DNA of 64,000 nucleotides. It comes from Bartonella krasnovii. GTDB taxonomy: Bacteria; Pseudomonadota; Alphaproteobacteria; Rhizobiales; Rhizobiaceae. The stretch spans positions 868,001 to 932,000 of the forward strand of contig NZ_CP031844.2 of assembly GCF_003606345.3 (NCBI RefSeq), written 5' to 3'. Each line of letters starts with the position of its first letter. Positions within the stretch are counted from its first letter, which is position 1. Positions 1 through 64,000 of the stretch are shown here, one piece after another. The notes under the pieces are model-generated. The model was not told where the DNA came from and did not search any database. It saw only the letters and a program-made list of their open reading frames with translations. The position numbers were made by a program, and so were the translations under genes.

Positions 1-1
1 G

Positions 2-1705
2 CATAAAAGCCGTTGTGAAGAGCGTTTGAAGGCGCTTTGTTTTTGGGAAGATTTACTCCATGCCGGTATGGGGGTGCATGATGGAGCAAGTTTGTGCGCG
101 GTGCAGTTTGGGGTGAGCCGGATGTCGCTTTTTAATTGGCGGCAGATGGTTGAAGGGTATGAGAGGTGTGATTGGTTGGCAGCGCTGGCGCCTTGTTATG
201 GTGAGGAGACTGTTTCGCCGTTTGCACCCTGTCATGAAGAGGCTTTTGAGGTTTTATGTTCGGATTATTTACGCCCTTCTCGCCCTGCATTTTCGGCATG
301 TTATCGGCGGATGGTTTTGGTTGCGCGGGAGAAAGGTTGGGCGCCGATCCCTTCAGAGCGGGCGTTACGCCGTCGTTTTAAGGCGCAAGTTTCCAAAGCG
401 GTTGTAGCGTTAGCGCGTGAGGGAGAGGAGACGGTAAAAAAGCTTTATCCCGCCCAACGGCGTGATCGGCGTGCCCTGCATGCAATGGAAGCGGTGAATA
501 TGGACGGGCATAAGTTGGATGTTTTTGTGCGTGTTCCTTGGACAGAAAAGCCTGTGCGGCTTTATTTGATTGCCATTCAAGATCTTTATTCAGGCAAGAT
601 TTTATCGTGGCGCCTATCGGATGCGGAGACTTGGGAAATCGTACGTTTGGTGATTGGGGATATGGTGGAGACTTATGGGATACCAGAGCGTATGACCTTG
701 GATAATGGGCGTGCTTTTACCAGCAAATGGATTTCTGGGGGTGTCTCCAACCGCTTTCGTTTTAAGATTAAGGCGGATGAACCGCAGGGTCTTTTGACCA
801 GTTTGGGTATTCAATTGCAATGGACGACCCCTTATAGCGGGCAGTCAAAGCCGATTGAGAGGGCATGGCGTGATTTGGCAGAAGCGATTTCCAAACACCC
901 GTTATGTGCGGGGGCTTATACGGGCAATAAACCGGATGCAAAACCGGAAGATTATGGTAAGCGGGCGATGGGGTTGGCAGAATTTAAAGCCCATGTTGGG
1001 GCGCAGATTGTAGCGCATAATGCGCAAGCGGGGCGCAAAGCGCTGACATGTGCGGGGCGCAGTTTTGATGAGACTTTTGCGGAAAGTTTAAAGGCAGAAG
1101 GGACGATTGTTCGTCAAGCAAGTGCAGCACAGAGGGCTTTATGGCTTTTGACTTCAGAGGCATTGCGTACGCAAAAGGGCACGGGTGAGATTCATTTTTA
1201 TGGCAATCGCTATTGGGCGCGGGCGTTGAATAGCTATGCGGGAGAAAAGGTGATTGTGCGCTTTGACCCGGATAATTTACATCAAGATTTGCGGGTTTAT
1301 GATTTGAATAATCAGTTGCTTTGTATGGCGCCTTGCCTTGCGGATGTGGGTTTTTACGACCAACAGGCGGCGCGTTTGAATGGGCGTTTGCGTAAAGAAT
1401 ATGTGAAAGCTGTTAAAGCAGAAAAGCAGTTGGCGGCAAAACTTGCGCCGGATCAATTGGCGGATGTTTATGCAAAAGTTGCAAGGAGGGGGGATGATGC
1501 AAAATCCAAGCGTTCTGTTTCCCCAAAGGTAAGCCGTTTGATGCCAAAGAATGCGGGGAATCTGGCTTTAAAAGCCCCTGATGCAGTTTTAGGGGATGAT
1601 GAGGCTTTGGATTCGGGAGAGTTTAGTCAACATTTGCACCAAGCTTTAAGGCGCCTTAGCGCTTCAAGTGAGGTGCATGAAGTGATCAAGTTTCCTAGAA
1701 GATAG
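2..1705 (+). CDS. Mu-type DDE transposase (MuA-like), 5' end outside window
   Basis: This is the transposase of a Mu/BcepMu-type phage, which cuts and joins the phage ends during integration and replicative transposition. Numbering from the TTG codon at 26, the DDE residues appear to be D160 (in MDGHKLD), D226 (in TLDNGRAF) and E278 (in KPIERAW). A Mu-type C-terminal beta-barrel follows at roughly residues 390-450, and a charged tail ends the protein. The first visible residues (VQFGVSRMSLFNW) look like a helix-turn-helix that would bind the phage ends. The frame is open to the edge of the window without a ribosome binding site, so TTG at 26 is unlikely to be the real start and part of the N-terminus is missing. 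The MuB-like gene follows, as expected. The family assignment is firm; the exact catalytic residues are read by eye. Confidence 0.93.
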   Translation, partial: HKSRCEERLKALCFWEDLLHAGMGVHDGASLCAVQFGVSRMSLFNWRQMVEGYERCDWLAALAPCYGEETVSPFAPCHEEAFEVLCSDYLRPSRPAFSACYRRMVLVAREKGWAPIPSERALRRRFKAQVSKAVVALAREGEETVKKLYPAQRRDRRALHAMEAVNMDGHKLDVFVRVPWTEKPVRLYLIAIQDLYSGKILSWRLSDAETWEIVRLVIGDMVETYGIPERMTLDNGRAFTSKWISGGVSNRFRFKIKADEPQGLLTSLGIQLQWTTPYSGQSKPIERAWRDLAEAISKHPLCAGAYTGNKPDAKPEDYGKRAMGLAEFKAHVGAQIVAHNAQAGRKALTCAGRSFDETFAESLKAEGTIVRQASAAQRALWLLTSEALRTQKGTGEIHFYGNRYWARALNSYAGEKVIVRFDPDNLHQDLRVYDLNNQLLCMAPCLADVGFYDQQAARLNGRLRKEYVKAVKAEKQLAAKLAPDQLADVYAKVARRGDDAKSKRSVSPKVSRLMPKNAGNLALKAPDAVLGDDEALDSGEFSQHLHQALRRLSASSEVHEVIKFPRR

Positions 1706-2048
1706 GAAAAGAGAGGGGGGGACTTACAAGAGTGCCTATAAGGAGGGCTGGTTTTGTATCGCGTACCAGCTTGAAGCGTTAACAAAGAAAGGGGGGAGGA
1801 GAAGTCTTAATTCATTTCAATATTTTAAATCAATACAATTAAGTTTTCAGGTGTCTTTGCCTTGATTTGAGCGCGGAGCCTTGAAGTTAGCAAGTTCCTC
1901 GATGTGTGAGAAAGAGAGGGGGATTTGTCAGGTTAGCCGTTTTAGTATTGCGTACGGCTTTAAATGTTCATTGAAGACAAAAGACAAGGGGCAAGATTTT
2001 AGCCCTTCCCCTTGTCGATGTCTAAATCAATACAAGAGGGGAATATAT
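1706..2048 (+). promoter_or_regulatory. Leader region between transposase and ATPase genes, with a diverged duplication
   Basis: These 343 bases contain no convincing gene. The 13-mer TAAATCAATACAA occurs at 1826-1838 and again at 2023-2035. A GTAT(C/T)GCGTAC motif occurs near 1756 and 1948, and both halves start with a purine-rich G tract, so the region looks like two diverged copies of a unit of about 197 bp. A hairpin with 9-bp arms (GACAAGGGG at 1983-1991, CCCCTTGTC at 2008-2016) lies just before the next gene. The 3' part leads into an AGAGGGG ribosome binding site. A role as an expression-control leader is inference. Confidence 0.4.
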
Positions 2049-3080
2049 ATGAAGTACGCGATAAATGCAACCGTTGATAAAAATCCTTGGGCGCGCCCTA
2101 AAAAACAGCCCGATGGGACAGCCCAAAACCGCAATAGTGATGATATTGCTTTATGGAACACGCTTGTGGATTCAGTGATCGCTCTGGCACAGACGAATGA
2201 CTGGACTAAAGCAGAAGTGGCGCGGCGTATTGGCATGCCGGATGGCACCTTTTCGCAGTGGTATGCGGGCAGTTATGCGGGGCAATTAGGCAAGCAAAAT
2301 GCCAAAGTTCAACAATGGGTTGAAACATTAAAAGAAACGGCAGGGCTTTTGGAGATGATCCCTGAAAAGCCTGCGTTTCAAAAGAACCGTATAGCTTGTG
2401 AAATCATTGACACGCTAACACTGGCGCAAAGTACGGGGGATATGGTGATGATTACCCTTGATGCGGGCAGTGGCAAAACGGAAACTTGCCGCTATTACCG
2501 CGCGACTCGCCCGCATGTTTATCTGGTCACAGCAAGCCCGCATACACGCAGTGTTCACGGTATTTTGAATGATATGGCAGCAGAATTGGACGTGGTGGAA
2601 TATAATCCCACCCGCTTAACCCGTGCTATTGGCAAGAGATTAGAGCGTGTGGGGGGTGGAACATTGTTGATCGTTGATGAGGCGCAAAATTTAACGGATG
2701 AGGCGATTAATCAGTTACGTCATTTTGTTGATATCAATGGTACGGGGCTTGCTTTGGTTGGCAATGATGAGATTTCGGGGCGTCTCGTGCATCGTCAAAA
2801 TGGACCTTCTTATGCACAAATTAAAAGCCGTTTGGCGATGCATTTGAAACGTCGCAAACCTTATAGCGAAGATATTGCGGCGCGCATTCATGATTGGGGG
2901 ATTGAAGATGCTGGTGCGATAAAGTTTTTGACCGGTATTGGTTTGAAAGCTGGGGCTTTACGGCAGATTGATAAAACCATGATGTTGGCGCGCATGGCAG
3001 CCCTTGGGGATGAGAGTGAGGTGACGCTTAAACATGTCAAAGCCGCATGGAAAAACCGTAATGTGGAGGAATTGGCATGA
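2049..3080 (+). CDS. MuB-like AAA+ ATPase, transposition target protein
   Basis: This 343-residue protein is the partner of the transposase. In Mu, MuB is an ATP-dependent DNA-binding protein that selects target DNA and stimulates strand transfer. Here a helix-turn-helix lies near residues 52-72 (WTKAEVARRIGMPDGTFSQW), the Walker A motif at about 138-144 (LDAGSGKT) and Walker B at about 205-211 (TLLIVDEAQ), followed by an AAA+ C-terminal part. An upstream in-frame start at 1881 exists, but ATG 2049 has a good AGAGGGG site 8 bases before it, and the intervening 56 codons look like leader sequence. The stop overlaps the next start as ATGA. BcepMu-type phages have the same pair of genes. Confidence 0.9.
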   Translation: MKYAINATVDKNPWARPKKQPDGTAQNRNSDDIALWNTLVDSVIALAQTNDWTKAEVARRIGMPDGTFSQWYAGSYAGQLGKQNAKVQQWVETLKETAGLLEMIPEKPAFQKNRIACEIIDTLTLAQSTGDMVMITLDAGSGKTETCRYYRATRPHVYLVTASPHTRSVHGILNDMAAELDVVEYNPTRLTRAIGKRLERVGGGTLLIVDEAQNLTDEAINQLRHFVDINGTGLALVGNDEISGRLVHRQNGPSYAQIKSRLAMHLKRRKPYSEDIAARIHDWGIEDAGAIKFLTGIGLKAGALRQIDKTMMLARMAALGDESEVTLKHVKAAWKNRNVEELA

Positions 3081-3340
3081 TGACCTTAAGCCCTAAGGAA
3101 TTATCCGATACGCTTGTTGGTCTTTATGATGATTATCAAAGTGGTTTGGATATTAGCGAAGAGCTTAAATTGTGTGTGGATTTGGCTTTATCGCTTGAAT
3201 TGGAATTGAGTGTTCACCGTTTGGGGGAAACGGGTGCGGTTTTGGAACAAGAAGTTTCAGAAGTTTTGAGTGAGTGTGAAGGTTCTCATGCGGATAAGAG
3301 CAATCGTGTGATTTATATGGATTTTGGAGGAGATAAATAA
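3077..3340 (+). CDS. Small acidic early phage protein, unknown function
   Basis: This 87-residue protein is not recognised. It is acidic and leucine-rich (for example LVGLYDDYQSGLDISEELKL) and probably helical, with no signal peptide or membrane segment. It overlaps the MuB-like gene by ATGA and the next gene by TAATG, which indicates translational coupling in the early operon. Its place between the MuB-like gene and the DUF3164 gene matches the accessory early genes of Mu-like phages, several of which are small and of unknown role. Confidence 0.7.
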   Translation: MMTLSPKELSDTLVGLYDDYQSGLDISEELKLCVDLALSLELELSVHRLGETGAVLEQEVSEVLSECEGSHADKSNRVIYMDFGGDK

Positions 3341-3609
3341 TGGAACGGAACCCTTATATGGTGAGAGATTGCTTGATTGCTTTGCGCTCTGGCTTTTTGA
3401 AATATGAAACAGATGGGATTTTTTTGCATGCACAAGATGTTCGAGAATTGAATGCGTATTTACGGCGCTTAGCAGGCTATAACCACATTTTAGGTCATGA
3501 GCTTATGCGGTGTCGTTGGCAATTGAAAGCGGGATACGACCCTTTATCGGGTGTTGTTTTGCCGTTTCGTCGTTTTCAAAAAACACAAGAGGAGTTTTGC
3601 GATGAATAA
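3340..3609 (+). CDS. Small early phage protein, unknown function
   Basis: This 89-residue protein, rich in Arg and Leu, is not assigned to a family. It starts with ATG in a TAATG junction with the preceding gene. The segment DVRELNAYLRRLAGYNHILGH suggests helices. Its last bases overlap the start of the DUF3164 gene by 8 nt, so it belongs to the same early transcript. It could be a nucleic-acid-associated accessory protein, but nothing in it proves that. Confidence 0.68.
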   Translation: MERNPYMVRDCLIALRSGFLKYETDGIFLHAQDVRELNAYLRRLAGYNHILGHELMRCRWQLKAGYDPLSGVVLPFRRFQKTQEEFCDE

Positions 3610-4225
3610 ACAGATTGAACTTGATGGCACGCGTTATATGAAGGATGCGAAAGGCGCTTTGGTGCCGGTGGATATGATCCGTCCTGCGGATTTGTTGGAA
3701 GATGAGACGGTGCGTAAGGTTATGGGGTATGCCAAAGAGCTCTCAGCACGGATTGCGCGTTTTAACAACCATACGATTGCGGATTTGAGTGATTTTGATA
3801 ATTTGCTTGCGCAAGAATATGGTGTAGCGCGGCGTGGTAAAAAGGGCAATTGTACTTACACAAGTTTTGATGGTTTGCAGCGTATTAAGGTGCAGGTACA
3901 AGAAAGCTTTGATTTTGGTCCGCAATTGCAAATTGCCAAAAGCCTTCTTGATGAGTGTTTGAATGAATGGTCTGCGGATGCGCGCCCTGAAATCCGCGCC
4001 ATTATTACGCGTGCTTTTAATACGGATAAGGAAGGCAAGGTGAATCGGGGTGAAATTTTTATGCTGTTGCGTTTGGATATTAGTGATCCACGCTGGAGGG
4101 AAGCAATGCGAGCAATCCGTGAAGCCATCCGTGTGACGACCTCTAAGGAATATGTGCGTTTTTATGAACGAGACACATTAGAAAGCCCTTGGCGTGCGGT
4201 GACCCTTGATATGGCGAAGACGTGA
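3602..4225 (+). CDS. DUF3164 family protein
   Basis: This 207-residue protein matches the DUF3164 family found in the early region of many Mu-like phages, whose biochemical function is unknown. Recognisable parts are the N-terminal segment YMKDAKGALVPVDMIRP, the middle segment around ARFNNHTIADLSDFDNLLAQ and the C-terminal helical part with TRAFNTDKEGKVNRGEI. A longer frame starts at 3551, but ATG 3602 has a GAGGAG site 9 bases upstream and gives the normal family N-terminus. It overlaps the GemA-like gene slightly. Confidence 0.85.
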   Translation: MNKQIELDGTRYMKDAKGALVPVDMIRPADLLEDETVRKVMGYAKELSARIARFNNHTIADLSDFDNLLAQEYGVARRGKKGNCTYTSFDGLQRIKVQVQESFDFGPQLQIAKSLLDECLNEWSADARPEIRAIITRAFNTDKEGKVNRGEIFMLLRLDISDPRWREAMRAIREAIRVTTSKEYVRFYERDTLESPWRAVTLDMAKT

Positions 4226-4233
4226 GGGAAACC

Positions 4234-4851
4234 ATGTCTTTAGCGGCACTTCATATGGGAAGGCGTGCTTTAGCGCTTGATGATGAAACCTATCGGGCGA
4301 TGCTTTATCGCCTGACAGGCAAGCACTCGGCAAAAGATTTGAGTGTTTTAGAAAGACGTTTGGTCGTCGATGAGATGCGCGCGTGGGGCTTTAAGCCGAA
4401 GAGACAAGTTTTAGAGGGTAAATATGCCAAAAAGCTTCAAGCTTTATGGATTGCAGGGTGGAATCTTGGCATTATTCGTGATCGTTCAGATAAGGCGTTG
4501 CTAGCCTTTGTGAAGAGACAGACAGGGATTGATCATATTCGTTTTTTGCGTGATAGCGATGATGCAGGCAGAGCTATTGAAGCATTGAAAAGCTGGTTGC
4601 AGCGTGAGGGTGGGGTTGACTGGAAAGGAAAAAAGATTCAAGATTCTTGGCAAAAGATGCCAGGATATTTGATTTTGTATGCCCAATGGAAGCGTTTGCA
4701 TTCCAGTGCTTTGTTTGATGGGGAAGCGTTTCATCAAAGTGTTATGGCGTTAAGTGGCAAAGCTTTGAGCGAGATGGATGGGGGCGATTTTATAAAAGTG
4801 ATGAATGCTTGGGGGCGGGTTATCCGTAAAGGTGTTAAAAGCGAGGGGTAA
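4234..4851 (+). CDS. gemA: GemA-like regulatory protein (Mu gp16, DUF1018)
   Basis: This 205-residue protein resembles the Mu GemA/gp16 family (DUF1018), which influences host gene expression and DNA topology during Mu growth. The N-terminal signature (ALHMGRRALALDDETYRAML, then TGKHSAKDLS) is typical. ATG 4234 is preceded by GAGGG at proper spacing; a GTG at 4222 that overlaps the previous stop is the alternative start. It lies between DUF3164 and the Mor-type activator, the usual neighbourhood. The molecular role of the family is only partly known. Confidence 0.8.
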   Translation: MSLAALHMGRRALALDDETYRAMLYRLTGKHSAKDLSVLERRLVVDEMRAWGFKPKRQVLEGKYAKKLQALWIAGWNLGIIRDRSDKALLAFVKRQTGIDHIRFLRDSDDAGRAIEALKSWLQREGGVDWKGKKIQDSWQKMPGYLILYAQWKRLHSSALFDGEAFHQSVMALSGKALSEMDGGDFIKVMNAWGRVIRKGVKSEG

Positions 4852-4857
4852 GCATGC

Positions 4858-5265
4858 ATGCACGAGGAAGTCTATAGCGATTTTCCTGCCTTATTGCGTG
4901 AAATAGCCGATGTTGCGGGCAGTGAGGCGGCGTGGAATATGGTGCGTGCTTTTGGCGGACGAGAAGTTTATATTCCAGGGCGGCTTGAGAATGCGGATTG
5001 GTTGATTGAAATTGTTGGGTTTGAAGAGGCGCAGCAATTGATCAACCATTTTTGTTTTAATGGTTCGGGTGTGCGCCTTCTTATCCCCCTTGGTAGAGAT
5101 GCTGAACGGCGGCAAAAAATGATGCAAGCGCTGCAAAAAGGCTGGTCGGTAGATGCAGCGGCTGCGGTTTCTGGTATGCATGTGCGCACAGCCTATCGCT
5201 TGAAGAAGAGAATTTCTTCAAAAGAGCCACAAGGTTTATTATTTCCAGAGTTTTATGAGTATTGA
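4858..5265 (+). CDS. mor: Mor-family transcription activator
   Basis: This 135-residue DNA-binding protein belongs to the Mor/C family of Mu, in which dimers bind a palindromic site and recruit host RNA polymerase to middle or late promoters. The dimerisation region contains AFGGREVYIPGRL, a segment well conserved in the family, and the C-terminal half carries the helix-turn-helix (GWSVDAAAAVSGMHVRTAYR). ATG 4858 is used; the overlapping ATG at 4854 is in another frame. A perfect 13-bp palindrome begins 10 bases after its stop, and the same element precedes two other late operons. It is therefore the likely switch from early to late expression. No separate C gene is visible. Confidence 0.9.
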   Translation: MHEEVYSDFPALLREIADVAGSEAAWNMVRAFGGREVYIPGRLENADWLIEIVGFEEAQQLINHFCFNGSGVRLLIPLGRDAERRQKMMQALQKGWSVDAAAAVSGMHVRTAYRLKKRISSKEPQGLLFPEFYEY

Positions 5266-5270
5266 GAGTT

Positions 5271-5300
5271 TTGACTGACAGTGTCAGGCTTATATGGGGG
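5271..5300 (+). promoter_or_regulatory. Candidate Mor-dependent late promoter, copy 1 (lysis/packaging operon)
   Basis: The palindrome CTGACA-G-TGTCAG (5275-5287) is preceded by TTGA and followed, after GC, by TTATATGG, which could serve as the -10 box. The same arrangement recurs at 12998 and 24748, each time upstream of a late operon. Dyad-symmetric sites just upstream of the -10 are what Mor and C of Mu bind. The repetition and symmetry are seen directly; the factor that binds is inferred. Confidence 0.7.
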
Positions 5301-5352
5301 GCGTGAGATTTCATAAACTGCAGATGAATTTTATTCATTGAGTGGTTTTTTT

Positions 5353-5934
5353 ATGATTTCAATAGATGCTTCTTTTCTTCATCAACTTGCGCCTAAACTG
5401 GCGCATCATGCGCGCCAAGATTATATTATTGTTGAGATGGCTCGTTTCTTGCCTGAAGTTTTGTCTTATGGAGCACTCACCACACCTTTGCGTATTGCAC
5501 ATTTTTTAAGCCAATGTGCCCATGAGAGTGATGGCTTTTTTACCCTTTGTGAATATGCTTCAGGGCGTGCTTATGAAGGACGGCGTGATTTAGGCAATGT
5601 CAACCCTGGTGATGGGGTACGCTTTAAGGGGCGTGGTTTAATCCAATTAACGGGGCGGAATAATTATCACCGTTTTAGCAAGTTTTGGGGCTTAGTCGAT
5701 GAACAAGCGGTTGATTGTGAAGCATTTCCGGAAGTGGTGGAACAATTTCCAGCAGCGCTTTGGTCAGCTGTTTGGTTTTGGCAGGGGAAAGGCTTGAACA
5801 AGCTTGCTGATCAAGATGATTTGCTTAGAATTACCAAAGCGATTAATGGCGGGAAAAATGGACTTGTTCAGCGTTTAACGTATCTTAATCGGGCTAAAAA
5901 GCTTTTAGGGCTTTCATGCGAGGTGAAGTCATGA
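5353..5934 (+). CDS. Endolysin, glycoside hydrolase family 19
   Basis: This 193-residue peptidoglycan hydrolase belongs to the GH19 chitinase-like family, used by many phages to break the cell wall at lysis. Residues 50-70 contain HFLSQCAHESDGFF, with the likely catalytic glutamate E58. The segment GVRFKGRGLIQLTGRNNY and the C-terminal tryptophan-rich part (WSAVWFWQGKGLN) are typical. It has no signal peptide, so it needs a holin. ATG 5353 is chosen over an upstream TTG at 5338. It is the first gene after the putative Mor site and opens the lysis cassette. Confidence 0.92.
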   Translation: MISIDASFLHQLAPKLAHHARQDYIIVEMARFLPEVLSYGALTTPLRIAHFLSQCAHESDGFFTLCEYASGRAYEGRRDLGNVNPGDGVRFKGRGLIQLTGRNNYHRFSKFWGLVDEQAVDCEAFPEVVEQFPAALWSAVWFWQGKGLNKLADQDDLLRITKAINGGKNGLVQRLTYLNRAKKLLGLSCEVKS

Positions 5935-6218
5935 AGCCATCTTATCGGGGGTCTCGGCGTTATTTATGGTGGTCTTTTTGGTTTGCTTGGGGGGTTATTT
6001 TTTTGCTCATTTTGGGAGGTTTGTTTGGAGCACCCCGTATTGTTGATATGGCGGCGATTTCTATTCCTTCTATGGTGGCAATTATTGTTGGGAATTTGGG
6101 GGTGCATCGCGGTTTTGGTTCTTTGGATTTTTCCAATAGCAAGCGTTTTAATAAGCGGCATACCAGTTCCTATGATGACGGAGAGATAGCGCGGTGGGGG
6201 AATAAACGCAATGTCTAG
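5931..6218 (+). CDS. Small membrane protein, putative holin
   Basis: This 95-residue protein has two hydrophobic segments, about residues 12-32 (WWSFWFAWGVIFLLILGGLF) and 40-60 (AAISIPSMVAIIVGNLGVH), followed by a polar tail. It sits between the endolysin and the spanin genes, so a holin role, permeabilising the inner membrane at lysis, is the best guess. ATG 5931 with GAGGTGA upstream is chosen, overlapping the endolysin stop by ATGA. It overlaps the spanin gene by 8 nt. Holins share little sequence, so the call rests on topology and position. Confidence 0.6.
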   Translation: MKPSYRGSRRYLWWSFWFAWGVIFLLILGGLFGAPRIVDMAAISIPSMVAIIVGNLGVHRGFGSLDFSNSKRFNKRHTSSYDDGEIARWGNKRNV

Positions 6219-6549
6219 CCTACTTTCAAAACTGTCTTTTGGGGTGCTTTTTTTTGCACTTTTCCTTTTCACGTTGTTTGGTTGGATGAAGGGGCAAATT
6301 TTAAAAGCAGAAAAAGCGCGTGATGTGTATTGGCGCTTAGAAATTGCCAAGGTTTCCCTACAAGCAGAGCTTGAGCAGCAACAGCAAAGAGAAGCCGCAC
6401 AAAGGGCAGAGCTGCAAGCACAAGTGGTGATTTCTGCTTTAAGACAACAGCTTGCAAAAATGGAGGAGGTCAATGCAGTATTGCCAACTACTGGCGGTGG
6501 CATTGGGCTTGAGCGTGTGCGCTTGCTCAACACCCAAGCCAAGGGATAG
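6211..6549 (+). CDS. Rz-like inner-membrane spanin subunit
   Basis: This 112-residue protein has one N-terminal membrane segment (about residues 8-25) followed by a long charged coiled coil rich in Glu, Gln and Ala, the layout of an i-spanin. I-spanins join with a small outer-membrane lipoprotein to fuse the two membranes at the end of lysis. A lipoprotein gene starts inside its 3' part in another frame (ATG 6473), which is the classical Rz/Rz1 overlap. There is no detectable sequence match to lambda Rz; the assignment comes from topology and the nested partner. Confidence 0.72.
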   Translation: MSSLLSKLSFGVLFFALFLFTLFGWMKGQILKAEKARDVYWRLEIAKVSLQAELEQQQQREAAQRAELQAQVVISALRQQLAKMEEVNAVLPTTGGGIGLERVRLLNTQAKG

Positions 6550-6754
6550 TTTTGCTTATCAGTTTTTATCGGTTGAATTGCCGCCTGTTGTTCGCATGGT
6601 GTGTAGCCGCCCAGCTTTATTGCCCGAACGCGCTTTGAATGCACGCGAAGTGGTGCATTATTGGAGCCGTGATCGCGCGAACTTATTGATCTGCGAACAG
6701 CACAGACGAGCGGCTGTCAAAGCCATTTTAATGAAGTCAAGGAGGGGGTCGTGA
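6473..6754 (+). CDS. Rz1-like outer-membrane spanin lipoprotein, overlapping Rz-like gene
   Basis: This 93-residue protein starts with a lipoprotein signal, with possible lipidated cysteines C16 or C18 (context LGLSVCACSTP). Proline residues follow the signal, as in Rz1 proteins. Its start lies inside the Rz-like gene with a strong GGAGGAGG site (6462-6469), giving a 77-nt out-of-frame overlap. At 93 residues it is longer than lambda Rz1 and has a basic C-terminal half of unknown use. The stop overlaps the next gene by GTGA. Confidence 0.68.
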   Translation: MQYCQLLAVALGLSVCACSTPKPRDSFAYQFLSVELPPVVRMVCSRPALLPERALNAREVVHYWSRDRANLLICEQHRRAAVKAILMKSRRGS

Positions 6755-7065
6755 ATTTGGATATTAGTGTGGCCAATGGCTGGCTTTCGTTGTTGTTATC
6801 CATTGTTGCCATTTCTGGGGTTTTAAAAGCTTATTTTTCTTCTGGTACGAAGGAAATGCTCAAAGACATGATGGTGCTTAAAGAGCGTGTGCAAAAGTTA
6901 GAGACGGAGATGGATTTTTTGCCTGATCGTGATGCCATGCAAAGGCTGGAAGTGAATATAGAACGCTTAAATGGGCGTCTTAATACGTTTTCTGCACAGT
7001 TGCAACCGGTGGCAGCGATTGGTGAGCGCTTGCAAGAGTTTTTATTGGAGAATGCCAAGAAATGA
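6751..7065 (+). CDS. DUF2730 family protein (Mu gp25-like)
   Basis: This 104-residue protein has an N-terminal membrane segment (about residues 9-28) and then a predicted coiled coil (MMVLKERVQKLETEMDFL onward), matching the DUF2730 family that lies between lysis and packaging genes in Mu-like phages. The start is GTG at 6751 with a strong AGGAGGGGG site. It overlaps the next gene by ATGA. The function is unknown. Confidence 0.75.
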   Translation: MNLDISVANGWLSLLLSIVAISGVLKAYFSSGTKEMLKDMMVLKERVQKLETEMDFLPDRDAMQRLEVNIERLNGRLNTFSAQLQPVAAIGERLQEFLLENAKK

Positions 7066-7418
7066 AAGCAGATATGGATAAAATCATCCGCGAAGAAGCG
7101 CGGTTGATTATTTTAAAAGGGCTTGCTTGTGAGCGCAGCGAAACGTTATCGAGTGCGATGATTGAGCGGCTTTTATACAGTTATGGTATCCGGCGTGATC
7201 GCGATTTTGTGCACAATGAACTGGCTTTTATGGAAGAGCAAGGCGCTGTTACATTAAAATGTGTGGGGTCTGTTTTGCTTGCGGCTTTGACAGAACGGGG
7301 GGCACGTCATTTAGATCGTAGCTTTTCCATTGAGGGGATTAAGCGTCCCAAACGTTCATCAATAAAAGACGAGGTGAGGGATGCGCAAGGTCGGGCGTGG
7401 GCGCTTAACGGCGATTGA
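7062..7418 (+). CDS. Mu gp26-like protein
   Basis: This 118-residue protein resembles the small gp26-type proteins that precede the small terminase in Mu-like phages. The segment ETLSSAMIERLLYSYGIRRDRDFVHNELAFMEEQGAV has the look of a winged helix, ending in a basic tail. It overlaps both neighbours (ATGA on the left, 38 nt on the right), so it is coupled to packaging genes. DNA binding is inferred. Confidence 0.68.
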   Translation: MKADMDKIIREEARLIILKGLACERSETLSSAMIERLLYSYGIRRDRDFVHNELAFMEEQGAVTLKCVGSVLLAALTERGARHLDRSFSIEGIKRPKRSSIKDEVRDAQGRAWALNGD

Positions 7419-7962
7419 TTTATTGCCACAAGCTTGTGATCAAATTATTGCAGAGGCGGCTGAAGCTTTAAATGGGCGTGAAAAGACGCAAAAAGCCATT
7501 TATGAGGAATTTAAAGCGGCTTTGAAGGCTTTAAAAAAAGAAACAGGTCTCAATTTTTCCATTCCCTCCTTTTCGAGTTTTAATCGTTATTCTTTGCGGC
7601 TCGCGGTGATGTCACGGCGCTTAGAACAAACGCGTGAAATAGCTGCAAGCCTTTCACAACGTTTTGATGCCAAAGCTTCTGATAATATTACTTTGTTAAC
7701 AGCTGCAGCGATTAAAGAGCTTATTTTTTCCACGTTAAGCAGTGGGAAAAGCCTTTCGCCAAAGGCTGCTCAAGAGTTGGCGAATGCGCTTAAAGGGGTG
7801 TTGGCTGCTGAGCATTTATCGACCACCAGACGGCAAAGATTAGAGAAGGATTTTACAAGTAAGGCAAGCAAAGCGGTTGAGGTAGCAGCGGCAGCAGCGG
7901 GGCTCTCAGAAGAGACGGCGCGGGCTATTCGCGCGCAGGTGTTGGGGATAAAACATGGCTGA
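7381..7962 (+). CDS. DUF3486 family protein, probable small terminase (Mu gp27-like)
   Basis: This 193-residue helical protein belongs to the DUF3486 family (Mu gp27), regarded as the small terminase subunit that recognises phage DNA for packaging. The N-terminal part (RKVGRGRLTAIDLLP, then SIPSFSSFNRYSLRLA) is typical and contains a putative helix-turn-helix. The C-terminal half is Ala-rich. ATG 7381 has GAGGTGAGG just upstream. It overlaps the large terminase gene by 8 nt. Confidence 0.8.
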   Translation: MRKVGRGRLTAIDLLPQACDQIIAEAAEALNGREKTQKAIYEEFKAALKALKKETGLNFSIPSFSSFNRYSLRLAVMSRRLEQTREIAASLSQRFDAKASDNITLLTAAAIKELIFSTLSSGKSLSPKAAQELANALKGVLAAEHLSTTRRQRLEKDFTSKASKAVEVAAAAAGLSEETARAIRAQVLGIKHG

Positions 7963-9617
7963 AGGGCGTGAGGCTTTTGAACAGACCCCTTTAAACAATG
8001 ATGCAAATGGTGATCGGTTGGGTTTTGATCTTTGGCAGACAAGTGCTTTTTCAAAAGAGAAAGATCCTTTAGCTGAAGGGGTTTTGATGGCGCATCAACG
8101 GGCATGGATTGAGGATAAATCTCCCTTAAAGTTGGTTGAAAAAGGGCGCCGGACCGGCATTACTTTTGCAGAAGCTTTAGATGATACGCTGATTGCGGCG
8201 GCAACGCTTGAGGCAGGGGGTGATAATGTTTTTTACATTGGTGATACCAAAGAAAAGGGACGTGAATTTATTAGCTATGTGAGCAATTTTGCGAGAGTAC
8301 TTACCAGCCATAGTGGGAATGTGGAAGAATTTTTATTTCCAGATCAAAAAGAGGATGGGTCGACAAAATATATCTCTGCTTATCGGGTACGATTTGCTTC
8401 GGGGTTTCGCATTGAAGCGCTTTCAAGCCGTCCTGAAAATATTCGTGGACTACAGGGCATTGTTGTGATTGATGAGGCGGCGTTTCATCAAGATGTGCGC
8501 GCTGTTTTGGATGCGGTGAATGCTCTGTTGATTTGGGGAGGCAAGATTCGTGTGATCTCAACACACAATGGGGTTCTTAATCCTTTCAATGAACTGATCC
8601 GTGAGGCGCGTGCAGGCAAAATTCCTTTTTCTCTGCATCGTTACCCTTTTAGTGTAGCGGTTAAAAATGGTTTGTTTAAACGGGTTTGCGCCATGAAGGG
8701 GGAGGGGTGGAGTAGAGGAGCAGAACAACAATGGGAGAAACAAATCCGCGCCTCTTATGGGGTGCGTTTGAGTGCCATGCGGCAAGAGTTGGATGCCATA
8801 CCGGCTGATCAAGAAGGGGCAGCTTTAACACGTTTGCAGATTGAAAATTGTTGTACGCGAGATATTGCGGTGCTGCGTTTTGCTTGTGCGGATGGTTTTA
8901 AAAACCAATCGGATGATCAACGAAGCCAAGCGGCGTTTGCTTGGTGTGAGAAGCATGTAAAGCCTCTGCATGTTCGGCTTGATCGGCGTCGTCAACATGT
9001 TTTTGGGGTTGATTTTGCGCGCAGCAGTGATGCCACCTCGATTGTGGTGATGGAAGTGGGACAAGATTTGGTGCGCCGTGTCCGGTTTATGGTGGAATTG
9101 CGCAATATGCCGTTTGATCAACAACAATATGCCGTTTGATCAACAAAGAGAGATTTTATTTTATGGGGTTAGTGGACTGCCACGTTTGTTAGGGGGCGCG
9201 TTAGATGCGCGGGGCAATGGGGCTTATTTAGCCGAAAAAGCAGCGCAGCGTTATGGGGCGTGTGTGCAAGAGATTCAATTGTCACAAAGTTGGTATAGCA
9301 AAGAAATGCCGGCTTATTTAGAAGCCTTTGGGGATGGGTCCATTGTTTTGCCGCGCGATAGTGACATTGTGGCAGATCATCAGGCGCTTGCTTATGTCAA
9401 TGGCATTGTGAAAATTCCAGACAATCATCGTTTTAAAGGCAGTGATGGTTTTATGCGCCATGGGGATAGTGCTATTGCTTGCGCTTTGGCTTATTTTGCC
9501 AGCCGCCAGACGCCGGAAATTTACGAATATACGCCTGTGAGAGAGGTTTATGGTTTTGATGAAAGCCCACTCTTTTCAACGCCTTTTTTTTCAACGACGA
9601 GATCAAAGATATATTGA
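7955..9617 (+). pseudogene. Large terminase subunit (Mu gp28-like), frameshifted by a 22-bp tandem duplication
   Basis: The gene codes for the DNA-packaging motor. The first frame (7955-9139, 394 codons) has an atypical Walker A (KGRRTGIT, residues 63-70), Walker B (GIVVIDEAAF, 168-177) and the start of the nuclease domain (VFGVDFARSSD, D353). It stops soon after a perfect 22-bp direct duplication, unit 1 at 9103-9124 and unit 2 at 9125-9146. Removing one unit restores a single frame of 546 codons, the usual length for this family, ending at 9617 with DSAIACALAYFAS. The truncated product lacks most of the nuclease. It may be a true inactivation or, less likely, a sequencing artefact. Confidence 0.9.
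9103..9146 (+). repeat. Perfect 22-bp tandem direct repeat inside the terminase gene
   Basis: Two adjacent identical 22-bp units (9103-9124 and 9125-9146) encode N-M-P-F-D-Q-Q twice but in different frames, because 22 is not a multiple of three. This looks like recent slippage or duplication, since no base has diverged. It could also be reversible by the same mechanism. Confidence 0.95.
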
Positions 9618-9629
9618 TGGGATAATGAG

Positions 9630-11210
9630 ATGGTAAAACTGGTTGATCAATGGGGTAGGGCGCTTCATATCAAAGGATTGGAGCGGGAGGTGGCAAGCCC
9701 AAGCATTGGTGGTGTTCGTGATGTGTGGTCACAAACCATTGTCAGTGGTCTCACCCCTCTTCAACTTGCTGATATTTTGCAACAGGCAGCAAGGGGGGCG
9801 CCTGAACAATTTTTCCAACTTGCTGATGATATGGAAGAGCGTGATTTGCATTATCGTGCGGTGCTGGGCATGCGTAAAAATGCCCTCACAGGGGTGGAGC
9901 CTGGGGTGATTGCGGCAAGCAACAGTGCACAGGATAAAAGAATAGCCGATGCGGTGCGTGAAGTGATTAGTGCACCTACCTTTGTTGATGATTATGTGAC
10001 GGATTTGTTAGATGCTTTGGGAAAAGGCTATGCGGTTGTTGAAACCTTGTGGGACAAGAGTGCTAAGGAATGGTGGCCGGTTGCTTGGAAATGGCGTGAC
10101 CAGCGGTTTTTTCAATTGGATCGGCGAGATGGCTTTCATTTGCGTTTAAAAGAAGAGGGGTCTTTGTACGGAACAGAGTTGCCTGCTTATAAATTTTCCA
10201 TTCACAGACCCAAGTTGAAAAGTGGCTTACCAATCCGCTCTGGGCTTGCCAGACTTGCGGCTTGGGCATTTTTGTTTAAGTCTTATACCTTAAAAGATTG
10301 GATGGCTTTCTTAGAAGTTTACGGCATGCCTTTGCGTGTGGGCAAATATGGTGCAAGCTCTTCTCAAGCAGAGCGGCGGGTTCTTATTCAAGCGGTGCGT
10401 GATTTATCCAGTGATGCGGCGGCAATTATTCCCAAAGAGATGGAGATTGAGTTTATTGAGGCAGCTGGGGGCAGTGGCAATGCGGTTTTTGCCGCAAAGG
10501 CGGAATATTTAGATCGACAGATCTCTAAAGGGGTATTGGGGCAAACGATGACGACGGATGATGGGTCGTCTTTTTCGCAAGCGCGCATTCATGAAAATGT
10601 GCGCCATGATATTGCCAGAGCTGATGCACGGCAATTGGCTTTGACAGCTAATCGTGATTTGATTGTGCCTTTTGTTGAGATTAATTTTGGGCGCCAAGAG
10701 CGCTACCCCCTTGTTTATTGGCCGATTTCGGAAAATGAAGATATTAAAGCCATTAGCGATGCTTTAGAAAAACTTGTGCCTCTAGGATTGCGTGTTGGGG
10801 CGCAAGAAGTGCGTAATAAGATTGGCTTTTCGCAACCAACAAAAGAAGAGGATGTTTTAAGGGCTCCGGATAATGCGCCTGATGATGCGGGGCAACAAAA
10901 AGCTCATGTTTGTGCTGATTGTGGGGGTGCTTTTGATGTTTCTGTGACAAGAGAGGGTAAGAGTGGAAAAGAGCAGGGTGGAAAACATCACGACGAATTG
11001 GACCGACTTTCTGAAGAGGCTTTAAGTGACTGGGAAGAGGATTTAGAGCCCCTTTTAGAGCCTTTTAAAAAGCTTGTGAGAGAGGCTAAAAGTTATGAGG
11101 ATATCCTTAAAGGCTTGGATGAATTATTAGGCGAGATGGATCATCATGCCTTGGCAGCACGCTTGGCAAAGGTGCAAATGATTGCGCGGGGACTGGGGTA
11201 TCATGGATGA
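9630..11210 (+). CDS. DUF935 portal protein (Mu gp29-like)
   Basis: This 526-residue protein is of the DUF935 family, the portal of Mu-like phages, which forms the dodecameric ring through which DNA enters and leaves the head. Recognisable parts are the N-terminal LADILQQAARGAPEQFFQLA, the segment DLHYRAVLGMRKNAL, and DWMAFLEVYGMPLRVGKY in the core. The C-terminal acidic part after residue 440 is more variable and contains HVCADCGGAF, a possible cysteine pair. It overlaps the next gene by 8 nt and lies directly after the terminase, the normal order. Confidence 0.92.
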   Translation: MVKLVDQWGRALHIKGLEREVASPSIGGVRDVWSQTIVSGLTPLQLADILQQAARGAPEQFFQLADDMEERDLHYRAVLGMRKNALTGVEPGVIAASNSAQDKRIADAVREVISAPTFVDDYVTDLLDALGKGYAVVETLWDKSAKEWWPVAWKWRDQRFFQLDRRDGFHLRLKEEGSLYGTELPAYKFSIHRPKLKSGLPIRSGLARLAAWAFLFKSYTLKDWMAFLEVYGMPLRVGKYGASSSQAERRVLIQAVRDLSSDAAAIIPKEMEIEFIEAAGGSGNAVFAAKAEYLDRQISKGVLGQTMTTDDGSSFSQARIHENVRHDIARADARQLALTANRDLIVPFVEINFGRQERYPLVYWPISENEDIKAISDALEKLVPLGLRVGAQEVRNKIGFSQPTKEEDVLRAPDNAPDDAGQQKAHVCADCGGAFDVSVTREGKSGKEQGGKHHDELDRLSEEALSDWEEDLEPLLEPFKKLVREAKSYEDILKGLDELLGEMDHHALAARLAKVQMIARGLGYHG

Positions 11211-12408
11211 GGAACTTTTTAAAACAGCACCCAAAGAGGTCACCCGTTATTTTGCAGCCAAAAATATTGTTCCAAGCTTTGATTGGCGGGATATAGCACC
11301 AGAAGAGCATGCCTTTTCCTTTACGGTGGCAAAATCGGTAGGTTATGACATTTTGGATGATTTTAAAACAGCGGTTGGAGATGCCATAAAGCATCAAGTT
11401 CCTTTTCAAGAATTTCAAAAAAATTTGATGCCGATTTTACAGGAAAAGGGCTGGTGGGGAAAAAAGACCAGCATTGATCCGAAAACGGGTGAAAAGAGTG
11501 TGGTACAGTTGGGCAGCCCGCGGCGTTTAGAAACGGTCTATTGGGCTAATACCATGAGTGCCCATGCAGCAGGTGAATGGGAACGCACGCAAGAGAATAA
11601 AGAGTTTTTACCTTATCTCACCTATGCGTTGTCGAGTTCAGAACATAAGCGTTTAGAACATGAAAGTTGGGTGGGGTTTACCGCACCGGTTGATGATCCC
11701 ATTTGGGATTGGCTTTATCCCCCCAATGGCTGGCGATGTAAATGCAGTGTGCGGCAGGTAAGCCGTTATGAGGCAGATAATTTAGGCTATGAAGAGGGTG
11801 CAGCGCCACCCCATGTGGAGGAGCGGGCTTGGCGCAATAAGCGGACGGGGCGTGTTGAAAAAATACCCGTAGGCATTGATCCTGGATGGCATTCTAACCC
11901 CGGGAAACATCGCGCGCAAAATTTAAGCAATTTTTTAAGTGATAAAGTTTCCCTAATGGGGGATAATCGCAAACGCATTGCTATTGAAGATATTGTGGGC
12001 TCACCACTTTTGGAAGCGATGTTTGAAGGACATATGCCGCGTGGATTTATTCCCATAGCCCCGATGATAGAAAAGGTGCGTGATGTTTTTGGTGGGGACA
12101 ATTCTCTTATTCGTTTATCTTCAGACAGTGTGAAACATATTTTGTTAGAGCATCAAGCACGTGCTCTTCACTTGGAGGATTTTCGGGGTGCCATTCAAAC
12201 CTTCATAAAACCTTACGGTATCATCAGGCGAAAAGGTGTACCGAGCGTTTTGTTTTTTGGGGAAAGTGGTGGGGCATGGTGGCGCTTAGCGGTTAAATTT
12301 GTGGCAAGCAAACAAGAATGGTGGCTGACTTCTATGCATAAAAAGAGCTTTCGCGAAATTCAACGTTTGTTAGAGGCAGCTGAAAAGAAGGATGAACGGT
12401 TGTTGTAA
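11203..12408 (+). CDS. Mu gpF-like minor head protein with C-terminal nuclease-like extension
   Basis: This 401-residue protein has the minor-head domain of Mu gpF/gp30 and SPP1 gp7 (residues 1-240), including WDWLYPPNGWRCKCSVRQV, a signature near the end of that domain. The last 140 residues form a separate module (LSSDSVKHILLEHQ, then WWRLAVKFV and TSMHKKSFREIQRLL). This resembles the phage barnase/EndoU/colicin/RelE-like nuclease (PBECR) domains known to be fused to such proteins. ATG 11203 overlaps the portal stop; an upstream TTG at 11182 is less likely. The extension is assigned by its pattern only. Confidence 0.82.
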   Translation: MDEELFKTAPKEVTRYFAAKNIVPSFDWRDIAPEEHAFSFTVAKSVGYDILDDFKTAVGDAIKHQVPFQEFQKNLMPILQEKGWWGKKTSIDPKTGEKSVVQLGSPRRLETVYWANTMSAHAAGEWERTQENKEFLPYLTYALSSSEHKRLEHESWVGFTAPVDDPIWDWLYPPNGWRCKCSVRQVSRYEADNLGYEEGAAPPHVEERAWRNKRTGRVEKIPVGIDPGWHSNPGKHRAQNLSNFLSDKVSLMGDNRKRIAIEDIVGSPLLEAMFEGHMPRGFIPIAPMIEKVRDVFGGDNSLIRLSSDSVKHILLEHQARALHLEDFRGAIQTFIKPYGIIRRKGVPSVLFFGESGGAWWRLAVKFVASKQEWWLTSMHKKSFREIQRLLEAAEKKDERLL

Positions 12409-12620
12409 AGAGAATACCGCAAAGCTCTGTTGGTGTTTGTGAAAAGAAGCGGTGTGAGGGGAAACATGAGAAGGCGTGGAGGGCGGTCAACTCCTCGCAG
12501 ATCCGGCAAAGCCGTCCTGGTATAACTGGCTCACGCCTCGCGGGTAATCTAACAGTTTAAACGTTCAAAAGCAATCTTTAAAAAAATGGCTTGAGAGAGG
12601 CTTTTTCATATAAGATGATA
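12409..12620 (+). ncRNA. Candidate structured RNA element, copy 1
   Basis: No gene lies here. The core (about 12457-12520) can form nested stems: outer GGCGTG with CACGCC, GGGCGG with CCGTCC, a tight CGGC-AAA-GCCG hairpin, and GGAG with CTCC in a loop, some mutually exclusive or pseudoknotted. A second copy follows directly. The core is nearly unchanged between copies while the flanks have diverged. The 5' flank ACCGC...GCGGT pairs here, and the homologous flank in copy 2 keeps ACCG...CGGT. A T-rich end follows. No known RNA family was recognised; the + strand is assumed from the neighbouring genes. Confidence 0.5.
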
Positions 12621-12836
12621 AAGAGAATACCGTAAAGCTCTGTTAGCTTTGCAAAGAAGGAACCGGTGTGTGGGGAAACATGAGAAGGCGTGGAGGGCGG
12701 TCAACTCCTCGCAGATCCGGCAAAGCCGTCCTGGCAAAACTGGCTCACGCCTCGTGAGTACGCTAACAGTTTAAACATTCAAAAGCAATCTTTTAAAAAA
12801 AACGCGCTTTGAGAGAGGTTTTTTGTGTGGAGTGAT
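12621..12836 (+). ncRNA. Candidate structured RNA element, copy 2
   Basis: This is the tandem partner of the element at 12409. Its core (about 12672-12734) is identical to copy 1 over some 60 bases. Loop regions differ: the sequence after AAAGCTCTGTT changes to AGCTTT, which creates an alternative AAAGC/GCTTT stem, and the 3' part becomes CTCACG-CCT-CGTGAG, a perfect hairpin. Base changes that keep pairing suggest RNA function rather than protein coding. Only very short open frames cross it. Confidence 0.5.
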
Positions 12837-12997
12837 AATTTGTACCTCTAACTTCACAATGGCGCTCTATCGCCTTTGAAGTGCCTTTGAAAACGATTTT
12901 ATGAGAGGGTTTGGTATTGGGGTTTCTCTTACAGGCTATAAGAGGGAAAAAAAGTGCTTTTAAAGTGCTTTTTTAAATTTTTTGAAGAAGTGCTCTT
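12837..12997 (+). other. Intergenic stretch before the head operon
   Basis: The sequence is AT-rich with several A and T tracts and a repeated AAAGTGCTTTT motif near 12950-12975 that may help end upstream transcription. I see no open frame with a ribosome binding site. It ends at the second copy of the late-promoter element. Confidence 0.4.
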
Positions 12998-13025
12998 TTG
13001 ACTGACAGTGTCAGGCTTATGAGTT
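12998..13025 (+). promoter_or_regulatory. Candidate Mor-dependent late promoter, copy 2 (head/tail operon)
   Basis: The palindrome CTGACA-G-TGTCAG (13002-13014), preceded by TTGA and followed by GCTTATGAG, matches the elements at 5271 and 24748. It lies 68 bases before the protease/scaffold gene that opens the head and baseplate operon. The conserved TTAT 2 bases after the palindrome is a plausible -10 core. Confidence 0.7.
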
Positions 13026-13081
13026 GAAGGGGATTTCGTGCATTGTATTGCCAATGATAATTGTAAAGCAATAGGCAATGT

Positions 13082-14140
13082 ATGGAGCAAGAATTTTACG
13101 AAGATCAAAAAGAAGGGCATGCTGAGATATGTCATGACGAGACATTTCATGCCGCGTTCATAGATCTTTGCCCAGACGTTTTATGCCAAGACATCACCGT
13201 TAGCCAAGCACCGGAATGGGTCGAGCTGTTGCCCAAAGCGCCAAATGTGAAGGCGCGTGATGGACGGGAATGGCATTATGACCCACAAAGGATTTTAAAG
13301 GCTTTTGCAGCCAATAAAGGACCGCTTGTGATTGATTATGAGCATGGGCAACATCACAGAGCGAGGAACGGCTTGGAAGCACCTGCCAGCGGTTGGATTG
13401 AAGAACTCGCAGAGCGGGATGGTGCGATTTGGGGTCGGGTTAAATGGACCGATATGGCAGCTAAAAAGATTGTGGCTCGGGAATATCGCTATCTTTCCCC
13501 TGAGTTTCGTCATTCTAAAAATGGTGAGATTTTAAGTTTGGCAGGGGCAGGGCTGGTGAACCGTCCTGCCCTTGTGATGACGGCTTTAAGCCGTGAACAC
13601 TCTTCAACACCCCCTTTAACGCCTCTTGTGGTGTCCCCAACAACTTTGACGGAGAAAATGATGGATTTAACAGCCATTGCCAGTGCTTTGGAGCTGGCAG
13701 AAGATGCAAAACCTGCAGAAATTTTAGCAAGCATTGCAACACGCGAAAAAGAACGGGTGGAATTAAATGCCCAATTAACAAAAGCGCGAGAAGATCTAGC
13801 GCTTTTGCGCGAAGAGCAAAAAAAGGCGACGATTGAGAGTCTTTTAGACAAAGCGATTGAAGAGGGCAAGATTTTGCCGGCTACGCGTGAAGACTATCGT
13901 GCCCTTTGTACCCTTGAAGGGGGCATGGAACATTTTCAAACTTTGGTTGAGAAATTGCCCGTTCTCGCATCGACAAGCCCTTTAGAAACATGTGCCTTGG
14001 TGCAAGAACATCAGCTTGCGCCAGAAGATATTGCACTTGCTGCACGCCATTATCAACAAGAGCAGAAGCAAAAAGGCTTCGACATCACCATTAGCCAAGC
14101 AGTTGATTATATTTATGAGCAAAAGGAGCGCCAATCATGA
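13082..14140 (+). CDS. Head maturation protease and scaffold (Mu gpI/Z-like)
   Basis: This 352-residue protein combines an N-terminal Mu I-type protease (about residues 40-170, with VIDYEHGQH and EYRYLSPEFRHS) and a C-terminal scaffold rich in Glu, Lys and Ala coiled coil (about 210-265). In Mu the protease processes the head, and the scaffold is also made separately from an internal start. The same is likely here: ATG 13658 has GGAG upstream and would give a 160-residue scaffold. ATGA joins it to the decoration gene. A Mor-type site precedes the gene. Confidence 0.88.
   Translation: MEQEFYEDQKEGHAEICHDETFHAAFIDLCPDVLCQDITVSQAPEWVELLPKAPNVKARDGREWHYDPQRILKAFAANKGPLVIDYEHGQHHRARNGLEAPASGWIEELAERDGAIWGRVKWTDMAAKKIVAREYRYLSPEFRHSKNGEILSLAGAGLVNRPALVMTALSREHSSTPPLTPLVVSPTTLTEKMMDLTAIASALELAEDAKPAEILASIATREKERVELNAQLTKAREDLALLREEQKKATIESLLDKAIEEGKILPATREDYRALCTLEGGMEHFQTLVEKLPVLASTSPLETCALVQEHQLAPEDIALAARHYQQEQKQKGFDITISQAVDYIYEQKERQS
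13658..14140 (+). CDS. Putative internally initiated scaffold protein (Z-like)
   Basis: An in-frame ATGATG (13658 and 13661) inside the protease gene follows GGAGAAA, a usable ribosome binding site. Translation from it would give about 160 residues (MMDLTAIASALELAEDAKPA onward), covering exactly the coiled-coil scaffold part without the protease. The Mu I/Z and lambda C/Nu3 pairs use the same layout. The site is visible; its use is inferred. Confidence 0.5.
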   Translation: MMDLTAIASALELAEDAKPAEILASIATREKERVELNAQLTKAREDLALLREEQKKATIESLLDKAIEEGKILPATREDYRALCTLEGGMEHFQTLVEKLPVLASTSPLETCALVQEHQLAPEDIALAARHYQQEQKQKGFDITISQAVDYIYEQKERQS

Positions 14141-14478
14141 GTACGACGATTTTGATTAAATCTTTTCGCACTGCTGGGGAGATCTCGCCTTATTTTATTG
14201 TTGCAGCGCGCAGTGATGGAATGGTGGCAATAGCTACTGGGAAGGGTGATAAATTATTAGGCACTGCCGGCTCTTGCAAAGCCAAGGCTGGCGAAATGAT
14301 TGATGTTGCTCAATGCGGTTGGGGCGAAGTGGTGTGTGGAGGCAATGTTTCCTTTGGTGACTTTTTAACCTCTGACCCCAAGGGGCAGGCTATTAAGGCA
14401 GAAGCCGCAGACCGCACCATTGGCATTGCCATGAGTGATGGTTCTGCTGGTGATGTTATTTCTTTTAAAATTAATTAA
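14137..14478 (+). CDS. Capsid decoration protein, DUF2190-like
   Basis: This 113-residue beta-rich protein resembles DUF2190 / head-decoration proteins that bind the outside of the capsid lattice. It has many Gly, Ala and Val residues and the segments DGMVAIATGKGDKLLG and DRTIGIAMSDGSAGDVI, typical of this fold. It sits between the scaffold and the major capsid gene, as cement proteins usually do. It starts with an ATGA overlap. Confidence 0.72.
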   Translation: MSTTILIKSFRTAGEISPYFIVAARSDGMVAIATGKGDKLLGTAGSCKAKAGEMIDVAQCGWGEVVCGGNVSFGDFLTSDPKGQAIKAEAADRTIGIAMSDGSAGDVISFKIN

Positions 14479-14487
14479 TCGAGGCTT

Positions 14488-15456
14488 ATGATGAACAGAC
14501 CTTTTCCCATTGATCCAACCCTTACTGCTATTGCTATTGGGTATCGCAATCCAGCAGGTTCTCTTATTGGCGATAAAGTTTTGCCCCGTGTTGGTGTTTT
14601 AAGTGAAGTGTTTAAATATAGTGAATTTCCCTTGGCGGAAAGTTTTACGGTTCCTGAACTTGAAATTGGGCGGAAAGGACGCCCGAATGTGGTGGAATTT
14701 TCTGCCTTTGAACGGGAAGCTAGTGTGAGAGATTACGGGCTTGATGACCTTATTCCCAATTCAGATATTGAAGCAGCAGCCCGCGCACGGGCAGAAAAGC
14801 GCTCCCGTTATAACCCCGAAAAGACTGCTGTAGAGGGGCTTGCCAATTTGCTGGAATTAGGGCGTGAAGTGCGTGTTGCAGAACTTGTGCAAGATAGCAA
14901 AAACTATGCAGCAGAGCGGGTGATGACCCTTAAAGGTGAGAATAAATTCAGTGATTATGACAAATCAGACCCTTATGCCACTTTAGATGAGGCGAAGGAT
15001 AAAGCCCTCGTCTATACACCCAACACCATTGTCATGGGTAAAGTTGTTTGGTCAAAGCTCAAACGTCATCCCAAAATCATCAAAGCCGTTAAGGGGGGTG
15101 GCACTGCTGATGGTTTTGTCACCAAAGCGCAATTTGCTGATCTGATGGAAATACATCCCGATCGTTTACTCATTGGTGAATCGCAAGTGAATTTAGCCCG
15201 CAAAGGGCGTACGGCGCAATTGGCACGTGTTTGGGGCAATAAGATTGCTCTGCTTTACATTGATCCCACCAAGCAACAGGCGGATGGTTCTCTCATCAGT
15301 TGGGGCTTTAGTGCTCAGTTGGGTGAGCGTATCTCTGGGGTGATTTCTGATCCAGATATTGGTTTGTCAGGTGGTAAACGGGTGCGTGTGGGTGAACGGG
15401 TGTGCGAATTGGTCGCCGCCAAAGATGCCGGTGTGTTGCTGCAAGATGTTGTTTAA
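14488..15456 (+). CDS. Major capsid protein
   Basis: This 322-residue protein is the main head shell subunit by position (after scaffold and decoration) and content. The segment RVGVLSEVFKYSEFPLAESF near the N-terminus and GLSGGKRVRVGERVCELVAA at the C-terminus are typical of capsid proteins of Mu-like alphaproteobacterial phages with an HK97-type fold. ATG 14488 and 14491 are both possible. No close relation to Mu gpT is obvious by eye. Confidence 0.82.
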   Translation: MMNRPFPIDPTLTAIAIGYRNPAGSLIGDKVLPRVGVLSEVFKYSEFPLAESFTVPELEIGRKGRPNVVEFSAFEREASVRDYGLDDLIPNSDIEAAARARAEKRSRYNPEKTAVEGLANLLELGREVRVAELVQDSKNYAAERVMTLKGENKFSDYDKSDPYATLDEAKDKALVYTPNTIVMGKVVWSKLKRHPKIIKAVKGGGTADGFVTKAQFADLMEIHPDRLLIGESQVNLARKGRTAQLARVWGNKIALLYIDPTKQQADGSLISWGFSAQLGERISGVISDPDIGLSGGKRVRVGERVCELVAAKDAGVLLQDVV

Positions 15457-15468
15457 GGAAAAGACTTA

Positions 15469-15894
15469 ATGGCCTATGCAAGCAAAACATTGATTGAAGA
15501 GCTCTGGGGTGATGATTTCTTGAAAGACTTATGTGCTTTTGATGATGAGAATTCTGATCCAGTGCTTTTAGATCAAGCCATTGCCCTTGCTCTAAACCAA
15601 GCAAGTGGTGAGATTGATGTGCATCTCTCTCATCGCTACTTGGTCCCCATTGCTGGACAGCCGGCGGCTCTTGGCATGATCTGTGTCAATATTGCTGTTT
15701 ATAATTTAGCCATACGCCATACGGCACTGACCACAACCATTGAAGATCGCTACAAACAGGCGGTTGATTTACTAAAACGCATTGCAGAAGGCAAAGCGGG
15801 TTTGGGGGTCGATGAACCTAAAATTATGAGTGAAGATGGACCGCTTCGTGATGGGGCTTTTTTCCATGCCAAACCGCGTGTGATGGGAAGATAA
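15469..15894 (+). CDS. DUF1320 family protein (Mu gp36-like)
   Basis: This 141-residue protein matches the gp36/DUF1320 family, thought to act at the head-tail junction. Characteristic is the N-terminal half with a segment ending in ALNQASGEIDVHLSHRYLVP, followed by IAVYNLAIRH. It lies directly between the capsid and tail-completion genes, as in Mu. Confidence 0.85.
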   Translation: MAYASKTLIEELWGDDFLKDLCAFDDENSDPVLLDQAIALALNQASGEIDVHLSHRYLVPIAGQPAALGMICVNIAVYNLAIRHTALTTTIEDRYKQAVDLLKRIAEGKAGLGVDEPKIMSEDGPLRDGAFFHAKPRVMGR

Positions 15895-15895
15895 C

Positions 15896-16390
15896 ATGTC
15901 TGTTTCAACCCATATTGAGATTAAAGAAAGCGGGCTTGAAGCGGCTTTATCTTTTTTACAAAAGAGTGCTCATGCTCCGATGGGAACTTTATCACAAGGG
16001 GTTGGGCGCCTCATTCAAGAAAGCACAAGGCGGCGGATTCAAAGCGAAAAAACCTCCCCCCAAGGAGAAAAGTGGAAAAACAATTATGCTCGTACCTCCA
16101 TTCTTTATGCCAGTGGGGCGCTCTCACGCTCCATTGATATGAAAGCCTCACCAGAACAGGTGATCATCGGCTCTGGGTTGGTTTATGCGCGGATTCATCA
16201 ATTGGGTGGGGTTATTCGCCCGAAAAATGGCAAAACCCTGCGCTTCTTTCTTAAAAGCAGCAAGGCACAGCGTTTTGTTTGTGTGCCTCAAGTGACCATG
16301 CCGGCACGCCCTTATTTAGGGCTTTCAGAGCGCAATAAAGTGGAAATTGTCAAAGCAGCAGAGGATTGGCTGGAAAGGGTCTTTTCATGA
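15896..16390 (+). CDS. Virion morphogenesis / tail completion protein (Mu gpG, P2 gpS-like)
   Basis: This 164-residue protein belongs to the phage virion morphogenesis family, involved in joining heads and tails. The pattern QESTRRRIQSEKTSPQGEKW, then ASGALSRSIDMKAS and YARIHQLGGVIRPK, is diagnostic. It overlaps the next gene by ATGA. Confidence 0.88.
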   Translation: MSVSTHIEIKESGLEAALSFLQKSAHAPMGTLSQGVGRLIQESTRRRIQSEKTSPQGEKWKNNYARTSILYASGALSRSIDMKASPEQVIIGSGLVYARIHQLGGVIRPKNGKTLRFFLKSSKAQRFVCVPQVTMPARPYLGLSERNKVEIVKAAEDWLERVFS

Positions 16391-16875
16391 GACAAGCTGT
16401 TGAGAGTCTGGGGCGCATCAATCAGTTTCGTGAGGCGGTGATAAGGAGCCTTAAAAGGGCTTTGCCAGATGTGCGCGATTGCGGCTGTCAATTTGGGCGT
16501 TTCAATTTAGAAGAGCTTGAAACACAAATGCTTGTTGCGCCAGCTGTGCGTGTTGCAGTGTTAGAAAGTCGTTTAAATCCTATGCCTTCTGGACAGATGA
16601 GTGCTGATCTTCATTTAGGGGCTTTTATTATCACCACGGGCAAAGAGCGGGATGTTTCCAGTTGGCTTTTGGCAGAAGCGATAGGGGTTTTATGCCATAG
16701 CGGACAATTGTGGGGGTTAACGCATGTAAGCGCCCCGCGGGATGTGTCAATTGACCCCATTATTTCTGCGGCGATTAAGCAGCGCGGTGTATCGATAAGC
16801 GTGGTGGAATGGCGTCAAGATTTGCATCATTTGGGACAAGATATTTTTGCGGATGCGGGACAAACGACAACTTAA
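16387..16875 (+). CDS. Mu gp37-like tail protein
   Basis: This 162-residue protein lies where Mu-like phages carry gp37 and has the family look: RGVSISVVEWRQDLHHLG near the end and PAVRVAVLESRLNP in the middle. ATG 16387 overlaps the previous stop as ATGA; a longer TTG-started reading from 16366 is less likely. It probably acts in tail assembly or as a terminator at the tail-head joint. Confidence 0.72.
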   Translation: MRQAVESLGRINQFREAVIRSLKRALPDVRDCGCQFGRFNLEELETQMLVAPAVRVAVLESRLNPMPSGQMSADLHLGAFIITTGKERDVSSWLLAEAIGVLCHSGQLWGLTHVSAPRDVSIDPIISAAIKQRGVSISVVEWRQDLHHLGQDIFADAGQTTT

Positions 16876-16911
16876 AGCTGGGTTGATTGCCTGTGATGAT
16901 GAGGTGTTTTC

Positions 16912-17505
16912 ATGAATGATGCGCATTTATTGGGCGAGACTTTTCGGCAAATCATGAAGCGCCTTGATGCGCTTGAACGCTGTCTTGCCAACCAGCACAT
17001 GATGGGGCGGGTGGCGCAAATTGATGGGCATAGGGTGCGGGTGAAACTTTCTTGTGAAAGTGCCAATGGTCAAGCGGTTTTATCGCCTTGGCTACAAGCG
17101 CAAGAAGCTGCTGGCGCTGTTTCAAGCAATATGCCTTTAAACATTGGTGATCCGGTGCGCTTGTTAAACCCCCATGGCGAAATTGGCTCTGCGTCTCTGG
17201 TTGTACGCGATAGCTATAGTGACGATGCACAAAACCAGGCACGCTCGCCGCAAGAGCTTGCGCTTTGTTATGCGGGTGGTGCACTGCGAATGACTAAAGA
17301 TGAACTTATTCTCTCCCATGGTGAAAACCAAATCCGTTTGAGTGCACAAGGGCTCATGCTTTGTCATCAATCAACCCGTGTTGAATTAACGGACTGCGTG
17401 CAGATTCAAGCAGAAGATTTAAAGCACAATCAAAAATCTGTTGGAGCAAGCCATAAACATGGTGGGGTCAAAATGGGTCCCTCCACAACCTCTAGCCCTC
17501 TTTAA
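16912..17505 (+). CDS. Baseplate assembly protein V, spike
   Basis: This 197-residue protein is a gpV-type baseplate hub/spike, the membrane-piercing needle of contractile tails. The first part forms an OB-like domain (RVAQIDGHRVRVKLSCE), the rest a beta-helix. The C-terminal HKHGG motif can provide the histidines that hold an iron ion at the tip in P2-type spikes. ATG 16912 follows a GAGGTG site. Confidence 0.88.
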   Translation: MNDAHLLGETFRQIMKRLDALERCLANQHMMGRVAQIDGHRVRVKLSCESANGQAVLSPWLQAQEAAGAVSSNMPLNIGDPVRLLNPHGEIGSASLVVRDSYSDDAQNQARSPQELALCYAGGALRMTKDELILSHGENQIRLSAQGLMLCHQSTRVELTDCVQIQAEDLKHNQKSVGASHKHGGVKMGPSTTSSPL

Positions 17506-17514
17506 AGGAGTTTT

Positions 17515-17700
17515 ATGATGCGTGAGAAAACTTATGTTATTTTAACCAATGCCGATTTTGTGGCAGGTCAGCGTTCACCGGGGAAAGGTGAGGAAATTCG
17601 TTTAAGTGAAGAGGCAGCGAAATATCCACTTCTTCTTGGTCAGATTGCTGAAAAACCGGCCCCAACGACTTCTCTTACAAAAACAACGAAGGGGGCTTAA
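17515..17700 (+). CDS. Small DUF2635-like protein (Mu gp38 position)
   Basis: This 61-residue protein carries a short beta-rich core (TYVILTNADFVAGQRSPG, then EEAAKYPLLLGQI) and a Thr/Lys-rich tail. Its length fits the DUF2635/gp38 family, although here it lies in the baseplate cluster. The AAGGAG site is well placed before ATGATG 17515. Family membership is tentative. Confidence 0.6.
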   Translation: MMREKTYVILTNADFVAGQRSPGKGEEIRLSEEAAKYPLLLGQIAEKPAPTTSLTKTTKGA

Positions 17701-17703
17701 ATC

Positions 17704-18090
17704 ATGCGTTGTGGGATGAGCGAAAAGGATGGCTCTCTCTTATATGGCTTTGCGCATTGCCAACAATCCATTCATAAATGTTTGATGACACGGGTGGGAA
17801 CACGGGTTTTGCGTCGCCATTATGGGTGTGGTGTTAGAGAGTTCCAAGATGCTAATGCCAATCCTGCAACGATTTTACGTCTTTATCAAGAAATTGTACA
17901 AGCGCTTGATGATCCAGAATGCGGAGAACCTGGGTTTTCACTCCAGAGGATTGATTTGACCAAAGCAACGCGTGAGGGAACATTCCACTTTGTTTTAAGG
18001 GGCATTTTTTACCCCGATGGGCATTTGGGGGATTGGTCCCATGGGCAAGAGAGACAATTTCCGCTAGAGGTCTCCTATGGCAGAGCTTGA
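17704..18090 (+). CDS. Baseplate wedge protein W (gp25-like)
   Basis: This 128-residue protein is of the GPW/gp25 family, lysozyme-related but inactive in baseplates, and forms part of the wedge. The segment CLMTRVGTRVLRRHYGCGVREF is characteristic. ATG 17704 is used and a downstream ATG 17716 is possible. It overlaps the J gene by 14 nt. Confidence 0.9.
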   Translation: MRCGMSEKDGSLLYGFAHCQQSIHKCLMTRVGTRVLRRHYGCGVREFQDANANPATILRLYQEIVQALDDPECGEPGFSLQRIDLTKATREGTFHFVLRGIFYPDGHLGDWSHGQERQFPLEVSYGRA

Positions 18091-18943
18091 ACATTTATCC
18101 CTTTCACAGCTTCCGCTACCACAAGTGATTGAAGAGCTTTCTGTTGAAAGGCTTTTAGAGCAAAAGATTAAGCGTTTAATGGATGTTTTTGCCGCTCATC
18201 ATATTCCCTATAATGTGGAAAAGACCGCTTATGATCCCGTGGTCATTCAATTACAAGCGGCTGCTTATGAAGAATTGCTGTTGCGCCAGCGGATCAACGA
18301 GGTAGCACGGGATAATTTGCTCACATTTGCGCATGGCACAAGTTTAGACCATTTGGGGGATTTTCATGGGGTCACGCGCCTTTTAGATGAGGATGATGAG
18401 CGTTTTCGCCGCCGCATTCGCTTAAATAGACAAGGACATTCCACAGGGGGTACAGCACCTCGCTATCAATATTTTGCTCTCTCCAGTGATATCCATGTCA
18501 AAGATGTTTTTGTTTATCGTGTGGGCAAAAGCCCGCTTATTCATGTGGCTCTTTTTAGTGATTCCCCTTCAGGAGTGGCCGATGAGGCTTTGATTGCCAA
18601 GGTGCAAAGAGCTCTTGATGATCCTCATGTTAGAATGACCAATGATACCCTCTTGGTCAAAAGTGCCGTACAGCGGGTGATTGATATTTCGGCTAACCTT
18701 TGGTTGTTACCCGGTGAGCGAGAACAGCTTTTAGAAAGGGCAGAGCAGAATTTAAGAGAAGAATGGGCGCGTGCAGGCAGGCTTGGGCGTGATCTATATT
18801 CAAGTTGGATATTAAGCCGCCTGATGGTTGAAGGTGTGCACCATGTGGAGGTTACAAAGCCACAGGAAGATATTCTTGTTGCCCCGCATGAGGCGATAGC
18901 ACTAGGGGAAATTGCTTTGTCAAAACGGGGGTATGCTTATTGA
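18077..18943 (+). CDS. Baseplate protein J
   Basis: This 288-residue wedge protein of the baseplate J family has the family hallmarks AAAYEELLLRQRINEVARDNLL near the N-terminus and the central RRRIRLNRQGHSTGGTAPRYQY. It joins the next gene with a TGATG overlap. Order W-J-I is as in P2. Confidence 0.92.
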   Translation: MAELEHLSLSQLPLPQVIEELSVERLLEQKIKRLMDVFAAHHIPYNVEKTAYDPVVIQLQAAAYEELLLRQRINEVARDNLLTFAHGTSLDHLGDFHGVTRLLDEDDERFRRRIRLNRQGHSTGGTAPRYQYFALSSDIHVKDVFVYRVGKSPLIHVALFSDSPSGVADEALIAKVQRALDDPHVRMTNDTLLVKSAVQRVIDISANLWLLPGEREQLLERAEQNLREEWARAGRLGRDLYSSWILSRLMVEGVHHVEVTKPQEDILVAPHEAIALGEIALSKRGYAY

Positions 18944-20049
18944 TGTCTGCGTTGTTATTGCCCCAAAATTCAAGCTTGTTTGAACGCTGTTTGGCTGGGG
19001 CTATGGCTCTTTCCCCGCAAGTCAAAAGGGCGCTCGAAGATATTGTGCGTGCCAAATTGATCACGCGTCCCCCTTCTTGGTTGCCCTTCTTAATTGACGA
19101 ATATGGTTTACAAGAACTCACACCTTATTTCTCGAATTCTTATGATCTTCTTGACCAGGGGATTGAATGGCAGCGGATACGTGGCTCTGTAGCTGCAATT
19201 GATCAGGGACTTCAATGGCTTGAACTTTCAGCACAATTCACACCCGCGTGGACAGAGCGTGCATGGTGGAATTCCTTTCAACTTGAATTTGACCACTTGC
19301 CTGAACGAGGTGATCTCGAGGCAATTGAAGCCATTGTCGACCTTTCCAAAAGCTTGCGCTCTGATTTTCGCCGTGGTGTCACTGGTTATGATGTGGAGGC
19401 TATGGAAGCCAATATGTCAAGGCTTGATGAGTGCATGCTGGATTTTGAGAGCGGCGTACGCTTAACAGCTGGAGGAACACTGTTTTCCTTTGGACGCACA
19501 ACAGAAATCAATCACGTTCTCACAAAAGAAGAAGGCACATTGATTGGTAATTGGATTGATGATGGTGACGAAGAGTTAAGCTGGGAGAAAATTGATTATC
19601 CATGGGATTTGGCAAATTTTCCATGGTGTTCGATCAAAAAACACGAACGCGACATATTGATGGCAGAGTGGTTCCAAAACCGCACGCTTTATTTGGCTTT
19701 AAGAGACGTTGAAAATACTCTAATTGGCTATCGCCGATGCTATGCTGTAGCGCCTGTTGAACCAGCTTTGGAGGGTATTTACAGCCATTGTGGCAACAAA
19801 TTTAGTCCTTCGAAAACTGGCACCATGCTGTTTCTTGCCGCCCGTACAGATTTTAAGGATGTTGATGACAAACAAGCCGCCTCTGTTTCCCTTCTCGTTC
19901 ATGGCTCTGTGGCAGAGCAGACACCTCTAGGCAAACTTTGGTTAGGGGCTGATGAACTGCGTGGTGGTGTGGAGATCCTTAAAACACCTATCAACATTTC
20001 TTTGCGTGCTGATGTTCGCGAACAATTCAAGATTTTATTGAGGTTTTAA
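18943..20049 (+). CDS. Tail protein I, baseplate
   Basis: This 368-residue protein starts like P2 gpI (LLPQNSSLFERCLAGAMAL, then PPSWLPFLIDEYGLQELTPY). It is much longer than P2 gpI, with an added C-terminal beta-rich domain (after about residue 200), which may contact fibres. ATG 18943 overlaps the J stop; TTG 18940 is in frame but unlikely. Confidence 0.85.
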   Translation: MSALLLPQNSSLFERCLAGAMALSPQVKRALEDIVRAKLITRPPSWLPFLIDEYGLQELTPYFSNSYDLLDQGIEWQRIRGSVAAIDQGLQWLELSAQFTPAWTERAWWNSFQLEFDHLPERGDLEAIEAIVDLSKSLRSDFRRGVTGYDVEAMEANMSRLDECMLDFESGVRLTAGGTLFSFGRTTEINHVLTKEEGTLIGNWIDDGDEELSWEKIDYPWDLANFPWCSIKKHERDILMAEWFQNRTLYLALRDVENTLIGYRRCYAVAPVEPALEGIYSHCGNKFSPSKTGTMLFLAARTDFKDVDDKQAASVSLLVHGSVAEQTPLGKLWLGADELRGGVEILKTPINISLRADVREQFKILLRF

Positions 20050-20050
20050 C

Positions 20051-23000
20051 ATGAAGCATGAAAGTGGCTTACCCTTTGCAATTGATCGCTCTCGTGGCAA
20101 AGATGAACAACAAAGCGTTGTGTTTTATGGACAACGCCCTTTTCTTCAAGCAGGAGAACTCAATGAAGTTCAAACCATCATAAGGGGGCGCCATAATCGT
20201 TTGGGGCGCCTTGTGGCACAAGAAGGAGACCGTGTTGAACGGGCGGACGCCTTTGTCAATAAAGATACAAGAACTGTCACTTTAACAGAGGGCAAGATTT
20301 ATATCGCCGGCGATATTTTTCCTGTCTCAAATGCCGTCTTAGAGAATGTTTCTATGGTTGGACGCATAGAAATCGGTGTAAAACTGCAAAAAAGCTGGAT
20401 AACTCATGAAGAGGACCCAGAGCTCTTAGGACAAGTTCCAGGATCTTTAGCAGAAGGAGAGGGAGGTGCGGCACGTGAGGTGGCAAAACTTGTCTGGGCT
20501 CTCAAAGATGATGACCAGCAAGGCACATTTTTTCCGGTTTATATTTTGCAAGATGGTGTTTTGATTGATCAAAAATCTCCCTCTCTGCTTGAACCAGCCA
20601 TGCAAGCTATTGCGACGTACGACCGCGCCCATGGGCATTATATCGTGAATGGTTGCCGTGTCACAGCTTTGGGCCAAGAGGGACAAAAGCAAGTGTTCAG
20701 TATCCAAGAGGGAGAAGCCAATATCAACGGCTTTAAACGCAAACGCTTAGCCGCCTTGCGCCATGAAGAGATGGAAGACTTTTCGACAAGTGAAGTTCCT
20801 AGTGAAACCCATATTTTTGCGCCTCAAAGCAAAAAAACAAGCTTTACCTTTAAAACCTATTACACCCCCATTGCAGCTGTTCATTCCATTTTATTGACGA
20901 AAGAAAAAACCGTTACCCTGACCCGCGGGGCTATTACATCTGGGCGTGATGGCGTTCCTGACAAAAGTATCACTTCTTTTGTCAAAATCATTCAAGGAGG
21001 TAAGGAATTTAAAGAAGGCAAGGACTTTAAAAAGACCGGAGATACCATTGATTGGGCACCTATGGGCGATGAACCACTTCCTGGTAGTAGCTATACGGTG
21101 ACCTATCGATATCGCGCAAGTGTGAAGGCTGATAAAGTTACAGCACAAGAAATCACTGTCTCAGATGGCGCGATGAACGGTGATATTATCGTGAATTACT
21201 CTTACAAACTCCCCCGCATTGACCGTATTGGATTAAATACAGGAGGTGATGTTGTTTATATCAAAGGGGTTTCGGCAGACCAACCCATGGCGCCCAGTGT
21301 TCCCGAAGATGTGCTTTCTCTTGCCACTATTACCAACAATTGGCTTGAAACACCCCTTGTGGTCAATGATGGCACACGTGTTGCCCCCTATGATGAGATG
21401 TGGCGTTATTTTCAACGCGTGCTCTCCCTTGACCGCTTGATGCAATTAGAGCGCATTAAAAGCAATGTGGATTCTAAAGAGCCAGTTGCCAAAAAAGGCA
21501 TGTTTGCAGATCCTTTTCTCGATGACAGTTACAGAGACGAAGGTTTTGAACAAACAGGGGCTGTGGGAAACGGTATTTTACAGCTTGCCATTGACCCAAC
21601 ATTCTATACTGCTTCCTTGAACGCCCCTGTCACCCTTGACTGGACCAATGAAGTGATCATTGCGCAAGAATTGACAACAGCTTGCGAAAAGATCAATCCT
21701 TATCAAAATTTTGCGCCTCTCCCTGGTACAGTCACCCTGACCCCTGCAACAGATTTTTGGCATGTTGAGCGCACCGATTGGCTCTCCAGTGTGACCAATC
21801 AACTCAATATGGGGCAGAACCGTGGGAGAAGCATCGTTAAGACAGAAATCAGTGATGATTTGGTAAATACAACAAGCGAGCAAATCGACTTTTTAAGACA
21901 AATTAAGTTGAACTTTAAGATTGAAGGCTTTGGCAGTGGCGAAATCTTGGAAAGCCTTAGCTTTGATGACGTGAATGTCTTGCCAACAAGCCGCCTTAGT
22001 GCCGATAGCAAAGGCACCCTTGAAGGGAGTTTCAAGATTCCTCCAAACATTACGGCTGGGACAAAAAATGTGATCGCACGAGGGAAAGGTGGAACAACAG
22101 CAACGGGGCTTTTTACCGGTCAAGGGGTGATTGATGTAAAAGTGATGCGGCGCACCACCACGGTGAAAATCTGGACACAAGTAGACCCGCAAGCGCAAGT
22201 CTTTACCCCCGATGAAACACGGCAAATCACCGGCATTGATTTCCATCTTTGTAAAATTGGCAATCAAGCCCATGATCTCGTCATTGATTTGGTCACTACC
22301 GAAAACGGCTATCCCACGGCCGATATTCAAGCCCAAACCTCCTATTCCATGAAGGGCGCCAAAACCGGCTGGGCGAGTGCACGCTATAGTGTTCCTTTGT
22401 TAGTGCCCGATGATCGTCTCACCGCCTTTGTGCTTAAAACTGATGATGGAGATCATTCTGTCTCTCTCGCCAAACTTGGAGATTTTGATAAAGAGCACCA
22501 AAGGTATGTTTCAAGCCACCCTTATGTGACGGGTCCACGCTTTTCTTCTGTTAATGCACAGAGCTGGACAGCACACCAAGATGAAGCCTTGGCATTTCGG
22601 ATTCTCGCTGCACGCTATAAACAAACAGAAAAGAGGGTTGATCTTGGCACCTTTGATCTTGTGGACTGCTCTGATTTGCAGGTGCGTGCAGCCATTGAAT
22701 TGCCTTCAAGCGATTGTTCTGTCATCTTTGAAATTGAAAGAAACAACGGTACAGTTTACCAACTGCTGCCCTTTCAATTGCTTAGTCTAACCGAATATAT
22801 CAGTGAAAAAGTCAAGCTTCGCGCTATTCTTAAAGGCACAGAGAAGCTCTCACCCGTCTTATTTGCTCCGGTGCAATTGATTGCAGGAAAGATTCATAAA
22901 ACAGCAACCTATATCACAAGAGCTTTTGCCTTTGGGGAAAAGGCAAGGTTAACGAGCTATATCAAAACCTTCTTACCGGGCGGTTCCTCTTTCACCCTCG

Positions 23001-23194
23001 AGATGCAACTGGATGATGGTACCTTTGTCCCTTTAAAACTGGATGAGACAGAACAACTCTCTGAACCGCTTTGGACAGAGCGTAAATTTGTGAGCAGTGA
23101 CAAAACAGCACGACAAGCACGCCTTAAACTTACCCTTACCGGTGGACCTGCTGCACGCTCCATGGCGTGTGATTTTGGCGCCGGCATCATATGA
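20051..23194 (+). CDS. Large DUF4815 tail protein
   Basis: This 1047-residue protein contains an N-terminal DUF4815 domain (VVFYGQRPFLQAGELNEVQ onward), found in tail or baseplate proteins of transposable and other phages. The rest is rich in beta strands and lacks membrane segments or cysteine clusters. It lies between gpI and the tail fibre, so it probably links baseplate and fibre or forms a large appendage. Exact function is unknown. Confidence 0.8.
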   Translation: MKHESGLPFAIDRSRGKDEQQSVVFYGQRPFLQAGELNEVQTIIRGRHNRLGRLVAQEGDRVERADAFVNKDTRTVTLTEGKIYIAGDIFPVSNAVLENVSMVGRIEIGVKLQKSWITHEEDPELLGQVPGSLAEGEGGAAREVAKLVWALKDDDQQGTFFPVYILQDGVLIDQKSPSLLEPAMQAIATYDRAHGHYIVNGCRVTALGQEGQKQVFSIQEGEANINGFKRKRLAALRHEEMEDFSTSEVPSETHIFAPQSKKTSFTFKTYYTPIAAVHSILLTKEKTVTLTRGAITSGRDGVPDKSITSFVKIIQGGKEFKEGKDFKKTGDTIDWAPMGDEPLPGSSYTVTYRYRASVKADKVTAQEITVSDGAMNGDIIVNYSYKLPRIDRIGLNTGGDVVYIKGVSADQPMAPSVPEDVLSLATITNNWLETPLVVNDGTRVAPYDEMWRYFQRVLSLDRLMQLERIKSNVDSKEPVAKKGMFADPFLDDSYRDEGFEQTGAVGNGILQLAIDPTFYTASLNAPVTLDWTNEVIIAQELTTACEKINPYQNFAPLPGTVTLTPATDFWHVERTDWLSSVTNQLNMGQNRGRSIVKTEISDDLVNTTSEQIDFLRQIKLNFKIEGFGSGEILESLSFDDVNVLPTSRLSADSKGTLEGSFKIPPNITAGTKNVIARGKGGTTATGLFTGQGVIDVKVMRRTTTVKIWTQVDPQAQVFTPDETRQITGIDFHLCKIGNQAHDLVIDLVTTENGYPTADIQAQTSYSMKGAKTGWASARYSVPLLVPDDRLTAFVLKTDDGDHSVSLAKLGDFDKEHQRYVSSHPYVTGPRFSSVNAQSWTAHQDEALAFRILAARYKQTEKRVDLGTFDLVDCSDLQVRAAIELPSSDCSVIFEIERNNGTVYQLLPFQLLSLTEYISEKVKLRAILKGTEKLSPVLFAPVQLIAGKIHKTATYITRAFAFGEKARLTSYIKTFLPGGSSFTLEMQLDDGTFVPLKLDETEQLSEPLWTERKFVSSDKTARQARLKLTLTGGPAARSMACDFGAGII

Positions 23195-23207
23195 TGGGAG
23201 AAAACAC

Positions 23208-24674
23208 ATGACTAAAACTAAAAAACTCGACATGGAATTGCCCAAAGAAGGACGCTTTATTAGTTCTGAATTTCCAATCTTGCGCGAAAACCTCACCAAA
23301 CTAGATCAAGCGCTTATAACGGTTGAGGAAAGTATAGAGGGAAAAGCCCCTTCAAAGCATACACATACCATAAGTGATGTGACGGGTTTAGAAAGTGCTC
23401 TTCATGGCAAGATGGCAGCCGATAAAACCTTTACCTTTGCTGATTTAAGCGATATCGAGGGCGCCAAAGATGCCGCAAACAACTATGTGCTTTATAAATC
23501 AGGCAACAATAATTTTACCTTTGGCAGTGCCGTTTCCTTATTAGGGGCACACAAACATAAAACAGAAGATATCGTTGGATTAGATGACTTTAGAGCCAAA
23601 ATTAACGAAGATCTGACAAGTTATGGACATCTCAAACAAGCCAATGAATGGCAAAATGATAACAAATTTACCAGTAAAGTCACCATGAGTGGTGGTTTGA
23701 AGATCGTCGATAACTCACCATTTAAGGCATCTTCCAGCATGAGTGGTGGTTTGGAGATCGTCAAGAATTCATCATTTAGAACATCTCCATTAGTTGGTTC
23801 ATCCGCCGTCTCCATCGAGCTTAAAAGAAGTTTTTCAGTCTTAGAATCAGTGGTTACCCGTTTAAGCGCAAATGGAAGTATGCTGAAAGGACCACTAACT
23901 GTTGATGGTGATGTTGTTTATACCAAGGCGCAAGTGGATGCAGCCATCTTAGCAGAAATAAAGAGTCTTAAAAAAGATTTGATCGATAAAATCACCAATT
24001 GGCCGGCCCTTGCTGATGCTGAATTGCTCTATACACAGAACGGAAAAATTGAATGGCCCGATTGGGTCACGGATAAAACCAAAGTCGAAATTACAGCCTG
24101 GGGCGGCGGCGGAGGCGGTGGTGGAGCTTATTATGATTATTTAGGCGGCGGCGGAGGCGGTGGCGGTTGTTCCGTATGGTACGGCTATAAAGCCAGTTTA
24201 AACGGTCATGAGAATATCATCATTGGTAAAGGAGGGACTTCTGTTGCAAGGCATGGTATGACAGGCAATTCTGGAGGAATAACAACCATTGGTAAGGATT
24301 TTATTACGGCTACAGGAGGAAAAGGTGGTGGTGGAGCTTATTATTACAATTCATCTAATTACTCTTCAGGCTCTGGTGGTGTTGGAGGAGTGGGAGGAAA
24401 TTTTGGTTTAGCAACAGACGAACATCCAGGACTTGCTAAAGGTGGAAATGGTTATGCTGGAACGAGAGGAATTACGAGCAAAACAAGCGGGTGTGGCGGG
24501 GATGCTGGGGGCGATACATCAAGGGGCGGCTCTGGAGGAATAGGGCAAGGTTCCTATAGTTCAGGAAAAGCAGGGCGTGGTTTTGGTGGTGGCGGGGCTG
24601 GCTCTCATGGGGATAATTCTCCAAGCGGTGCTGGTGCTGATGGTGCTGTCCTTATAAGATTATGGAAAGATTAA
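23208..24674 (+). CDS. Tail fibre with polyglycine-rich tip
   Basis: This 488-residue protein has an N-terminal fibre region (HTHTISDVTGLESALHGK and a repeat of 18 codons at 23685-23792) and a C-terminal tip from about residue 280 with long Gly tracts (WGGGGGGGG) broken by Tyr, Ser and Asn. Such glycine-rich domains form polyglycine sandwiches in phage adhesins and determine host range. The fibre of prophage 2 (60661-62265) has a related tip. ATG 23208 follows GGGAG. No fibre assembly chaperone gene follows. Confidence 0.85.
   Translation: MTKTKKLDMELPKEGRFISSEFPILRENLTKLDQALITVEESIEGKAPSKHTHTISDVTGLESALHGKMAADKTFTFADLSDIEGAKDAANNYVLYKSGNNNFTFGSAVSLLGAHKHKTEDIVGLDDFRAKINEDLTSYGHLKQANEWQNDNKFTSKVTMSGGLKIVDNSPFKASSSMSGGLEIVKNSSFRTSPLVGSSAVSIELKRSFSVLESVVTRLSANGSMLKGPLTVDGDVVYTKAQVDAAILAEIKSLKKDLIDKITNWPALADAELLYTQNGKIEWPDWVTDKTKVEITAWGGGGGGGGAYYDYLGGGGGGGGCSVWYGYKASLNGHENIIIGKGGTSVARHGMTGNSGGITTIGKDFITATGGKGGGGAYYYNSSNYSSGSGGVGGVGGNFGLATDEHPGLAKGGNGYAGTRGITSKTSGCGGDAGGDTSRGGSGGIGQGSYSSGKAGRGFGGGGAGSHGDNSPSGAGADGAVLIRLWKD
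23685..23792 (+). repeat. 54-bp imperfect tandem repeat in the tail fibre gene
   Basis: Two units of 54 bp (23685-23738 and 23739-23792) encode MSGGLKIVDNSPFKASSS and a close variant, keeping the frame. Repeat number could vary between strains and change fibre length. Confidence 0.85.
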
Positions 24675-24712
24675 ATACAAAACCAAAGAGAGCGCAAATT
24701 ATCGTTCTTTTA

Positions 24713-24749
24713 AAGCTCTTTTAAAACCCTCTCAAAGGGCTTTTTTTGA
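24713..24749 (+). terminator. Probable terminator after the fibre gene
   Basis: AAAGCTC near 24713 can pair with GGGCTTT near 24740 (one G-U pair), followed by a run of T. It separates the head/baseplate/fibre operon from the sheath operon. The loop is long, so strength is uncertain. Confidence 0.45.
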
Positions 24750-24775
24750 CTGACACTGTCAGTCTTATGAGGGAG
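24748..24775 (+). promoter_or_regulatory. Candidate Mor-dependent late promoter, copy 3 (sheath/tail operon)
   Basis: CTGACA-C-TGTCAG (24752-24764) is the reverse complement of the other two palindromes and keeps the same TTGA before and CTTATGAG after. It precedes the tail sheath gene by about 55 bases. Confidence 0.7.
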
Positions 24776-24818
24776 TGCTTTTGGTTGCTATAGTCTCTTC
24801 ATTGATTTGGAGAGCAAA

Positions 24819-26108
24819 ATGGCAACAGAATTTAATCATGGTATTCGCCTCATTGAGGATGGTCAAGCTTCTCGCCCTTTAGAGATGTTTAGCCAAACCG
24901 CCATTGGGGCGGTTGTTACAGCCCCTGATGCGGATGCAAAAAACTATCCCCTTAACGAGCCCGTGTTGGTCTTTACCCATGAGACAGAAAAAATCCAAAA
25001 GCTTGGGACAAGAGGAACGGCCCTTGATGTTATCAATGCCGTGCGTGCGCAAGGGATTGAGGCACAAGTGATCCTTGTGCGTGTGGAAGAAAAATCCACT
25101 ATGGCTGAGACTCAAACCGAAATGGTGGGGTCAAGTGTTGCTTTAACCGGTGTTCATGCGCTAAAACATGCTAGAGGGCATTTGGGTGTGGAACCTGGAA
25201 TTCTCTTAGCGCCAGCTTATAGTGCAGGGCGCCTTGATAATGCTAAAAATCCACTAGCAGATGCTCTAGAACAGGTTGCTGAAAAGCTACAAGCGATTGC
25301 CGTGTTTGATACGGGGGGCAAAAATACGGAAGAAAGCCTTGCCTTTCGCGCAGATTTCTCCTCACGCTTTTGTTATCTGATTGATCCCTTTGTGCGGGTA
25401 GCAAATAGTGAGGGGGGCTTTAGTATCAAACCGGCAAGTCCCTTTGCAGCAGCAATGTTTATCAAACGAGATAAACAAAAAGGGGGTGTTTTTTGGTCTC
25501 CGTCCAACCAAGATGTTAAAGGTATTTTAGGCACAGCACGCCCCATTAGCTATTTTGATGGGGAAATTGATCATGAGGCTAATCGTCTCAATAAAGCCGA
25601 TATTGCCACCTTTATTCCCGCCCGCCTTAGCCAAAATGCGCATGGGCAAATGGCTGCCAATGGGCGCATTTTATGGGGCAATCACACCACTTCGAGCGAT
25701 CCACTCTGGCGTTTTGTCAATGTGGTACGCACCCGCGCAGCCTTGGAAAAAACCATCATTAACAATTTACGCCCTTGGGCGAATGACGAAAATCTTACCG
25801 GTCAACATGTCATTGCCATTACCCGCAGCCTTACACAGTTTCTTGATGATATGATTGCGCGCGGTGCGCTTTTAGGAGGACGGGTTTGGTTTGAGCGTGA
25901 TTTGAATTCAAACAGCAATTTGCAATTGGGAAAATTGCGGGTGGAATTTGATGCAGAAGAAGTCCCCCCTCTCGAAGATTTAAGCTTCGGCAGCCGGCGC
26001 AATGGCGCTTACTTTAATCGGCTCTCTGAAGATATCCAAAATAAAATGACCCATACTTTTGGCGATACGCTTGAGGGTTATCGCAAGGCAGCAAGGAGTG
26101 ATGTATGA
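24819..26108 (+). CDS. Tail sheath protein (P2 gpFI / Mu gpL-like)
   Basis: This 429-residue protein is the contractile sheath subunit. N-terminal HGIRLIEDGQASRPLEMFSQ and IGAVVTAPDADAKNYPLNEP, then PASPFAAAMFIKRDK and the C-terminal region with LEDLSFGSRRNGAY are typical. ATG 24819 with GGAGAG upstream is preferred over the TTG at 24807. It starts the third late operon and overlaps the tube gene by ATGA. Confidence 0.93.
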   Translation: MATEFNHGIRLIEDGQASRPLEMFSQTAIGAVVTAPDADAKNYPLNEPVLVFTHETEKIQKLGTRGTALDVINAVRAQGIEAQVILVRVEEKSTMAETQTEMVGSSVALTGVHALKHARGHLGVEPGILLAPAYSAGRLDNAKNPLADALEQVAEKLQAIAVFDTGGKNTEESLAFRADFSSRFCYLIDPFVRVANSEGGFSIKPASPFAAAMFIKRDKQKGGVFWSPSNQDVKGILGTARPISYFDGEIDHEANRLNKADIATFIPARLSQNAHGQMAANGRILWGNHTTSSDPLWRFVNVVRTRAALEKTIINNLRPWANDENLTGQHVIAITRSLTQFLDDMIARGALLGGRVWFERDLNSNSNLQLGKLRVEFDAEEVPPLEDLSFGSRRNGAYFNRLSEDIQNKMTHTFGDTLEGYRKAARSDV

Positions 26109-26623
26109 CTTTAAGAATTGTTCGTGGTTTTACCCTGATTGTTGATGATGATGTCAATCTTCACCTTGATCTTGAAACGCTCAAACTTCCCACGTTGGAA
26201 GAAATCACCGAAACCTATCAACCAGGGGGCTCTGACATGCAAATTGATGTGAGTGGTCTTGGTGTGAAAGCTTTAACCTTGCAAATGAAAATCCGCAGCC
26301 ACACGCCAGAAATCATTGGTATCTTTGGTGGTCCTCCTGGTCTTCGTCATAAATTTACCGGCAAAAAACATGTGGTGTCTGAAGAAGATGGACGCGAGCA
26401 TGAACATTCCATTGATGTCACGGGGCGTTTGGTCAAAGTCGATAGCGAAGGCTTAACGGCTGGAAAAGCCACAGGCTATGATTGCGAGATCAAGAATGTT
26501 TGGGATTACACAGAATTTTGGGATGGTTCTGTTTTGCACCGCTTTTCCTTTAAACGGGGCGGTTGGCTGGTGCGCAATGGGCAAGATATCGGCGGGCGCC
26601 GTCGCTCTATTCTCAATTTATAG
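26105..26623 (+). CDS. Tail tube protein (P2 gpFII-like)
   Basis: This 172-residue protein forms the inner tube through which DNA passes. The pattern LKLPTLEEITETYQPGGSDM, then a segment ending in DYTEFWDGSVLHR, identifies the FII family. It follows the sheath gene directly. Confidence 0.92.
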   Translation: MTLRIVRGFTLIVDDDVNLHLDLETLKLPTLEEITETYQPGGSDMQIDVSGLGVKALTLQMKIRSHTPEIIGIFGGPPGLRHKFTGKKHVVSEEDGREHEHSIDVTGRLVKVDSEGLTAGKATGYDCEIKNVWDYTEFWDGSVLHRFSFKRGGWLVRNGQDIGGRRRSILNL

Positions 26624-26632
26624 GAATTAATC

Positions 26633-27168
26633 ATGACAAGTTTACAAACAAGTGTTGAGGTGGAATTGCAAGTCCCCCTTGTTTATCAAGACAAGGATGG
26701 CAAAGAATCAACACGGCAAAAATTGATCTTTTATCGCCCAAACTTCAAGCAAGCACGCCAATTAGCTGTGTTGATTGGACCACAGCTGGCAAAGTTACTT
26801 TTGCCCGCTGTAGAAGAAGATAAAATACCTTTGAGCAATGATGTTCTTATTGCCAAGCTTTGTGAGGCTTTATTTACCCATGAAGCCATGGAAGGAATCA
26901 CCGCGCTTCTGGCAGAGATGTCTCATGAATCTGTTGAACTGATTAATCGTCTTGATATTGTTGATCTTATGGCCGTGTTTAAGGTTTTTTTTGCTTTTTT
27001 TCCCAAACACCAATCCCCTATGCCGGACAATTTGGAGCAGAACTAGCCCTTTATTACCACTGGTCGGCTCTAGAGATCAATCAGATGGATTGGCTGGAAG
27101 TGATTTCCTATCGCGAAGAATTAGTGCGCTTGAAACAACAAGAATATGAAAGCCAAATGTTAGGATAA
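26633..27168 (+). CDS. Tail assembly chaperone E with -1 frameshift extension E'
   Basis: The zero-frame product (26633-27046, 137 residues) is a gpE/gp41-like tail assembly protein. Near its end the codons GTT TTT TTT GCT TTT TTT CCC supply two slippery T runs (26985-26991 and 26994-27000). A shift of -1 continues through PYAGQFGAELALYYHW and YREELVRLKQQEYESQM to a TAA at 27168. The extension resembles the E' part of P2-like chaperones, which is made by programmed frameshifting and acts with the tape measure. Both signal and extension lie immediately before the tape measure gene. Confidence 0.8.
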
Positions 27169-27177
27169 AATACGCTC

Positions 27178-29511
27178 ATGGATGTTTCCCTTGTTGTCCG
27201 TTTTGTGAAGCATCTCCAAGAAGGGATCGCCTCTGCCAAGCGAGACCTGAAAGCCTTTAGCCTCGATATTGCGCATTTCCAAAACCAAACACGAAAGCAT
27301 TTTAAAGGGTGGTTTGACCCTGAACATCTAAAGCAAGCCACAGCAAATGCAGAAAGTGCTTATATTCATGCGCGTGGGCGCATGGTGGGGGCAGTTGATC
27401 AAACGGCAACCTTAATTGCTCCGCTCTATAAAGCCATGCAATTTGACCAATCGATGAAGGGCTTGGAAAAGGTTCTGGATGCCCCCCTTGATCGTTTAAA
27501 AGAATTGCGTCGTTTTGCCCTTGAAACCTCAACAAAGATTCCTCTCGCCGCTCGTGAAGTTTTAGAATTGATGACCAGTGCCAGCCAAGCAGGGATTGGT
27601 GAACAAGATCTCGAGGCTTTTAGTATTTATGCCGCCAAAGCCGCGGTCGCCTTTGATATGAGCGGGGATCAAATTGGTGAGCGCTTTGCTAAATTACGCA
27701 ATGTCTTTAAGCTTAATCAAGCAGGCATTGAAGATTTAGGCGATGCCATCAACCATCTTTCCAACCACATGGCGGCTAAGGCAAGTGAGGTGTCTGACTT
27801 TACCAATCGTGCCACCGGTGCGGCAACCATGTTTAAACTGACAGCCCGTGAAACCGCAGCATTTGGGACGGCGATGATTTCTGCTGGAATTGTTCCAGAG
27901 AGTGCAGCACGTGGTTTTAACTCTATGAGTGCGCGCATACAGGCGGGAGGTAAACATATTGAAGATGCTTTTACCAATATTGGTCTCTCTCGCCAAAAAT
28001 TTATGGAAGATCTGGACAAAGACGCCACGGGTACCTTGGTGCGTTTTTTTGAAGCCTTGGGTAAATCAGAACAGGGAATGCGTTCGCTGATTGCTATTGC
28101 TGGACGAGACTTTACTGGTGATTTTGCTAAACTGGTGGGTAACCCCGAATTGTTAGGGCAAGCTTTAGATTATGTGAAAGACCCAAAAGTCTTTAAAGGC
28201 TCTGTCGAACAAGAGGCAGACAAACAGGCAACCGGTGCCATGCGGCAATTTGAACTGTTGCAAAACCGCGTTGTGGCTTTGGGGGTTACCATTGGTGAGG
28301 TGTTGTTGCCCCATGTGAACAGTTTAATGGAAACTGTTGGTGGTTTTTTAAACGTGCTGATAGCATGGGCTAATGAACACCCTGTTTTAACCGGTGTGAT
28401 CATCAAAACCATTGCCGCTCTGATGGCTTTTAATATTGCTTTGCGGGTTGTGCGTTTTACTTTTGCCGGAACCCGCCTTGGGGTCCTGCAATTGATTGCC
28501 TCTTTTATCAAGCTTGGGTCTCTTAGCCGCATGCTGAAGGCAAGTTGGCGCGGGCTCTTGGTTTCAGGGCGCTCACTGGGCTTGCTTACCGCAGGGTTTG
28601 GGGCACGTTTCCTCAGACTTTTGCGCCCCATGACCTTATTGATGGGTGCTTTGCGGGGGATTGCCGTCTCAGGGGCGGCATTTGCGAGCAGCTTTGGTTG
28701 GGTAGGAACTGTGATCGAAGTGGTTGGGGCGGGCATGTCCTCTGTTGTGGGGGGTCTTTTTACCCCGGTAGGGGCTGTGATTGCTGCTGTTGTGGCTGTT
28801 ATCCTCGCTGCTGGTTTTGCTTTGTGGAAATATTGGGACCGCTTTTCTTCTTTTATAAAGGGCTTTGCACGGGGGATAACACGGGCTTTTGGCCAAGCCT
28901 TTGAAGCCGTCATGCGTTTTTTTGGTGCTGATACCAGCACCATCACCCGTTGGAAGAATATCATTGCTTCTGCCTTTGATTTTTCTCAAAATTGGCAAAA
29001 GTTTAAACAAGGGCTTAGCGCTGTTGGCAGGTGGTTTGGCAACGTGTGGGAGGGGTTTAAACAAAGCCTTTCCAACTTTTGGAGCTGGTTGGGAAGTTTT
29101 TTTGCCCGCGAAAAGCTCTCGGAGAGTGTCAAGGCTGGTATGGAACAAGCCGGAGAAGATTTAGCGAGTTGGATTGTTAATGGCTTTATGTCGTCCATCT
29201 CACAATTGACGGACTTTTGTAAATCTTTACCTCACCGCATAAAGGGGTGGATTGGGTCGATTGATGTAAGAGATTATTTGCCAAGTTTTTTAGGAGGCAA
29301 AACGCCTCAGCCCCTTGTACAATTTGCAGGCGCTGGGCATGGCCATAGCTCTGTTCCAGAAGCAAAAGACAAAGAACGCGTCCCCATTACGCACAATCAA
29401 AATGTCACGGTGCATGTCAATGGCGCGCGTGATCCCATGGCGACCGGTTATGCGGTTCGCCATGCATTGCAACGGGCAGGGGCTAATGCCTTGCATGGTG
29501 GAACAGAATGA
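27178..29511 (+). CDS. Tail tape measure protein
   Basis: This 777-residue protein sets tail length and is probably ejected during infection. Residues 65-330 contain the TP901-type core (TSASQAGIGEQDLEAFSIYA, MSGDQIGERFAKLRNVFKL), residues 390-560 several hydrophobic segments, and the C-terminus a Trp-rich helical part. A tail of about 780 residues predicts a moderately long myovirus tail. It overlaps the U gene region by ATGA. Confidence 0.92.
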   Translation: MDVSLVVRFVKHLQEGIASAKRDLKAFSLDIAHFQNQTRKHFKGWFDPEHLKQATANAESAYIHARGRMVGAVDQTATLIAPLYKAMQFDQSMKGLEKVLDAPLDRLKELRRFALETSTKIPLAAREVLELMTSASQAGIGEQDLEAFSIYAAKAAVAFDMSGDQIGERFAKLRNVFKLNQAGIEDLGDAINHLSNHMAAKASEVSDFTNRATGAATMFKLTARETAAFGTAMISAGIVPESAARGFNSMSARIQAGGKHIEDAFTNIGLSRQKFMEDLDKDATGTLVRFFEALGKSEQGMRSLIAIAGRDFTGDFAKLVGNPELLGQALDYVKDPKVFKGSVEQEADKQATGAMRQFELLQNRVVALGVTIGEVLLPHVNSLMETVGGFLNVLIAWANEHPVLTGVIIKTIAALMAFNIALRVVRFTFAGTRLGVLQLIASFIKLGSLSRMLKASWRGLLVSGRSLGLLTAGFGARFLRLLRPMTLLMGALRGIAVSGAAFASSFGWVGTVIEVVGAGMSSVVGGLFTPVGAVIAAVVAVILAAGFALWKYWDRFSSFIKGFARGITRAFGQAFEAVMRFFGADTSTITRWKNIIASAFDFSQNWQKFKQGLSAVGRWFGNVWEGFKQSLSNFWSWLGSFFAREKLSESVKAGMEQAGEDLASWIVNGFMSSISQLTDFCKSLPHRIKGWIGSIDVRDYLPSFLGGKTPQPLVQFAGAGHGHSSVPEAKDKERVPITHNQNVTVHVNGARDPMATGYAVRHALQRAGANALHGGTE

Positions 29512-29522
29512 GGGGAGGGAGC

Positions 29523-29993
29523 ATGCAAGATCCTTTGCTGATGCTAGGACCGCACCAATTTTATGTGGACTGGCTTAATTACCAATCTTTTGAAGAGGAA
29601 TTCTCTGCCTCATGGGTTTGCTTAGAGCGTTTTGGTGGGGCCCCTGGTTTGCAATTTACCGGCTATGGCAATGATGCCAAAACCATCCATGGTGTGTTGT
29701 TTCCAGAAGAGTTTGGTGACCGGGTTGCCATTGATGCCATCACCAGAACCATACGTGCGGCTCAACCCGTTCAGATGATCCGTTGGATGAGCGATGATAG
29801 CTACAGTGCCTTAATGCTTGGATGTGTGGTGATTACCAGTGTCACGAAAGACCATGATTATATTAGCCGCTCTGGTCAATCGGGACGTATTCGCTATTCC
29901 ATTAGCCTGTTGCCGTTTTTTGATGGGGGCAAGCCGCAAGGTCAATATCAAGTGGGGCAATACCAAGGGGAGCAAGAGGAGGATAGCCCATGA
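29523..29993 (+). CDS. Tail protein U (P2 gpU-like)
   Basis: This 156-residue protein resembles gpU, which ends the tail. The pattern PGLQFTGYGNDAKTIHGVLF and RSGRIRYSISLLPFFDG-like ending (GQSGRIRYSISLLPFFDG) fits. ATG 29523 with GAGGGAG before it is chosen; an earlier ATG 29508 overlaps the tape measure stop. Confidence 0.82.
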   Translation: MQDPLLMLGPHQFYVDWLNYQSFEEEFSASWVCLERFGGAPGLQFTGYGNDAKTIHGVLFPEEFGDRVAIDAITRTIRAAQPVQMIRWMSDDSYSALMLGCVVITSVTKDHDYISRSGQSGRIRYSISLLPFFDGGKPQGQYQVGQYQGEQEEDSP

Positions 29994-30244
29994 AAATCCC
30001 CGCAAAGCAGCTCGTGATCGAACTTGAGGATATGAGTTTAGACCTGATTTGTTATCATCATGCCTTGTCTGTTTTAGGAGATCGGAGGCAAGCGGGTTTA
30101 CTGAAAGGTTATTGTGAAGCCACCCTGGAGGCTAATCCAGAGATTGCTGGGTATGATACTTTTTTACCGCGGGGTTTAAAGGTTCTTTTGCCTGAATTTA
30201 TCTCCCATGAAAAGAACAGTGTGGTCAAAAGGCTATGGGATTAA
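29990..30244 (+). CDS. Tail protein X, LysM-like (P2 gpX-like)
   Basis: This 84-residue protein has the short LysM-related fold of gpX (LDLICYHHAL, then EATLEANPEIAGYDTFLPRG), needed for tail assembly and possibly for contact with peptidoglycan. It overlaps both U (ATGA) and D. Confidence 0.88.
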   Translation: MKIPAKQLVIELEDMSLDLICYHHALSVLGDRRQAGLLKGYCEATLEANPEIAGYDTFLPRGLKVLLPEFISHEKNSVVKRLWD

Positions 30245-31224
30245 TGCGCACACATCCCTTTATTGAAGTGAGGGTAGGGGATAAGCTTGTTCATGAAGTT
30301 TTTTACCAACGTCTTTTAACGGCAACCATCACAGACAATGCGGGGAATGAAGCCGATACATTCGAGGCGGAATTTGATGATAGTGGCAATGATTTAGAGA
30401 TTCCCTCCAGGAACAGTGCGCTCCATGTCACCTTTGGTTATGAGAACAGCATTCGTGCCTTTATGGGGCGTTTTGTTGTGGAGACGGTGATCAGTTGTGG
30501 AGGCAGTGATGGAGAGATTTTGCGCCTTTGTGGCAAAAGCGCTTCCATGCGTGCGGAGATCAAAGAACAGGGAAGCGAACATTTTGACCACAAAACCATT
30601 GCTGAGATTGTTGAGAGCCTTGCCAAACGTCATGGTTATCAAGCAAAGGTGAGCCAAAAATTTACCAAACAAACCTTGCCTTATGTGGTGCGCACCGATC
30701 AATCGGCGATTGATTTTTTAACCCGCCTTGCTGATCGGATGCAGGCGCGTTTTTTAATCAAGGACAATAAGTTTTTATTTTTAAGCGGGGACAATCTCCC
30801 CCTCCAGACCATTCATCAACAGGAATGTTCCCATTGGGAATTTAGTCTCGAGCCGCGTACCCAATACGGCATGATAGAAGCACGGTATTTTGATCGCGCA
30901 AAAGGGCAACAACACGCCGTCAAACATCACACAGGGTATACGGGGCCCATTCGCCGTCTGCGGACGTGCTATCCTTGTGAGCAAGAAGCACAAGCAGCAG
31001 CTGCCTCCGAATCAGACAGGCTTTGTCGAGCCATGGGCAGTGGCTCTTTAAGCCTTGAGGGGCATCCTGAAATCATGGCGGGCCAACCGCTTTTCCTACA
31101 AGGATTTCGAGGCGAAATCAATGGACCATGGCATGCTGCAACCGTGACCCATCGCTATGAAAAGCAAAGCGGATACATCACAGAAATAACCTTTGAGGCA
31201 CCAAATAAGGGAAAAGAGGCATGA
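30235..31224 (+). CDS. Tail hub protein D (P2 gpD-like)
   Basis: This 329-residue protein is the late control D / hub family protein at the tip of P2-like tails. The N-terminal part (EVRVGDKLVHEVFYQRLLTA, then GNEADTFEAEFDD) and the QSAIDFLTRLADRMQARFLI segment are typical. ATG 30235 is used; ATG 30244 is an alternative. It is the last recognisable gene of prophage 1. Confidence 0.9.
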   Translation: MGLMRTHPFIEVRVGDKLVHEVFYQRLLTATITDNAGNEADTFEAEFDDSGNDLEIPSRNSALHVTFGYENSIRAFMGRFVVETVISCGGSDGEILRLCGKSASMRAEIKEQGSEHFDHKTIAEIVESLAKRHGYQAKVSQKFTKQTLPYVVRTDQSAIDFLTRLADRMQARFLIKDNKFLFLSGDNLPLQTIHQQECSHWEFSLEPRTQYGMIEARYFDRAKGQQHAVKHHTGYTGPIRRLRTCYPCEQEAQAAAASESDRLCRAMGSGSLSLEGHPEIMAGQPLFLQGFRGEINGPWHAATVTHRYEKQSGYITEITFEAPNKGKEA

Positions 31225-31753
31225 GAAACTTAAACGTGTTAGAAACAGAAAATCAAAGGTGCAACCTGCTCCTTTGATCGATCGTGATAAACATTTAGAG
31301 GAATTTGTGCGAGTTGCACCAACTGCAGAAAGGGCAATAGTGCAAACATTGCACAATTGCATCAATGGTACGCAATACGGTCAAGTTGACTGAATTCCTC
31401 CAAGCTTCTTTTGTTTTAATAATGCCTCAAAAAACCGAAAAGCTATCACGCAGTTTATGCTAAAAGAAGAGATACCATTTTATGCATGCTGCTTTTCAAA
31501 TAATGCGATTCCTGTAATGCGATTCCTACTTATGACTGATTATCAAAAATTGTGATTTATAGGAGAAGAGAAAAAAGATTCATTAAAGGGTCTTTAAACA
31601 CCCTTTGAAAGGTCTTTGAAGACCCTTTGAGCCCCCCTGAAAAATCATGTGAAATAAAATAAGTTGGTACAAAACCTGGTGTCAAAATATACAAAACCTG
31701 CTGGCAAGCTACACAAGCTACAATCAACAAGTTATAGCACGATAAAAGTACTG
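31225..31753 (+). other. Junction between prophages 1 and 2, no confident gene
   Basis: An open frame without ATG (31193-31393, ending TQYGQVD) overlaps the D gene and could be a remnant, but I do not trust it. TAATGCGATTCCT occurs twice one base apart (31501-31513, 31515-31527). Inverted repeats AAAGGGT/ACCCTTT (31585-31606) and GGTCTT/AAGACC (31611-31624) could terminate transcription, with the T run on the minus strand side. The right end of prophage 1 must lie here, but no clear terminal repeat is visible without its left end. Confidence 0.4.
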
Positions 31754-31770
31754 TGGCGGAGGGGGTGGGA
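31754..31770 (-). other. Putative attachment site (tRNA-Ser 3' end fragment)
   Basis: Read on the minus strand, these 17 bases are TCCCACCCCCTCCGCCA, which matches the T-arm 3' strand, acceptor stem and CCA end expected for a serine tRNA gene. No tRNA continues on the right, so this is only the 3' fragment left at one end of an element inserted into a tRNA gene. The integrase gene lies 0.9 kb away. The intact tRNA should lie at the other prophage end beyond the window. The tRNA identity is inferred. Confidence 0.6.
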
Positions 31771-31946
31771 ATGCTATGTTTATATAAAATCAATAAGTTG
31801 TATAAAGGTAAGGGAATTTTATGGTTATTGATTTTATTAGCTTATTTTTCTGTCTATCCCGAACCTTTTTATAGATTATTTTCAATTATTTTATCCAAAT
31901 ATGAAACTAAATTTGGTTCAATGGTGCTTGACTCTTATTTTTATTA

Positions 31947-31969
31947 ATCGTATAGTATTGATATACGAT
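31947..31969 (+). promoter_or_regulatory. Operator of the higBA operon
   Basis: Perfect inverted repeat ATCGTATA (31947-31954) and TATACGAT (31962-31969) with a 7-base spacer lies 11 bases before the toxin start. HigA antitoxins normally bind such a site and repress their own operon. The symmetry is seen; binding is inferred. Confidence 0.65.
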
Positions 31970-31980
31970 AAGGGGTGGTA

Positions 31981-32262
31981 ATGGCAATTGTGAGTTTCAA
32001 ACATAAGGGCTTAAAATTATTTTATACAACGGGGTCTACAAAAGCCATTCGAGCAGATCACGTAAAAAAATTGCGCGTTATCTTAACAGCTTTGACAAGT
32101 GCTACTACGCCCGAAATGTTGAAAGCACCTGCCTTTAAAATGCATCCTCTTAAAGGTGACCTTACAGGATATTATTCTATATGGGTGAATGGCAATTGGC
32201 GTGTGACTTTTCGCTTTATAGGAACAGATGTGGAGCTTGTTGATTATCAAGACTACCATTGA
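31981..32262 (+). CDS. higB: HigB toxin, RelE-family mRNA endonuclease
   Basis: This 93-residue protein has the RelE/HigB fold: TGSTKAIRADHVKKLRVIL at the N-terminus and YYSIWVNGNWRVTFRF at the C-terminus with the basic residues that bind mRNA. Such toxins cut mRNA at the ribosome. ATG 31981 with AGGGG upstream is preferred over GTG 31975. The antitoxin gene follows 15 bases later, in the HigBA order. Confidence 0.9.
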   Translation: MAIVSFKHKGLKLFYTTGSTKAIRADHVKKLRVILTALTSATTPEMLKAPAFKMHPLKGDLTGYYSIWVNGNWRVTFRFIGTDVELVDYQDYH

Positions 32263-32277
32263 TGAAAGGAACAAAAT

Positions 32278-32577
32278 ATGATGCATAATCCTGCACATCC
32301 GGGTGAAGTTCTAAAAGTAGCTTTCTTGGAAGAAATGGGGCTATCAATACAAAAATTAGCCGACCACCTCCATATGACAAGAGCTTCTCTATCAAGAGTG
32401 ATTAATGGGCATGCTTCTATGAGTACAGAGCTTGCAATTAAATTAGAATTAGCTGGTTTTAGTAAAGCTAAATTTTGGTTAGATATGCAAACAAACTATA
32501 ATTTATGGAAAACAATGCAACAGACACAACCGCTTATTTCTCCTCTAGTTTCTGAGGATAATCAAACACCGCTTTGA
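32278..32577 (+). CDS. higA: HigA antitoxin, XRE family
   Basis: This 99-residue DNA-binding protein has the HigA signature HPGEVLKVAFLEEMGLS and a helix-turn-helix (QKLADHLHMTRASLSRVING). It neutralises HigB and represses the operon by binding the palindrome at 31947. ATGATG 32278 follows AAAGGA. The pair probably helps keep the prophage in the population. Confidence 0.92.
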   Translation: MMHNPAHPGEVLKVAFLEEMGLSIQKLADHLHMTRASLSRVINGHASMSTELAIKLELAGFSKAKFWLDMQTNYNLWKTMQQTQPLISPLVSEDNQTPL

Positions 32578-32632
32578 TTTTGTTTATAACTTTTATGGTG
32601 CTTTTCTTTGTTTTTAGCTGCTACCCATTGCC

Positions 32633-33670
32633 TTAGTTTTTTTGAAGTTTTTTAATTGCTTCTATTGCTAGGCGTTTTCTATCGGCTGTTTTGGTATAAA
32701 GGGATGCCATTTTATCTTCTGTCCAGCCAAATAGTGCTTTCATTTGTGAAACTGTAGCACCAGCATTAGCAGCGCGTGTTGCTGCTAATTTTCGCAATCC
32801 ATGCGCTGATTTTTTAATTCCCGCCGCATTACATGCTTCACGAAATAAGTTGCCAAAACTTTCTTTTACAAGCTTATTTCCACCTTTACCACAAATGAAT
32901 GTTTCATTACCTATAGGACCAATTTTAAGAGTTTCTGCTAATTCAGGTAAAATTGGTAAAAAAACATCTGTTTTAAATTGGCTCTTTTCTGTTTTGAGAT
33001 GAATAATATTATCTTTAACATCTTTCCAGCCAATGCGAACGGCATCACCACGGCGTAACCCGGTATAAAGAAGAACATCAATCCATACGCGCTCATGGGT
33101 ACCGACAGACCAATGTTGATAATATTTATCTATGTCCTCTTCTAGCCATGGTCGCAATCCTTCAGTGTTAAGAGATTTCGGGGCTTTGATATTAAAAGCG
33201 GGGTTTCTGTTTAAAAGAGCATTATCAACCGCCCAATTAAAAAGACCATTTAAAGCCGTTAAAAAGTGTCTTGCTGCTGCGGGAGTATTGCGTCTTCTTT
33301 CTACAGCATCAAGAATATGTTGTTTTTCTATACTTTTATAGGCGCGATTACCAATATGTTTAGAAATATTATTTAGAATTCTATATTTAACTTTTTTCGT
33401 TGACTCTGATTGATTATGCCATTGCATGCTTTGTAAATACTGATGTAATAACCAATCGAAAGAGCCCTCTACAAGTCTGTTTTGTTTTGTTTTCTTGGAG
33501 GTGCCATTTTGCGCTTGCTTAAGGGCAAGTGTATAATTGTCAACGAATTCTTGTGTTCCGTAAGTTCCTGCAATCCGAACCCGTGGTCCATGACCAATAC
33601 GGACATACCATATGATTTTACCATGGCGTGTACGTTCAAGAACAAGATAGGGTGGACGACGCTTTGGCAT
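32633..33670 (-). CDS. int: Tyrosine integrase
   Basis: This 345-residue site-specific recombinase inserts and excises prophage 2. The catalytic residues appear as R206 (TGLRRGDA), H290 and R293 (SAHGLRKLAATRA), W316 in place of the second histidine, and Y325 (MASLYTKTADRK). An N-terminal core-binding domain (about 65-150) precedes them. It lies next to the putative tRNA attachment site and starts 2 bases after the next gene of the leftward operon. Confidence 0.93.
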   Translation of the reverse strand: MPKRRPPYLVLERTRHGKIIWYVRIGHGPRVRIAGTYGTQEFVDNYTLALKQAQNGTSKKTKQNRLVEGSFDWLLHQYLQSMQWHNQSESTKKVKYRILNNISKHIGNRAYKSIEKQHILDAVERRRNTPAAARHFLTALNGLFNWAVDNALLNRNPAFNIKAPKSLNTEGLRPWLEEDIDKYYQHWSVGTHERVWIDVLLYTGLRRGDAVRIGWKDVKDNIIHLKTEKSQFKTDVFLPILPELAETLKIGPIGNETFICGKGGNKLVKESFGNLFREACNAAGIKKSAHGLRKLAATRAANAGATVSQMKALFGWTEDKMASLYTKTADRKRLAIEAIKKLQKN

Positions 33671-33672
33671 GG

Positions 33673-33924
33673 TTAGAATTCTATGCCGTCAACAGAGGGG
33701 CAAGAAGGGTGATTACTACATTCTTCTTGTTCATTTTCAAGAGGAGGAAAATCTTCAATACTGTAAGCATTATTCCTTGTTGTTGGTGATGTTATAGTTT
33801 TATTGATATGAATTAATAATTCTCCAGTAGGTTTTATTTCTACAACCTCTGCGCCTTGTTTTTTGGCTTCTCTTAAAGCGCGCGCAATGGCTGGTTGTGT
33901 TATGGTAGGTGGGCGGTGTGCCAT
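33673..33924 (-). CDS. Small phage protein, unknown function
   Basis: This 83-residue protein is unrecognised. The segment PAIARALREAKKQGAEVVEI followed by PTGELLIHI suggests a small alpha-beta fold, and the C-terminus is acidic with two Cys. ATG at 33924 with AAGGGGA upstream is chosen; a longer frame reaches 34032. It lies between the exonuclease and the integrase in the leftward operon, where excisionase-type or recombination accessory genes are common. Confidence 0.6.
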   Translation of the reverse strand: MAHRPPTITQPAIARALREAKKQGAEVVEIKPTGELLIHINKTITSPTTRNNAYSIEDFPPLENEQEECSNHPSCPSVDGIEF

Positions 33925-33950
33925 GTCAGTTCCCCTTAAATTTAGCTGCA

Positions 33951-33969
33951 ATTCACCCGTGTTGTGAAT
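33951..33969. promoter_or_regulatory. Inverted repeat, leader element copy 1
   Basis: ATTCAC-ccgtgtt-GTGAAT is an inverted repeat with 6-bp arms. A near copy at 35452-35470 has the same spacer start and lies at the same distance (about 26 bases) from the start of the ERF gene. Both are on the leader side of leftward genes. They may be operators or RNA hairpins that control translation. Confidence 0.5.
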
Positions 33970-34036
33970 CATGATTTTTTTTGAAAATTTTGGTAAGAGG
34001 GTGGGGGTGCTGGGAGGAGAAAGCACCCCCATAACA

Positions 34037-34660
34037 TCAAGCGGCTTTCGCTAAAATCTTTTGCATCTCTTGGTCTATTTCTGCTAAAAAGATTTCGACC
34101 GCTTGATTAATCCGTTCGATTTGTTCTTCATCACGATTGATGCGTTTGATCTTCATTCTCAAACCAGTGGATTTGCCTACAAAGTTTGGATTATAGCTCA
34201 TGAAATCACACCATTTACGTCCCGTACAAGCCATTTGGAATTGCATTTGTGTGATATATTCGGGCTTGATATTACTATCTATAAAGAAGCGTAGATGATT
34301 TGATGATTGTGGGCATTTAATCTCAATTAAACCGTCCTCACCAATAAGCCCATCAGGACTAGCACCAGCCATTTGGATTGTAGGATGTTGAATGAAACCA
34401 CACCTTGTGACCTCTGTATCATAAATGAATGCATATTCTCTCAAGGCATCTTCTTCATAGTCAATGCCCCATTGCATAGCTGGCGTTATATAAGATTGGC
34501 TTATTTCTTCTGTTAATCGCTCTGTCATAAGTTTTATTTTGTAGTCTTCATATTTGCTTGTAGGCATTCCCTTGGCTGTTTTACTGAGTACGTTATAAAC
34601 GTTTGAAGCGGTGACTTTACCTAAACGGGCTTGAAACCATTCTGCTGTTCTTTGTTCCAT
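34037..34660 (-). CDS. YqaJ/lambda-type exonuclease
   Basis: This 207-residue protein is a YqaJ-family recombinase nuclease, which digests one strand of double-stranded DNA for annealing. The conserved residues appear as the GASPDGLIGEDGLIEIKCP segment (Asp, then Glu-x-Lys) and the N-terminal EWFQARLGKVTASN. It lies one base from the ERF gene, with which it should form a two-component recombination system. Confidence 0.92.
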   Translation of the reverse strand: MEQRTAEWFQARLGKVTASNVYNVLSKTAKGMPTSKYEDYKIKLMTERLTEEISQSYITPAMQWGIDYEEDALREYAFIYDTEVTRCGFIQHPTIQMAGASPDGLIGEDGLIEIKCPQSSNHLRFFIDSNIKPEYITQMQFQMACTGRKWCDFMSYNPNFVGKSTGLRMKIKRINRDEEQIERINQAVEIFLAEIDQEMQKILAKAA

Positions 34661-34661
34661 T

Positions 34662-35426
34662 TCACACCGCCTTTTGTTGCTCTTGTTGTGCTTTATTCAT
34701 TTGCGAGCGTTGCTTTTTTTTCAAAGCAAACAAAACGGTTTGGGCTTGTTTATAAGACATCTGTGTGAGATTTTTTACGCCTATAAAAGCAAGAATATCG
34801 TTTTCCTTTGTTTGTGTATGTTCTATTAATTCTTTGATTTCATTCATCTGTTCAAAAGAGATACCAGCAAGAATTGTGGCTCCATCTGTATCGTCTTCTT
34901 TTCTTGCTACATTAAGAAGCATGCCTAGCAGGTATCTTCGTGCATAGGTAATTGTAGAGCCAACCGCTTGTATGCTGTTTTTGCTCCCTGTAGCGTCAAA
35001 GGGAAATGTTCCTTGTGTTGATATTTCATTGCCAGATATATGCTTTAAAGTCATTTCTACGGTTATACCGTTTGAATTCTGTTCTTTGATCTGAGAAAAC
35101 AAGGCAAAGTGATGTTTTGTAAGAGTTTCCTTGATTGCATCAATATATTTATCAAGCGTTGTATAGATACTTTTAGTATGTGTATTAAGGGCATTTTGTT
35201 CGATGTTTTTATATTCCATTTGCATAGCAGAAAGATCACGGACAAAGTCTTGGCGCTCTTGTCGTTCTATCTCCTTTTCTCGCAATTCGAGAAGACTCTT
35301 GAGACGCTCCAGATCAACATCACTTTGTAAGGCTCTTTCTAAAATAAGTTCCATAGCTGTAGAGTTGGTTTTACAAGCGTTTGTTTTTTCCATTAATTCC
35401 GTTTGTGTGGTACTTTGTTCATTCAT
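34662..35426 (-). CDS. ERF-family single-strand annealing protein
   Basis: This 254-residue protein belongs to the ERF family of phage recombinases (first found in P22), which anneal single strands. The segment LSAMQMEYKNIEQNALN, then ITYARRYLLGMLLNVARKED, is typical. Its C-terminus is rich in Lys and Gln. ATG at 35426 with GGAGG upstream is chosen; an earlier in-frame start at 35441 is less likely. Confidence 0.92.
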   Translation of the reverse strand: MNEQSTTQTELMEKTNACKTNSTAMELILERALQSDVDLERLKSLLELREKEIERQERQDFVRDLSAMQMEYKNIEQNALNTHTKSIYTTLDKYIDAIKETLTKHHFALFSQIKEQNSNGITVEMTLKHISGNEISTQGTFPFDATGSKNSIQAVGSTITYARRYLLGMLLNVARKEDDTDGATILAGISFEQMNEIKELIEHTQTKENDILAFIGVKNLTQMSYKQAQTVLFALKKKQRSQMNKAQQEQQKAV

Positions 35427-35451
35427 CTTGATTTCCTCCATTTAAAGCGCA

Positions 35452-35470
35452 ACTCACCCGTGGCGTGAAT
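35452..35470. promoter_or_regulatory. Inverted repeat, leader element copy 2
   Basis: ACTCAC-ccgtggc-GTGAAT is a near copy of the element at 33951-33969 and lies at the same distance from its gene. The arms have one mismatch here. Confidence 0.5.
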
Positions 35471-35502
35471 CACGCATGTGTTAAAAGTCGTTTGGTTATT
35501 TT

Positions 35503-35559
35503 TTAGTTGGTCGATAGAGATGCTATAGTTTCATCAGTAAGTTCATAGTTCTTTTCCAT
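35503..35559 (-). CDS. Possible 18-residue peptide or gene remnant
   Basis: The peptide MEKNYELTDETIASLSTN has an AAAGGAAAT site at good distance before its ATG. It resembles the first residues of phage proteins that start with a YE(I/L)TD motif, such as the beta-helix protein at 40232, so it may be a truncated relic rather than a functional peptide. Confidence 0.25.
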   Translation of the reverse strand: MEKNYELTDETIASLSTN

Positions 35560-35650
35560 GATTTATTTCCTTTAAGTTAGACTCTCCCTTTGCCGCTCTT
35601 GAAAAGAACGGCATTGGTTTGTGTGATAATTTTTTGAAAAAGGGGTGCTT

Positions 35651-36064
35651 TTAGAAACGTGACGTATAGCTTGGGTAGTTTGGAAGGACATCCCAAGGAG
35701 TTAAACGGTGCTGTTGTTCATAAGTACCGTAGACCTCATCATTATATCTTTCTTTTGCTAAATCATCTAAAAGGTCATTGTAAGTATCACTTTCGCGTAT
35801 AAAGTAATGAACCTTGCTCTCCTCATAGAGATGTTTGATATTTTCTTCTACATATGCGTCTGCAATTTCTTCAGAAATGTCTTCACAACTATTTTCAGAA
35901 GGATTTATACGAAAGATTTGGATAACATCATCTACCCCATTAACAATGCTTAGAATTTGACTTGCATCAAGCGGTCCAGATTCTGCAATGTGTTCATCTC
36001 TATCGAAGTAAACTGAATGAACTAAGAGAATTTCATTGGAATTAATAAGAATTGGCTTTTCCAT
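35651..36064 (-). CDS. Acidic early protein, unknown function
   Basis: This 137-residue protein is not recognised. It is strongly acidic, with many Glu and Asp (SENSCEDISEEIADAYVEEN) and a C-terminal Tyr/Pro-rich end. It starts after AGGGGA. Position at the head of the leftward operon, next to the repressor, suggests an early gene under repressor control. A DNA-mimic or inhibitor role is possible because of its charge, but this is speculation. Confidence 0.6.
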   Translation of the reverse strand: MEKPILINSNEILLVHSVYFDRDEHIAESGPLDASQILSIVNGVDDVIQIFRINPSENSCEDISEEIADAYVEENIKHLYEESKVHYFIRESDTYNDLLDDLAKERYNDEVYGTYEQQHRLTPWDVLPNYPSYTSRF

Positions 36065-36120
36065 AATTTCCCCTCCCTAACGCCTCTTGGCGATTGTTTA
36101 TGCGTGGTTTATGGATATCT

Positions 36121-36200
36121 TAGTACATTATGAACGATACATAGTCAAGTACAAATTGTACTATTTTTTCAAAAAAAATAAAAAAATGACGAATCAGTAC
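36121..36200. promoter_or_regulatory. Left operator region of the prophage 2 repressor
   Basis: A perfect palindrome AGTACAA-A-TTGTACT (36148-36162) is flanked by partial copies with the AGTAC core at 36122 and 36196. The same core recurs on the other side of the repressor gene. The region lies upstream of the leftward operon, as an OL would. Binding by the S24 repressor is inferred. Confidence 0.6.
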
Positions 36201-36237
36201 TTGTCTTGTTGATAACGTAAACAGAAAGCCATACTGC

Positions 36238-36882
36238 TTACATGTCAAGAATAGTACGTCGTACACGACCTATTATAGAGATAGCACCTTCAAGTTTTGG
36301 GGCTTTTATTGTTTTATCGTATGAAGCAGGCTGAAAAGGAGGATTATCATTGGGTCTGTATCGTTTATATGTTGCTCGGCCAGATTCATCTGAAATTACA
36401 TAGCAGGCATTAGGTACAAGCTTTTTATCTTGCATATTTACAAATATTATAGAATCTGGAGGGCTAATTTTATTCATAGATGCACCATCTACACGCAATG
36501 CAATCCATTTACCGGCAGGAAGGTTAACAGCTTCTGTCATAGGATAATCTGAAAAATCCATTATCCCATCTTGCTCACTTAACTCTCCTGCACTAATCCA
36601 TGAAATAAGAGGAATACTTATATTGAGGCTAGGATTCTCTTGAGGAGACTCACCATATAAAATCCATCCCGGATCAACGTTAAATACTTGTCCATAGAGC
36701 TCGGCTTTTTGGCGCGAAACAGGACGATTTCCATTTTCGTGACTAATAAGAGTATTTTGATTAAGAGCCGGTATAGCGCGTGCCGCTTCGCTTGGTGTTG
36801 CATATCCAGCGTTTTTACGTGCTATTTTAAGTCTATCTTTTGGCAAATAAGTCATTCGTACATTATCCACTATTTTTTTCAT
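36238..36882 (-). CDS. CI-type phage repressor with S24 peptidase domain
   Basis: This 214-residue protein maintains lysogeny. An N-terminal helix-turn-helix (about residues 17-55, KIARKNAGYATPSEAARAI) is joined to a LexA/CI S24 domain with the cleavage site A98-G99 (SWISAGEL), catalytic S135 (VDGASM) and K173 (ATYKRY). Such repressors cleave themselves when RecA is activated, so this prophage should be SOS inducible. It is divergent from the Cro-like gene, with operator-like sites on both sides. Confidence 0.92.
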   Translation of the reverse strand: MKKIVDNVRMTYLPKDRLKIARKNAGYATPSEAARAIPALNQNTLISHENGNRPVSRQKAELYGQVFNVDPGWILYGESPQENPSLNISIPLISWISAGELSEQDGIMDFSDYPMTEAVNLPAGKWIALRVDGASMNKISPPDSIIFVNMQDKKLVPNACYVISDESGRATYKRYRPNDNPPFQPASYDKTIKAPKLEGAISIIGRVRRTILDM

Positions 36883-36888
36883 TCATTG

Positions 36889-36930
36889 TGTACTATTTTA
36901 CCTTGATTTAAAATTGTACGTAATGTACTA
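36889..36930. promoter_or_regulatory. Right operator region between repressor and Cro-like gene
   Basis: Half-sites TGTACT (36889-36894), TTGTAC (36914-36919) and TGTACTA (36924-36930) match the core of the palindrome at 36148. They lie in the 56-base gap between the divergent repressor and Cro-like genes, where an OR is expected. Confidence 0.6.
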
Positions 36931-36938
36931 TTGTTGCC

Positions 36939-37277
36939 ATGGTTAATAATTTTTGTATCAAAAATTTGATTGAATCTTGGGGATCTATACGCCGATTTGC
37001 TGAAGAAATCGGATGTAGCTATGAAGCTGCGCGTAAAATGCGTGACCGCAATAGTATTTCTCCAAAATATTGGAACATAATTATCCAAGTGTCTAAATCC
37101 AAAGGCCTATCTTGGGTTACATTAGATTGGTTTCTCCATAATTATGCGAATAAATACCATAGGGGTATTCATCCTATAACAAAGTCAAAAAAAGATATGC
37201 TCCATTTAATGAAAAAGTTTAGCACACCTGCCCCTACAGATAACAACGAGCACCAGCAGCAGCATTCACATTCTTAA
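36939..37277 (+). CDS. Cro-like regulator
   Basis: This 112-residue protein is divergent from the repressor and opens the rightward early operon. A helix-turn-helix is visible at about residues 15-45 (SIRRFAEEIGCSYEAARKMR). The C-terminal part ends in a His/Gln-rich tail. Position and small size suggest a Cro-type repressor that favours lytic growth; sequence similarity to known Cro proteins was not recognised. Confidence 0.72.
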   Translation: MVNNFCIKNLIESWGSIRRFAEEIGCSYEAARKMRDRNSISPKYWNIIIQVSKSKGLSWVTLDWFLHNYANKYHRGIHPITKSKKDMLHLMKKFSTPAPTDNNEHQQQHSHS

Positions 37278-37361
37278 ACAGGCAAAAATAAAGAGATCAA
37301 ATAAATAGATTACGCGTCATCATGCGCACGCATAAATACGCAACAGCCTTAAGGGGGGATT

Positions 37362-37750
37362 ATGATCACTAACGCACAAACCATTCTCTGTCTTGATCTA
37401 GGCACTAAGACAGGGTGGGCGATACGTGGTGCTGATGGTCACATAACAAGTGATACAGAACATTTTCAATCACGCCGTTTTGAAGGCGGTGGTATGCGGG
37501 TACTGATGCAGCGCATGTTTACGGTGGCTTTCTAGCAACTTTAACGGCTTGGTGTGAACATCATCAGATACCGTATGAAGGCATTCCAGTTGGTACGATT
37601 AAGAAAGCGACAACGGGGAAGGGTAATGCTTCAAAAGAAGAAATGATTAAAGCGGTGTGTGCAAAAGGGCACGCGCCTAAAGATGATAATGAAGCAGATG
37701 CTTTGGCAATTTTATATTTAAAGAAAGAAGGGGGTATGCATGTCCAGTAA
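37362..37750 (+). pseudogene. Broken RuvC-like Holliday junction resolvase
   Basis: The start (MITNAQTILCLDLGTKTGWA) has the first catalytic Asp of RuvC-type nucleases. This frame stops at 37535 after 57 codons. The matching C-terminal part continues in another frame from about 37511 (AHVYGGFLATLTAWCEHHQI, ending DDNEADALAILYL with the last acidic residues). Together the parts give about 130 residues, short of a normal phage RuvC of about 165-170, and the middle segment with the central catalytic glutamate is missing. An internal deletion of perhaps 40 codons that also shifts frame explains this. Confidence 0.82.
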
Positions 37751-38927
37751 AATACCATGGACGAGACTTAATACAGATCAGTGGCTATTTAAACTTTCTG
37801 ACTTACCACCTATGGAAGTCAATGTTTATGTGAAGTTGCGAATAAGAATGTTACACACGCGTGAACCTCTTTTGAATGATTCACGAGTATTATCTCATTT
37901 TACTTGTTGTACAGTAAAAAGATTTGAAAAGGCGTTAGATTATTTATTTAGATCTGGGCACATCATTTCTTTAGACGATGGTCGTTTGTGGAGTTCAGAT
38001 GTTGAGGAAGAACTCAATAACTCAAATGAAAATATAAATAAATTTTCAGAGAGAGCACAGAAGGCAGCGCAAGCAAAATGGGCAAAACATCATAAAGAAA
38101 AAACAATTAGCGATGATCAAAATGCTAAGCATGATGCTAAAGCAATGCTTAATGATGCTAAGCATGATGCTAACGATATGCTTAAGCATGCTACAAGCAA
38201 TGCTAATGCAATGCTTAATGATGCCATTAACAATAACAATAACATATATAATAAAAAAACTAATACTATCGTATTAGCAAAAAAAGAAATTGGTTCTGAA
38301 AATTTAGAAACAAACGATTTGGTTCAAGAGCCAATCGAGGGTGATACCCTCCAGAGCCGACCAGAACAAATCGAAGCGGGTGTAGAAAACCAACCTCCCA
38401 TTCACGAGCAAGAAAACATTCCGAAAAAAGCAAAACAAGCGAAAGCTAATCGAGGCTGTCGTATCCCTGCGGATTTTGAACCCGATTACGATTTTGCACT
38501 CACAGAGGGCTTGCCTCCAGAGCGTATCAAAATCGAGATCGCAAAGTTTCGAGATTTTTGGAAAGCCAAAGCAGGCAAGGACGCACGCAAAACAGATTGG
38601 CAAGCAACATGGCGTAATTGGGTACGCAAGGCGGTTGATGATTTAGAAAAAACAAAAAACACAAACAACAATGGTGGAAACAATGGAAACTTTTCAAAAG
38701 ATCAAAAAACTCGTGGTGGTACCGGAGAGACAATCCGTAACCTTATCCGTGAAGCAGGATTTAGCAACTCCACTTCAAGACATTGCACAACAGATGGCGC
38801 AATACGTCACAAGGGAGTATCCATGGACCTTGATCAGTGGCGTGAAATTGACACCAGCTCTAGAGGAACAAGCTTTCACAACCTATCAGACAGTCCAAAA
38901 CTTACTTACCTTGAAAGCGTCTGTTGA
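37740..38927 (+). CDS. DUF1376 replication-type protein
   Basis: This 395-residue protein has an N-terminal DUF1376 domain (residues 5-85, WTRLNTDQWLFKLSDLPPME), typical of phage replication initiators or helicase loaders. A middle repeat (NAKHDAKAMLNDAKHDA, positions 38121-38224) and an Asn run lead to a C-terminal replication-protein-type segment (FRDFWKAKAGKDARKTDWQA). The final 85 residues are low-complexity and overlap the next gene in another frame for 257 nt. ATG 37740 overlaps the end of the resolvase relic. It probably acts in phage DNA replication. Confidence 0.8.
   Translation: MSSKIPWTRLNTDQWLFKLSDLPPMEVNVYVKLRIRMLHTREPLLNDSRVLSHFTCCTVKRFEKALDYLFRSGHIISLDDGRLWSSDVEEELNNSNENINKFSERAQKAAQAKWAKHHKEKTISDDQNAKHDAKAMLNDAKHDANDMLKHATSNANAMLNDAINNNNNIYNKKTNTIVLAKKEIGSENLETNDLVQEPIEGDTLQSRPEQIEAGVENQPPIHEQENIPKKAKQAKANRGCRIPADFEPDYDFALTEGLPPERIKIEIAKFRDFWKAKAGKDARKTDWQATWRNWVRKAVDDLEKTKNTNNNGGNNGNFSKDQKTRGGTGETIRNLIREAGFSNSTSRHCTTDGAIRHKGVSMDLDQWREIDTSSRGTSFHNLSDSPKLTYLESVC
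38121..38224 (+). repeat. Short tandem repeats in the DUF1376 gene
   Basis: Variants of AATGCTAAGCATGATGCTAA and AATGCAATGCTTAATGATGC are repeated, encoding a run of A-K-H-D-A and A-M-L-N-D-A units. They probably form a flexible linker and may vary in number by slippage. Confidence 0.75.
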
Positions 38928-39291
38928 AGACATTGCTGAGGCTCTTGATGTGCTTGAAGGTGGTTTGACAATGCAAAAAGTTTCCAATGCAGAAGCACGT
39001 GCAAAGGCTTATATCGCTGCTCTTAACGGCATTTCACTCTGGGCTTTGTTGCAGGCTGTTAAAAATCTTATACGTGGAGAAGCCAAAGGCATGTCAACAA
39101 CGTTTGTCCCTTCATGTGCTGATCTTGTGCAGTATTGCCGTGATTTAGAAAACGGGCTTTTGGGAGTGGCTGAGAAAGTTTTCATAGCCATTGAAAATAC
39201 TCGCAACAAGGCATTGGGTGGTAAACGTATTTCATTCACGAGAATAGGCGAGCCCGATGAAAAGCATCATAACAATTCAAAAGCAGCATAA
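38683..39291 (+). CDS. Unknown early protein overlapping the DUF1376 gene
   Basis: This 202-residue protein is unrecognised. It is helical, with segments such as SVEDIAEALDVLEGGLTMQK and ARAKAYIAALNGISLWALLQ. Its start (ATG 38683, or 38671) lies inside the DUF1376 gene in another frame. Long, well-formed sequence in this frame beyond the overlap shows it is a real gene. The pair may be translationally coupled. Confidence 0.68.
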   Translation: METFQKIKKLVVVPERQSVTLSVKQDLATPLQDIAQQMAQYVTREYPWTLISGVKLTPALEEQAFTTYQTVQNLLTLKASVEDIAEALDVLEGGLTMQKVSNAEARAKAYIAALNGISLWALLQAVKNLIRGEAKGMSTTFVPSCADLVQYCRDLENGLLGVAEKVFIAIENTRNKALGGKRISFTRIGEPDEKHHNNSKAA

Positions 39292-39436
39292 AAACAGCAA
39301 AATAGTGAAAAGTGCTGATCATTTTGGGAATAGATATGCATTTAAATCAATAAAATGGCACCGTACAGAGCGATTTAAAGATTTTATAATAAATCCAATA
39401 TCTGCAATACAAAACGCTCTATATAATCAAATTTGA
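39257..39436 (+). CDS. Small basic protein, possible gene
   Basis: ATG 39257 opens a frame of 59 codons (MKSIITIQKQHKNSKIVKSA, ending NPISAIQNALYNQI) that overlaps the previous gene by 35 nt. It is basic. No clear ribosome binding site is seen, but coupling to the overlapping gene could serve. Function unknown. Confidence 0.35.
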   Translation: MKSIITIQKQHKNSKIVKSADHFGNRYAFKSIKWHRTERFKDFIINPISAIQNALYNQI

Positions 39437-39473
39437 GTCAAATAACCCTATTGGCAAATTTAAGGATAAAGAC

Positions 39474-39983
39474 ATGCAAATTTTACAACGTCTGTTCTTA
39501 ACACAGAGTAAACAGACCATGCACAAAAAATTTATTGCAACAGCAGTGGGATATGCACCATGGGGATTAGGGGTTGAAGAGTATTTTTATAACCTTTACG
39601 AATATGAAGATGGAATGAGAGAATATGAGGAATTCGATGGTGGTCAATATCAAGATTATGAGATACCTGCGAATGTTGATTACAGTACCAAGGCGCAAGT
39701 GAAAGCATGGCTATACGGTGGGAATTTACCAAAAAGCGTATTGAATTTTGAACCGTTAATAGACGAGTTAAATGCAAAAATCAAAAAACGTACAAAAGAT
39801 AAAAAACGTACAAAAGATGATGAGTTGATTTGTGAGATAACGAATGATGGTGAGAGAGGCTACCCATTATCGAGTGAAGAGATAGACAGAGAGCTAGAAA
39901 AAGCGCTTGATATTCAATTAGGTAAGTACAAAAAAGTGAAAAAATCGCAAAGTCATGTTGACAGTGAAAGAAAGTTCGTTTAA
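39474..39983 (+). CDS. Unknown acidic protein
   Basis: This 169-residue protein is not recognised. The N-terminal half is rich in Tyr, Glu and Gly (EEYFYNLYEYEDGMREYEEF) and the C-terminal half in Lys, with a short duplication (KKRTKDKKRTKDD). An internal ATG at 39513 gives a shorter version starting MHKKFIATAVGYAPWGLGVE. ATG 39474 has AAGGATAAAG before it. Confidence 0.6.
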   Translation: MQILQRLFLTQSKQTMHKKFIATAVGYAPWGLGVEEYFYNLYEYEDGMREYEEFDGGQYQDYEIPANVDYSTKAQVKAWLYGGNLPKSVLNFEPLIDELNAKIKKRTKDKKRTKDDELICEITNDGERGYPLSSEEIDRELEKALDIQLGKYKKVKKSQSHVDSERKFV

Positions 39984-40059
39984 GAAGATTTCAAGTGTGT
40001 AGAAACACTTAGCGATAAGCGGGTAGATCACGATAAGATCTTTCCCATTTTTTAGAATA

Positions 40060-40231
40060 CTGACTGTCTTTTATGCTGTGAATAGCGTATGATGATTCAT
40101 GTCGGGTGTGGTTATGCCATACAAAACCCTTTTTAGGGGAAAGCATACAGCGGACTTATCGCCGTGTTTCTAGCGCCCGACGCCCTTTTAGGGTGTCAAT
40201 AGAAACCTCATTACGATAAGGAAACATTCCA
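40060..40231 (+). promoter_or_regulatory. Structured leader before the beta-helix gene
   Basis: This leader can fold into several hairpins: CCCT-TTTT-AGGG near 40130, GACGCCC-TTTT-AGGGTGTC near 40180-40197 (one G-U pair), and an enclosing GTTTCTA...TAGAAAC stem. Two hairpins of the same CCC(T)n-AGGG type within 60 bases are unusual. The ATG follows about 25 bases after the last stem. A post-transcriptional control element is inferred; no known riboswitch was recognised. Confidence 0.45.
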
Positions 40232-41095
40232 ATGAAAAAATATGAAATTACAGACAGAACAAAACAAGTTTACGATATTGAAACTCGTCAACCTAAAAAC
40301 CTTTATCGCATTCGTGCTTTAAGAGATTTTGATGATGTCAAGGCAGGGGACCTTGGGGGCTTTATTGAACATGAACGCAACTTATCCCATGATGGAGATT
40401 GTTGGGTTTATGATAATGCTATGGTTATTATGAATGCTTTCATTTCTGAAAATGCAAAAATACGTAATGACGCTGCTGTTGCTGACAATGCCAAAGTTTA
40501 TGGCAATGCCAAGATTTATGGAAAAGCTAAGGTTTATGGTAGCGATACCCGTGTTTATGGCAATGCTCATATTTATGATAATGCCAACATTTGTAGTGAC
40601 GTGTGGTGTCGTAGCAAGGGGCGGATTTATGGCAAGTGCGTGGTTAGTGATAATGCTAAGGTTTATGGGGACGCAAAAATTTGTGGTCAAGTTTGTGACA
40701 ATGCCGTGGTTTATGGCAAAGCCTTTATTTGTATAGAGGCAAAAATTTATGACGATGCAAAAGTTTGGCATAGTGCTCATGTAAAGGGCTCTGTTTATGG
40801 CAATGCTAAAGTATCAGGATCTGCTCATGTCTGTGAGGGGTCTCATATTTTTGATAATGCTAGGGTTTATGGCAAAGCGGCTGTTTATAAAGATGTCAAG
40901 ATTTATGGGAATGCACGGGTTTATGAGAATGCTCGTATTTATGGAAAAGTAGAAATTTATGATGATGCATGTGTTTCTAACAGGTCTATTATTGCAGAGG
41001 GTGTGAAAATTTATGGCAATGCCGTTATTAATGGCAAGCAAAAGATTTGTGATGATACTGATGGTAGTGAAAAAATTTTAGATAAAACAGCCTAA
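40232..41095 (+). CDS. Beta-helix repeat protein of phage origin
   Basis: This 287-residue protein has an N-terminal KYEITDRTKQVYDIETRQP region followed by about 35 hexad repeats with the pattern N-A-K-(V/I)-Y-G, from about residue 60 to the end. This is the signature of left-handed beta-helix or similar polymer-like folds. Small Ala, Gly and Val residues would face inwards. It has no secretion signal. Its function in the phage is unknown; DNA-mimic pentapeptide-like folding or structural roles are possible. A structured leader precedes it and a strong terminator follows. Confidence 0.75.
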   Translation: MKKYEITDRTKQVYDIETRQPKNLYRIRALRDFDDVKAGDLGGFIEHERNLSHDGDCWVYDNAMVIMNAFISENAKIRNDAAVADNAKVYGNAKIYGKAKVYGSDTRVYGNAHIYDNANICSDVWCRSKGRIYGKCVVSDNAKVYGDAKICGQVCDNAVVYGKAFICIEAKIYDDAKVWHSAHVKGSVYGNAKVSGSAHVCEGSHIFDNARVYGKAAVYKDVKIYGNARVYENARIYGKVEIYDDACVSNRSIIAEGVKIYGNAVINGKQKICDDTDGSEKILDKTA

Positions 41096-41125
41096 ATTAA
41101 GGGGCGGGTAGCCGCCTTATAGCAA

Positions 41126-41160
41126 AAAAGCCGCGTCTTAAATGGGGGCGGCTTTTGTTT
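41126..41160 (+). terminator. Rho-independent terminator after the beta-helix gene
   Basis: AAAAGCCGC (41126-41134) pairs with GCGGCTTTT (41148-41156), followed by a T-rich stretch. It closes the transcript of the beta-helix gene. Confidence 0.8.
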
Positions 41161-41370
41161 TGCTATAAAAAACATGTAAAAATGCAAGCGATTAAGTAAC
41201 ATTAATATTGTATATTCAGTTACTTATAATAACTATTTAACAAGAGCAATACCATTAATACTGATAATACATAAATATACGTTATTATCTTATTGAAATA
41301 ATTGAAAAAATAAACAAATTATGCTAGGATTTTACGTATATAAAGTGCAAATCGAATGGAACTTACAAAC

Positions 41371-41814
41371 ATGTTGAATAAAGTGATCTTAATTGGCTAT
41401 CTTGGAGCCGCCCCCGAAAGCAAAACAATGAATTCTGGTGCCGAAATAGTCAATTTTAGGTTGGCTACTTCTGAGAGCTATACAGATAAAAACACGCACC
41501 AAAAAGTAGAAAAAACTGAATGGCATTCCGTGGTGGTTTTTAATCCACATTTGGCAAAAATTGCGCTTCAGTATTTACACAAAGGTTCAAAAGTTTATGT
41601 AGAAGGCAAATTACAAACCCGCAAATGGCAAGATAAAAACGGTATTGACCGCTTCACAACAGAGATTGTCTTGTCACAATACAAAGGCGAATTGCAGTTG
41701 CTTGATGCAAAAAAAGAGCAATCCACTCCTTCATCCATTACTTCTCAAAGTTATGCTATCGCCTCTGGTGCCTCCGATTATAGCGTATCTCTTAATGACA
41801 GCATGCCGTTTTGA
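41371..41814 (+). CDS. ssb: Single-stranded DNA-binding protein
   Basis: This 147-residue SSB binds single strands during replication and recombination. The OB fold starts with [16 protein letters not shown] and contains [20 protein letters not shown] and [21 protein letters not shown] linker leads to the C-terminal DSMPF, the partner-binding tip. ATG 41371 matches the usual SSB N-terminus; ATG 41356 is an in-frame alternative. It stands alone between the beta-helix gene and an unknown gene. Confidence 0.95.
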
Positions 41815-41868
41815 TTTAAAGATATAGCAAAAAGAAAAAAATGTGAGTTTCCATAGATGAGGGGATGT

Positions 41869-42363
41869 ATGAGAAAGCAAGATGCTTACATTTCACAAGT
41901 AACAGTACGTCAAGATCCTGTTAATCAATTGGCAATTGAAATGCGTGCAAAGCGCTTCTGCTTGACCATAGAAGAGGCTAAAAATCCGCTTTCTGGTACT
42001 TATGTTGGGCGGCTGTGTTTAAAAGGTGTGCTTACCCAAGAACAGTATGATGCTGCGCAAAAATATCTTGAAGTAAAAAATGACTATTCGTGTGCAAAAG
42101 GTTTGCCAAGCGCTGTGTATGATGAAATACCATCATCTTCTGATGAGACAGCAAGAGAAAAATGGGTTGAATTTGCAACAGAACAGTTTTCTAATATGCA
42201 AGAGGCGATAAAAGAAACACAACATCTCTATAGACAGTATAATCTTTATACGTCTTTACAATATCTTGTTGTAGAAGATCAAACATTGCCACATCTTGTG
42301 AATTCTTTGCGAATTGCTCTGAATGTTCTCCAGAAATATTTTGATCAAAAAAATAAATGGTAA
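41869..42363 (+). CDS. Unknown early phage protein
   Basis: This 164-residue protein is not recognised. The N-terminal half has EMRAKRFCLTIEEAKNPLSG and GRLCLKGVLTQEQYDAAQ, perhaps a small DNA-binding fold, and the rest is helical. ATG 41869 with AGGGG before it is preferred over ATG 41857. It follows SSB by 54 bases. Confidence 0.65.
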   Translation: MRKQDAYISQVTVRQDPVNQLAIEMRAKRFCLTIEEAKNPLSGTYVGRLCLKGVLTQEQYDAAQKYLEVKNDYSCAKGLPSAVYDEIPSSSDETAREKWVEFATEQFSNMQEAIKETQHLYRQYNLYTSLQYLVVEDQTLPHLVNSLRIALNVLQKYFDQKNKW

Positions 42364-42457
42364 ATGTTTTACGAGTATTTTTATAAAAGCATCAAAAGCT
42401 CTTGAAATAGTTTTTAAGGTGTTATATTTTTATATAATATTTCAGAGAGGGTGTTTT

Positions 42458-42715
42458 ATGTATACAACAAAATTACGTAAAGTTGGAGGGTCAGTGATGC
42501 TTTCTATACCACCTGTCTTGCTTGATGTTCTCCATCTTACTGAAAACACACAAGTGGGCTTGGCTGTTGATAATGGACAATTGATTGTGAAGCCACAAAC
42601 ATTTCCAAGTTACACTCTTGATGAATTATTAGCCCAATGTAATCCTTCAGTTGATTTTGCGGATGAGGATATAGAGTGGTTTGATGCTCAACCTGTTGGT
42701 AGCGAGCTTTTGTAA
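42458..42715 (+). CDS. mazE: MazE-like antitoxin
   Basis: This 85-residue protein has the AbrB-type swapped-hairpin DNA-binding domain of MazE (TKLRKVGGSVMLSIPPVLLD) and an acidic C-terminus (NPSVDFADEDIEWFDAQP) that would block the toxin. ATG 42458 follows AGAGAGGG. It joins the toxin gene by TAATG. AT-rich upstream DNA may hold the promoter. Confidence 0.9.
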   Translation: MYTTKLRKVGGSVMLSIPPVLLDVLHLTENTQVGLAVDNGQLIVKPQTFPSYTLDELLAQCNPSVDFADEDIEWFDAQPVGSELL

Positions 42716-43047
42716 TGAAGCGGGGAGAGATTTGGCTTGTATCTCTTGACCCATCTTCGGGTTATGAACAAAAAGGAACGCGTCCTGTACTGATTGTATC
42801 ACCAGAAGCGTTTAATCGTGTAACGAAAACACCTATTGTCTTGCCTATTACAAGCGGGGGGAATTTTGCTAGAACAGCAGGTTTTGCTGTCTCATTAATG
42901 GGAGTAGGATTGCATACAACAGGCGTGATACGTTGTGACCAGCCACGTGCTCTTGATATTGGAGCGCGTCAGGGTAAAAAAATGGAAACAGTTCCCCCTA
43001 TGATAATGAACGAAGTTCTTGCTAAGCTAGCAACATTTCTCACGTAG
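42715..43047 (+). CDS. mazF: MazF-like mRNA interferase toxin
   Basis: This 110-residue protein is a MazF/PemK endoribonuclease, with MKRGEIWLVSLDPSSGYEQK, the TRPVLIVSPEAFN strand and the IRCDQPRALD strand. It starts at the TAATG junction with mazE. This is the second toxin-antitoxin module of prophage 2. Confidence 0.93.
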   Translation: MKRGEIWLVSLDPSSGYEQKGTRPVLIVSPEAFNRVTKTPIVLPITSGGNFARTAGFAVSLMGVGLHTTGVIRCDQPRALDIGARQGKKMETVPPMIMNEVLAKLATFLT

Positions 43048-43234
43048 TTTTGTTTACGCATCTGAACGATGTTAAAGTAAGCAGTATGGCGTGAACTGTT
43101 TTCTGTACGTCTTTTAAATACTAGGAAAAATAATTTATTCTATGTGCAAAAAGCACCCTTTTTATTTCTGAAGAGGTGAGGAAAGAGCTTGGCTTGGACG
43201 ATTAGAGACGATTAGATATAAGAAACTAAGAAAA

Positions 43235-43945
43235 TTATCTATTATTTTGTTTCAAAAGGTGTGATTGTTGTTCTAATAATTCTGCTATAAATACCGCGTG
43301 AAAAAAGCTACATAATATATATACAAACATTTCAAAGCATGCGATATAAAACACAGTTTCCATAGATATGATTTTGCAAAACTGAATCCAAAGAATTAAT
43401 ACATGTAGTAAGAACAAATTCGGTAGCAATTGGATTCTATCTTGGATTGGTGCTATACAGACTGTAAGAGGAAGAGTAAGCACCAAAATAATTATTCCTA
43501 TCAAATAAGGCGCAAAGGAGTGGGGAAAACATGTGGCAATTATATACGATGTAGACAAAATAATTATTAAAGTCGCTGCTGCTGCGAAATAGGATAATCC
43601 CACTAAGCGCAAGAGTAAAAATAAGCTGCGTTTGGCAAAGCGAAAGTAATAATCTCTTGTTTTTTCTCCGCTTTTTTTCTTAATCGCTCTATGTTTTTTA
43701 AATTCTTCTCGCTTTTCAATTATTTCATTCCATTCGCTTTTATCCTTTGCAAAGGCATAGTTAATAGTTTCTACTGTTGGTGATATTATTGTTAATAGTA
43801 CGTTTCCTACTATACTTAGTAAGGTGATTAGAATTTCAAATATGCCCTTTAGCAATAATCCAATACCGCAAATTAATAATATAATAATATCAATTAATAT
43901 TGGGATTATTAAGATAAGGATTACAATTCCTATAATAAACCACAT
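43235..43945 (-). CDS. Membrane protein, unknown function
   Basis: This 236-residue protein runs opposite to its neighbours. It has a very hydrophobic N-terminus (residues 2-60, Ile/Leu-rich), a basic middle part (KREEFKKHRAIKKKSGEKTR), then at least three more membrane segments. It sits between the toxin pair and the late genes, with its own orientation, a common place for lysogenic conversion or superinfection exclusion genes. That role is inferred. Confidence 0.65.
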   Translation of the reverse strand: MWFIIGIVILILIIPILIDIIILLICGIGLLLKGIFEILITLLSIVGNVLLTIISPTVETINYAFAKDKSEWNEIIEKREEFKKHRAIKKKSGEKTRDYYFRFAKRSLFLLLRLVGLSYFAAAATLIIILSTSYIIATCFPHSFAPYLIGIIILVLTLPLTVCIAPIQDRIQLLPNLFLLHVLILWIQFCKIISMETVFYIACFEMFVYILCSFFHAVFIAELLEQQSHLLKQNNR

Positions 43946-44252
43946 TTTTCCCCCTTTTTATTAATTATCAGTTTATTAATTATCAGTCGTATAATTGATT
44001 CGTTTAGAAGATACAATTGTGAGTGGTTGGTTGTTAAAGATACTAGATTTAGGCAAGAAAATAAAAAAATATACAATATCGTGATTTTTTTGTTGACATG
44101 GTGTAAATAATGGTGTTTCATAGCGCTGCTGTACTGGTCGAATTGCGTCCAAAATTACAGTAGATCGTTTCTCGTTAAACCCCTTTTATAATGATATGAT
44201 TGTTTAGAGCCCTGCGTTTGCGGGGTTTTTTATTATCTGGAGGGAGGAATTT
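43946..44252 (+). promoter_or_regulatory. AT-rich region before the late operon, with terminator
   Basis: I see no confident gene here. TTGACA at 44093-44098 could be a -35 box for late genes, although the -10 at proper spacing (TTTCAT) is weak. A terminator-like hairpin CCCTGC-GTTT-GCGGGG with a T run lies at 44210-44231, just before the AGGGAGG site of the small terminase. This arrangement suggests antitermination by a phage protein or processing of a short leader transcript. Confidence 0.45.
44210..44231 (+). terminator. Terminator hairpin at the head of the late operon
   Basis: CCCTGC and GCGGGG pair over 6 bp (one G-U) with a 4-base loop and six T residues after it. It stands between possible late promoter and first late gene, where Q-type antitermination acts in lambdoid phages. 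Confidence 0.65.
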
Positions 44253-44588
44253 ATGACATCGGAAAACACACAACAGGTTTTACAGCCGACCAAAAAGCCT
44301 CTGCCACCCAATGCTGGTCAAGGGCGTGTTAAAGGGGTACCGAATAAGAATACACGTCTTCTTAAAGAGGCAATCATTAAAGCTGCTGAATTGGCAGGCA
44401 GTAAATATGGTAAAGAGGGATTGATTTCTTATTTGGAACAGCAAGCGATTAAATGCCCTGCGGCTTATTTAGCGTTGCTTGGTAAGATTTTGCCTTTGCA
44501 AGTGACAGGAGAAGATGGGGGAGGCATTAAGATCATAGGGCGTGTGGAAATAGCGCCTTTAACAATGAATGACGACAAGACAGATTAA
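44253..44588 (+). CDS. Probable small terminase subunit
   Basis: This 111-residue protein precedes the large terminase and overlaps it by 20 nt. The N-terminus (GQGRVKGVPNKNTRLLKEAI) is a basic motif common in small phage packaging proteins, and the rest is helical. AGGGAGG is placed well before ATG 44253. The role rests mainly on position. Confidence 0.75.
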   Translation: MTSENTQQVLQPTKKPLPPNAGQGRVKGVPNKNTRLLKEAIIKAAELAGSKYGKEGLISYLEQQAIKCPAAYLALLGKILPLQVTGEDGGGIKIIGRVEIAPLTMNDDKTD

Positions 44589-45894
44589 GATTGTACCAAA
44601 GCTTATTCCACTTTTTGCAGGGGATGCTTTGGTCAGAGCGGCTTGGGGTGGACGAGGGTCTGGAAAGACAAGGTCCTTTGCTTTGATGGCTGCTTTAAAA
44701 GGCTATCAGTTTGGTATGGGAGGAATATCAGGGACTATCCTTTGTGCGCGTCAGTTCCAAAATTCGCTCGCAGAAAGTTCATTGGAGGAGATTAAGCGTG
44801 CTATTGAAGTCCATGATTTTTTGAAGGACTATTATAAAGTTGGAGAGGCTTCGATTAAGTCAAATGATGGTCGTATAGCCTTTCAGTTTTGTGGACTAGA
44901 CCGTAATATCGCCAGTATTAAATCGATGGGGCGGATATTGCTCTGTTGGGTTGATGAGGCAGAACCCGTCACAGAGACAGCTTGGCAGACACTTATACCG
45001 ACGTTGCGTGAAGAAGGAGAGGATTGGCGTGCAGAGTTATGGGTGACATGGAACCCGTTACGAGACAATGCTCCCGTTGAGAAGCGCTTTCGTTTTTCAG
45101 ACAATGAGGCGATTAAGCGTGTAGAGATCAACTGGTCAGATAACCCGAAGTTTCCAAAGATCTTGAATGAAGCGCGGCTTGATGATCTGAGAAACCGTCC
45201 AGAGACCTATAAGCATATATGGGAGGGCGCTTATCTTACCGCTGTTCAAGGGGCTTACTACCAAAAGGAGATGTTGGCAGCCGAGCAGGAGGGGCGGATA
45301 GGGCGTGTTGCGCGTGACCCTTTGATGCAGATACGCGCCTTTTGGGATATTGGGGGCACAGGTGCCAAGGCAGATGCAACGGCTATTTGGATAGCGCAGT
45401 TTGTTGGCAGGGAGATCAGAGTGCTGGATTATTACGAGGCACAAGGGCAGCCGTTGTCAGAGCATATCGGCTGGTTGCGTGACAATGGTTATGAGAAGGC
45501 ACTGATGGTGTTACCCCATGACGGTGCGACCAGAGACCGTGTGCACAATGTGAGTTTTGAGAGTGCGTTAAATGATGCGGGTTTTGAAACGCAGGTCATT
45601 CCTAATCAAGGGGCGGGAGCTGTCAAGATGCGGATAGAGGCGGTGCGGCGTATTTTACCTTCAGTTTGGTTCAATGAAGAGATGACGGTAGCAGGGCGCA
45701 AAGCACTGAATTGGTATCACGAGAAATGGGATGAGAAGCGCGGCATTGGTTTGGGTGCAGAGCATGATTGGTCGAGTCATGCAGCCGATGCCTTTGGACT
45801 AATGTGCATTGTTTATGAAGCACCACGTATTAAACCGCAACAAGAACGTTATTGCACTATGGAAAGAGAAGCGGCGTCATGGATGGCATTCTAA
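44569..45894 (+). CDS. Large terminase subunit, PBSX/P22-type
   Basis: This 441-residue packaging ATPase and nuclease has Walker A at residues 27-34 (GGRGSGKT), Walker B near 124-132 (LLCWVDEAE) and nuclease motifs FWDIGGTGAKADAT and HDWSSHAADAF. All look intact, unlike the terminase of prophage 1. It overlaps the portal gene by 16 nt. Confidence 0.95.
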   Translation: MTTRQIKIVPKLIPLFAGDALVRAAWGGRGSGKTRSFALMAALKGYQFGMGGISGTILCARQFQNSLAESSLEEIKRAIEVHDFLKDYYKVGEASIKSNDGRIAFQFCGLDRNIASIKSMGRILLCWVDEAEPVTETAWQTLIPTLREEGEDWRAELWVTWNPLRDNAPVEKRFRFSDNEAIKRVEINWSDNPKFPKILNEARLDDLRNRPETYKHIWEGAYLTAVQGAYYQKEMLAAEQEGRIGRVARDPLMQIRAFWDIGGTGAKADATAIWIAQFVGREIRVLDYYEAQGQPLSEHIGWLRDNGYEKALMVLPHDGATRDRVHNVSFESALNDAGFETQVIPNQGAGAVKMRIEAVRRILPSVWFNEEMTVAGRKALNWYHEKWDEKRGIGLGAEHDWSSHAADAFGLMCIVYEAPRIKPQQERYCTMEREAASWMAF

Positions 45895-47927
45895 ATCATA
45901 ACTATAAAAAAACGACATATTTTGATGAATATGAACTCTATAGGCGCTTAAAATCTTGGTATAAGGAAGATATTGAACACGTTAATGAATGGCGTGAACA
46001 GGCGCGCGAAGATTTTGATTTTTATAATGGTCGTCAATGGGCAGAAGAAGATCTTGCGGTTTTAAAGGCGCAGCGGCGCCCCGTCATGACCTTTAATCGC
46101 ATTGCACCCCTTGTTAATGCAATTGTTGGGGCAGAGCGTAACAACAAGCGTGAAGTGCAGTTTCAACCACGACAAGTGGGAGCAGCCATATCTAATGAAT
46201 TGCTCACCGGTGCAGCAGAATGGTTTCGTGATGAGGCAGAGGCGGAATATGCCGATTCCGATGCTTTTCAGGATATGGTTATTTGCGGTATGGGCTGGAC
46301 AGATACGCGGCTTGATTATGAAACAAATCCTGAAGGAACCCCCGCTGTTCAACGTTTAGATCCCTTAAAAATGGTTTGGGATGCCAATGCTGTAAGACCA
46401 AATCTCATTGACGCACAGCGTATGTGGTATGTTGATCGCAAATCCGTTGAGGATGCGAAAAGTCTTTTTCCTGATGTTTCTGTTGAAGATCTTAACGCCG
46501 ATTGGGCTATCGATAGTACAACCGCTTCTGAGGATTCTCATGTGTCGCTTGATGCGTATCAAGATGATTCCAGTGCGTCTTCTCTCTCAGAGCCGTGTTC
46601 TGGGAAACGCTATGTTACGCTTGTTGAATGCCGTTGGTTTGAATATGAGACCACTTACAAGGCGCCTGATCTTCAAACCGGTCAGATGCGCAACTATAGC
46701 AAACAGGAGTTTGAACAGCTTCAAAGGGTAATGCCACAGTTACAAGGTGCGCGTTTTAATAAAAAAGTGGTGAGACGCGCTTTTCTGGGGCGGCGCCTTT
46801 TAGCAAAGCCCGATAAGCCATTAGCACCTGATGGACAACTTGGGTGGGAGTGTATCACGGGCACGCTGGATAAGCTTAAAAACCAGTTTTACGGGATTGT
46901 TCTCCCCGCAAAAGATCCACAAAAATGGTCGAATAAATATTTTAGCCAAGTGATGTATATCCTTAATAGCCAGTCTAAGGGCGGCTTGATGGCAGAACGA
47001 GGCGCTTTCGATGATGATCGCCAAGCGTTAGAAAGCTGGGCGAGAACGGATACGATTACTTGGGTTAAAAATGGCGCGCTTACAGGAGGGAAAATTCAAC
47101 CAAAGCCAAGTGCACAATTTCCCAATGGATTTTTCCAGCTGTTTAATGAATCGCGTGAAGCGATAACGCATGTAACAGGGTTATCGGCTGAGTTTATCGG
47201 CACAAGAGAGGTTAATCAAGCCAATGTGCTGGAAAATACACGCCGGCAATCAACGCTTAATTTGCTTGCGGGGCTGTTTGATAATCTTAAGCTTTATCGA
47301 TGTCGACAGGGAAAGATTATCCTTTATCTTATTCAAAATTATCTTTCTGATGGGCGTTTGGTACGTATTTCTGGAGCAGAAAATGCGCAGTATGTACCCT
47401 TAACACGTGAAGCTGTCACAACGCTTGAATACGACATTATTGTTGATGATTCACCGACAAGCCCCAATGAAAAAGAGAAAACTTTTGCGGCAATTACGCA
47501 GATGTTGCCTTTGCTTGGTGGGTTCTTAACACCGGAGATGATTCCAGATCTTTTAAAGCTTTCCCCACTACCGGCAACATTGGTAGCAAATTTAACGGCA
47601 AAAGCACAGCAAGCGCAACAAGAACAACAACAGCAGATGCAACAAAGCCAAGGAGCTCAATTAACGCCAGAACAACAAGCAAAGATTGCAGCTTTACAAC
47701 AGGAGTGCCAAGCAAAGGGCAAACTTTATCAACTTGATGCACAGCAGAAACAAGCGGCATTGCAGCAGAAAAATATCGAACTTTTCTTGAAGCAAGAACA
47801 AGCGCAGATGCAACTTGAGTTGCAACAGGCAAAAAATGAGATAGCGCAGCGTGATTTAGAACGCAAAGCTTTACAGGCACAGTTGGAACACTATCGAGTT
47901 TTGACAAAAAATATAATAGTACATTGA
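45879..47927 (+). CDS. P22-like portal protein
   Basis: This 682-residue protein belongs to the P22 portal family. The N-terminus (DFDFYNGRQWAEEDLAVLKA, then FNRIAPLVNAIVGAERNN) is typical. The C-terminal 150 residues are Gln-rich and helical (QQEQQQQMQQSQ), which fits the long barrel of P22 portals. ATG 45879 overlaps the terminase; an earlier TTG is unlikely. The portal is the start of the neck built with gp4- and gp10-like proteins. Confidence 0.93.
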   Translation: MDGILNHNYKKTTYFDEYELYRRLKSWYKEDIEHVNEWREQAREDFDFYNGRQWAEEDLAVLKAQRRPVMTFNRIAPLVNAIVGAERNNKREVQFQPRQVGAAISNELLTGAAEWFRDEAEAEYADSDAFQDMVICGMGWTDTRLDYETNPEGTPAVQRLDPLKMVWDANAVRPNLIDAQRMWYVDRKSVEDAKSLFPDVSVEDLNADWAIDSTTASEDSHVSLDAYQDDSSASSLSEPCSGKRYVTLVECRWFEYETTYKAPDLQTGQMRNYSKQEFEQLQRVMPQLQGARFNKKVVRRAFLGRRLLAKPDKPLAPDGQLGWECITGTLDKLKNQFYGIVLPAKDPQKWSNKYFSQVMYILNSQSKGGLMAERGAFDDDRQALESWARTDTITWVKNGALTGGKIQPKPSAQFPNGFFQLFNESREAITHVTGLSAEFIGTREVNQANVLENTRRQSTLNLLAGLFDNLKLYRCRQGKIILYLIQNYLSDGRLVRISGAENAQYVPLTREAVTTLEYDIIVDDSPTSPNEKEKTFAAITQMLPLLGGFLTPEMIPDLLKLSPLPATLVANLTAKAQQAQQEQQQQMQQSQGAQLTPEQQAKIAALQQECQAKGKLYQLDAQQKQAALQQKNIELFLKQEQAQMQLELQQAKNEIAQRDLERKALQAQLEHYRVLTKNIIVH

Positions 47928-47938
47928 AGGAACAGAAT

Positions 47939-48850
47939 ATGGAAGAAGAGTTTACACCTGAAGAACAAGCAATTTATGACGAACATTTTGCCAGTGATAA
48001 TGCTGTTGAGTTGGTCGAGTCAGAGCAAGTTGAAGAGGTGTTTGAAGCAGAGGAAAGTTCTGAACAGCCACCTGTAGAAGCTCTTCAGGAGCAGCCAAGT
48101 TCTGATGCAATAGAATCTGATAAATTAGAGCAAGAGCGGCAAGCACGCCAAAAGGCAGAACAAAGCGCCATTGAAGCGCGTGAATTGGCTATTGAACTTG
48201 CGCAAAAATATGCTGCAATGCAAGAAGAAATCACACGCCGCCGTGATGAAAATGTTCCCTCTCTAAAAGACGACCCAGAAGCACATGTTGCATGGCTTAG
48301 TCATAAGGTACAGGAACAACAGAAATTGCTTGATGAGTTTTCTCATATGAGAGAGAGCCAAGAGCGCATGAGTCAAGAGGAATATGAACGTCAAAAGTTA
48401 GGGGATTATTTCGAGGAATCCAAAGCGCAGGTACAAGATAAATATCCAGATTTAGACAGTATCACGGACTATCTCTATGAAAGAGCAGACAATGTTCTAC
48501 AAGCGCAAGCAAGCCTTTATCCGCAATGGAAAGACCCTGTAGCACGGCAACAGCAAATTGGTGCAGAATTGCGCCAAATATGCCAGCAGTGTCAGAAAGC
48601 CGGTATAAATCCAATTGAGGTGCTGGTGCAAAAAGCGAAAGCTTTTGGCTATAGTGGAGCACCAGTTAAGGACGAAGTGGGAGTCCTTCAAGAGCGCTCT
48701 CAAGCAGCGCGGACGCTTACGGCGCGTGGCGGGCAAGTTCCAACAGGTGGTATGGATGTGAGAACGCTCTTCTCCATGCCAGAAGCAGAATTTGCAGCAT
48801 GGGTTGAGAAAAATCCCAAAAAATTTGAACAAATTATGAGTAGAGCATGA
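47939..48850 (+). CDS. Scaffolding protein
   Basis: This 303-residue acidic protein is very rich in Glu, Gln and Ala, with predicted coiled coils (KLEQERQARQKAEQSAIEAR). It lies between portal and capsid genes, where the P22-like scaffold lies, and ends in a basic segment (KNPKKFEQIMSRA), which could bind coat protein. ATG 47939 follows GAAGGAA. Family similarity is weak, so position and composition carry the call. Confidence 0.8.
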   Translation: MEEEFTPEEQAIYDEHFASDNAVELVESEQVEEVFEAEESSEQPPVEALQEQPSSDAIESDKLEQERQARQKAEQSAIEARELAIELAQKYAAMQEEITRRRDENVPSLKDDPEAHVAWLSHKVQEQQKLLDEFSHMRESQERMSQEEYERQKLGDYFEESKAQVQDKYPDLDSITDYLYERADNVLQAQASLYPQWKDPVARQQQIGAELRQICQQCQKAGINPIEVLVQKAKAFGYSGAPVKDEVGVLQERSQAARTLTARGGQVPTGGMDVRTLFSMPEAEFAAWVEKNPKKFEQIMSRA

Positions 48851-48948
48851 AGATGTGCGCAATGGCGCGACAGAGAGAACCCAAGTGATTTTTATCGTTT
48901 GGGGGAGCCGCAAGGCGAGTTTTAAAACCAAGAAAGGCATTGATTGAA

Positions 48949-50091
48949 ATGGCAGTAACAGAAGTAAAGCTCAATGACCCATTAGCCGTTGGCGTTTGGG
49001 CTAAGATGCTAAACACAGAGACCTCAAAAGCGTTGCCTATTGCACCGCTGATGGGGGAGAGCAAAAACAGCATTATCCAAGTGTTGGATGTGCTCGGAAA
49101 ATCCGCTGGTGACTCCGTTACGAGTGGATTACGCGTCCAACTTATGGGGGATGGCGTTAGCGAGGGACAAACGCTGGAAGGCAATGAAGAAGCCCTCCAA
49201 TTTATGAATGAAAAGGTGCGCATCAACGAGCTTACTCATGCTGTGCGCATCAAATATGAAGGCTCTATTGATCAACAACGTGTTCCCTTTAATTTGCGTA
49301 AAGAAGCAAAAGATGGGTTGGTTGATTGGTATGCAGACCGTTTAAGCTTGATGTTTTTTATTCAGGCAGCAGGTTATACAGCACCATGGATTCATTTTGA
49401 GGGGCGTACCATAACGCTTAAACCGGTGCATTATGGCTTTAATGCACCATTAGAGCCAAGCAAGTTGCGTATTATTCGTGCCAATAAGAAAAAAACGGAT
49501 GAAGACCTTACGAAAGAGGATGTTTTTACATTAGATCTTATAGATCAAGCTGTTGAACGCGCTAAACTTGCTAATCCACGCTTGCGTCCTGTTCGTGTCG
49601 ATGGAAAAACCGCTTATGTGATGTATCTCCACCCAACACAGGTTACCCAATTGCGTACCAATACAAAGAGCGGGCAATGGTTAGATATTACCAAAGCAGC
49701 TTACGATGGTTCGCGGTCTAAAAACCCAATTTTTGATGGCTCTCTGGGTATGTATAACGGTGTCATCTTGCGTGAAGCGGAGCATGTACCAAATGGTATC
49801 AATTCAAAGACACAAGAACCTGTTCCCTCTGTTCGTCGTGCTGTGTTGCTTGGGGCACAAAGCGTTATCATGGCTTATGGGCGCGTTGGAAATGGAACAA
49901 CAGGAGGTGATGGAAAAGGAGGGACACGCTATAAACTTGTTGAAGAGTTATTTGATTATCAACGTGAATTTGGTTTGGCAGCAAAAACCATTATTGGCAT
50001 GAAAAAATCACGCTATACCTTGCCGCATTCTGATCAAGGGGGACAAGACTTTGGCACGATTGTTATCCCTTCTTTTGCTGAAATCAGCTGA
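48949..50091 (+). CDS. Major capsid protein, N4-gp56 family
   Basis: This 380-residue protein is the coat protein by position and by the N4-gp56/DUF4043 signature, with SVTSGLRVQLMGDGVSEGQT, GNEEALQFMNEKVRINEL and DQQRVPFNLRKEAKDGLVDW. ATG 48949 is used; a TTG at 48940 is in frame. It is unrelated to the capsid protein of prophage 1. Confidence 0.92.
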   Translation: MAVTEVKLNDPLAVGVWAKMLNTETSKALPIAPLMGESKNSIIQVLDVLGKSAGDSVTSGLRVQLMGDGVSEGQTLEGNEEALQFMNEKVRINELTHAVRIKYEGSIDQQRVPFNLRKEAKDGLVDWYADRLSLMFFIQAAGYTAPWIHFEGRTITLKPVHYGFNAPLEPSKLRIIRANKKKTDEDLTKEDVFTLDLIDQAVERAKLANPRLRPVRVDGKTAYVMYLHPTQVTQLRTNTKSGQWLDITKAAYDGSRSKNPIFDGSLGMYNGVILREAEHVPNGINSKTQEPVPSVRRAVLLGAQSVIMAYGRVGNGTTGGDGKGGTRYKLVEELFDYQREFGLAAKTIIGMKKSRYTLPHSDQGGQDFGTIVIPSFAEIS

Positions 50092-50118
50092 CAATTTTAA
50101 TTTCATGAAAGGATGACA

Positions 50119-50571
50119 ATGATGGCAAAAACATCACCAAATACAACGGAACCTGGTGAAAGTGTTGAAACCGTGGAAAGCGTTGCCATGATAGATGAGG
50201 GATTGCCGCCTGTTTTACAAGGACGCAACAATTGTACGCAGCAGGTTAGTTTTTTACGCTCGCGTGTTAAATGTACAGATCAAGGGTTGATAACGAAAAT
50301 TGGTGTTCTCCCCCGAGGGGCTTTTATCAAAAGCATTACAGCTTATACTATGGAGGATTTTGAAGATGTAACAGCTACATTTGGAAAAGAGCCTCATGGT
50401 AATGATTATGGAGATGTGGACCTTACGCAATCTACCGATGGCAATCTGTATCTACCTATGGAGATACGGGATGTTCCATTAGAAGCTGAAAAAACGATTT
50501 ATATGACACGAGACAAGAAAAGCGCCAAAGGTGATACTGAGGTGATTGTTGAGTTTTACACCAATCGTTAA
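50119..50571 (+). CDS. Capsid-associated protein, unknown function
   Basis: This 150-residue protein follows the capsid gene. After a Thr/Glu-rich start, the rest is beta-rich (GVLPRGAFIKSITAYTMEDF and EVIVEFYTNR), which could be a decoration or capsid-stabilising protein. ATG 50119 with AAGGA upstream is chosen. No family was recognised. Confidence 0.65.
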   Translation: MMAKTSPNTTEPGESVETVESVAMIDEGLPPVLQGRNNCTQQVSFLRSRVKCTDQGLITKIGVLPRGAFIKSITAYTMEDFEDVTATFGKEPHGNDYGDVDLTQSTDGNLYLPMEIRDVPLEAEKTIYMTRDKKSAKGDTEVIVEFYTNR

Positions 50572-50645
50572 AGGCGCAAGGGGGCGTTTATTGCTTGCGT
50601 CCCCCTCCCACACAAGATGCCCCAAGACATTTGGAAGAGAGTTAT

Positions 50646-51344
50646 ATGACGATAATAGTACAGACAGGTGGTCCGATTGGCGACAAACAGACCATTGTTC
50701 CTTGGGATAAAAATTTCATTCAGATGATGAACGATATTCAGGATGAAATAGATGATCAAACAGATGAATATGTTGATCAAGTGCAAAGGGCGATATTTTC
50801 GGCTATTCGCTTTTGCGAACGATTGCCTTTTTATTTCAATGAAAGTCGCGAAGTTGTTTTGACCACTCTCAAGGGGAAAAGCCGTTATGGAGCTGAGGAA
50901 AATCCAGTTATTCCAGCGGCTGTTCGCATTGTTGATGCTTATATTTATGAAGATAATCGCAGTAAATCAAAGCTTTTGCCTACAGACCCGCTCGTTATTG
51001 AAAACCTTGAGGACGACTGTAACCACAGTATGCCCACACGATACAGTTATTTTGAACAAAAGCTTGTCTTGTATCCAACACCAGACCGTATCTATTCTAT
51101 CAGGCTTATTCTTGATCCTATCAGAATAAAAGATATTGAGAGTGCACAAGAAGCTTCAATATGGTTTTTGGAAGCTTATGAACTGATCAAAACGCGGGCA
51201 AAATATGAAATTTATACCAATATTATTAAAGAACCACAGATGGCAGCGGCAGCTTTTGCTATGTTTCAAGAGCAACTCGATGCGCTTCAAATCGAAACCT
51301 CACGGCGCAAGAATTTGCTCAAAATTCAACATACGGATTTCTGA
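50646..51344 (+). CDS. Head-tail adaptor, P22 gp4-like
   Basis: This 232-residue protein lies just before the gp10-like gene and has the helical adaptor look (DEYVDQVQRAIFSAIRFCER, then a C-terminal helix with FQEQLDALQIE). P22 gp4 binds the portal and prolongs the channel. ATG 50646 follows GGAAGAGAG. It is larger than P22 gp4. Confidence 0.78.
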   Translation: MTIIVQTGGPIGDKQTIVPWDKNFIQMMNDIQDEIDDQTDEYVDQVQRAIFSAIRFCERLPFYFNESREVVLTTLKGKSRYGAEENPVIPAAVRIVDAYIYEDNRSKSKLLPTDPLVIENLEDDCNHSMPTRYSYFEQKLVLYPTPDRIYSIRLILDPIRIKDIESAQEASIWFLEAYELIKTRAKYEIYTNIIKEPQMAAAAFAMFQEQLDALQIETSRRKNLLKIQHTDF

Positions 51345-52801
51345 TGACTTTTATTCCTATTGCTGAATTTAGACCCGATATTGCATTTATTAATACGGGT
51401 TATTCTCGTGAGATCGTGAATGTTTTGCCTGCACCCAACTCCTATATTCCAGTTCCCAAAGTTGCACCGGTTTCAGAACCTTTTCCCGATGTCATTTTAG
51501 GGGTCTATGCAGTACGCTCATTAAGTGGTGTGCGCATTATTGTAGGAACATCAACAAAGCTTTACGAATATGATAACAACACGCGCGGCTGGAAAGATGT
51601 TAGCAAGATTGGAGAACAATATCATGCCAATGAAACAGCACCTTGGTCTTTTGCTCTCTTTGGCGATTACATCATTGCCGTTAATAACAATGACACACCG
51701 CAAATACTGGCATTACAGACAGCAGACAGATTTGACGATTTAGGAGGGAATCCCCCGCGTGCTGGACTTGTTCGTATCTGGGGAGATTTTGTCTGTTTGA
51801 TGAAATTAACAGACAAGCCTAATCGTATTCACTGGTCCGGTCTCAATGATGCAACACATTGGACAGTTGGTGAGAAAAGTTGCGATTATCAAGATTTTCC
51901 CGATGGTGAGTTTGTTCAAGGGTCTACACAAGCAACCAATCCGCTGATTTTTATGCGTTCTGCTATTTATCATGCAACCTTTGTTCCAGGGTCTAAAATA
52001 ATCTTTAGTTTTGTAAAAATAAAAGACAAAATAGGAGCAAAAAGCAGCAGCACAATTGCAAGTCGTGGTGACTATACTTTTTTTGTTTCTGATGATGGGT
52101 TTTATCAAATCAATAATGCAGGTGAGATGTTACCTATTGGTTTTGGCAAAGTCGATAAAACTATCTTTACGCTTTACAGTAACTTTGCCATTGATGAGAT
52201 GAAAGCTTGTATTGATCCGGTCTATTCGCGTGTTTATTTTTCTATAAATGACGATATTATGGGGATGAATATCTATGTTTATGATTGGCTTTTGCAAATA
52301 TGGAGTGTCATTAAAGGAGAGACACTTCTCTTATTTCCCCTCTTTGCGGCAGGTTATACCTTAGAAGGCTTAGACGAAGTACAAGCATGCTTGAAAGATT
52401 TACACGCTTCGCTTGATAGTAAAATGTGGCAAAATGGCGCGCCAATGTTGGGAGCATTTACACCAAACAATAGATTTGGTTTTTTTGCTGGTCCTCCTAT
52501 GGAAGCGGTCATTGCTTCACAAACTGTAGGCGATACAGGAAGACAGATTAATCTGATGAGTGAGGCTTTTGTTCAAGCAGATACGACAAATGGTCTTTTA
52601 AGCGTTGGAGCTGCTTTTATCATTGATGATAGAAATCAATTAAATTGGGCAAAAGAACGTTACGCGGGCTATAGCAGTGGGATGTACAATATTCGCTCAC
52701 GCGCACGTTATCATGCTTTGCGCCTGAGAATACCAGAAGGTACACCATGGTCTCATATAACAGGCTTTGATGTGACACTAAAACCTGCAGGTATAAGATG
52801 A
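51344..52801 (+). CDS. P22 gp10-like DNA stabilisation (neck) protein
   Basis: This 485-residue protein resembles the gp10 family, which closes the portal channel after packaging. Beta-rich repeats throughout (VRIWGDFVCLMKLTDKPNRI, WSGLNDATHWTVG) fit a propeller-like fold. It overlaps the adaptor gene by one base and the following gene by ATGA-type overlap. Confidence 0.82.
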   Translation: MTFIPIAEFRPDIAFINTGYSREIVNVLPAPNSYIPVPKVAPVSEPFPDVILGVYAVRSLSGVRIIVGTSTKLYEYDNNTRGWKDVSKIGEQYHANETAPWSFALFGDYIIAVNNNDTPQILALQTADRFDDLGGNPPRAGLVRIWGDFVCLMKLTDKPNRIHWSGLNDATHWTVGEKSCDYQDFPDGEFVQGSTQATNPLIFMRSAIYHATFVPGSKIIFSFVKIKDKIGAKSSSTIASRGDYTFFVSDDGFYQINNAGEMLPIGFGKVDKTIFTLYSNFAIDEMKACIDPVYSRVYFSINDDIMGMNIYVYDWLLQIWSVIKGETLLLFPLFAAGYTLEGLDEVQACLKDLHASLDSKMWQNGAPMLGAFTPNNRFGFFAGPPMEAVIASQTVGDTGRQINLMSEAFVQADTTNGLLSVGAAFIIDDRNQLNWAKERYAGYSSGMYNIRSRARYHALRLRIPEGTPWSHITGFDVTLKPAGIR

Positions 52802-53226
52802 GTTTTAGAATTTATAACACGCAAAAATGGACTGCTGAACAAATGGCGCCCTATTTGGATAAGGTTATAAAATCAATATCTTATTTTCATAAAAAATTCC
52901 CTGATGATTATACGCCACAGACTATTTTAAATGATATTTTGAAGGGAGATAAGCTTCTCTGGATTATTGTAGATGAACAGGAAAACTTTATGGCGCACGT
53001 CACAACAGAATTACAAGAACTCATTACTGGAGTCTTGCGGGCGGTTATTGTCACGCTTGGGGGAAAAGGAGGAGCGCACCTCACAAAGCTTATTCCCCAA
53101 ATTGAAGCCTATTACAAAGGAAAAGGGGCGAAAGAACTTATCATTATCGGTCGGCGTGGGTGGGAAAAATCCCTTAAATCGCATGGCTATTTCGTGAATC
53201 TTTTAGAATATAGAAAGCAGCTTTAA
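52798..53226 (+). CDS. GNAT acetyltransferase-like phage protein
   Basis: This 142-residue protein has the shape of a phage GNAT protein: an N-terminal helix, a beta sheet (KLLWIIVDEQENFMAHVTTE) and the C-terminal GAKELIIIGRRGWEKSLKSHGY. A complete acetyl-CoA loop (Q/RxxGxG/A) is not clear (GGKGGAHL may replace it). Such genes often lie between neck and injection genes in podophages. Substrate is unknown. Confidence 0.65.
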   Translation: MSFRIYNTQKWTAEQMAPYLDKVIKSISYFHKKFPDDYTPQTILNDILKGDKLLWIIVDEQENFMAHVTTELQELITGVLRAVIVTLGGKGGAHLTKLIPQIEAYYKGKGAKELIIIGRRGWEKSLKSHGYFVNLLEYRKQL

Positions 53227-53227
53227 C

Positions 53228-54283
53228 ATGGGAAAAAGTTCAAAACCAATTCAGACGACGCAAAATACTACGCAAACAAATGCACCACCTGAATGGGCAA
53301 AAGGCATCTTTGAACGTGCTGCTAAAGATGCCATGAGTTTTTATAATCAAGGCAGCGGAAAAGCCGTTTATGAAGGGCAGCGTGTAGCAGCTTTAAGTGA
53401 TCAAACAAAGAATGCGATTAATGGGCTTAGCAATAATACGCATAACTATGATAACAATTACTTAAATGGATTAGCCACAGGGCAAAATTCAACCAGCCAA
53501 AATTTAAAAAACATGGCTTCAGGGCAGCAAATAGGCAACAACCCTTACTTTGATGAAGCACTTCAAAACACGTTAAATAAAGCTTCAGACACAATTAACA
53601 GTTCATTGGCAGGCGCGGGGCGTTATGGTTCTGGTGCACATACGGGTGTTTTAGCAGATGAGTTGGGCGGTATAGCAACCCAAGCTCTCTCACAGCAATA
53701 TAACCAAGACGTCAACAATATGATGCAAGCCAATGGAATGATTGATCAAGCCAATCAAAATCAGTTGGCGGGCGCTAATAACTTTTTTCAAGGTAAAAGT
53801 CAGGCTAATATCAACGCATTAGCGGGAGGTGGTTTGCTTGATGCCAATCATCAACAACAATTAGATGCAGAACGGCAAAAATGGGAACAGCAGAATAATC
53901 TTGATTGGGAGCAGTTAAGTAAGTTGCTTGCAGCTGGTACGGCTTCTGCTGGAAATTACGGCATGCAAACGGGACAAGGGACACAGTTTACACCGCGAGC
54001 AAAACCAAATCCATGGGAAATTGTTGGGAATGTTGGAACTATACTTGGTACGTTTGCTGGGCTTAGCGATATCAGAGCAAAAGAAAACATCAGAGAAGTT
54101 GGGCAAAGAAATGGCTATACACTCTATGAATACAACTACAAGGGTTATCCAGAGCGCTATCGCGGGGTGATGGCACAAGATGTTTTGAAGTTAAAGCCCG
54201 AAGCCGTTTTTTTACATAATACCACAGGCTTTTTGCATGTGGATTATGGCAAGCTTGGATTTGAAATGGAAAGGGTGCAGTGA
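53228..54283 (+). CDS. Virion protein with S74 self-cleaving chaperone domain
   Basis: This 351-residue protein has an N-terminal Asn/Gln-rich part of alpha helices (residues 1-250, QQNNLDWEQLSKLLAAGTAS) and a C-terminal S74 intramolecular chaperone domain (SDIRAKENIREVGQRNGYTL, then RYRGVMAQDVLKLKPEAV). S74 domains are usually on tail fibres, which they help trimerise before self-cleavage. The N-terminus resembles internal injection proteins rather than fibres. It overlaps the next gene by GTGATG. Confidence 0.75.
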   Translation: MGKSSKPIQTTQNTTQTNAPPEWAKGIFERAAKDAMSFYNQGSGKAVYEGQRVAALSDQTKNAINGLSNNTHNYDNNYLNGLATGQNSTSQNLKNMASGQQIGNNPYFDEALQNTLNKASDTINSSLAGAGRYGSGAHTGVLADELGGIATQALSQQYNQDVNNMMQANGMIDQANQNQLAGANNFFQGKSQANINALAGGGLLDANHQQQLDAERQKWEQQNNLDWEQLSKLLAAGTASAGNYGMQTGQGTQFTPRAKPNPWEIVGNVGTILGTFAGLSDIRAKENIREVGQRNGYTLYEYNYKGYPERYRGVMAQDVLKLKPEAVFLHNTTGFLHVDYGKLGFEMERVQ

Positions 54284-56178
54284 TGTTTGGGCAAGAAGAA
54301 TTAAATGCACTAGAGCGTGAAGAAGCTTATAGAAAACGCAAAGCATTGGAACGTGCTGCTTTTAGTACAAATCCTTTTGTGGGAGTTGAAGGGGGAAATA
54401 ATCCACAAAAACTGAATCTTACAGAGCTTATTCGCGGCTCTTATGGGGGAATAGGAGAAGCTGGGGAAAAAACGCCAGCAGAATTAATTATGTCTATGGA
54501 TGATTTAAAACGCCAAATACCCCCTATGCCGGATGTTTCAAAGGATACTGTTAAAATACAAGAGGCACCAGAGCAGGGAAAATATGACCTCTCAGAACAG
54601 AGAGGTATTGCCTCAATGATTCCGCAATCTCCACTTGTTGCAAATACTGATAAACCGAATGAAGATGAAGCAGGGCGACAGCAAAAAGAGGCGATGGATT
54701 ATATTGCTCAATTTAATGAGAAGTCTATGGCAGAAAAACCTTTAAAAAACGATTCAGAAAATGATGAAGAAAGGTTTTTTAAGACACCGATACGAGAAGA
54801 AAAACATTTGAATGCACACTTGCCAGAAGAGGAACATTTAAATGCAAGGGATAATCTTGAACAGAAAACAGATTATGTAAAGTCACTTGATAAGTTTGTG
54901 CAGACCGGTACAAATCCAAAGAGCTTATGGGATCGTTTTAGACATTCAGAATTTTCCGAGCACTTAATGGATTTTTTTGCGGGTCTTGCGTTAGGAAAGA
55001 CACCACAAGAAAGTTTTTCAAATGCATCTATCCTTATGCGGCAGGGCAACAAAGAACGAGCACAACATAAACAAACTTTGCAATTTTTACAGTCTAAAGG
55101 ATATAGTGATGAAGATGCGCAAGCTATCATGCAATATCCAGATCTTGCCATGAAAATGATTGGCAGTACGTTAACTCCTCAGACAAACGATAATCAGAAA
55201 ACTTTAGAGTTTTTGCGTTCAAAAGGATATAGCGATGAAGATGCACAAGCCGTTGCACAGTATCCTGATCTTGCTCAGAAAGTCATAGGCAGCACTTTAA
55301 GTCCTCAAGAAGGTTATAGAACGCTCACAGCAGAAGAAAAAGCAGAACAGGGATTGCCAGAGGATATGGCTTTTCAAGTTTCGACACGTACAGGAAAAAT
55401 TATACCAGTACAAGGGGGACAGCGTTCCACTGCTTCTGGATTAGGAGTTGATTCTGGCAGCACAGTGTCAAAACCTGAAGCAGGTTATATGTATGTTAAG
55501 GATAAAAATGTTCATGGTGGTATACGTGCGATGCCAATTGCAGGCAGTGCTGCAGAACATAAATTAATCCAAGAACAGCAGAATGAGGAAATAAAAAACC
55601 GAAAAACACAAATGCAAATTCTGGAAACAGGAGAGAGGTCCAATCGTATACTCTCAGCAGCTAAAGAATTGCTAGGGATTGTTAAAGAGCATCCGCATGT
55701 CGTTGGTTTTACTGGTTCTGTAGGGTCATACATTCCTAATTCTAAGGCAAAAGATTTTGGTCATATGCTTGATTCATTAAAGGCAAGTATTGGGCTTGAT
55801 GCTTTGAGAAAAGCAAAAGCATTTTCACCAAATGGCGCCTCTGGTTTTGGGAATTTGTCTAATATGGAATTAGAAGCATTACAAAACTCTGTAGCGGCAC
55901 TCTATCAAGACCTTACTGCAGAACAGATGGAGAAATCTTTAAAAACCGTTATTGATACCTTCAATAAATCCAATGCGGCAACGCGGGCAATTCTTTTTGG
56001 TGGAGCAGAGGCAACAAACGAACTTGTTCGCGCTGCTTATGGGGAAGATGCTTATAAGAACAATAACGCACAGCAAGAGCAAAATATGCCAGAATTCGCC
56101 ACACGAGCAGCGCAAGTAAAAGCGATGAAAGAAGGTCAAATTTTTATTGATCATAATGGCTACATTAGAAGGAAATGA
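54283..56178 (+). CDS. Putative ejection (internal virion) protein
   Basis: This 631-residue protein has an acidic, helical N-terminus and two 42-residue repeats (SKGYSDEDAQAI and SKGYSDEDAQAV, DNA at 55072-55197 and 55198-55323). The C-terminal part is helical (LDSLKASIGLDALRKAKAFS). The place before the long Ala-rich protein and the lytic transglycosylase matches P22 gp7/gp20/gp16 ejection proteins. No clear family match. Confidence 0.65.
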   Translation: MFGQEELNALEREEAYRKRKALERAAFSTNPFVGVEGGNNPQKLNLTELIRGSYGGIGEAGEKTPAELIMSMDDLKRQIPPMPDVSKDTVKIQEAPEQGKYDLSEQRGIASMIPQSPLVANTDKPNEDEAGRQQKEAMDYIAQFNEKSMAEKPLKNDSENDEERFFKTPIREEKHLNAHLPEEEHLNARDNLEQKTDYVKSLDKFVQTGTNPKSLWDRFRHSEFSEHLMDFFAGLALGKTPQESFSNASILMRQGNKERAQHKQTLQFLQSKGYSDEDAQAIMQYPDLAMKMIGSTLTPQTNDNQKTLEFLRSKGYSDEDAQAVAQYPDLAQKVIGSTLSPQEGYRTLTAEEKAEQGLPEDMAFQVSTRTGKIIPVQGGQRSTASGLGVDSGSTVSKPEAGYMYVKDKNVHGGIRAMPIAGSAAEHKLIQEQQNEEIKNRKTQMQILETGERSNRILSAAKELLGIVKEHPHVVGFTGSVGSYIPNSKAKDFGHMLDSLKASIGLDALRKAKAFSPNGASGFGNLSNMELEALQNSVAALYQDLTAEQMEKSLKTVIDTFNKSNAATRAILFGGAEATNELVRAAYGEDAYKNNNAQQEQNMPEFATRAAQVKAMKEGQIFIDHNGYIRRK

Positions 56179-56182
56179 ACAA

Positions 56183-58489
56183 ATGGCTGAATTGAGGCGC
56201 CCCATTCCTGATAAAAATGGTGAAATTATTGGACATATTTCAGATTTCAAAAATGGTAAGAATCCCCTTATTAACTCTGTTGATAAGGAGTTAATTGATA
56301 CAAATTATTACAACTCTCCTATTATTGGTCATATTACCGATAAAGATATATGGGAAAAAATTGAGGCAGCTCAAAAGAATGATACATTAAAACAGCATCA
56401 AAGTGTTTTACCTAATAAAACGATGACAGAAGAAGATGGTCCACATCCAAGCGCTGCGGGTGCTTTTGGCTGGGGAGCACTTCATGGGTTAACCATGGGG
56501 TATGATGATGAACTAGCGGGAATATTAGCGGCGGGACCTATTGATTATTGGATGGGAGATAAAGATGCGGTCAAAAAGTATAATGAAGTGACAAAGCGAT
56601 GGCGGGATTATCAAAGAGCGGCAAACCGAGATCATTTTTATGCATCTATTGCGGGGAATTTAGCGGGTGCTGCGGCACCCGTAGTTGTTTCTGCGCTCTT
56701 TCCTCCTGCGGGAGGGGCTGCTGCGGCGGCGGCTGCTCGTGCGGCAATTGGGGCTGATGTTGTGCTAGGAGGAAGAGCGGGTGTTGCAGGAGCACAAATA
56801 ACCAGTAAAGCTTTAGCAGCAGGAGAAAGAGCGGTGCAATCTGCTCTAGCAGGGGGAGCAGAACGAACAGCGGCAAGGGCGGCAGGTGAAGCGGCGATGA
56901 AAGCCGCTGCAAGTAAAGAGGCGGCAAAATTTAGCTTGGGGCGTGCGGTAAAAACTGGAGCTACTTATGGAGGGATAGCAGGCAGTGGTGAGGGTGAGGG
57001 GCTTGGAGATACTTTAGTGTCTGCTGGATTTGGTGCAGGGTTAGGTGTTGCAACGCCATTTGTTGCCAGTGGTTTATCCAAAGTAACACCTTTTATGACA
57101 AGATCACTTAAAGCAGCATTGAGAGGACCTATAAGTCCAGCTGAAATGGCGGCAAAAGCAGCGCAAATACCAAAAAAAGAGGCATTTCAAATAAGCAATA
57201 GAGCGCTTAGAGATGTAAGCCGTGCTTTGGGGGATGAAGGTGTTAATAAGCTTGAGAGGGCATTAAGACAACGTGGTCCTGATTCAATGATTATTGATCT
57301 TCATGAAGGGCTTGCTGCAAGAGCTTTTAGGGCGGCAAAAAAAGATCACGATACCTATTCACTCATAAGTAATCGTTTGAATGAAAGACAATATGCCAGT
57401 GATAAGCGAGTAAGTGATGCCTTGACAGAGGTGTTGGGTCCAAAGGTCGATACGCTCAATTTAAAAGAAGAAATTATTAAGCAAGCACAGAAAAAGGCTG
57501 AACCATTTTATGAGAGGGCAAAAGCTTCACCCATTTCCAATGCTGATCGTGAAGATTTATCGCGCTTGCAAGAAACCCCCGCATTCCAAAAAGCATACAA
57601 AAAAGCAATTGCACAAATGCCCAATGAAGTGGATGCAACCGTTATAGGAAGCAACGGATATCCAAAGCTGAATATGCGGATTTTACATAAAATGAAAGAG
57701 GTTTTGGATGATCAAATTAACGCTGCTCGCATCAAAGGAAAACGAGGGTATGCTCGAGATTTGACTGATTTTAAACAACGCATTCTGGACATTTTGGATA
57801 CGTCATCTCCAGATTATGCGAAGGCACGAAAAATTTATTATGACGAGCGTACTATCGGTGATGCCTTAGAGCAAGGAGAGAAAGCACTGAAGAAGAGCGT
57901 TAATCTTGATACAATCAACAGCCAACTTTCAGATTTGGGGTTAATGGAAAAAGAGGCTTTTCAAAAGGGTGTGCGATCACAAGTAGAACATGCAGCAGGT
58001 AATGCACAGAATTTTGACCACAGTCTTTTGAGTTTGTTTGACACAAAAAATGGTCAAGAAAAATTACAGCAGATTTTTGGTGCGGATAAAGCAAAACAGC
58101 TTATGAAAGTGTTGCGACCAGAAGTGGACAGAACAAAGCTTTTTGCACGATTGCCAAACCATATGGGTGAAGTAGAAGAAAAGGCAGCAGAACAAGCTGT
58201 GAGTGTAGGAAAGATAGGTCTCATCAAGGCAACCATAACAACTTTCGCAAGAGAATTGGGGCGCAAGCTCTTAGGCGTTCATAGAGGTACTGAAAGGGAT
58301 ATTGCGGCTCTCATAACAGCACGAGAAAAAGGAGATTTTGGGTTGGCAAGAGAAAAAGCCGTTGAATTAATTAAGGCGTTTCACGAAGCAGAAAAGAAAC
58401 GCTTAATCACCAAAGAAGATCACACCAAATTTATCAATTTTCTTGGCATTCTTTTGAATGGCGCTATTGATAGAACGGTTATAAATTAA
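56183..58489 (+). CDS. Putative DNA transfer / ejection protein
   Basis: This 768-residue protein has an Ala/Gly-rich hydrophobic region (about residues 150-280) that could insert into a membrane, then a helical C-terminal half. Such proteins are ejected with the DNA and form a channel in the cell envelope. ATG 56183 is chosen; upstream ATG 56156 overlaps the previous gene. It joins the transglycosylase gene by TAATG. Confidence 0.65.
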   Translation: MAELRRPIPDKNGEIIGHISDFKNGKNPLINSVDKELIDTNYYNSPIIGHITDKDIWEKIEAAQKNDTLKQHQSVLPNKTMTEEDGPHPSAAGAFGWGALHGLTMGYDDELAGILAAGPIDYWMGDKDAVKKYNEVTKRWRDYQRAANRDHFYASIAGNLAGAAAPVVVSALFPPAGGAAAAAAARAAIGADVVLGGRAGVAGAQITSKALAAGERAVQSALAGGAERTAARAAGEAAMKAAASKEAAKFSLGRAVKTGATYGGIAGSGEGEGLGDTLVSAGFGAGLGVATPFVASGLSKVTPFMTRSLKAALRGPISPAEMAAKAAQIPKKEAFQISNRALRDVSRALGDEGVNKLERALRQRGPDSMIIDLHEGLAARAFRAAKKDHDTYSLISNRLNERQYASDKRVSDALTEVLGPKVDTLNLKEEIIKQAQKKAEPFYERAKASPISNADREDLSRLQETPAFQKAYKKAIAQMPNEVDATVIGSNGYPKLNMRILHKMKEVLDDQINAARIKGKRGYARDLTDFKQRILDILDTSSPDYAKARKIYYDERTIGDALEQGEKALKKSVNLDTINSQLSDLGLMEKEAFQKGVRSQVEHAAGNAQNFDHSLLSLFDTKNGQEKLQQIFGADKAKQLMKVLRPEVDRTKLFARLPNHMGEVEEKAAEQAVSVGKIGLIKATITTFARELGRKLLGVHRGTERDIAALITAREKGDFGLAREKAVELIKAFHEAEKKRLITKEDHTKFINFLGILLNGAIDRTVIN

Positions 58490-59412
58490 TGATCAATTTT
58501 CATCCCAATGTGAAGCGTGCTATCTCACAGGCAGCACAAAAATACGGTTTGCCAGAAAGCTTTCTTGAACGGGTTGCTATGATAGAAAGTAAGGGTAATC
58601 CAAATGCAAGAAATAGCAAAAGTAGTGCAGGAGGGCTGTATCAATTTCTCGATTCAACAGCAAAACAGTATCAACTGAATAATAAGTTTGATCCCTTTCA
58701 AGCAACTGATGCTATGGCACGATTAACGAAGAACAACATGCGTTATTTAGCCACAGCATTAGGCAGAGAGCCTTCACAAGCAGAACTCTATCTGGCACAC
58801 CAACAAGGACCAGCAGGGGCTGTAAAAATTATCAAAAATCCCAATGTGACAGCAAGCCAGCTTTTAGGGCGTCAAGCAGTTGTCCTTAACGGAGGAAATG
58901 CGGAGGCAACCGCAGGGGATTTTATGAATCATATTTATGGGCTTTACAATAAAACGGGAGATGCTTCGAAGGGTATGACACAATCCCCCCAAGGCAATTG
59001 GCTAAATGCACAAAACGAAGTGGTTCCTTTGCGCGGCGTTGAGAGATTTCAAAAGGCGATTCAAGGTGATCAAGCAAGAGAACCGTTGATAGCATATGAT
59101 ATGCCATTGCAAAAAAATACATCATTGCAAGCGCAAGGGATTGATGCTGGGGCGCTTAAAAAGGGGGTGATGAATCTGGTTGATTTGATGAGACGGAATA
59201 AAGATGCGCAAAATCAACAAATAGAGATGGCACATCAACAAATGATGCAACAACCAATAATGACGGGGTTTTCACAATCAAATGCTCACCCGATAGATTT
59301 AACACCTCTGATTGATCTCTCAAGGAGAAATCCTGTTCGCTCATATGGGCAGCAAAAAGAGCAACAATTACGGGAAGAATTATTAAGAAGAACGGGGGCT
59401 TATAATGTCTGA
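58489..59412 (+). CDS. Virion lytic transglycosylase (SLT)
   Basis: This 307-residue protein has an N-terminal soluble lytic transglycosylase domain (residues 5-110) with the likely catalytic E33 (MIESKGNPNA) and the motif GGLYQFLDSTAKQY, and an extended C-terminus. It should open peptidoglycan during DNA entry, like P22 gp4 or the T7 gp16 SLT domain. It lies in the ejection gene group and overlaps the fibre gene by 8 nt. Confidence 0.9.
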   Translation: MINFHPNVKRAISQAAQKYGLPESFLERVAMIESKGNPNARNSKSSAGGLYQFLDSTAKQYQLNNKFDPFQATDAMARLTKNNMRYLATALGREPSQAELYLAHQQGPAGAVKIIKNPNVTASQLLGRQAVVLNGGNAEATAGDFMNHIYGLYNKTGDASKGMTQSPQGNWLNAQNEVVPLRGVERFQKAIQGDQAREPLIAYDMPLQKNTSLQAQGIDAGALKKGVMNLVDLMRRNKDAQNQQIEMAHQQMMQQPIMTGFSQSNAHPIDLTPLIDLSRRNPVRSYGQQKEQQLREELLRRTGAYNV

Positions 59413-60382
59413 TATTTATGATTGGTCGTTAACAGCTGATAAAAATGCGCATTCAGATAACATGATTAATTGGGCAGAGGGACAGTCACCTAGTTCTGTC
59501 AATGATAGTGCACGGGTCATGATGCAGCGTATACGTGAATATCTTGCCGATAATGGTGGTTCTCTTGATACAAAATTTATGCTGAATGGGAAAGATAAAA
59601 CAACATCCATAACGTTGACAACGGTTTCACCTCTAGAAAAATATAAAAATGATATCATTCTACGCTTTAAAGCTCGTGGTATAAATGTGGGACCTACAAC
59701 AATAAATGTGAATAATATAGGAGCAAAGCCACTCTATAAAGCAACCAATACGGGGATAGTGCCTTTGATAGGCGGTGAGTTACAAACGGGGGGTATTTAT
59801 GAAATAGTCTATAATGATGGCATATCAACAAAAGATCTTGATGGTTGGTATCTTTTAAATCCTACCCCCATTCCACCACCAAAGGTCGAAACCTTTCCTT
59901 GCGGATTTATTGCAACCTTTGCTATGCAAGAAGTACCAAATGGTTGGCTCTTGTGTGATGGTGCAAGCTATAAACGAAAAGATTATCCGCAATTATTCAA
60001 GGCAATAGGGGATAAATGGGGAAAAGATAGCGATACAACCTTTAAAGTTCCAGACTTTAGAGGAATGTTTTTACGGGGCTTTGATGATGGGCGTGGTTTA
60101 GATCAAAATAGAAACTTCGCAGAGGTGCAAAAAGATAGTATTAAATCTCATACACATGCTTGTACCATTGAAGAGGCAGGTCAACATACGCATAAGTATG
60201 ATTATTCTATAATTACAAGAGTTGGTCAAATAGGTGGCAGAAACCCTGCTTTTGGTAATTCATATTATACAAAAGATACACAACCTGCTGGAATGCATAC
60301 GCATAGGGTAATGATTTCTTCAACGGGCGAGGCAGAAACACGCCCTGTTAATGTACCGGTTGTTTATGCCATAAAATCGTGA
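59405..60382 (+). CDS. Tail fibre with tail collar domain
   Basis: This 325-residue protein starts with a phage attachment domain (residues 1-60) and carries a tail collar domain at about 165-215 (GFIATFAMQEVPNGWLLCDG, YPQLFKAIGDKWG, VPDFRGMFLRGFDDGRGLDQ). HTH and THAC histidines (SHTHACTIEEAGQHTH) resemble metal-binding sites of long fibres. It probably binds receptors. Confidence 0.87.
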   Translation: MSDIYDWSLTADKNAHSDNMINWAEGQSPSSVNDSARVMMQRIREYLADNGGSLDTKFMLNGKDKTTSITLTTVSPLEKYKNDIILRFKARGINVGPTTINVNNIGAKPLYKATNTGIVPLIGGELQTGGIYEIVYNDGISTKDLDGWYLLNPTPIPPPKVETFPCGFIATFAMQEVPNGWLLCDGASYKRKDYPQLFKAIGDKWGKDSDTTFKVPDFRGMFLRGFDDGRGLDQNRNFAEVQKDSIKSHTHACTIEEAGQHTHKYDYSIITRVGQIGGRNPAFGNSYYTKDTQPAGMHTHRVMISSTGEAETRPVNVPVVYAIKS

Positions 60383-60391
60383 GTTTTTTAG

Positions 60392-60643
60392 ATGATCAAT
60401 AATCCGTCTGCTATTGATGATATTGCGGATGCGGAGCAAGTCCGCGTCCTTTTTTATGCAAGCAATCGAATGGTCCATGCACCCTTAAATAAGGTGCTTG
60501 ATCTTGTCAAAAGCGACATACAGCATGATCTTTTAAGCGCTTTGGCAGAATATAAAGAAGCGACAGATAAACGCATAGAGACCATGCAAAAACTTATTGA
60601 TGAATTGCAGTCCTCTCTCTCTCACAACAAGATAACGAACTGA
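60392..60643 (+). CDS. Small coiled-coil protein
   Basis: This 83-residue protein lies between the two fibre genes and has a predicted coiled coil (KRIETMQKLIDELQSSL). It may be a fibre-associated assembly factor. No family recognised. Confidence 0.6.
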   Translation: MINNPSAIDDIADAEQVRVLFYASNRMVHAPLNKVLDLVKSDIQHDLLSALAEYKEATDKRIETMQKLIDELQSSLSHNKITN

Positions 60644-60660
60644 TTAAGGAATGAAACGCG

Positions 60661-62265
60661 ATGCCATTACCCTATCACACACATATATTTAAGCTTGAAC
60701 CAGCAACAAAAGAAGAAGTTAAAGAAGGTGTTTTAGATAGTAAGGCTCTTGCCCCCGTTTCAGTGGGTAGTGCTGCGGCTTATGAGGTAGAATATTTTGC
60801 AACTGCTGCTCAAGGGAAAAAGGCTGATGATGCTGTTGCAAAGAGAGATATTGGAGCTCTTGCTTACAAAGATAAGGTCACAATCCACGATATTGAAGCA
60901 AGTGGTGAAGCGCATGAGAATGCGATTTTATCAGGCGCTGGCTGGGTAAAAATATCGACTTTAGGGATTGGCGATATGAAGGTTGCGACATATGACCCCG
61001 ACAATGTGGGGAAAAATGCATTTTCTATGGAAAATATGTGTGAGGGTCCTACCAAAAAGATTTTGACAACAGAGGAAAGATCAAAGCTACGATGGTTAAG
61101 TCCTAGCCAACCCACAATAGAAAAGTGGCATAAGGGAATTGAAGGCGTTTATTATCCCATATCTCCGGCAGATCTCAAAAATACCATTAGCTATTTCGTA
61201 GCATCAAAGTCTTTTGGTATGTCAAAATCAATTTATGATCCAGATACAATAGAAAAAGATGCCTTTGATATGGATAATATGAAAGAGGGGAAAAAGCATC
61301 TTATCTTAACGCCTCAAGAACGTACACAGATTGCAAAAATTGATAAAGTTGAAAACGCTGCACAACAAGGGCTTCATGTTGCAAGTGAAGCAAAAACGAT
61401 TGCGACCTCTGCACAAACAGCAGCCAATACAGCGCAAGATACAGCACGCAGTGTACAGAAAAAAGTTGATCTCATTCAACCTCTTGCACAACAAGATTGG
61501 ATTGATGGCACAAAAACAAGGGACGCCCTTATCTCACCAGCCAAACTGATGGCTTCAATCAAAGCAAATAGTAGTAATAGCAGCAGCGGTGGCAGCGGCA
61601 ACAATGGTGGTGGGGGGAGCAAACCTGTTGAAATTCTCATGACGGAAAGTGGAGATATTCCATTGCCTGATGGTATTACTGATGAGACCGATATCGAAGT
61701 ATGGGCTTGGGGTGGCGGCGGTGGAGGCGTTAAAGGTGGTGGCGGTGGCGGTGGTCAATGCGTGCATGTTAACATGAAAGGATCTGATTTAGGTAAATTA
61801 AAAACAGCTTACATTGGTCGTGGTGGTAAAGGCAACAACAGTAACATTTTATGCAATGGTGGTAGGACTATTATTGAGGGAATTCTTACAGCGGAAGGAG
61901 GATATTCCGTCTCTATGACGCTTGTTAATCTTGGAGGAAAAGGCGGTGATGGAGGGGGAGGGAGAGAAGGCATCAGCGGTGAGAGCTTTATTTTTTCTGG
62001 TGGAAACGGTGGTGGTGGTGGAATTGACAATAAGAGAGCTGGTAGCGGTGGCAGTTCATTTCTTGGCGGCGGCGGAGGTGGTGGTGGTCAATGCAAGGGG
62101 TCTATCATGGGACAAGGTGGTGAAAGTTATAAAGGCGGTAACGGGGGAAGAGGTGGTAAAGAATGTGGTGGCGGTGGCGGTGGATATTTCGATGGAAAGC
62201 CAGGTGATGACAAAATTGGCGGCGATGGTGGCGATGGCGCAGTACTCATAAAGGTATATTTATAA
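60661..62265 (+). CDS. Glycine-rich tail fibre adhesin
   Basis: This 534-residue protein has an N-terminal fibre shaft (residues 1-330) with two similar blocks (DMKVATYDPDNVGKNAFSME and GMSKSIYDPDTIEKDAFDMD), a Ser/Gly/Asn linker and a C-terminal polyglycine tip (WGGGGGGVKGGGGGGG) from residue 340 to the end. The tip resembles the fibre tip of prophage 1. Such tips bind surface receptors in phage adhesins. Confidence 0.85.
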   Translation: MPLPYHTHIFKLEPATKEEVKEGVLDSKALAPVSVGSAAAYEVEYFATAAQGKKADDAVAKRDIGALAYKDKVTIHDIEASGEAHENAILSGAGWVKISTLGIGDMKVATYDPDNVGKNAFSMENMCEGPTKKILTTEERSKLRWLSPSQPTIEKWHKGIEGVYYPISPADLKNTISYFVASKSFGMSKSIYDPDTIEKDAFDMDNMKEGKKHLILTPQERTQIAKIDKVENAAQQGLHVASEAKTIATSAQTAANTAQDTARSVQKKVDLIQPLAQQDWIDGTKTRDALISPAKLMASIKANSSNSSSGGSGNNGGGGSKPVEILMTESGDIPLPDGITDETDIEVWAWGGGGGGVKGGGGGGGQCVHVNMKGSDLGKLKTAYIGRGGKGNNSNILCNGGRTIIEGILTAEGGYSVSMTLVNLGGKGGDGGGGREGISGESFIFSGGNGGGGGIDNKRAGSGGSSFLGGGGGGGGQCKGSIMGQGGESYKGGNGGRGGKECGGGGGGYFDGKPGDDKIGGDGGDGAVLIKVYL

Positions 62266-62278
62266 GGTGAATTGAACA

Positions 62279-62944
62279 ATGGCACGGAAAATAAGTAAAG
62301 ACTGTTTATACTGTTTAAAAAAGTGGGAAGGCTTGCGCTTGCAGGCTTATCAAGATGTCTCTGGTGTTTGGACGATTGGCTATGGACATACAGGGAAGGC
62401 AGGCAAACCAACAGTTGTTGAGGGTATGGTGATTACAGAAAAAAAAGCTGAAACCATGCTTCTCGCAGATTTGCGTCAATATGAACAAGCGGTAGAAAAA
62501 GCGGTTTGTGTGAATTTAAGTGACGAGCAGTTTGGTGCTCTTGTTTCCTTTTGTTATAATGTAGGCATTCCAGCTTTCCAAAATTCTACGTTACTGAAAA
62601 AACTAAACAAAGGCGATTATGAAACGATACCTGCCGAATTACAAAAATGGACCAAAGCAGGTGGTAAACGCTTGCAAGGTCTTGTCCACCGGCGTGCGGC
62701 AGAAGCAGGGTTGTGGGCAAAAGGCGCTTATGTTTCCTCAAACTATCAAACGGTAGAAAAAAAGGATTCAACAGGTCTTTTCAAAGCAGAAGCGCTCGCA
62801 CCCATTATTGGGTCTTTCTCAGGTCTTGGTGGTTTTTTAGCGGGCAATGGTCCTATCCAATGGGCATTAGCCGCTATTATGGTTTTAGCAGCAGCAGCTG
62901 GTATTTTCTTTGTTTCTAAACGCTTTCAGGAGCAGAGTTTATGA
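62279..62944 (+). CDS. Endolysin, GH24 lysozyme with C-terminal membrane segment
   Basis: This 221-residue muramidase has the T4-type catalytic residues E17, D26 and T32 (KKWEGLRLQAYQDVSGVWTIG) and SFCYNVGIPAFQNSTLL, complete for the family. An extra C-terminal hydrophobic segment (WALAAIMVLAAAAGIFFVS) could anchor it to the inner membrane. It starts the lysis cassette and overlaps the spanin gene by 4 nt. Confidence 0.92.
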   Translation: MARKISKDCLYCLKKWEGLRLQAYQDVSGVWTIGYGHTGKAGKPTVVEGMVITEKKAETMLLADLRQYEQAVEKAVCVNLSDEQFGALVSFCYNVGIPAFQNSTLLKKLNKGDYETIPAELQKWTKAGGKRLQGLVHRRAAEAGLWAKGAYVSSNYQTVEKKDSTGLFKAEALAPIIGSFSGLGGFLAGNGPIQWALAAIMVLAAAAGIFFVSKRFQEQSL

Positions 62945-63168
62945 TGTTCTGGATGAAAAAAAATCTCATGCTCACAGGTGCGGCACTAGCCGCTTTTTTT
63001 ATGGCTTTAGCCAAAGCTTTCACTCTTGGCAAAAAGAGTGAACAGCAAAAGCAGATAGAAAAAACTTTAAAGGCAGCAACAACACGGCTTGAGGTGGAAA
63101 ATGAAGTTAACAAAAAAACTGATGCTGATGTGCGTGCTGCTCTCTCTGACTGGTTGCGTGACCCATAA
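62941..63168 (+). CDS. Rz-like inner-membrane spanin subunit
   Basis: This 75-residue protein has an N-terminal membrane segment (about residues 8-27) followed by a charged helix (KKSEQQKQIEKTLKAATTRL). The outer-membrane lipoprotein gene starts inside it in another frame. It is shorter than typical Rz. The call is based on topology and nesting. Confidence 0.68.
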   Translation: MMFWMKKNLMLTGAALAAFFMALAKAFTLGKKSEQQKQIEKTLKAATTRLEVENEVNKKTDADVRAALSDWLRDP

Positions 63169-63319
63169 ATATGTTTCTTTTTGTGTTGGTTGGTTACCTA
63201 TTTATTTAGATAAGAGAGATGTTGACGTCATCAGTTTAAACTTAGCAAAAGAGATTTTAAAGCATAATAAGCAGGGTGAACGCTTGTGTGGATGGGAACA
63301 TGGTAAGAAAAAAGGGTGA
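63101..63319 (+). CDS. Rz1-like lipoprotein, nested in the Rz-like gene
   Basis: This 72-residue protein has a clear lipoprotein signal with lipobox LTGC (C19). ATG 63101 lies inside the Rz-like gene with a GAGG site before it, giving a 68-nt overlap. It ends 20 bases after the next gene begins. Confidence 0.72.
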   Translation: MKLTKKLMLMCVLLSLTGCVTHKYVSFCVGWLPIYLDKRDVDVISLNLAKEILKHNKQGERLCGWEHGKKKG

Positions 63320-63518
63320 AAAACACACAGAGCTTACAGAAGCGGAAAAAGAAATGCTTCAAGAAATGATCATTACCTACCAAAGTGTGAAAGTGATGTC
63401 GCGTCTCATGAAGTGGATAGCATTTTTTCTATTTTTGCTTATCCTTGATTTTGCCCGTCTTATGGATGCGATAGATAATGTCATTGCACATTTAAAACAG
63501 TGGTTCAGCAAAAGTTAG
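63300..63518 (+). CDS. Small membrane protein, putative holin
   Basis: This 72-residue protein has one strong membrane segment (about 42-60, WIAFFLFLLILDFARLM) after a charged N-terminus. It lies in the lysis cassette, so it may be the holin or antiholin. ATG 63300 overlaps the lipoprotein gene. Confidence 0.55.
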   Translation: MVRKKGEKHTELTEAEKEMLQEMIITYQSVKVMSRLMKWIAFFLFLLILDFARLMDAIDNVIAHLKQWFSKS

Positions 63519-63527
63519 AGAAAACCT

Positions 63528-63950
63528 ATGTTTGATATACCGCATAGAATTAGATTTTTAAAAACTTATAATGGAGATGCAAGCTTAAAACAAGATTGCC
63601 TCTTAACATCAGAAACGAATCTTCGTTGGCAAAAAATTTTAAATGATTTTCTTCTAAGCAGTTATCATTATCGTAAAAAAAATAAAGTAAAGAATCCAGA
63701 TATTAGTTTTCAGAAGGATGTGATTGATTTTTCAGATAATGATGCAGTAGCACAGCGTATTGCGTTGATTAATTATTATTTGTCTGATTACTTCTTCAAG
63801 GAAGATTTTGATCATTGCTATATTACAAAATGCTATAGTTCCGATAATTTTGACGATTTTTATTTCGTGGCAAAAGTAAACGGTTTTAGTTTTCCACTTC
63901 ATTTAGGAAACAAGAAATACCGTAAGATTTTTTATTCTAAAATTATCTAA
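63528..63950 (+). CDS. Unknown protein at the window edge
   Basis: This 140-residue protein is not recognised. It is rich in Tyr, Phe and Asp (YYLSDYFFKEDFDHCYITKC) with no membrane segment. It follows the lysis genes by 9 bases and may be a late accessory gene. From 63951 to the window end no feature is visible. Confidence 0.6.
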   Translation: MFDIPHRIRFLKTYNGDASLKQDCLLTSETNLRWQKILNDFLLSSYHYRKKNKVKNPDISFQKDVIDFSDNDAVAQRIALINYYLSDYFFKEDFDHCYITKCYSSDNFDDFYFVAKVNGFSFPLHLGNKKYRKIFYSKII

Positions 63951-64000
63951 ACTTCTCCTTAAAAATATGACAAAACAAGAATTTACACAGACACTGTTTG

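Follow-up and report, generated by a model that had tools for sequence, protein, structure and literature searches.

What is the repeated, gene-free sequence that separates two head genes of a Mu-like prophage in Bartonella krasnovii? The prophage fills the left part of the window (the whole stretch of 64,000 nucleotides analysed here). Its genes run in the order transposase and transposition protein, late activator, endolysin, terminase, portal, F, gap, I protease, cement, capsid, gp36 and tail S. F and I are separated by 673 nt with no listed ORF of at least 80 aa, and two shorter minus-strand ORFs (52 and 73 aa) extend into this gap (Table 1). The direct copies within it match over 144 nt at 92% identity (12443-12586 against 12657-12800) with a spacing of 214 nt, and the whole units, about 214 nt each, agree in 192 of 221 aligned columns (87%). 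Their longest unbroken identity is 63 nt. An earlier sequence-only reading, which had described a gene-free gap of about 670 bases with two tandem copies and an identical core of some 60 bases, was therefore accurate on all three points. We propose that each copy would be a minus-strand gene for a small non-coding RNA with its own promoter, acting as a trans-acting regulator; as a whole, we give this reading a probability of roughly 60%.

A BLAST search for relatives of the element matched 13 of 61 genomes (the window's own among them), all from the genus Bartonella, with two of the 13 (G034 and G035) based on only about 20 nt. Several Bartonella genomes hold two or three copies in tandem, and tandem copies occur elsewhere too. 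A diverged core was found in Ochrobactrum phage POA1180, in the same gap between F and the protease gene. The plasmids searched held no copy, and a protease-based scan of viral contigs returned no relative. Model R1, built from 11 rows, was run on 160 loci found via alignment of F proteins (80 from viral contigs, the best of at least 546, and 80 from genome contigs, the best of 225), and its matches lay repeatedly directly behind F. With model R2, 46 of the best 80 viral F loci (46 matches) and 51 of the best 80 genome F loci (66 matches at E <=0.005; 69 at E 1) carried the RNA; some loci are cut by contig ends, so these fractions are lower bounds, and many of the scored loci also served as seed. 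Bartonella accounts for 20 of the 51 positive genome loci, out of 22 from that genus (L211 and L213 being negative), and the other 31 come from 58 further loci.

Strand and position were nearly constant among these matches. All R2 matches run opposite to F (46/46 viral, 69/69 genome). Distances from the F stop codon were listed for 65 non-Bartonella loci, two of which (L142 and L236) have no usable F end; in 59 of the other 63, P1, the helix closing the ends of the element, lies -18 to +12 nt from the stop codon, and the median over all 63 is 1 nt. The remaining four lie at 22, 62, 445 and 452 nt, the two largest distances belonging to L133 and L126. Named hosts include Nitratireductor, Stappia, Mesorhizobium, Bosea, Chelatococcus, Methylocystis, Methylosinus, Rhodobium, Loktanella, Maritimibacter, Gemmobacter, Fuscovulum and Robiginitomaculum, together with one odd host, a Phycisphaerae MAG (L228), whose copy may reflect a binning error. 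When R2 was run over whole genomes (E 0.01), it matched, counting the window's genome, 20 of 61 in the genus, 4 of 385 in the class (G786 borderline) and 2 of 299 in the phylum; R1 matched 24 of 397 genomes of the order with E no higher than 0.5, mostly weakly. The match L284 is weak (E 0.0096), and three matches were judged false: L280 inside an ORF, L279 at the edge of two ORFs, and L192 inside its F gene and not matched by R2. A contig from another genome of the genus (L201) encodes an F protein 89% identical to that of the window. Two Bartonella genomes, G036 and G1060, gave 12 and 10 R2 matches, consistent with several near-identical Mu-like prophages per genome.

The relatives found via the F gene share a core of 57-87 nt that forms a three-way junction. 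P1 (7 bp) is followed by a single strand (J1/3), a variable hairpin P3, and P2 directly beside P1. J1/3 reads AGCCA in 30 of 45 rows and AGnnA in 41 of 45, and the P2 loop is mostly UnnCG (TGACG in 15 of the 45 rows, variants otherwise). The CGGC-AAA-GCCG hairpin recognised earlier in the window is present and corresponds to P3. Covariation was strong in a first set of 54 matches in an alignment fitted to model R1. Because that alignment was model-fitted, 45 elements were realigned on the minus strand with MAFFT alone (alignment A8), leaving out near-duplicates (five Bartonella copies, L116 and L119), L094, and L192, an R1 match that was excluded here only and is still among the 54 rows. In A8, P1, P2 and P3 pair in 96.4% of 719 cells against 74.8% after shuffling, and the covariation score is 0.631 against 0.204, with none of 500 shuffles reaching either value. 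Double changes occur in 14 of 16 pairs, and slid-partner controls gave 38.5-54.7%. RNAalifold predicted P1, P2 and P3 from A8 with the fold not supplied; on the plus strand, MAFFT and RNAalifold applied to 34 elements recovered P1 and P2 together with two pairs of the P3 region. The elements were selected by a model carrying the same fold, which favours that fold, but individual pairs of P1 occur in as many as five pair types, so selection by the model alone is hardly the cause.

Covariation among homologues had been named beforehand as a refutation test for a structured, non-coding element, and the homologues do carry compensatory changes in a common fold. Judged from these alignments, the element is a real, covarying structured RNA. 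The same comparison indicates that the repeat is far beyond chance, because its core recurs at the same place in other genera with compensatory changes. The flanking stems proposed alongside it did not hold up: among 30 distinct Bartonella flanks, ACCGC/GCGGT or ACCG/CGGT, with G-U allowed, can form in 9 and CTCACG/CGTGAG in 5. A pseudoknot between the P2 loop and J1/3 was rejected as a helix (64.4% of cells pair, and 35 of 45 rows fail at one position); two nearly invariant positions of these segments may form a tertiary contact. A tRNA-like identity was also rejected, ARAGORN having found none in the window.

We next considered the strand. The sequence-only reading took its stems from the plus strand, but both the wobble pairs and the promoter speak for the minus strand, which runs opposite to the late genes and is probably the strand of the RNA. 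Non-Watson-Crick cells of A8 count 33 G·U against 4 A·C on the minus strand without the loop-closing pair of P2, and 35 against 13 with it; seen from the plus strand, this one pair is a G·U in 14 of 54 rows. Folding energy gives no clear preference for the minus strand: the MFE is lower there in five of nine pairs, and z-scores range from -0.49 to -2.14 on the minus and from -0.29 to -2.28 on the plus strand. Just outside P1, on the minus side, a sigma-70-like promoter reads into the element, placing the predicted 5' end at P1. For scoring, 70 of 115 R2 matches were taken (near-duplicates and most Bartonella copies out) and 69 were scored, L236 being too short. The mean best score, of a possible 12, was 8.1 on the minus strand, 6.16 on the plus strand, 6.3 in shuffled sequence and 5.68 in random stretches of the same loci. 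Scores of at least 8 occurred in 46 of the 69 elements, a spacer of 17 nt in 55, and a distance of 5-9 nt from the -10 to P1 in 58. The 25 elements outside the seed behaved alike, scoring 7.96 on the minus against 6.16 on the plus strand. In Bartonella, the -35-like TTGCTT is present in 35 of 35 copies, and in many of them the hexamer 17 nt behind it makes a poor -10. The window's own promoters are weak (with TAGCGT as the -10 of copy 2), and a stricter scan of 12300-13100 found no minus-strand promoter.

A scan for intrinsic terminators over the same interval also found none. The minus-strand sequence beyond P1 has almost no G but plenty of C and U, with at most 9% G at nucleotides 2-13 across 69 elements. 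This pyrimidine-rich tail also occurs in Bartonella, whose copies do not adjoin F codons. On the minus strand, the final 12 nt of F contain 10% G in 75 loci with the element against 22% in 51 without a match. From these sequence features we regard the assignment of gene, strand and promoter as very likely. One viral contig (L094, 6765-6838) has the fold with a promoter score of 5.0 and no promoter found; by eye, its element adjoins Mor-like and ParB-like ORFs, with the RNA in the same direction as both.

Table 1. Features of the F-I region, in window coordinates; RNA and promoter features are predicted.
Feature	Position	Strand	Basis or remark
Mu F-like head morphogenesis gene	11182..12408	+	Pfam PF04233, E 2.9e-11; stop codon is the conserved landmark
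Repeat unit 1 (core, promoter, flanks)	12406..12619		Self-comparison of window
Copy 1 pyrimidine-rich 3' tail, putative extent	12454..12471	-	Tail composition of 69 elements, Bartonella tails
Copy 1 RNA core, read 12538 to 12472	12472..12538	-	R2 match 12470-12540, 58.1 bits (window in model seed); A8; order P1 (12538-12532 with 12478-12472), J1/3, P3, P2
Copy 1 -10-like TAGATT, 7 nt before P1	12546..12551	-	Position as in relatives
Copy 1 -35-like TTGCTT, 17-nt spacer	12569..12574	-	TTGCTT in all 35 Bartonella copies compared
Repeat unit 2	12619..12836		Self-comparison of window
Copy 2 pyrimidine-rich 3' tail, putative extent	12668..12685	-	Tail composition
Copy 2 RNA core, read 12752 to 12686	12686..12752	-	R2 match 12684-12754, 58.1 bits (window in seed)
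Copy 2 -10-like TAGCGT, poor consensus match	12760..12765	-	
Copy 2 -35-like TTGCTT	12783..12788	-	
Mu I-like protease gene	13082..14140	+	Pfam PF10123, E 2e-49

The gap has other features as well. Weak A-rich/T-rich hairpins at 12580-12606 and 12798-12824 stand at the end of each unit, past the -35, and may terminate late transcripts; the terminator scan detects none. Upstream of I, an inverted repeat CTGACA-G-TGTCAG (13002-13014) is possibly a late promoter or operator, and by eye a similar one lies upstream of the protease gene in POA1180 (L031) and L059 and beside the element in L094. Tandem GCTTTnAAA-like repeats (12947-12973) also precede I and were seen by eye 5' of I in the Mu-like prophages L043, L045, L046, L047, L052 and L171. 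Extra genes lie between the RNA and I in L057 (707-1129) and behind the element in L120, L121 and L123; by eye they look nuclease-like or carry signal peptides, and the gap seems to be a site for accessory genes.

The element is also found without an adjoining F gene. A solo copy in L275 (6694-6770, 54.2 bits) sits among tRNA genes, between genes for a gyrase-B-type topoisomerase and a SpoU methylase, with the promoter TTGACA-N16-TATTTT. Another, L307 (35.9 bits), has recA on one side and an amidase gene on the other. The pair L304/L310 adjoins an ion-channel-like gene; its genome (G1079) has a further copy linked to F. At these loci no F was found in the fetched sequence of at least 1.5 kb on the F side (by tblastn for L304, L310 and L307), and such copies argue for a unit working on its own. 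In G058 (L303, 8641-9096), three divergent copies stand in tandem, flanked on the side away from the contig end by genes for valyl-tRNA synthetase and efflux; none of 14 phage proteins of the window was found at the locus, and the contig ends 226 nt past the last copy. L305 adjoins a helix-hairpin-helix gene (DnaE-like, by eye), with its contig ending 3 nt past the copy. Since the contigs end there, G058 and L305 are only possible cases of copies without F. Such copies are sporadic: of 60 genomes surveyed in the family, 5 gave any match at all. In addition, three Bartonella genomes, including the window's own, hold diverged solo copies in gene-poor stretches (60.2, 50.1 and 22.5 bits with R1; 23.8, 18.3 and no match with R2).

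We then compared the element with known systems. Prophages encode trans-acting sRNAs such as AsxR, AgvB, DicF and IsrK, which resemble it as small RNA genes with their own promoter that lie in a prophage and are expressed independently of the late genes, promoter and expression being predicted for our element. Unlike these, as described, it lies opposite head genes in Mu-like phages of Alphaproteobacteria and has a few chromosomal copies. OOP, which acts on lambda cII, and sar, which acts on P22 ant, are likewise short RNAs opposite phage genes and next to a gene end, whereas the element has a covarying three-way junction that is kept across genera, sometimes away from the complementary gene. 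The pRNA of phi29, which is required for DNA packaging, shares a three-way junction and a host-type promoter (predicted for our element) in a phage RNA. R2 matched none of eight head-gene stretches taken from further phage records (L107-L114, those stretches alone being searched), which include B23, MuM16-2, vB_RhkS_P1, JBD67, vB_ThpS-P1 and SuMu; six of the eight (L107, L108, L109, L111, L113 and L114) have the F/I arrangement annotated.

Multi-copy intergenic RNAs are also known from Bartonella itself. According to their abstract (PMC5387305), the Brt RNAs are 194-203 nt long, occur in this genus only and precede a helix-turn-helix gene. By comparison, our core is shorter (57-87 nt), its neighbours are the Mu F-like and I-like genes with no helix-turn-helix gene immediately downstream, and it is not genus-restricted, having matches in POA1180 and many genera. 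The accessible part of the POA1180 paper (PMC5492332) contains neither 'non-coding' nor 'intergenic'. In the titles and abstract openings of the open-licence literature, preprints being outside this scope, we found no description of this RNA and no non-coding RNA gene of Mu-like phages. The earlier failure to assign a known family was borne out: Rfam 15 gave no match in the whole window at gathering thresholds, nothing convincing over the element at relaxed E-values, and only five tRNAs across the loci of 17 relatives. The element thus belongs to a small-RNA family, apparently not described before, that is found in Mu-like prophages of Alphaproteobacteria and, in a few copies, at a distance from phage genes.

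In the reading we prefer, host RNA polymerase would transcribe the gene without the phage late activator, and the RNA would therefore already be made in the lysogen; a regulatory RNA made in the lysogen is, from these predictions, most likely. The transcript would start at P1 and end in or near the pyrimidine tail, and its gene would be an RNA 'moron', an additional gene inserted among the late genes under a promoter of its own. Of the roles suggested earlier, a processed regulatory RNA comes nearest, but the RNA looks like the product of its own promoter and not like a piece of late mRNA. It would act in trans, through base pairing of its C/U-rich tail or conserved single strands with purine-rich segments of target mRNAs that resemble Shine-Dalgarno sequences; candidate contact sites are the single strand behind P1, the P2 loop and the tail. 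The tail could instead favour Rho-dependent termination of the transcript. In 66 elements, pairing of the tail, J1/3 or P2 loop with the head region (up to about 8 kb) showed no excess over swapped RNAs, and the best pairing seeds in the window prophage and in POA1180 fall in different genes. Taken by itself, we put trans-acting regulation at slightly below even odds.

The main rival is a cis-antisense role on the late message, in which the RNA would pair over its full length with the F-I junction of late mRNA, leading to cleavage or to silent head genes in the lysogen. By location the RNA is fully complementary to late read-through mRNA, and the opposite strand, the median of 1 nt between P1 and the F stop codon and the head-region search that yielded no trans target would all suit such a role. 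Perfect pairing, however, needs neither a fold nor loop sequences kept across genera, and some copies have no adjoining F or lie 445-452 nt behind it; we consider this role unlikely. Less probable still is a plus-strand cis element in the late mRNA, either a 3' UTR structure that ends, protects or processes the transcript or something akin to a riboswitch or antiterminator. The complement folds equally well, the F stop codon closely precedes the element, and the loop-closing pair of P2 fits the plus strand in the rows noted above, but the wobbles outside that pair favour the minus strand by 33 to 4, the promoter points the other way, and some copies again have no adjoining F.

A packaging RNA had been suggested for this locus; one comparable to phi29 pRNA, serving as a scaffold on the portal, would suit the three-way junction, the host-type promoter of its own and the neighbouring portal and F genes. 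We hold it very improbable because the model has no match in the eight phage head-gene stretches, six with F/I annotated, and because copies adjoin ordinary chromosomal genes. The ribozyme role suggested with it found no support here. A conserved short plus-strand peptide (MRRRGGRSTPRRSGK...) was rejected and has a negligible chance of being correct: the window copies do have an in-frame ATG ahead of the core, but it is ACG or missing in other Bartonella copies, the loop of POA1180 is one base shorter and shifts the frame, and the changes track base pairing.

Prophage small RNAs are already a known kind; what is new here is the fold, the strand and the anchoring to the F stop codon. The trans-acting RNA we favour would extend, in a tentative proposal that we rate well short of even, to a portable regulatory module shared by Mu-like prophages and chromosomes of Alphaproteobacteria: an RNA moron, encoded on the opposite strand at a fixed place by the F stop codon and made in the lysogen, whose compact junction and C/U-rich tail may alter translation in the host or in rival phages. 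The family is defined by a strict syntenic anchor, the stop codon of Mu F, by strong covariation and by a predicted promoter of its own, in many alphaproteobacterial genera. Bacteria with several Mu-like prophages can hold many copies of the RNA.
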